Below are positions 1 to 32,860 of a stretch of DNA of 32,860 nt, one piece after another (within the stretch, counting starts at the first letter, position 1; each line of letters opens with the position of its first letter). The stretch covers positions 480,094 to 512,953 of the forward strand of contig NW_003155743.1 in NCBI RefSeq assembly GCF_000003605.2, written 5' to 3'. Below the pieces are notes generated by a model, which did no database searches, was not told the origin of the DNA, and saw nothing but the letters and a program-made list of their open reading frames with translations. Both the position numbers and the translations under genes were made by a program. The stretch is from Saccoglossus kowalevskii (lineage: Eukaryota; Hemichordata; Enteropneusta; Harrimaniidae).

Positions 1-3000
1 TTCCCTCCCCCATAAAAGTTCCCGAAGCGCCGCGTTCCAGAACTCACATAATTTCCGATAAAAAAAGAATGGTCACTTCAGCCTTATACTGGCCTGAGCT
101 TCAGCACTGAAATATTTCCGAATGCATGAAAATGGCGATTTCCAACTATTAGCCATTAGTTTATATATAGTAGCATATCTCATCATATAGTCTTACGGTA
201 AGGGAAAAACGATGGTGAATTTTGGCTTTCCATAACCATTATTATTTTTATGAAATAAATCTTTTATACTACACATTCCTATGCCATTTTTTCAACATTG
301 TCAATTTTTACAGTTTTCTCTAAAAAATAATTTAAAACTGGGTAAAAGAAAATATTGAATGACTTCGGTCTGATTAAGGGTGTATTGTGAGAGAAAAAAT
401 ACTATTGAATAGAATGGAAGCGTTTTACATCGCTGGAAAATAAAATAAATGTCATCGGATAACACTAGCAGATAGGAAATTTCAAAAATATCCTCTTAAC
501 CACCGCCTTCGGTATTTTTGGGAACTTAAAAAGAATACGCAGCCTGTAATACTTGCAATCAGTATATATGCACACTAATTATTAGTATATGAGGTAACAA
601 TCTGAAAGCGGAAGTTGTCAATCCCGGAGAATGACCATGGAATTATGGGTACCATTCTTCATGTTTTTTTATTTGTAATTGTAATTAAGTATTTATTAAA
701 TTTGTTATGTGAATATAGTCAAGTTGTTTAAATAGCATATTACTCAAACAAGGCATGGAATTATCCAAAACGCTGGTCCAAACATATTTCTGACAAAACA
801 ATGTTTTTTTCGGGGTGTACCTTTTTGGTAAAAATTATATCGTCTGGAGTTATATAAGACAAACCATAGCGCACCGGCAGGATATATTAAGAACTATTTA
901 GTTGACGACAGAGAGCGTCCCATCAATTTGATCTAATTGGAGACCAAAGAATAATATCATATGAAAGAATACACTCAATCACACTTATTTAATTACTCAA
1001 CTTTTGCTTACTTACTTTTTAAGTTATTTATTATTAACTTTATTACATTTTAAACACCAAATCATAAATCATAAAATTGTCTCCACGGTTGTAATAACGC
1101 TATCTATCTATATTATGATATTAAACTATTAAAAGCCTATATAGTAATTAATTTAGTGCCCATAATTATATTTAATAATATGTAAATATAAGGTGATAAA
1201 CACAAGGATACTATAACGGGTAAAGGTGACCGGAAAAATATAAATTATACTAATTAAGTCCGACATCTATGGCACTGTAAATATTAATAAATCATTATAC
1301 ACATATTATACTAGTACAGTATGTTAGAGAAAAAACATTTCATAACAATTTTATAAAGAAAAAAAAATACGCGTTAGATTTCAACGTATTCGGCGGGGAG
1401 AGGGTGTTTTAGAATGTACTGAATATAGTATACACCGCCGACTTACTTTGCGGTTAATTCACGTGAATTTACTCTCACTTGTTTCGATGAACGTACTTAG
1501 TGTTACGTTAGATACACGCTCTTAGCTTCCGGACAGCTAGCTAGACCAGTGTAACCTAAATAAGCTACAGATCAGGAGGACGAATAGAATTTTCAAGTAA
1601 GGTCCTGCCAAAACAGAGCTGGCCTTGATTGTTTTATTACGCAAATCGGTATGGTAAACAACATTCCACCACAACCAAAAACTTATTTTTTATTCACTGA
1701 TATCTACAATAGTTTTATATTTCACATGTCCCCCCAAACGTATTAAAGAATGAAAGTTAAATAAAATCTTATTTGATGCATTCTTCTGTAAAATATTGCG
1801 ACGATGTTAATTATATTATAACAGCTAATCAGAATTACTTGCTCGGAAGGGTCCTTTCTAAATGTTCGTAAACTTGTCATGGGTACTGACTTTTCACTAA
1901 ACCGTGCTTATCTTCGAAGGATCGGGATTCTCTGTATTTGGGCTACCAACATATTCAACCATTTTAAAGAAATGCTAAATACCCACATGACAAATGCGAT
2001 TAAATATCTGGTGGTGTTGGTACTGAATTTAGGCTAGTGACACTTAGCTTTCGTTTTTCGAGTTGTGTCTTCTTTTTAGAGTTCTACTGAGTTTCGCCTG
2101 GCACATTACACATTTTTGTTGAAATTTTGTCAACCCCCCCCCCCGATGAAATAATTAAAGATCTACGAGAAAGCATCAATAGAGTGTTTTCCCGTCGTGT
2201 AAATTACGTCATATACCCACTGCATACACATAAGCGGATTGTAGATAAGTTATAGAATAAGTTTGTTCTAGACATTATTTGAAGTTGTCGCAGAAATATA
2301 TTTGAAAGTGGATATTTTTGCATACATCGATTTGATATTTAATTTCCATCGGACATTCTATTTTTGTTGTTGTTGAAACTTTCTGAAAGCCGAAGATGTG
2401 TTTTGATACTGTTGGTGTCACCTTATTGCTTGCCGTGTAGCATAACGATTCTCATTGGCGAAGAAATGACGCACGTTGTGTGAAGCAGTGGCTGTGTAGG
2501 AAATGTATAAATCCCGCTGTAAAGGATTTTAAAATAAGAATATGCTCATTTTTGTCACGATAATACTGCGTGGTATTGTAAACTCCCCTGGTAGATCAGT
2601 CGTTTGCGTGAAAATATTGGCTCATGTCGCCTCCTCAGGTTTATAAAATCAGGATTGCGTAAACGGGGGTCAAAATGCAAAAATTGCAAATCTCTACATC
2701 TCGAAACAAAACACTAGCAACAAAATGTCACACGAACTCCCCTTCCCTCGCCAGAAGTAACGATCTAACTTGTGCGCTTTCGAAAACACGAAGGGAAACA
2801 TTATTGGAGGTTATTTATTTTACGTTAAGTTGTTGATTTCTGTGAATCCGTTGTGCCAGGTTTTCAAGTTTCGTTTTGGTGTATCATTCTAAATTTATAC
2901 GTTATCCGATACCTGATTCTCAATTTCCCGATATGTGCACGTCTGTAACGGCGACCACTAAAATCTGTACTAGTATCTATATTTGTCTAATAGGTTATCT

Positions 3001-3390
3001 GTGTATATCATGTCATCGCCACAGTTACGCTATGTGTTGTGGGTCGTTATGATGTCTATTCGGCGATGAAACCAGCTCGTAAATCGAAATGTACTAGAAT
3101 ATTCGGACTGTGAACGTTGTTACGTGCAGAGGAACACTTATGAGAAAAAAAACACGATTTGCGTGACTGATTAGCGATTACAGCTTGCAATGTCAGCTCA
3201 ACACCGGATTATCCCTCCCCCAGCCTGGGTGATAGCAGATCGTGTGGGCGGCAACTCATCTGAATCACGTTTTACCACTAACAATGAATCATCCGACGCG
3301 AAACTCGGTGTACCTGGAAAAACAGTTCAATTTCATAGTTGGCATATTACCATTTTAAGTTATAGGATATCGATTCAGTCAAGCTTGTAC

Positions 3391-3407
3391 CACGTGGTGT
3401 TCACGTG
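3391..3407. promoter_or_regulatory. Pair of canonical E-boxes (CACGTG), 11 bp apart
   Basis: CACGTG occurs at 3391-3396 and again at 3402-3407, so the two sites start exactly 11 bp apart. The second sits in TTCACGTGAC, the flanking context favoured by USF/MITF/TFE-type bHLH-zipper factors. A near X-box (CACCATGGTGAC) follows at about 3416-3427. The pair lies about 1.2 kb upstream of the first coding exon. The motif match is direct; a role in regulation is inferred. Confidence 0.35.
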
Positions 3408-3584
3408 ACTGGTAGCACCATGGTGACGTTTCCCCGGGGCACAGTACCACTGCGCCGCCCTATTGAGTTAACTTTGGGACTGAAAAAGATAAATTAGTAA
3501 TTCATTTCTCCAATTAAAATAAAATTAAATCCAATTTACTTTGCTCTCTGTCCCTAGACGAGTGAATAAAACAGTGCAGTACGG

Positions 3585-3600
3585 TACAACATATGTTGTA
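3585..3600. repeat. Perfect 16-bp palindrome
   Basis: TACAACATATGTTGTA reads identically on both strands. It is flanked by ACGG on the left and CGGT on the right, which gives a partly extended inverted repeat. Function is unknown; it could be a dimeric factor site with CATATG as a central E-box, or chance. Confidence 0.45.
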
Positions 3601-4439
3601 CGGTCACGAACCAATGGCCGCCAATTTATTTGAAACTTAAAATCATAGTTTCCAGGAATATTGCGTCATTATTTTTATTAACCTTTTTTAAATTTCCTAC
3701 AACAAGTCAACACCTGTGACACGTACAAAATAGTTATTTGACAATTAGTTCATCATCCTGCATTGGCAAATATAGTTGGGTACCTACAGGACGCGTGGTT
3801 ACAGTACTGGTTACCATGTTCTGGTATATGTCGCAGAGTGGACTTATCGGGGTCGTGGACCCGCTGGGCGTTTGCTTAAAAATGCACCCGGAATCGGGGC
3901 ACATTAGACGTGCTAACAGAAAGTTTTTTTCTATAGAAATCCATGACAAGAGGGTCAATTTATGTTTATGTGCCGAACACCATTACGTGGTACGCATTCC
4001 TCCCAATCACCCAATTATAACGAAGGGCTAGGATAAAGCACAATCAGTACCAAACTAAAACAGGATTTAGTAGACTGGATGCGAGGTCATAGTATTTACA
4101 GTCTGGGGGGGGGGGACAAGTTGGCATCTCTCCGAAGTTTTACGCTTGTCAGCTGGATTTGCGGTGATGGCAGCAGTTTGTTCTCGTACATCCGGGTATA
4201 CGGCACATCATATAGCAACAGGTTTTTTAATGGTAGACATGATGTATACGGGGTGGCATAGATACGGGACAATGACGGCTTTCAGTCACACACAGCCATG
4301 ACGTAGTATTGTGAACAAAAAAAATCACAAAATCTGGTGACCTGTGTTTGGGATAATAAAACAAAATAAAGTTGAGTGTTCGTCTGCCAGTGAAAATGTA
4401 GTCTAAAATAAGTCCATAGTGCATGGGATGTATCAGATA

Positions 4440-4560
4440 CCGTCCGCCATTGCCATGGAAACGACAGCCTCTTGCACGTTGCGCAAGTCTCGAAGGGGCG
4501 GATAAAAGTGTACTGCGCATGCCCAGAATGCGTCTCCGCCATCTTACCGGCTAATATTTT
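4440..4560 (+). promoter_or_regulatory. Putative core promoter of the RREB1-like gene
   Basis: A cluster of promoter motifs lies immediately upstream of the first coding exon. In order: an X-box-like ATTGCCATGGAAAC (4449-4462), a GC box GGGGCGG (about 4495-4501), a TATA-like ATAAAAG (4502-4508), an NRF1-like TGCGCATGCCC (about 4513-4523) and a YY1-like CCGCCATCTT (4536-4545). The region is more GC/CpG-rich than its surroundings. TATA spacing would put the transcription start near 4530-4540, and YY1 sites often sit just downstream of the start. The start site is an inference and there may be a further non-coding exon upstream. Confidence 0.5.
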
Positions 4561-4606
4561 ATGCATGCATGGTTGTTGATTTGTTTAGAGTGATTTGGTG
4601 TTCATC
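4561..4606 (+). other. 5' leader with three upstream ATGs
   Basis: If transcription starts near 4535, the leader contains ATGs at 4561, 4565 and 4569 (ATGCATGCATGG). The first opens a 10-codon ORF ending at TGA 4591-4593. The second stops at 4577-4579. The third is out of frame with the main start, runs through it to the end of exon 1, and after splicing would terminate at a TAA early in exon 2 (about 35 codons). The main ATG at 4607 has A at -3, a favourable context. This arrangement could reduce main-frame initiation; that part is inference. Confidence 0.4.
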
Positions 4607-4646
4607 ATGTCTCGCCGTAAACAGGCCAACCCAAACCGGGTGTCAG
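4607..4646 (+). CDS. RREB1: Exon 1 (coding part): N-terminal MSRRKQ NuRD-binding motif
   Basis: Forty coding nucleotides give MSRRKQANPNRVS plus one base, followed by a strong donor (CAG|GTAAGT, GT at 4647). MSRRKQxxPxR at the extreme N-terminus is the known FOG/SALL/BCL11-type motif that docks on RBBP4/7 of the NuRD deacetylase complex. The start has A at -3, and the motif must be N-terminal to match its family, so this ATG is well supported. The leftover G joins with TT of exon 2 to make a Val codon. The match between a recognisable functional motif, a perfect donor and the right phase is why I accept so short an exon so far from the next. Confidence 0.8.
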
Positions 4647-7600
4647 GTAAGTTTGCCTGTTAACTTGAATATTGTTTCTCAACATCTTTGAAAGTGTGAT
4701 GTGTGGATGTAGCGAGTGATGTCAAGTTGTCAGACGAAGCCGGAAGCCAGAAGATCTCCGAAGTTAGTGAGCGAGAGTCTCTCAAAGTATGAGTTTATCC
4801 TTTTGTATTCGCTTCAGTGGGCTGGCTCTTTTGTTGGGATGCGGGCGGTGTTTTATCGTTCATCTGTCACCTTTCTTACCTGGAAATTTCCCATACCACG
4901 ATGCCGCGCTGCTAGTTTTAGTCCCCGGAGCACCGCGGATTTTCACCAGAAAAGTTTTAGATTACTTTTTTTTCTGCGTGATCGATGAGAGAAGTTTTTA
5001 AAACCCTTCAAGATTTCTCCATCCGTACGAAGTCACGTCCGCCGGTATTGAATCATTCAAAACCGTGAATAAGTTTTGACGTGCTTTTTAATTACGTTAC
5101 AGAGCGCATCCTGCTTGACTCAACCTGTTAGACCCTACGATTTTTTATTTATATAATATTTTAACTTTAATTTTTGAAGTGAAAACTTCGATGCGTGAAG
5201 GCACCCGTAGATGGGAACAGGAAATGATGCAGTGTGGAAATAAAACGTCCTCTTGAAAATGGTGGGGTTTTGGAATGTGAGCTCTTTGCTCTTAAGACCT
5301 TAGGCAAACAAAATGGCTGACAAGTAACGAGGTGTTGAATTCTACCTTCGCGTTACCTGCAAGCGCACCTGAATATTTTTTATGAACCTGATCTAACTGT
5401 CTCTTTTACCGCGTTTTTTGTTCTAACTCATTAAGGTTTCGAAAAAAAATAATGTTGCGTCAGTTCGTCCGATGGGTGGAAAGTGCTGTGAGGGATGCAA
5501 GTTTGTTCTTGAAACTTTAATTGTACATCTATGATATGCAAATGAGTTGCCACGAAGGGCAGGCCTCATCACGTTTTTGTTCGCTTGCTCCAAAGAGTCC
5601 GACAGAGTGTAAACGATTAAATAAAGGCATATTCAATGTCATATTGCCAGTTGTCCAGGGTATTTAGTCGTGCCCCAAACTCAAGGAGTTTTTTATATGG
5701 TCGTTCAGTCCACCACAACAGGTGTGGCCCCAGATACACAAGTTTTGCCTGGTCAGTCGTTGCCATATGTTAATGATAGAGAAGAGATGTATATCAATGT
5801 TGTGAATTTATTTGTGCGAGGTGGACAAAATTAAGAATTTTTTTTTCATGTTTCCATGGTAACTAATGAGAGCAATTGATATTTACTAATTAAAGTGATG
5901 GAATGTGCTATCGATTGTCTGATTGATTTGGAAATTATATTGGGAGCAAGAAGGAAAAGAAGAAGGACTTCCTCTTTATTTTTCTAATTTGTGGTTGTCT
6001 TTCCTGTTACTAGAATCTGCTGTGGTGTAGTTTTGATGAGTCCATTTCTGCCCCTCAAGCATATGGTAAAACAACAAGGCCAAGGTCATCATCATATTGA
6101 ACTAAAAAAAATGAAATTCTTAGTAAATTCTTAGTTATATTTTGGAGTCAAATAGATGCCAATTTATCTTCAAGAGCATGGTGTTCTTTTTTTTTTAATC
6201 AAGGCAGGCAGTCACTATAGGGGAGCCACTTTATGCCAGGCATTCATTGTTATGCAAATGAATGGTGAAAAGGTGTGCTAGATTTTTCACTATGCTGAGG
6301 CCGTTCCCTCCTCAGTTTCCTTTACTTCTCGGTCGGTAAATGCAGAGCTCTCTTTCATCACTTAAAATACCATATGGGTGGAATTTTCCACTCCCCAAAT
6401 TAGTTTTGCTTGCGCCACTAAATTCCCCTCCAATTAGCATATGCCTTCAGTGATGCCAAATTAAAAAAAAAAGTTCCATCGTTACAGCCTGAGAAATCTT
6501 CGCAGGTAACCTACCATTCTATCTCAGACTACCAATCTATTTTTAGATCTTTCAGCACTTGCTTCAAACGCTTTTCATGCGCCATTATAATACTATTGTT
6601 CGTTTCTCAACTGCCGCCACACCAATGTATGTTGTTGTCTGCCGACTAAAATCTGCATTAAAAAGCACCATGGCATTAGTTTCTTCTAAGGCATCATTAA
6701 ACATTACAAATGTGAAGAGAATACTGCTACGGCACAGGAATTTTTAAAACGCAAAGTTTCATAATGAAAAACAATTTTTCAGTTTATTTGATTTGTTAGT
6801 TTTTAAAGTTAAAAAAATAGAAGGGTGAAAAATAAGTCCACAAAAAAAAAATACGAAATGAGTCATCATATGATTTAAGTAAACAAACGTCTAACCTTGC
6901 ATTCAAAGCATTTGATGGATGGAAGGATGGCTTGGAGGAAATAAAGTCCAAAATGTTATTGTTTTATGGGACCGACCTGTAAGTTGACACGAACACATAT
7001 GAGGTAGAATCAGAGAACTTTACTTGCATCTAAGTTGAAGAATTATTGAATTATCCATTAATTACGGGTGACACTGATCCTATGGGACTTATTGCTGCCA
7101 GTTTTTTTATTAAGCTAACTCTTTATCAGAATTCTGGTGTTTTGTTTACTTGGTAAAATAGTTATCTCCGCTGTTCAAAAATAGTCCTTAACAAAAGTAA
7201 AAAATAATGGGTGATCATCTATCGGATTTAGAAAAAAACCAAAACAATACATTATTATTTTGGAGGTGAAGGTTTTTTTACCGAATTGATTAACTGCCAA
7301 ACCATCAAGGTCTATACATTATATATGGTGTAGTTGTCTCAAGGCCACTGTGGTCTTTATATTACTCCTTCCAAATATTGTTTTATTGTTCACTATTTAT
7401 CATACTGAAAATACCAACTGATGGGTGTACCATGTCTGAATGAGGATAGATGATATTTTGAGAATTCGTATGAGTAAAATTCTATCATAGAGACTGCCGA
7501 CCTTCATATCTCCTCTGGGTCGAGTCTTTAATAATTAACCACTTAATAAGTTAAATTCATCAGATGTTGGAACAAGCTGGTAGATGCGAGAGAAAAAGAA

Positions 7601-10600
7601 ACATGTGATAACTTATGCTAAATTTGGTGTGAAATAGAGCATGTTTTATCATTAAGCTATGTTTACAGATACCTGTTAATATACCAATATGTAATATCTA
7701 CTGTTATTGGTGCAAATTTACAAACTTCTGCCATTTTTAATTTCTTTTGTAATTCTGAGTTTTGGGAATCTTAGCCATCCCAATTCAACAGGTGGGATTG
7801 CCAAAGTTATATCAGGGAGAGGGTTGATTTATTCAAATTGGGACAAGTTTTAATGTATTTAACATAGAGTTTAATGTACTGTAAACAGCACACAAGAGAG
7901 AGCAATTTTTGTGACATTTTTGAGAAAATCATGAAGTTTACAAAATTCACAGCCATTTTTCGCAAAACATTTTTATTCTCACAGACGCTACAAAATTATA
8001 AAATAGAAAACATTTAAAGGTTCAGTATACTGTGGAATACTTTATTTTCGCTGGAATTAATTTTTGCTGAAAAAGCTTTTTGGGCATTTTTTATGGATTT
8101 TATTTTCACTGATTTTTGATGAGTTTAATATGAAATATAGGAAAAAAAGTACATTCACTGGATTTTATTTTCACGGAATCATCCTTCAGCGAAAATAGCG
8201 AAAATAAATTCCAAGCGAGAATAAAGTACTCCACAGTATCAGTACTTTAAATGTCTTTATGAAGTTTGATTTTCATTCTGCTGGAAAAAGTCTCTGCTGA
8301 AAATAGATGGAGAAACTTGGCCTGGGGTTCTCTATAGTCCAACTTGAATAGTAACCATGGTGATAGTGCAAGTGTGAAGGTGTGATGTTTGGACTTGCGA
8401 ACTGCTTACATTTGGTAATTACCTAAGAATTTAAATGGTGTATTCTCACATGGTCCCCACTGGTTGTCATTGTTATGTCAAGTACTCCACCAAACCTATT
8501 GTGTTTAGCAGTAGATCTATAGGGTGGAATTTTATCCTGTGTTCTAGGGGGATTATTGTTACTTCAGAAAGTCTGGAAACTTCCAGGTATTATTACTATT
8601 GTCTTCAGGGTTTAAAACTACTTATTGTGGTGACTCAGCAGCTAGTGTATTTACCCTTACTTCGTTTAGTGTTTTATGGAGAGGGCTTTACTGTAAAACC
8701 CAGTGATGTTTATTTCCTTATTTGTAATTGACATAAACATTTCACAGAGTTTTAGGAAGTGACTGGATGGATTTCTTTTTGTAAACATGTTTTTTTTTTT
8801 TTAGTTGTGAATCTCATAAAAAGATGATGTATGAAACTCGGGTTATTTTTTTTAATGCATGGTCTCATTATTTATATTTCAGCATTATGTTTTTTTATTC
8901 TACGGTACATCTTTTACAAAGTGACAACTTTTGACAAATACCAGATAGTTTATCTAGATTTCCAAAATAAGTTTCAAAGTGACAACCATTATGACCTCAA
9001 CATGTAATTATACATTCTTGATTTACCAACCTATGTATTAATGAGTTATCTCATGAATATGTAACAAAGGAGACTTTGACCTTGGCATGGAGTAGTACCT
9101 TCACAGACCAAAAAAGTGGCCACATCTTTCTCTTGTTGCTTTTTCAATTAATATATTTTTTACTGTCTTTTGCAGAGACTAGCAACTCAATTCAAATCTT
9201 TAATTTTTGGTTAAAAGGTGACAAGTTTTTGAATAAAAAATTAATTTGAATAGTTTTGAGTACATGTTTTTTGAAGATGGAAATACTCATTTTACTATAT
9301 TTTTTTTTCTTTTTAACTTTGTATCCCGTTTTTCCATCAGATCTTTGTCAAATAAGAAATGATTTATTGCAACGGAAGGACATACTCTCTTAAAATTGAC
9401 TGCTGCAGACATCTTTGATTTGGCCGTCCATTCACCCCGATATAAGTTCTACAACAAACGCATTGTTTCGTTTTGACAACAAAATCAGGCACTTCAAGTA
9501 AACTGGAAAATTATTATGTTCATAAAATTCTGAGTTTCCACTTTAGCGGTCTTGAATTCTCTCTCCTGGTTTCAACTTGTGTTGTCTGTGTTTATAAAAA
9601 TACACCTCTACTCGCCTTTCCAAATTAGATTAATTTAATTATGCAAATGATAATGAATGAATCAGGGATACAATTAATTCTATTGTTCAAGGTTGGTTAT
9701 TTAGTTACTCTAAAGGTATTTTGTTGCAATGAAAGCTCTAATGTAAAAAAATCAAATGATTGCTTTTCTCAGGGTTGAAAAATTTGTTTATCTTTCTTTT
9801 TTGTTTTGCTTTTTTAGAAAGTCTCATTCAACTCTTCCCACTTTATAACAAGTTGTGGAGAAAAATAAATTTTATTATAATTATATATGCTGATGTAGTG
9901 TTGTTAAAAACCCAGTGGTTTATATAACTGATTTTGAAAATTGCCCTATGTATAGTGACTAAACTTAAACACTAACTCTTTAAAAAACAGAAAGGTTGCT
10001 TTTTACATCACCATGCAAGGTAGTCATTGAGAAAGAAAAAAAAAAGTTGGCACATAGTCAAGTTTTCAAAATGTGAAATGCAACACGTTTTTTTATTCCA
10101 GGTTAAAATTTCAACACTTGCCCGAAACAGAGTTGGGTTTTGAAGAAACTTGTTTTCATGCAAAGAATTAAAGTTTTAAATTTTTTTTTAAAAATCCAAA
10201 CAGTTTCTAGAGAGAGGGAAAAAAAGAGAAGTATTTATAAATTTGTTAACTGCATCCTTTATTGTGAAAAGCGTGTTGGGACACATCCCTTTGTGTGAGA
10301 AATGTCTCAGTAATGGCCACTGTTGCTAGGCACCCACATGAAATCTACCACCCAACAAAAGATGGCTGTACCTATATCAGAGGTGCTATGCTGGCAGGCA
10401 CAGTTTTCACACAATGGCAAAGAAAGAAAAGATAAAAGAGGCACAGAAGATGTTGACCAGGGCGTGTTGATTAATATTCAAATGCCGCTCGCAAAATTGT
10501 ACCTGTCATTGAGTTTTGCATATTTTGAGGAGGGCCATTTTTTTTTCTTGTTTTCTTTTCCCCAGACATTCCTCTGGGTCATTCGACGACATCAGTTCAT

Positions 10601-13600
10601 CTTGTATATTTACCTCGTTTATTACATGATTTATACATTTTCAGACAACTCAGGTAGGCAAAGGTTAAACGTCTTTTGCTCGCTAAGTTCACCTGGAAAA
10701 GAAAAAAAAAAAAGTGTCGCGCCAAAGATGAAAGTTAAAATAAAGATGGTCTGTCCTGTGCTAACTAGTCGGAACAAAGCGAAAGTTTTAGTCTACTCCA
10801 TCAACTGGCAAAGAATTGAAGAAACTGCCCTCGAATTGTCCTTCCAAAGTTCACAATGACTTGATCAGTGTGCCTTAAGTCAACACAATAGAATGAGTTC
10901 TCCAGATCCATTCTTGTACGTTGCATTGTCTGCTACTGCTAAGCATTTTTTTTACTTCTTTGCTTTCTAAACATGGTTTCTTATTGACCGGTTCACTATA
11001 CACATCAAGTAGTGCATGAATTTGTCTACGTCAGAATTTAGGTTGATGCGGTGGAATTTATGATTTTATTTGAGTTCCTTCGTTGTCATAATTGATGGAG
11101 TCTTTCTAGCAGACTACATCCTGGGCTGGGCACTGGTCTACGTGCCTACCTGATGTTAAACAACTAATTAGCATAACAATGAACACAGGTTCTATTATCA
11201 CCTACTGCTATGGTGATAGGGATCAATAATCATTGATGAGGGTTTTTGTGTGTGTAAAACTGTTGTTTTTTCCTCTCAGCTAGAAATAGCCTGTTCCAAT
11301 GATGTTTCATTTGATAAACAAGCACTGTTACAGATGCTTAAGTTTTTTGTTTTCATTTACACCTGCCATTTTGTGAGAATAACTCTTTCTCTACATTTTT
11401 TTTGGTAGAAGTTAAGAGAATTTGATGCAAGATTTTTGAGTGCACTTTGAATTTAATAATTTACAATCTATTGGGAAAAAGCTGTTTTTTTAACTAAAGT
11501 TTGACAATATAGGTGTGTCCTCTGAGTTTGGATAAATTATGGGCTGTTTCTTCTCTTGTTTGTGTAGAATCAATGGCTGTACATGAATTAGGGTAGGTAT
11601 TCGGTGCCAAAATACATGTGAACGGGCCACTATTGTCTAGTTTGTGCATAGATGGGTCAATGCATGTAAGCTGGACTTTTATAGAGGGGGTCGATACAAT
11701 CTTGCTCATTGCAGCCTCAGTTAGACTTGTATGTTTACATACAATTTTATTAGTGGAAGTCTTTATCAGCGATGGCAACATTGTGAAAGTGAATGGTGCT
11801 CTCCATCCTTCCTGTTTGGACCTGCCCCTCATTTGATCAGGCTGCCACCCCTTTCCCGAGAAATGGTTTCACCAGGAATTTGCCATAGTTACTAGGCACC
11901 AGGTCAAAGTAAAATGATAATGCAGACTGAAAATTGGAAGGATGCTGACTGCACTTTAAGAATTGCTACATCATCTGTACTTGAAGGGGAAAGCGCATGC
12001 CATGCCGATAAATGTATTACCAAGGTAAATTGCAACAATGTGTCAGGGAAAAAAGAAAAAACCTGCAGCAAGTCAGGGGTGGTGTTTATAGTTTTATTTA
12101 AAGGGGGGTATAAAGATTAATGTTTGTAAAGGTACTTGGTGGCCTTGTCAGCAAAGTCTGTGGACCAAGATTTGACTTGGGGGCAGGGCCCATTTGCATA
12201 GCTGTGTTAGTGTTTTACCTGGTATAATTAATGAGCATGAGAATTGAGCCGTCCAACTGCTCACAGGGGGGGGGGGGGGATGCAGTGTGTCAAGAGTAGA
12301 TCTACTCCTACTTTGGTTAATTTTGATAAAAAAATGAATTTTATTACATTTGTATATGTCTGTGTATACGTGCTGTAATGCTTGGTGACCATCCTCGTGT
12401 GATTTTTAGGGTCGTGCCTGTGTGCCAATTCAAAAAAGACCAAACTCTAACTCGTCACGCTGTGCATAGACTGTGCATAGACCTATTATTGACATAGGGT
12501 TTAAATATCCCTTTGAGCCAATGATGCCATTCAAATTAGTCTTTGAAGAAATTGCAAGACGAATCGTGAAAAGAGCTGAGCTCTGTCTGCGAATTCCTGG
12601 CAACTTATTCCCAGGGAGTGAGAGAAGTGCAATGTCTCTTTTTCAAGTCAACACTGATGGAATTTTACTTAATAAACTAGTTTTTTTTTTTTGTAATTGT
12701 TTATATATGGCTGTTGAAATTCTTACTTATAGTAACCTTGTTGCCAGGGGAACTGCATCGAAAATGTGGGCGATGCCAGTTGAACTTTAGTGTGGAAGTA
12801 ATTATCGTCGTCTTTAGTTTTTTTTTCTAAACAGGAAATTCCTAGTTTGAAACCTGACAAAGTTCTGCATGCTTCTCAGTTTGCATCTCATTTGGTATTC
12901 AAGTAGGTGGGGTCGAGACAGGTACATTTCGTCTGCAATCCAAGGAGATAAATCAACAATGGTAGCTTCACTGATGATAATGAAAGCTTTTTAGAACAAT
13001 TAGATTGCAGTGTTCTTGACATAAAAGTTTTATTTGGTAATTTTTTTTTTTAGAGATTTGTGTGATATATATTGGAGGTGGTTTATTTCATCTCCTGGAC
13101 TTTACTCCTAGACACTTAAGTGGTCGTGACCTCCACGTTATAATCACCATCATCCTTTTATACAATATAGTGTTCGGTCATGGTCGAAAAATTCACTTTT
13201 TCGCTGCTTTGGATCTGTACTACTTGGCATGATTCAAGTTTAAAAATTTGTTTTTCTTGGGACAAGTAAAAGAACAAAATGAAATTCCTGTAGTGGGTTA
13301 TCTGACTTTTTGAAGGGTGATTTTTTTTTGGATAGAGGGGAGAGGATTGTTGATCAATCCAACACATTGCAATCTACCCTGATTTTTGTTCCCTGTTCAA
13401 TTGATTATCCTAAGAAAAAAAAATAATAGATAAAATATTAATTCTACTAAAAGGATGAGATAGTGATTTGTATATATATGTATATACTTAGACTACAAAT
13501 GTCATGGGATCCGTATTCATACAAAAGTGCTACAGAGAATGTCCATCAAATAAATTGGAAAAAAAAATCTCATTTGATACTCTTTGACTTGATTGAAGAT

Positions 13601-16600
13601 GTCGTCACATCCATAGTGACAATCAGATGTGGAAGGAATTCAACTACTATGAAATTGTATTTGAAAAAAAAAATATTTAAATACAAAATTCTGATGGATA
13701 TGCTTGGAAAGAGTAGATATTATTTTTTGTTTGTTATGTTCTCCCTCGTATCCAGGCTGTTGGCAACACAAGTTTTGGATTAAAATGTTTGTTATGATTC
13801 TTTTGTCAATATTGACTTGGTGTAAAAAAGGATTCAGTATGGACCTTGGTATGGGAACTATGGCTTCATTCTCATGTTTCATGTACTGTGGCAAAAGTTG
13901 TGATACCTTTCAGAAGGGATTACACCACTATGTTTGCAGGTACGGAAGGTACCTTAAGTGAGGGGGGAGGTGGATGATTTATCAAGGTTGTTTGCACTCA
14001 CATTCTCTACTACAGTAAGTTAACTGCGATAGGTGTGAGAAGTTCCTTGTTTGACATCTGTTATGTAAATAATTGTTCTTTTGAAATAGAATGGTGTCAA
14101 TAGCATCTATATTGAAAGTAAATGTGGCAAACTTCCCCACTAACTTTAAATGAGTTTTTTTGTTCTCATTTCTAATAATCAGATACTTTATATTTGACCT
14201 TTGTTCATTATTGTTCTGATTGATTTTTAGTTTTGCTATCAAGTAATTAAAGTCTGTTGTTTCTATGGAAACATCCCTCATTTATATAAATAATTAATTC
14301 CTAATGTGGGAGGTGAGGGCATGGTCCGATTAAGGGTGTTGCTACACATTACATTCATGATGGATCCCATGTGACATAAGTAATGTGTGTAAAATATCTT
14401 CAAATGCGTGCTGCGTGACAACCGCTGCCCTTTAGCAGAAACCAATTTTTAATATATAGCAACAGTTGTCATGATGATTTTTCTTGATTTCATTATGTCT
14501 TTTTTTTTTATTACTGTCCTCAAGTCTCTCAGTATTTTCTCTCATTCTTGTCATCGTTGCCGATGACAATAACCCCAATCTGTGTTATTTTATTTTCCCT
14601 TTGTGCTTGCGGAAAAGCAGTTTGAATTGAATGAATCGGTGAGACGCATAGAAATACAATCTTCAATTGTCACAATTTACTTCCATTCACTAGCACTGTA
14701 ATCTCCGAGCGGTTGTTATAAACCCGGGCGTATGTGCTAATTGTGTTGCCATGGTAACCTCTGAAGTAAGAGCCAGGTGGATTATTTACAAATGAAAGTC
14801 TTCTGGGGTTTAACTCATCAATATGGCTGTCATGGCAACCAAACAATACTGAGAATGAAGAACTCCATACACAAATGAACATCGAGAGGAATGCAAATGC
14901 AACAATTGTGACGAAACGCAGAACATCAATGTAATTTGGTTTTCAAACGAGTATTGATAAGTTTGAGCAAACAACTTCATTTTTGTCCCTCCACTGAAGA
15001 GGCTGTATGTAATTGTGTCGTAGGAAATAATATGCACTAATATATAATGCTGTGAACGCTTTATTTGCGTTAACTCTCCGTAGTGTCGCTATTATCATTA
15101 AAAATAAAGAATGGAAACCTTCTTCAACACAGGCTCGATCTTTTTGAAGTTGAGGAATTTTGCCACATAGCATTCTTGTTTCATTCAAGATGGGTATTGA
15201 TACTGTGTGTACAATTGTTTCATCCCTTTTTGTTGTATATCAAGTCAGCTGCTTTCTGTTTATATACTATGTGTGGGGCACACAATTCACCTTGCCTTTG
15301 ATGTCAATCAAATCTACATTTAGTTTTTATATCAAATTTTTGCTGCTGTCATTTTATTGGTGTTTTTTTTTTCAAACACATTCCTCTCCATCTTCTTTAA
15401 GACTTATTTGTTTTCCTTTGTCAAATAGGTAGTAATTGGTTCACAGCCAGATGTATTTTCTTTCAAAATATAACTATTTTCTTTAAACCAAGTTTTGGAC
15501 TATACAGATGGATTTTATTTAATAATGTGATTACCTCATTTTGAAACGTTTGATAACTTTTTTCGAATGGAAAAAAAAAACATGGCAAATATTAAGCGGG
15601 ACCTTTTGGAAGAGTCTGTAGCAATGGATGTTTCTACGTGTTAATTTGGATGAAAGAGAAACAGGAAGTTTAACTGCTTCCAAGAATTCTGATTCTTATT
15701 CATCATATATAATTGAATACATATTGTAATTGATGGAACACAAACAAATCTTATTTTCAAAACAGAAAAAATAATAATTCAAATCAAAGCTACAAATTAA
15801 TGAATACATAAACAGTTCTGAAAATTATCTAGAATTCACATGAATCTGTAAGTGTGTGAACGAGAACAATTTAACAAAATTGTGTTCACAAGAAAAGATT
15901 CTTTGTTGTGTTAATTGAGACAGGTTGTAGACTTAGTTAAAACATTAATGATGGTGCGGAAATTTTGAATTGAATCAACCTGCCTTTGTTTATGTCACAA
16001 TTTCAATTGTCAATACTGTTTCTGTCACCATGGCAACCAGTTGGAGGATTCTGATGCATTCTGAATTGCAGCCTAATTGCTACCTTAAAGTTATATGTAT
16101 AATAATACAACATATGTCAACGTCCTTTTGAATAATTAATTATGATAGATGTCAATTTCCTGTTGGTTAGAAAACGTAATGAAATCTACATCTTTATTTC
16201 ATTTTCATAAAGAATATCACCTTTCATTTTGCCGTTTATTTCTTCATCTTGGCAGGACTTTTTTGTGATTAGCATTTAATATTAATGAAGTTAAGTTTAA
16301 CATTCAATCCATATTTGTTTTCGTTTCTCTTTTATACTGGTTATTGGTTACTTTCAGTTCATCTTCTGTATTCAGACAGTTCAAGATGGCAACCGGAAAG
16401 AGGAAGTCACAAAACTTGTTTCTATGGAAACACAACCACCTTTGCATCATTAGTACACATTGTATGGTCTCTCAACCACTCAATATTTTCCAGCATTAAG
16501 AGTGTCTACATTGAACTTATAAGGGCGCCCATTTTAAAGGCCAAAACCTACTGTGTAATAATTGTTCAACTATTTTTAAGGGTACCATGGCATTCAGATG

Positions 16601-19600
16601 GGACATCAAGGCAATGGCTCTTTGTGACTTTCGAACCATGTCGTTGTTCTACGTTTGATATCCATTCTAGTTAATTAAAAAAAAAATGTCCTTTTATATT
16701 TTTTGAACTCATTGATACACCCTCAGGTTTTGTCCATTGTGTAGTTTCAATTTCAAGGCAAGTGATTCAGTATATGCAGTGAATACCCTAGCAAATGACT
16801 GATCTTGTTTTCTATTTCTTGTCTCTTGAGACATATTTCTACTGTCCTGGTAACATCAGTGCATGCATTTAGTGGTTTTTAATTAGATTCTGGACAAATT
16901 GAATGATACAATAATTCATAAAATGTTGCTCTGTCGTCGGGCGAACGGGCGGCCGTCTGTGTGTGTGTGTATATGCAGTTGGTTGTCATGACTACAGTGG
17001 TATTTGCTGGTATGGCAATGTCCGTGGATGTTTTATACCATAATAAAATAGACCAAATATTATCCATCTATAAGTTGACTTTCCTTACCCTTGTGCGATG
17101 TGGATGTAAACAGAATTTGTTTTCATCCTGTGATAGTGTTTTCAAGAGAAAAGGTGTCACAGGTGTACATGTGAGATCAGCTGTTTACCCATGGGGGTAT
17201 CAAAAATAGGAAATGAGTACATTTTTCATTTTTATTATAATCTCCTGCCATTCTTACTTCAAAATCAAGCAGCTCACTTATCAGCATAAACTGTAATTGC
17301 TTATATTTGTTGTCGCATTGTTTTTGAATAACAAGCAAAAAAATGATAATTTTTCTGTTTGACTTTGATGCTGAATGTAATTAGTATGTGCCATCAAAGT
17401 TAAGTACAGAAATTAAGTTTAGAAATCTTGACCAAGCTGAATTTTCTGTGCATACCTGTGTGACATCATTCGTTATCTTTCCCTCACCTGCCACAGTCCA
17501 TACATGCGTGAACAACATGTCATTATGGTCTAGTTACTCACACACAGATTAAAATTCACTTGTTTGATTGAAACTCTGTAGAATCCCTGTTTAAATAATT
17601 TAATTAATGATTTTTTTTCGTGTCAGATTCGTATTCTCCCGTAACCCATGGACAGCAAAATTGGGTACTTGCTGTTCCACCACTATCTTTTCAGTACTCC
17701 ATATCCTTGCATACGAATAATAAGAAGCTGCCTCTCCACCAAAATGAAACCTTTATATGTGTGTGCTGTAGCTTTCTATTCATGGTGACATAAATAGTTA
17801 GATTATTATGTAAAACCCAGTTGAGCATCATATTGTGCCTCAGTGTAAGAGTATCTCCTCAATGGCTTGTTCCATTTTGAACACAAGGGGTGGCAGCTAC
17901 AGGATACAATGCAAATAAAGCTTGATGTGTTGAAACTTGTTAGGCTCATTAAAAAAATGTTGGAATGTTTCCAATTTCAAGCACTGGCATTATTGAGGTT
18001 AAATTGATCCTTCGTTACCTTGGGCGTTTGGTAAACTGTTGCAAATTTATGTGTGTAGCGGCCCCCCCTGTTAATTAAAGTGGAATGCTCTAAGTAGTGT
18101 TAGCCATCATTTTTGACTTGTCATTTCCCATTGCTAATCACAACAGAGCAGTGTAGAATAATGAAATTGTTGATATAAATTTAACCACAATTAGAGGAGC
18201 TCTCTGACTAAATGAGAAATACCAATAAAGCCCGAATACGAGACAAATTAATAAATGGGCAGGGGCTGGATTTTGCTGTTGAATGTTAATTGAATTAAAT
18301 ACCTCATTCTATTAATAATTTTTTTTCAAAAATATTTGTTCCTTCTTAAAAAAACCTGTCAGTAAACAATTTGAAAATAAAAAAAACAAAAAAACTTGTA
18401 TACATTTTTTTTTTTTGATTTCTCGGAGTAGTGATATTCTAGAGTGAATAGATGTCAGAGAAAGCCGAATATTGATTAAAAATATGAATAATTGAGTTGG
18501 TTTATAGAAGAATAGAGGCGAGAGCATAGACACTATAAAACTTGCCTGTGCCCCATCATTTTTTTCTAAACATAGCAACCATAACTGTAGTCTCTCATTT
18601 GCATATTGCCAAGTCATGTGATCACCTCAGTTCAGTTGGTATGAGGAGATGGATGAAGAAGATGACAACAGCATCACTATGGGGGAATCGCAGTGAGTAT
18701 GGAATGGCTGCAATTTCCAGCCCTTAGGATAGCGGTCAAATAATGTATGGTAGGGATAGCATAGTGGATAAATTGCCGCTGATTGGTTTATCAAAGTCTT
18801 GATAAAAATGCTTTTTAGTTGAATCTATACCAGTATTTAGTTATACAGATGGTAAGCTCTTCACGAGGCTTGGACAGGTTTACATCCAGTTAATCTATGC
18901 ATTTTTTTTTTCATTTTTGTAATTGCAAAATTGTGAAAACTCCTGCTTTTAAAGATTTTTTGAGAAGACAGGAAGAAGGAAAAAAATGATGGAGCTATAA
19001 TTCAATACTTGAATCAAGTTATTTTATGTGTGTGTGTGTGTGTGTTTAAGAGAAATGTATATATTTATATAAAGAGCATGAAACTGATGGAGGAGACTGG
19101 CTTTTCTTTCTGCATCACTGTGTTGTGGCATTCTGCACATGCTTGTCATGTCTAGGAATGTTTTCACTTATAGCATCTCTGCTGTGGCAGGTTTTGAGAT
19201 CTGAACCTGGAGTCAAGGCTGTTGATGGCTGGGGCTGGATATAGAGCAGAGTCTGTATCCTGTGTTTGGGTTCCCCATCTTCCTGCATGATGTCGGCTAC
19301 ATTACAATATCTAATATTTCTATATACATTCTTTGTTTCAGTTTCTCTTCTACTAATTTTCTATATAGGCATGTTTTCTCAATTTACTATTATATACGGT
19401 TGTTTCTTTTTTTTATTTTAGTTTTGGGGAATGTTGTAGAAAATATCTAAAGATTGCACCTGCTATAATTAATATTAAGCAAGCGAAAATAATGTTTTTT
19501 CTGTTAGTTGTTATAGTTTTCATATATATTTTAATTCTTCTTTTCATTATTCAGATCTTAACCTCAGCAGTTGCGATCATTGATTTTTTTTTTTTTAAAT

Positions 19601-22600
19601 ACATTTCATATTTTGCAACCTTTCAATCTAATTTACGACTCAAAACTACAAGACTCTGATAACTTCAGATGATAAGTAGAGCACATTGCACAACTGTGGT
19701 GCCGTAACCGTGGAAGCATGCCAGAAACAGACTTTAGACTTGTTACAATAAAAGAATATGTCGTTCCTGCTTTGTGTGTATAATCAGGTACAACCATGAC
19801 AAATTAATAAGATGTCGCACAGCCCCACCTTCCAACAGATGGCCGAGTGCAACTTAAAACGTGTCCTTATACAAATGGTCGGTTGTGTCTTGCCTTCCAG
19901 GCTGAGCTTTTTATCGTTTTACTTAAACTGTTGCTATAAAGAAATGAATTGAAATCATTTCAAATTTATAGCAATTTTTAATTTAAATTAATTTGACTCC
20001 TTTACGACATATGTAAAGTGCTAAAAAAAAGATGCGTTTTGAGACAAGCTAAAGAAAATCTTTTCCCATGGAGTAATTAATTTGATGATACAAAATTGAT
20101 AATAATAATGATGTCATAATGATAATGATGATAATTGATATGTATCATACCGCAGAGCATTATATTTCTATAAATACTTGAGAGTGGCTTTGGTATTTCT
20201 AAATTTATCACACATAGTAGAGTTTCCAATGTGCTAGAGTAACCTCCATATATCTCACTGTAAAGTACTGCCATATTGCTTAAATTGTGTTTGCTTTTCT
20301 ATCGCTGCATTACAAGTTAATTTATGAATGGTTAAAACATTTTTTTCTCTGATGTGCAAATTATTTTTGCTTCAACACAGTGAAAGATGATCATCTGCTG
20401 AAATTTTAATTTTCTAATTGATACCAAGGAGCAGCATCAGACAATGGCGGTCTTTCTGGTTGCCGTGGTAATTGGACTGTGATGTTTATTTATTTATACA
20501 TCATAAAGTGAAATATCCCATGTTATTTTTTTATACTTACATTCCTCCATTGCTAAACTGCCATTCCATGCATTCTTCAGATACAATCGCTTTAAGTTCA
20601 AGTGTAAGAAATGACAATGCTGCATGCATTCAGACAAATTAAATTTCAAACAAATTGAAATTATGGATTATGTGCAACAGCCATTTATGTTTGAACAAGA
20701 ATGGAATGCCTAATCATGAATGAAAAAAAAATAAATAAAAAATAAATATTACAGTCTGAAGTTCGATTTCTGATGGAATTGGAACAAAATGATAGAATGT
20801 AACAGCTGTTGGGGCAGTGTTGGGTAATTGTTGGTTCTTGCTTGGTCTCGATATTTATCCTTGTTGCCATGGTAATAAGGATGTGTGTGTATATATAGTA
20901 TATATACATGACAGGTGGATGGATGTGTGTGTGAGGGGGGGGGGCTAAAAAACAAGTATGATCAGGGCGATGTTGATAAGGGAAGTGAACAGGTTTAATT
21001 TTTAGAGTAAACAATAGCGTGGGAGAAAGAAAAAAATACCTTAACCTCATCAGGAGCATTATTAATAGATAAAATGAAAGCAGCTGACATTGGTTGCCAT
21101 GGTACTCAACATCCTCTCTCGGTCTGCTATAAAATTTGATGGTAGTCATTATGTCAAGTCGGTCCAACCAGCCGCCCCATTTCAATCATCGTGGATAAAA
21201 TATCGCATTATGACACGTTTAGTTCCATAAATGATATCTTTAGGTCCAAATGATGTATCATTCGCTGAGTGGGGTCAGACTCTGCATCTGCATAATTGTT
21301 TTTAATTTACGATGACAGGTATACATAAATGTGGATATACTGTTGTCATAACGATCCATTTGTAATTGTAATTTCATAAATTGTTATGTTTCAATTACTA
21401 AATAGACAAAACAAAGATGGCTATATGTAGGGCAACAAAATACCATATTTTGGCTATGATTTGCCTTCTCTTTAATTGTGACAACATCCTATTACCATAC
21501 CATGCCTGTAATCTTTCTGACAAATCACACATGTGAAGTTACCACTTTCATGAAATATCAATTTTTATATCTGATCATAAAAATTTATGATCCTCAAAAA
21601 TGAATTTTTTTAGTAAAACCTTTTTAGATGTCTTGTCATAATTACATATATTGATTGCTGTTTTTTTTTTTTTTTTTTTTTTTCTTAGTTGGAGCCGGTG
21701 ATGATGAGGCAAAGATAACAGAGAATGTCACTATGGTGATGGAAAGCACGGGAGGTGATGTGATGATGGATAGTGCTCTAAACATTGATACAAATAAAGA
21801 TGCAAGGATACAAGAACATCTGAGAAAACTAGCCAGTCCCAAGAAAGCTGTAGCAGCAGTGAACATCGCTCACGGCGGGGAGAGCAAAGTTTCCGCCGGT
21901 GGAGATGGAGGAAAAAAGAAAACTGTATCTGTATCTGATTTGATGAGTAGTGATGTTGAGTCACAGGGTCTGCCGGAGGATGGACGTTACGAAGTCTGGG
22001 ATGCTAACTCGGAAAGCAATTGTTCTATGCAAAACAGTTTCGGTAATAGTTACAGTGGTAGCGAGGGTTCTCAATTTGGCTTAGATTCCAGCCAGGATGA
22101 GACTGCATTGGTTACCATGGAAACCAGTAATGCCTTCAATAATTCTCAAGAACCCTTTAATGCCAATACACCAATGGGTAAAGGCTTCCGAAAGAAGAAA
22201 GCCAGACACAATGATGATGACGCACAACTGGAAGATAGTGATGAAGACTGGGACGTTACTAAAATACGTAAGCGGAGAAAAGGATACAGTGGAAACCGAT
22301 ATGGGAAAAGGAGAAAAAAGGTAAACAACATTTAAGTTCCAAGTGCTTTTTTGTACTTGTATACCCTTAACAGAATGTCTTGTTAGTTTTAGGTATATTG
22401 ATTAAACCCTTTCACTGCCATTTGTCAACTTTTGTTACCTTCCACACAAAGTAGTGTTTAGTAAACTTAAAAAAATCAAACCAGATTAAAGTGCAAAATT
22501 GTGCCACATTGCAAAATAAAACGTGAAATTGAATGATTCTATAGTATCTATAAGGTAATATTAATTTGTTTGATCTAATATTAACACTGACGTGAGAGAA

Positions 22601-25600
22601 AATTACAGAAAATATCAAAAAATGGCACTCTCATTATGACATGAGAAATAATGTGATGGTGAGAAAGTTAACTTTATAAGAAAAAAAATTCTGATTTTTA
22701 TATAAATCGCACACAGTTCTATAAACTAACCAAATTTCAGCATTTTTCAAAAAAATCATCAAAATTGTCTTGTCCTTTTGTACATTAGAATTTTAAACAA
22801 ATCTTTGAATTTGATGTTTATCTATTATTTGATTTGAATTTGTTCAAAATAAAACTACATTTCTATATTTAGTTGTTTGACACTGCCCTCATTTTTTGCG
22901 TTCCATTCAATGTGTCAATATTTTGTCTTCGTTTCCACAGTAAAAGTCACCTAACATCACCTCTCACAACATTTTTTCCCCAAAAAATTTCACCATAACA
23001 ATTTTTTCATAATTTTTCAAAAATTGTTCTTCAAGACTTGTAGGCAATAAAAAAAATCATGAGTGATCGAACCCAAAAAATATAGAAAAATACATAGAAT
23101 ACATAATACGTAATTATTTAGTGAGATGCACCACCATGGGAGTATCCCCATGTTAGACTTTAATAATGAAGTTACAATATGAGATCTATTTATAATTTTA
23201 AAATTGTAGCACTCAAGTGTACTTTTTAATTAATACTTGGCAGCGTATGGAATGCATGGTGCATCTTATGAAGACTATACAAACCAGGATTACTATTATA
23301 TCATACAAATGTTTTTTTTTTTTTTTTTTAATAAATCTTTGTTTTTTTGTGCTATCTTTACAGAGTAAACCACCTGCTCCAGGAGAAATTGATGAATCAG
23401 ACAAAGGCATGTTTACCTGCCAGATATGTCACAAGGTAACAGAAAGTGCCCATGAATTCACCCTCCATATCAGAAAACACAACGCCATGGACTGCCACAA
23501 CTGCAAGATATGTAGTAAAAAACTCAGCTCCGCTAGTTCGTTGGATCGTCACATGCTTGTGCACTCGGGCGAACGTCCATTCAAATGCAAGATCTGTCGC
23601 CAGGCTTTCACCACCAACGGTAACATGTATAGACATATGCGCATCCATGAAAAGGACAGTAAAATGAACAGTGTGACGATCGCTAATGATTACAGTGTTC
23701 CGAGGCTTAAACTGAAGAGTAAGAGACGCCGACTGATGGAGATCCCGCCTTCGCCACCAAAAGTAAAACTTGAACCCATGGATGGAGAGATCAAACCAGA
23801 GACTGATAAAGAAATGAAAGATATAGATAGCAAAGAAGAGCTGAGTTGTCCAATTTGTAGCAAAACATTCCTTTGTAAATACGGTCTACAAACCCACCAG
23901 GAGATGCATCCAACCATTGCCCAGAGATGTACAATCTGCGACTGTGCCTTTAAGACACCACGTGGTCTACGAATGCACATACTAATGGCACACAAAAGTA
24001 GAAAAACTGGCGTGCAGCCATCTGGACCGGCTCACATTCCAGTTGGCTTTCAAGATCTTGGATTTGCTGAGTTTTCCTCCACAAAATTCCCACTTATAGC
24101 AAAGTCGTGGTGCGAGAAGCACGTGAGGAGATGCAGCAGCTCTTTGCATCAACATGTCTGCCGTACATGCAACAAAGCATTCCCTTGTGTCAGTGCCTTG
24201 AATTTACATGTTAGTTCACATGGTACAATTAAAGCAGATACCTCCGATGATGGGGAAGGTAATAAAAAAATACTGTCACAGCATGATTTCATGTCGGCTC
24301 TTAAGCTAAATCCACATAAGAAACTAGATGAAACTATCGAAAATAAAGACCCAGCAATCAAGTCCAACCAGTACATCATTATCATCAGAAAACCAGCTAC
24401 TGCAAATGGTAATGGTACGACTTACCAAGCAGCTGTACCTGCAACCATAGTAAAAACAGAAGTTCCGCCGCGGAGTACCGTGAAACTCAACATGGTCAAA
24501 TCACCTGTCAGTATTGCACCCAAGCCTCGAATGGAAAACGAAAATGATTTCGCCGATGTACAACAAATCTTAAAGGTCACGTCAAGCTCATCTAATCCTA
24601 TGTATCCGACTCAGTCAGCAGCCACAACTGTGATGTCAAATTCGACAAACCGACCTATGCCGCCACTGCGTAGAATGCCACAACAACCGATCATGCCACG
24701 CCCCATAGTCTGCAATGTACCACCGCCTCCTCCACCTCCGCTAAAGTGTGGACAACTAAACAACATCCATATCAAGCAAGAGATTCATCATCAACCAGAA
24801 TTGTTATCTCCTCTCATCATGACGCCGGAGAATATGATGGCCCAGAGTGTGACACCGGAAGATCTGAGACTGCACAGTAGCGATGGAGACGAGTCTGATG
24901 ACATCATCACTTTTGACACCAACATCAAAAAATCATTAAAGAAAACAAAGAAGTATGCCTGCAAATACTGCAAAGAGGTATTTCCACTCAGTAGGGCGTT
25001 GAAAAGTCACATTAGAAGCCATTTTGGATTGACACCGTACAAGTGTTCCATGTGTAACTATTCCAGTGCAGACAAAAGTACCCTTATTCGACACATGAGA
25101 ACGCATAACGGTGAACGGCCATTCATGTGTCAGATCTGTGAGTTCGCGTTCACCACCAAGGCAAACTGTGAACGCCATGTAAAGAAGAAGCACAACAAGG
25201 CAACGAAGGCTGAAATTGACGTATGCATCTCGTACAATCATTACTTAGCTGACTCATCAGAAAGTACTGAAACGTTCCGTTCTCCAGATACCATCTGTAA
25301 ATACTGCAATAAAGACTTCAAGTTCTTTCGGGCTCTACGTCACCATCTGCGCTCGCACAGCAGTTGCCGTGAAAAACCATTCCACTGTAAAATATGCGAC
25401 AATGGATTCTCAACAAAAAATAATTGCATACGACACATTCTGAAGCGCCACGCTAATCTCTCGCAGGTCGAGGTTGAAGCCGCAGTGATGTTTCATGCAC
25501 CTCTAAAATGGACCAACATTGCTTCAGAGTTGGAAAAGTCCGCATCTGAGTCAGATTCGGGAACAATTGTAAAAGAAGAGTTTGGTGAAGCTGTTGATTT

Positions 25601-28232
25601 TAGCATCAAATACGGTAGCACTGCCGACTTCAGTGAGGATGATATGGTTGAATCTAATGGTGTTGATCCTGAACCGATGGACCTTTCAGTAACAAAGAAA
25701 GCAAACACGGGTGATAATGATGAAATAAATAGTGGTGTGGAAGATGCCAGAAAATTTCGTTTCAGGCCGATTTATCATCGCTACTTCAATGCCGAGTCTG
25801 ATGCCTTAGACTGTCCTCACTGCAACCTGCAGTTCAACAAAGGATGCTTATTTAAAGAACACTTAAGAACACACAGCAGTGAGAGACCATTCCGTTGCTA
25901 CCACTGTTCAGCTGCTTTCACTCTCAAAGAAAACCTTGAAAAACACATGGAGAAGCGTCACCAAGAAGTCAACAAACAGGACCACAAAACTTTTCTCCCG
26001 ACCATTATTTATCCAGCCCAACATAAGCTACTAACCAAAGCTGCCAAGCTAGCCCCTAAAGCCACTTCCAGATCACAAAACAGAGTGCAAGAATCGCCTG
26101 TTAAAGCTGTTCCTGTTACCACCATATTTAAGAAGAATTCTCGAAAGAGATCAACCACTCACAAGTCACCAAGCAACAGCATGGGGTCAGACTCGAGCGG
26201 TGATCTGGCAAGTGTCTCGCGAATGCTAGCAGCAGCAACCAACTGTAATAATTTTGAAACATTTCTGAAAAGCAAAGCAGTAGTTGAGTGCAAGGAGGAA
26301 GATGAGGATGGAGATGATGAAGGTGCCATGGTGATTGATGATAAATCAATGAGTGAACCAACAACTCATACAAAATCTAGAGTTTCTGCAAAATTGAGAC
26401 GAAACTCCTTCCCAAGCATCAATCAGAAGTTGTCTTGCCCATATTGTCCCCGTACATTCCCATGGATTAGTTCTCTGAGACGACATATATTAACACATAC
26501 TGGTGTCAAGCCGTTCCGATGTCCACAATGTGGTGTTTACTTTTCTACCAAGTCAAATTGTGAGAGGCATATGTTACGAAAACACTGTAATAACAACGCT
26601 GCTGACATCAACTTTCGCAGACTGACTGAACGTCCATTCAAGTGCCACATGTGCATGAGCAGTTCGTTTTCTACCAGACAACGCCTACGTAGACATTACA
26701 TGATGAAACATCCCGGTGCTTCCATACCAGAATACGAAGGCATTGAAGACATCCAACCAGAAGAAGCTCCTGTGATCATTTCGGGCACTGATTTTGTAAA
26801 CTTTGAAAACAACGGACTTGACGACTCTTTAAAAGAAACCGACTTTGTAGCACTGAGCCAAGAACTTTCTAAAACTAACTCTGAAGTGATGGCGAAAGCT
26901 GTACCAGCAAACGAGGATAGCTTACAGTGCAATGAAGTTCTTGACGAATCTCAAGACAATGAGGATGTCAATGAAACTCCTGCTGATGTATCAAAAACAA
27001 CTTTCATCAAAGTTGCTAGCCAAGAAACAAAAAGAAAAACTGGTGCTGCTGAAATCAACAAATGTACTGAGATCATAAATGATGCTGAAGACGAGGACGA
27101 AGATGATGATGAAGATGATCTGAACTCCAGTAATGCCTCATCCTCGTCATCACCAAAGAAGAGAGGCAGAAGAGCTAGTGAAAGAATTGCTTGCGATATA
27201 TGTTCTAAGCAATTCAAATATGCCACTACACTAACCAGACATATGCGTATACATACTCTGGCCCATCCGTTTAAGTGTACTGACTGTAACGCTCGATTCA
27301 CCACCAAGTTTAACTGTCAACGTCATATTATGAAGATTCATAGCAAAAATAAAGAGGACGTTTTGTACATTCATGAAACTCTGTCGGATGAAGATAGCAA
27401 TGAAAAGGCAGTTAGTAATACAGCAACACCGGTCGTTAGTGCTGATCCTGTTGTGGAAATGGAGCCAAATGAGCCAGATGTACAGAGCAACACTCTTAGC
27501 TTTGTTGAGGTGAAATTTGACAACAAAGGAAACAGTTGTAAAATACCGGAAAACTATCACCAGAGAAAGAAGAAGTGTGAAATCTGTCAGAAACGGTTTT
27601 GGTCCAAGCAAGAGTTGCAGCGTCACCTCAGAACGCACTCACATGAAAAGCCATTTGCCTGTGAGCAGTGTGATCGTTCCTTTTCACTGAAACACAGTCT
27701 AATGCGACACATGCGTGTTCATCAGGATGAGAATGATGAGAAAGATTCAAAAACTAAGGCTAATACATCTGTGGAAGAGCCTAGTGAAGAAGATGCTGCT
27801 CAAACTCACAAGCGGCTGAGAAGAAAGAGAAAACCGTTAGAAAAGAATGAAACAACTGGAAAAGAGGCGACACAGGGTGCATCACATTCATCTGTTGAGG
27901 GACTTGATCCTGGTGTGGTTGTGGTGAATCCAGAAGCACCCCCGGCATCACCCAAATGCTGTGAAAAAAAAATGCCTTGGGGCGCTAATGATACAATTGA
28001 AGCCGACTCTGAGGTGTACATGACATCTGCAGAAGACGACCGTTCTATGTTAATGAAAGAAAGTTCAGAGCCTGATATGTTTACGCCAGGTGACGAGGTC
28101 ATTGCTTCATGTATGGACAATTCAGATATCATCCAGAATCTTCTTGGAATACACGATTCTTCAGTTATAGACCAGATGTTGGATTCTGCAGACTCGGCAG
28201 CTTCTGCGGCTAAGTTGCTTGGTATGGAATAG
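4607..28232 (+). CDS. RREB1: RREB1-like C2H2 zinc-finger transcription factor (three-exon gene model)
   Basis: Join of 4607-4646, 21689-22320 and 23364-28232: 5,541 nt, 1,846 residues plus stop. The introns are phase 1 and phase 0, and the frame is kept through both. Twenty C2H2 fingers lie approximately at residues 243-263, 271-291, 299-319, 386-406, 413-434, 490-510, 757-777, 785-805, 813-834, 869-889, 899-920, 1041-1061, 1069-1090, 1249-1269, 1277-1298, 1318-1340, 1501-1521, 1529-1550, 1629-1649 and 1657-1677. Known for the family: RREB1/Hindsight proteins are long nuclear factors (about 1,700-1,900 residues) that bind RAS-responsive elements and act downstream of RAS/MAPK and with TGF-beta/SMAD and Notch signalling. 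The identification rests on the finger layout, the SSASSLDRH finger and the FQDLGF/WCEK block. Further small exons inside the 17-kb intron, or alternative first exons, cannot be excluded. Confidence 0.85.
5850..5863. promoter_or_regulatory. RFX X-box-like palindrome
   Basis: GTTTCCATGGTAAC matches the GTNNCCATGGNAAC form of the RFX-factor X-box exactly. It lies in the first part of intron 1, about 1.2 kb from exon 1. Activity is inferred from the motif only. Confidence 0.4.
8027..8239. mobile_element. MITE-like element with terminal inverted repeats
   Basis: The left end ATACTGTGGAATACTTTATT and the reverse complement of the right end ATACTGTGGAGTACTTTATT differ at one position. Imperfect pairing continues inward for about 40 bp (TTCGCTGGAATTAA against CTCGCTTGGAATTTA). 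The whole element is about 213 bp and has no coding capacity. CAGT is present directly outside both ends and may be a 4-bp target duplication. Inside, a motif GGATTTTATTTTCAC is repeated (about 8095 and 8160). Non-autonomous DNA elements with an ACTGTGGAAT start are familiar from mollusc and other invertebrate genomes; superfamily assignment is uncertain. Confidence 0.6.
8351..8364. promoter_or_regulatory. X-box-like site (imperfect)
   Basis: GTAACCATGGTGAT keeps the CCATGG core and the left GTAACC half-site but is imperfect on the right. It is about 110 bp downstream of the MITE-like element. Confidence 0.25.
10322..10334. promoter_or_regulatory. X-box-like site, GTTGCTAGGCACC
   Basis: GTTGCTAGGCACC resembles the GTTGCTAGGCAAC type of X-box. 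A very similar GTTACTAGGCACC occurs at 11888-11900 in the same intron. It opens a motif-dense stretch at about 10.3-10.5 kb with few homopolymer runs, a candidate conserved non-coding element. Inference from motif only. Confidence 0.3.
11888..11900. promoter_or_regulatory. X-box-like site, GTTACTAGGCACC
   Basis: Differs from the site at 10322-10334 by one base. A POU octamer in reverse orientation (CATTTGCATA, 12191-12200) follows about 300 bp downstream. Regulatory role is inferred. Confidence 0.3.
12266..12279. repeat. 14-G homopolymer run
   Basis: An uninterrupted run of about 14 G residues in intron 1. Such runs vary in length between individuals and are prone to sequencing error. Shorter G or C runs occur near 2134, 4105 and 20935. 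Confidence 0.8.
12461..12482. repeat. 11-bp tandem duplication
   Basis: TGTGCATAGAC occurs twice head to tail with no spacer. It lies at the left edge of a less AT-rich stretch (about 12.47-12.78 kb) in intron 1. Probably a replication-slippage product. Confidence 0.7.
12732..12745. promoter_or_regulatory. Two X-box half-sites
   Basis: GTAACCTTGTTGCC contains two X-box-type half-sites (GTAACC and GTTGCC) separated by TT, in direct rather than inverted orientation. Weaker than the palindromic sites elsewhere in the intron. Confidence 0.2.
14259..14839. promoter_or_regulatory. Cluster of RFX X-box-like sites
   Basis: Three sites lie within 580 bp: GTTTCTATGGAAAC (14259-14272), the perfect X-box palindrome GTTGCCATGGTAAC (14745-14758) and GTCATGGCAAC (14829-14839). 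A POU octamer ATGCAAAT follows at 14891-14898. The intervening sequence (about 14.4-14.9 kb) has higher GC and fewer homopolymers than average for the intron. This is my strongest enhancer candidate in the intron by motif content alone. Confidence 0.4.
16024..16431. promoter_or_regulatory. Paired RFX X-box-like sites
   Basis: GTCACCATGGCAAC (16024-16037) matches the GTNNCCATGGNAAC pattern exactly. GTTTCTATGGAAAC (16418-16431) is identical over 14 bases to the site at 14259. A half-site GGCAACC sits at about 16388-16394. Regulatory role inferred. Confidence 0.35.
16958..16970. repeat. Short TG microsatellite
   Basis: About 6.5 TG units in intron 1, preceded by a small GC-rich patch (about 16935-16957). 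Confidence 0.8.
18595..18605. promoter_or_regulatory. POU octamer (reverse orientation)
   Basis: TCATTTGCATA is the reverse complement of TATGCAAATGA, which also occurs at 5535-5545, 6251-6261 and 9640-9650, and again in reverse at 30345-30355. The 16 bases TCTCTCATTTGCATAT are identical here (18591) and at 30341 in the 3' region. Octamers are classical POU-factor sites; use here is inferred. Confidence 0.3.
19027..19045. repeat. TG microsatellite
   Basis: About 9.5 uninterrupted TG units in intron 1, likely length-polymorphic. Confidence 0.85.
20459..21106. promoter_or_regulatory. Cluster of three RFX X-box-like sites
   Basis: GTTGCCGTGGTAAT (20459-20472), GTTGCCATGGTAAT (20863-20876) and GTTGCCATGGTACT (21093-21106) lie within 650 bp, all in the same orientation, in the last 1.3 kb of intron 1. 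Each keeps a perfect left half-site and a degenerate right one. A simple TG/TA tract and a 10-G run (20935-20944) sit between the second and third sites. Confidence 0.4.
21661..21683 (+). repeat. 23-T polypyrimidine tract at the intron 1 acceptor
   Basis: An uninterrupted T run of about 23 followed by CTTAG, with the exon starting at 21689. It functions as the polypyrimidine tract of the 3' splice site, but it is also a slippage-prone homopolymer. Confidence 0.8.
21689..22320 (+). CDS. RREB1: Exon 2: acidic/Ser-rich linker and nuclear localisation signal
   Basis: 632 nt encode residues 14-224. The acceptor is TTTCTTAG at 21681-21688; the donor is AAG|GTAAAC with GT at 22321. Phase in is 1, phase out is 0. 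The segment has no zinc finger. It is Ser/Asn/Asp-rich, with an acidic patch at about residues 188-202 (DDD, EDSDED). It ends with basic clusters at about 181-186 (RKKKAR) and 205-224 (KIRKRRK, then GKRRKK), which together form a plausible bipartite nuclear localisation signal. The sequence GTTACCATGGAAAC (22111-22124), encoding part of LVTMETS, is also an exact X-box match. No homology to a named domain was recognised. Confidence 0.8.
22321..23363 (+). other. Intron 2 (1,043 bp, phase 0)
   Basis: It runs from GTAAAC at 22321 to CTATCTTTACAG ending at 23363. If retained, translation would add V-N-N-I and stop at 22333-22335. It is very AT-rich, with AATAAA at 22515, 22848, 23046 and 23330 and an 18-T run at 23312-23329. 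The downstream open frame extends back to 23217 only because the intron end lacks stops; the T-rich, hydrophobic translation there is not coding. Confidence 0.8.
23364..28232 (+). CDS. RREB1: Exon 3: all twenty C2H2 zinc fingers, CtBP motif, C-terminus
   Basis: 4,869 nt encode residues 225-1846, with TAG at 28230-28232. Fingers come in groups: 1-3 (about 243-319), 4-6 (386-510), 7-9 (757-834), 10-11 (869-920), 12-13 (1041-1090), 14-16 (1249-1340), 17-18 (1501-1550) and 19-20 (1629-1677). Most groups have TGEKP-like linkers (SGERP, NGERP, REKP, SSERP, TGVKP, HEKP). Between fingers 5 and 6 is a non-finger block (about 443-489) with FQDLGF, KFPLIAK and WCEK. The 511-756 linker is Pro/Met/Asn-rich with a seven-Pro run. 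PMDLS (25674-25688) is a CtBP-type motif. SUMO consensus sites are VKLE, IKPE, VKTE, IKQE and VKEE. Acidic stretches lie near 1464-1476. The C-terminus (LLG.HDSSVIDQML...AAKLLGME) looks helical. No frameshift or lost zinc ligand was seen; finger 16 has one extra residue before its first His. Confidence 0.95.
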   Translation, partial: SKPPAPGEIDESDKGMFTCQICHKVTESAHEFTLHIRKHNAMDCHNCKICSKKLSSASSLDRHMLVHSGERPFKCKICRQAFTTNGNMYRHMRIHEKDSKMNSVTIANDYSVPRLKLKSKRRRLMEIPPSPPKVKLEPMDGEIKPETDKEMKDIDSKEELSCPICSKTFLCKYGLQTHQEMHPTIAQRCTICDCAFKTPRGLRMHILMAHKSRKTGVQPSGPAHIPVGFQDLGFAEFSSTKFPLIAKSWCEKHVRRCSSSLHQHVCRTCNKAFPCVSALNLHVSSHGTIKADTSDDGEGNKKILSQHDFMSALKLNPHKKLDETIENKDPAIKSNQYIIIIRKPATANGNGTTYQAAVPATIVKTEVPPRSTVKLNMVKSPVSIAPKPRMENENDFADVQQILKVTSSSSNPMYPTQSAATTVMSNSTNRPMPPLRRMPQQPIMPRPIVCNVPPPPPPPLKCGQLNNIHIKQEIHHQPELLSPLIMTPENMMAQSVTPEDLRLHSSDGDESDDIITFDTNIKKSLKKTKKYACKYCKEVFPLSRALKSHIRSHFGLTPYKCSMCNYSSADKSTLIRHMRTHNGERPFMCQICEFAFTTKANCERHVKKKHNKATKAEIDVCISYNHYLADSSESTETFRSPDTICKYCNKDFKFFRALRHHLRSHSSCREKPFHCKICDNGFSTKNNCIRHILKRHANLSQVEVEAAVMFHAPLKWTNIASELEKSASESDSGTIVKEEFGEAVDFSIKYGSTADFSEDDMVESNGVDPEPMDLSVTKKANTGDNDEINSGVEDARKFRFRPIYHRYFNAESDALDCPHCNLQFNKGCLFKEHLRTHSSERPFRCYHCSAAFTLKENLEKHMEKRHQEVNKQDHKTFLPTIIYPAQHKLLTKAAKLAPKATSRSQNRVQESPVKAVPVTTIFKKNSRKRSTTHKSPSNSMGSDSSGDLASVSRMLAAATNCNNFETFLKSKAVVECKEEDEDGDDEGAMVIDDKSMSEPTTHTKSRVSAKLRRNSFPSINQKLSCPYCPRTFPWISSLRRHILTHTGVKPFRCPQCGVYFSTKSNCERHMLRKHCNNNAADINFRRLTERPFKCHMCMSSSFSTRQRLRRHYMMKHPGASIPEYEGIEDIQPEEAPVIISGTDFVNFENNGLDDSLKETDFVALSQELSKTNSEVMAKAVPANEDSLQCNEVLDESQDNEDVNETPADVSKTTFIKVASQETKRKTGAAEINKCTEIINDAEDEDEDDDEDDLNSSNASSSSSPKKRGRRASERIACDICSKQFKYATTLTRHMRIHTLAHPFKCTDCNARFTTKFNCQRHIMKIHSKNKEDVLYIHETLSDEDSNEKAVSNTATPVVSADPVVEMEPNEPDVQSNTLSFVEVKFDNKGNSCKIPENYHQRKKKCEICQKRFWSKQELQRHLRTHSHEKPFACEQCDRSFSLKHSLMRHMRVHQDENDEKDSKTKANTSVEEPSEEDAAQTHKRLRRKRKPLEKNETTGKEATQGASHSSVEGLDPGVVVVNPEAPPASPKCCEKKMPWGANDTIEADSEVYMTSAEDDRSMLMKESSEPDMFTPGDEVIASCMDNSDIIQNLLGIHDSSVIDQMLDSADSAASAAKLLGME

Positions 28233-28688
28233 CCAGCCTGCCGGAAACTTTACAGTATGTATTACAAGTACCGGTACACTTATGGGAAGTATATACTGAA
28301 CTAAGAAGTAGAATAACGGTAGCCATGCCCATATCTGTATATATTGTATACCATTTTGATGTAATAATTTGTTCCACTTTAACCTGAATTATGCAAAAGC
28401 AAACGTTATAACGTTTTACGATTTATCTTGTCTCACTGACACAGAATTAAATGTTTAGGAATTATAAAATCAGAATATCGCAATGCATTGGATAAAAGGT
28501 GGATTTTGTTATGGTGACGTGATTGATCTCCAGTATTGGCAAATATTAGGATTTTGTTGAATTTCAATTAATAATTACACTACAATAACAAATGTACAGG
28601 GATTATGAAATAATAAAATTATAAATATAAGCCGACCTCAACCTAAATTTGTATGGATTAGGGATAGTTTCACCAATGGTGGCTCAGG

Positions 28689-28694
28689 AATAAA
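28689..28694 (+). terminator. Candidate proximal polyadenylation signal
   Basis: AATAAA followed within about 15-30 nt by a strongly U/GU-rich element (TTTTGTTTTGGTTGTTTT). This is the best signal plus downstream-element combination near the stop codon. It would give a 3' UTR of roughly 0.5 kb. Confidence 0.45.
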
Positions 28695-30950
28695 CAGACA
28701 ATTTTGTTTTGGTTGTTTTCCGACACCCCCCTAACTTGTATATGTGTAAATTAAGATTTTGCTTTACCCGTATGTTGGCTCACTGTGTCGTAGGTCACCA
28801 TATACATAATCCACAGTTTGTCTGATACCGATATGTATTGGTGGTTAACTAGACATGTTAAAAAACATTTTTTTTTTATTCTAATTTATTTTCTGGCAAT
28901 TCACAATATGCAGAAGAGGAAAATTGGTAATCAGTTTGACAGCTTTACATTTATCAGCTCTGTCATATAAAAAGTATGCTTTTTAGTGCTGCATGCTTCC
29001 TCATGTAGCAGCCTCACTTCTGCGTTTACTTTTTTCATGGTCTGCCTCACCTATTGCAGAATGGTTTCTTCCTTGAAAGAAACCCATCTCTCCTCATCTG
29101 CATACTGTGCCTTCTCAGTTCGGTGATTTTTACTTGAAAAACACAAACAAACACTTATTTATTTCATTCTTTTGTTAAACGTAACCTGGTATTCACCCTA
29201 AGGGTGTTTCTGCAGCTTGGATTACCAATTGAAGTAAAAGAAACACACATCGTATTTTAATACTTTTCTTATTCAGTACAATTGAACTGAGTTAATTATT
29301 GTCAAGGGAAAGAAAAATTATATAGCAATATAGTGAGCTGGTTTTACATCTTGAGTAGATGTAGCAATAATGTTAATAAATGATAATATATGCACATATG
29401 TTGATTACAATGCACTTTAAATATGCAAGATTTATGTAAATATTTTTTTTTTTTTTTGTGAAGGCATGATTTTTGTTGTGTATAGACTGCTTAAGACTTA
29501 CAGAATCAATGCAAAATATTCCACTTTGTGGTGGCATTAACTTAAAATGTACCTCGTCTCCTTTTATAAAGAAAGTGGCATAAACAGACCAACAGGCTTG
29601 TGAATTTGAAAAGAAATGGTACAGTGTACATCAGAATAATTATCTATGCAAATTACTGAATCTGCTTAGCATATTAAATTAATAGTTATTGTTTGTAATT
29701 CTATGCAAGAACAATTATTTTACCTAAGTGACTGCAGTCAATGGAATTAAATCAATGTTTTTTTTTTCCTATTTAACTTGGTTTATGCTTGATATGCAAT
29801 TTGGAGTGTTGGTAAATTGAACTTTTTTTGTTATTTCTATATATGCATTATGTTTTGGTTTGATGATTGTCTGGGGAATTTTTCAAAATTCCAAACGATG
29901 CAAAAAATTTAACATGTGCCTTGTACACTGAGTACTTGTAAACAACGTTGATCACGCTGACTTTGCAAATAAGTGGCGTGACATAGTCAGGTTTTCTTGC
30001 AACTGGGGCATGGTGTACAAATGGTAAATGTACATAGCTTATGCAACCAAAGCTATAATTACAACAGAAGCTAAACTAGACTCTTACACGAGTACATTTT
30101 CTTGCATGCTAAAACAATTTAAGCTGCGCATTCTTTTTGAATTTTAAATATTGTCAGTGAGCTATGGACATGACATGTTTTTCAACACTTGGCTCTGTCA
30201 CAAGAGAAGTGATTAAGTTTTTTGGGTTACACTGCCCTCAAGCACTTTGAAGGAAAATTGTTTCATTTAATGATCTCAATATGCATATTTCCCCGTTCAA
30301 AGCTATTAGTTAAAAAATATTGTGGTTCACAGTTTTAATTTCTCTCATTTGCATATATGTATACTTCAGACACCCTAAGTGAATGAATGATCTTAAACAT
30401 TTACGTTAAATCTCTTTAACCATCACCACTAATACCCTATTTTAAAAATATATGTATTTATCATATTTTGCATTTGTATGCAGATATTCATCCAAATTTG
30501 CATCTACAGATATTTGTTAATTTTGTTTATTCTCAAAAAATAGTTTTCTCAAAACTTTGACTGAATCAATCAATACTTTGTGGAAGCTTGATGTATTTTT
30601 TTGTGTTTTTTTTGATGGTCTGTTATATTTTAGTGCACTTGGTTTGAAATTAGATTGTGAACCTCATGATATTGGTTACATAGCACTGCTTGTTTATTGT
30701 ATATTTTTGAAAATTTCATTTATCACTGAATCACAAGCAATTGACTTTATATTTGTTTTCGTAATGAAATTTTATTTTACAGAATTTTCTGAAATATTAT
30801 TTGTACTTTGTGATTGTACTGGAAACCCATTCTGGGATTGTTTGTTGATTATTACATTTTTAATATTTACTTAGGGTGTTAGAGTGGCCCTCTTTGTGAG
30901 AAATTTTACAACCTATTCCAATTATGATAAGGGTGCCTTTTAATAATAAT

Positions 30951-30956
30951 AATAAA
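30951..30956 (+). terminator. Candidate distal polyadenylation signal
   Basis: AATAAA at the end of a run of AAT units, followed by a GU-containing stretch (GGGGTGTTTG). It would give a 3' UTR of about 2.7 kb. Other AATAAA hexamers further on, at 32112, 32777 and 32782, are alternatives. Confidence 0.35.
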
Positions 30957-32860
30957 GCTAGGGGTGTTTGAAAGTAGCCTCTTTCTCGGCAATTTATTTG
31001 TTCAAAAGTTTTTTATGCTGCAAGCACATGATATGTACATTTTTTCTTGCATTCATTTTATCATAACCTGATATTACACAAGTTTGAACATTTTTGCTGG
31101 GAGAGTGGAATTTCTTGCTTTGAAAGATATATGCCGTCAATAATTGATTGAAAAGCAATAGCTGATAGTATAAAAACTTTTTTTACACCTTTTTTACAAA
31201 TGGGGCTGTCAGTTTTTCGTTGTATCTTTGTTTTGTCCATAAGCTATATACCCTGTACATCCAAATATCGGTAGCATAGTAAAGGTCGTACTTTTGATAG
31301 TGATAATACTTGTATCCCTTGCCACATTTTAGTTCCAATTTCCAGTAGCATTGTATATACGTGTGGCTTGTCTTTGGTAGTTGGAACTATCTGCTGGTAC
31401 ATTAGGCAGATTCAGGCAAATATATACTAATTAATATGTAAATTAAAGAAAACACGTCTTTTATTGTTTTTTTTGGCATGTCAATTTGAGGATGACTATA
31501 TCCTCCCTTCAAATGTTTTTCTATGAGATCCCGTACTATTATGGATTAAAATGCAAGAATTTGGTGACTGGTCTAAAGTCGACAAATTAATTTGGTTAAT
31601 TTGAACTACATGTACATTTGCCTGGAACTGCACCTTTGATCGCCTTTTAGTACAAGTATGTGAGAAACCTGATTTCAAGAGATTGAGCGAAGTGGCAGGG
31701 CAGGAAGTGCTTTATAAAATGTACTGTCATAAAATGCTTGTACTATGCAAAGCTAATTATTTTTGTTTATAAGCACTTCAAATAGTAATTACAGTACCTT
31801 GTTGAAAATTCTACAAAATCAAACCTGCAAGATTTGTGGAATGTAATAGAATATTAAGCTTTAGATAGTATTTTTTTTTTAAAGCCAACCTTCAACTAGT
31901 GCAAGTGGTTCCAGGTTCTCTATTAGGATATATTATATATATTGTAATTTTTTTTAAAATAATATTTCTGGGGAATTTTACAGGTGTGTGTGTGTTTTCT
32001 CAGGCTGACGTTTCTATTTACTGTGGTACTATACCTGGATCATTGGAGTTCATATCAGGATCCAGATTTATGTCATTTTTTTTTTCACTTTTGAAATTAA
32101 TTTTGATAATGAATAAACTCCAACCATATAATATAATGAACGAGTGTCTTTAGTTTTTTTTCGGTTTGTGTACTTTATGCTGAACATGGCACAATTGTAA
32201 TGTTTTACGGTAGTAATTCATGAAGTTTGAAGTAAGCAAGTTTTCACAGGAATGATGCTGCAGTGGGTCAGTTTGATTTAGGGTAGTGTTAAAGGTAAAA
32301 TTCAACATTGCAACAACAATTTGCTAACATGCAACCCTTTGTGATAGATGCGCAATACATGTATATATAATCAAAGAAAATACATCTGAAGTCAATGCTT
32401 GGATGGTTGCCATCTATGCATTGTATGTAATAGATTACCCTGCTTATTCATTTTTGATACACACTACCGGTAGCTGTAAGGATTCAAACACTGATGGTAT
32501 TGAGAATGTGATGGCGCCCTCAGTGGTGAATATTGAATTACATGGTCAATGCAGTTGGTGCCAATTCAACCATGTTTGATGACCATGGTAGTTTGTGCCA
32601 TTTAACTACCATCATTGACCATGGTAGTTTATGGTCACTTTTGCCTGGGTATAATGTTCATAATTTTGTTGAAATCAATTGAGGGGAGAAAGGCAGCAAA
32701 GGAGAGTTTTTCCACAATATTTTGCTGAACATTTTATTTTCATGGTTTGTATGTCAACTCAAATTGAGTATTTCACAATAAAATAAAATGTACATCCTAC
32801 AGCTGTACACTACTTCAAAATAACAAGAAATATACATCCCTAACTTTTCACAGCTAATAC
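30957..32860. other. Distal 3' UTR or downstream intergenic DNA
   Basis: No gene recognised. AATAAA occurs at 32112-32117 and overlapping at 32777-32787, and TGTATATA at 31352-31359 and 32360-32367, so a very long 3' UTR is possible. Contains T runs, a short TG tract (about 31984) and the repeat cluster at 32581-32630. Confidence 0.5.
32581..32630. repeat. Direct and inverted repeat cluster around ACCATGGTAGTT
   Basis: GACCATGGTAGTTT occurs at 32581-32594 and again at 32617-32630, and the inverted copy AACTACCAT lies between them (32604-32612). The first copy and the inverted copy can form a 9-bp stem. GGCGCCCTC just upstream (about 32513) is a word common in invertebrate dispersed repeats. 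Probably a fragment of a dispersed repeat; otherwise unassigned. Confidence 0.5.

Follow-up and report, generated by a model that had tools for sequence, protein, structure and literature searches.

A short exon for an N-terminal NuRD-interaction motif is probably the first coding exon of RREB1 in the hemichordate Saccoglossus kowalevskii

Does the RREB1 gene of Saccoglossus kowalevskii begin with an exon that lets its product recruit NuRD directly? The question is raised by 40 nucleotides, positions 4607 to 4646 of the window, by which we mean the whole stretch of 32,860 nucleotides of DNA that was analysed here. According to the available text of three papers, the motif RRKQxxP at the N-terminus of a protein binds RBBP4/7 and recruits NuRD (PMC11602157, PMC6644156, PMC8079813). 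For BCL11B, binding at 0.133 uM is reported (PMC6644156). Our reading is that the coding sequence of the RREB1 (Hindsight) orthologue probably begins with these 40 nucleotides as its first exon, and that they would give the protein the N-terminal NuRD-interaction motif MSRRKQANP.

The predicted gene is made up of the following parts.

4586..4588, plus strand: upstream in-frame stop codon (TAG), the nearest one, seven codons 5' of the ATG and with no ATG in between

4607..4646, plus strand: coding part of exon 1, giving MSRRKQANPNRVS plus one nucleotide and carrying the RRKQxxP N-terminal NuRD-interaction motif, from sequence reading, pattern search and codon score

4647..21688, plus strand: intron 1, GTAAGT...CTTAG, about 17 kb, from splice-site reading

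21689..22320, plus strand: exon 2, coding, phase 1, in frame with exon 1, from splice sites, frame and codon scoring

23364..28232, plus strand: exon 3, with the RREB1 zinc fingers and the C-terminus (ending in LLGME), stop codon included

The 40 coding nucleotides of exon 1 read ATG TCT CGC CGT AAA CAG GCC AAC CCA AAC CGG GTG TCA G and are followed, from position 4647, by the donor GTAAGT. The ATG lies at 4607-4609, and it opens the frame because of the in-frame TAG that stands seven codons upstream at 4586. Exon 2 starts at 21689 behind a polypyrimidine tract with the end CTTAG, and at its 3' boundary, position 22320, AAAAAAG is followed by GTAAAC. The predicted phase-1 join between the first two exons links MSRRKQANPNRVS to VGAGDDEAKITENV. 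Joined together, the three exons give 5541 nt, or 1846 codons and residues, with no internal stop, consensus splice sites and matching phases. MSRRKQANP makes up residues 1-9 of the predicted protein, so that RRKQxxP directly follows the initiator Met and a Ser, and as in the other carriers of the same genome the motif sits on its own short first exon with a phase-1 donor. Splice sites and frame fit the predicted joining of the motif exon into the RREB1 mRNA. The number of N in the window is zero, which means that a single gap-free stretch holds exon 1 together with the RREB1 exons. A preliminary description of this DNA had proposed the 40-nt exon, its motif, its donor and its phase match to exon 2, and these are confirmed by sequence reading and by the open frame.

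Codon usage adds to this picture. Scored with a codon table derived solely from the gene's own exon 3, just 0.17% of 6984 stop-free intron stretches score equally high as exon 1, and just 0.27% of 6228 such stretches score as high as the first 15 codons of exon 2, through the first Met. Since the beginning of exon 2, as far as its first ATG, looks coding-like, we would expect a coding exon further upstream and a translation start 5' of exon 2.

Might exon 1 be an unrelated ATG stretch in which MSRRKQANP stands ahead of a GT by coincidence? We searched 572,110,611 bases with a degenerate pattern for MSRRKQxxP (ATG-WSN-MGN-MGN-AAR-CAR-N6-CCN), which gave five genome matches, against one for the backwards control. 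Composition alone lets us expect between 1.6 (window composition) and 4.3 (uniform composition) matches genome-wide. Five hits are therefore weak evidence by themselves, and to this extent the search and its control speak for chance. In the window, however, the expectation is only 9e-5 to 2.5e-4. That the first donor-like site should also fall at exactly 40 nt has a probability of 0.4%, and exon 1 lies upstream of a multi-finger repressor gene, like three of the four other MSRRKQ exons. We regard a chance match as extremely improbable.

The form of the matches points in the same direction. The serine codon is TCN in all five MSRRKQ matches although the pattern allowed others (chance about 0.25 each), and all five have a phase-1 donor-like site at most 73 nt downstream. 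A second pattern, for MPRRKQxxP, has one genome match, on scaffold C1911. Taking the first donor-like GTRAK past the motif as the end of the exon, we compared the five MSRRKQ exons and the MPRRKQ exon, and found that 6/6 end in phase 1, that 6/6 have a purine at position -3 and that 4/6 are exactly 40 nt long. The lengths given by the predicted donors are 40 nt for FOG, 52 nt for BCL11, 73 nt for SALL and 40 nt each for the C4122, RREB1 and C1911 exons. Random intron positions have a phase-1 first GTRAK no more than 76 nt away in 6.4% of cases, and a first GTRAK at exactly 40 nt in 0.4%. The genomic context of the MSRRKQ matches is not that of chance, and marks a putative family of first exons.

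The MSRRKQ matches are found on scaffolds C174, C1938, C3174 and C4122 and in the window, and three of the four outside the RREB1 gene lie upstream of FOG, BCL11 and SALL. On C174 the FOG gene lies about 47 kb downstream on the same strand, and its ORF, seen in part, matches the Pfam family CCHC_ZFPM2 (PF25445, E 3.5e-12). A PDB search with this FOG-type gene returned weak CTCF matches only, so its identity rests on the Pfam match and the form of the fingers. On C1938 a BCL11 exon is found about 9 kb downstream, again on the same strand, with a match to Pfam CCHC_BCL-11A (PF25491, E 2e-13) and to BCL11A chains in the PDB. A reconstructed BCL11A finger pair has, among the best 150 of 1156 candidates scored, a single match (E 1e-14) on C2177 and not on C1938, and the BCL11 assignment at C1938 rests on the CCHC finger. 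On C3174 the SALL gene lies 38 kb downstream on the same strand; its first 637 codons match generic finger families of Pfam only, and the next 697 codons have ZNF568 as their top PDB match, then SALL4 and further SALL3/SALL4 chains. The phase-1 join of the motif exon into the SALL exon gives an open frame. As a tiny exon 38 kb away from its partner, the SALL motif exon serves as a positive control for an arrangement of this kind. Joins were computed for RREB1 and SALL only, the donors of the other motif exons being predicted.

Two further motif exons were observed in the genome. At C4122:661848, on the plus strand, a 40-nt phase-1 exon reads MSRRKQAAPRSIK, which we take to resemble the vertebrate relatives of OAZ. 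No multi-finger ORF was found near it in the 70 kb read, 36 kb of which is N. Its assignment to OAZ itself is not supported, as the OAZ orthologue, with 68% identity to a reconstructed ZNF521 sequence, is found on C610, a scaffold on which the MSRRKQxxP pattern has no match. The match on C1911 (560544-560569, minus strand) reads MPRRKQQSPKRLK, another 40-nt phase-1 exon, presumably of Teashirt/ZNF827 type.

A second question is whether the MSRRKQ exon could be real but belong to another gene, for instance a zinc-finger gene past RREB1 or one lost in a gap, with RREB1 starting elsewhere. There is room for such a gene, as N stretches adjoin the window on both sides, about 20 kb upstream and 7.75 kb downstream, and the OAZ orthologue on C610 is without a paired motif exon. 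Yet exon 1 shares with the RREB1 exons one gap-free stretch, the strand and a matching phase, FOG, BCL11 and SALL each own a MSRRKQ exon, and the 17-kb intron shows nothing clearly coding under codon scoring. The best intron stretch scores 14.1, which is below the 14.5 reached antisense to exon 3 and the 19.0 reached in a wrong frame of exon 3, while exon 2 scores 51.5; a hidden gene in the intron was rejected on these values. Over the final 26 kb of the scaffold, where 7.75 kb is N, the one further zinc-finger ORF detected lies on the minus strand. No rival partner gene for exon 1 was found in the readable sequence of the intron and the scaffold end. What counts against the assignment to RREB1 is the distance of 17 kb between exons 1 and 2, and a genome motif count that is not above composition. 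On this evidence we consider another owner of the exon unlikely, and keep to RREB1.

The surroundings of the window were also inspected. A zinc-finger ORF on the minus strand downstream of RREB1 (C4510:536478-537461) looks to us like ZNF341, and a 427-aa ORF upstream of the window, also on the minus strand (C4510:456818-458098), is presumably a heparan-sulfate sulfotransferase.

How well is the downstream gene itself identified? Aligned with a reconstructed reference for residues 1-990 of human RREB1, the predicted protein has 292/823 identities (E 3e-138), and the alignment takes in the zinc-finger order, the non-finger linker IPxGFxDLGF and the SKPP at the start of exon 3. An erroneous reference could hardly agree in this way with a sequence obtained independently; the reference is still a reconstruction. 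Genome-wide, a single match to the linker reaches E 0.001 or better, and it is in the window (eight candidates scored); by this search the predicted gene is the sole RREB1-type gene found in the genome. That the gene is of RREB1 type, as had been proposed before, is thus supported against the reconstructed human sequence by both the identities and the linker. Pfam finds zinc-finger families only in the predicted RREB1 protein, and residues 1-221 are covered by none of the 15 BLAST matches. Judged by the same 990 reconstructed residues, vertebrate RREB1 has the same finger order, linker and SKPP, and a PxDLS motif is found in both proteins. The difference is at the N-terminus, which in the reconstructed human RREB1 begins MTSSSP and is without the MSRRKQ motif.

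If exon 1 does belong to RREB1, it need not start every RREB1 protein. The first exon with the motif might be an alternative one, a minor one or one limited to certain tissues, with most RREB1 lacking the motif and working via CtBP/LSD1 and SIN3A only. Isoforms with and without the motif are described for Ush and SALL2 in the accessible text of PMC7891773 and PMC7937961. The Drosophila Ush isoforms arise via alternative promoters and splicing, and possession of the motif and binding of dNuRD are confined to Ush-B (PMC7891773); in SALL2, MSRRKQ is part of isoform E1, which is set against isoform E1A (PMC7937961). In addition, the in-frame ATG in exon 2 could start a shorter protein. On the other hand, the codons of exon 2 ahead of this ATG are coding-like, and at least some transcripts are therefore probably translated through the junction. 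We think a minor first exon a serious prospect, not far short of an even one. By analogy with Ush-B and SALL2, promoter use could act as a switch in RREB1 too, where another first exon, or the ATG in exon 2, would give an RREB1 without the NuRD dock.

A promoter is presumed to lie upstream of exon 1. In 500-bp bins, the CpG observed/expected ratio ranges over 0.81-1.68 between positions 1 and 5500 and over 0.20-0.83 between 5501 and 21000, where one bin is above 0.8. This profile puts exon 1 close to the far edge of a CpG-rich 5' domain, which ends about 1 kb past the exon. Two candidate elements, whose motif names are our assumption, lie 5' of the ATG.

4449..4462, plus strand: X-box (presumably RFX-type) in the presumed promoter, an exact match to RTTGCCATGGMAAC

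4536..4545, plus strand: element presumably of YY1 type, CCGCCATCTT, 61 bases 5' of the ATG; the single match in the window, with 0.01 expected

X-box 14-mers with at most one mismatch are found in the window at 4449, 5850, 14745, 20863 and 22111, with 0.09 expected; these five places correspond to six matches over both strands, and one place is within coding exon 2. A NRF1-like site at 4514 is without significance (2 matches against 0.64 expected, a number reached by 15/100 shuffles). A 43-codon stretch on the minus strand, at window positions 4076-4204 and so 5' of exon 1, has a codon score of 16.4, higher than every intron stretch.

What would the motif do for RREB1? The window peptide retains every residue of the RRKQxxP consensus, and its R11 also supplies the basic residue that the internal variant has at position 8. 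RREB1 in this animal can probably recruit NuRD directly, as far as the peptide tells. The exposed basic N-terminal peptide would bind to the acidic face of RBBP4/7, as we infer for the RREB1 peptide, and this docking would bring NuRD, with HDAC1/2 and Mi-2, to RREB1-bound genes. Two RBBP4-like stretches are found in the genome, with identities of 90% and 96% to a reconstructed human RBBP4 (positions 284-393 of 399 searched), one of them with a TAG inside the aligned part that is perhaps an exon edge. A PDB search with the peptides gave no matches, the queries being too short to inform. The remainder of the predicted protein offers two further candidate docking sites.

21823..21846, plus strand: RKLASPKK, residues 59-66, which fits the internal NuRD consensus RKxxxPxK/R

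25674..25688, plus strand: PMDLS, residues 995-999, a docking motif of the PxDLS class, which we take to be CtBP-type; 0.037 expected per shuffle

The internal PMDLS would be a second corepressor dock, for CtBP/LSD1, and the likely picture is that of a DNA-binding repressor with two docks, one for NuRD and one for CtBP/LSD1. The reconstructed part of human RREB1 has one PxDLS (PIDLS), so this motif looks conserved. It also has one RK...P.[KR], but elsewhere (RKVLYPCR), and the internal NuRD-like pattern may therefore be incidental. In the predicted protein RK...P.[KR] has two matches, of which one is the N-terminal motif, with 0.05-0.08 expected per shuffled protein. The RKLASPKK of exon 2 may be likened to the internal NuRD motif of ZNF512B/PHF6 in that it fits RKxxxPxK/R, a short pattern. 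This internal consensus is given in the part of PMC11602157 that was available.

For mammalian RREB1, the corepressors emphasised in the available text of the literature are CtBP, LSD1/CoREST, HDAC3 and SIN3A (PMC7085234, PMC3964310, PMC7495420). The protein is found in a CtBP complex (PMC7085234), associates with KDM1A and HDAC3 (PMC3964310), and associates with SIN3A and co-elutes with RBBP7 and HDAC1/2, the co-elution with RBBP7 being in HEK293 (PMC7495420). The word NuRD does not occur in the accessible text of PMC7085234 and PMC7495420, and the accessible text of PMC11602157 and PMC6214896, both of which name motif carriers, does not mention RREB1. We found no report of the motif in RREB1 in the literature searched, as far as its text was available and with subscription papers mostly outside its coverage.

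The comparison with other motif carriers shows both likenesses and differences. FOG/ZFPM and Ush-B resemble RREB1 in having multiple zinc fingers, an internal PxDLS and MSRRKQxNP, which in the FOG of the same genome is on a 40-nt phase-1 first exon; this FOG-type gene has both MSRRKQxxP and a PxDLS motif (PLDLS). It is a separate gene from RREB1 in the same genome, and while RREB1 has DNA-binding C2H2 fingers, FOG has CCHC fingers that bind GATA factors. SALL and BCL11 are like RREB1 in their N-terminal MSRRKQxxP first exon ending in phase 1, with the next coding exon about 38 kb (SALL) and about 9 kb (BCL11) off, but their first exons are longer (73 and 52 nt) and the proteins are different.

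The RREB1 exon has 21-23 of its first 27 bases in common with each of the four other MSRRKQ exons, and silent positions differ. Its 60-base flanks match those of the other four at 12-22 positions, where about 15 are expected by chance. In view of the silent differences and the chance-level flanks, we reject the idea that the exon was lately copied from one of the compared sister genes. A blastn comparison among the five loci found a single cross-match, between the BCL11 and SALL exons (30/32 bases). The exon comparison would fit either inheritance or an old capture, and the recurrence of the 40-nt phase-1 form tips the balance towards an old module held in common. In flies, Ush was the first protein found with the motif and OAZ the second, via sequence analysis (PMC7891773, available text). 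As Drosophila Hindsight is not among the fly carriers named there, it seems to lack the motif, an absence that is only implied in that text. One tentative scenario, which we find possible but on balance doubtful, is that FOG, RREB1 and other bilaterian zinc-finger repressors inherited the 40-nt phase-1 NuRD exon as one ancient module. The ancestral RREB1 would then have been a RAS-responsive NuRD recruiter, and vertebrates and flies would have lost or hidden the exon. The alternative is that the hemichordate lineage gained it.

RREB1 ties RAS/MAPK signals to gene repression and is linked to Noonan-like syndrome, according to the available text of PMC7495420. If our reading is true, a NuRD-docking first exon adds a direct NuRD route to this repressor, and one that would be switchable by promoter choice. 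Phosphorylation of Ser2 could also switch the NuRD route of RREB1, as in BCL11B, where it impedes binding of the motif (PMC7158892, as far as available). The finding raises the question whether an upstream exon of the same kind is present in any vertebrate RREB1.
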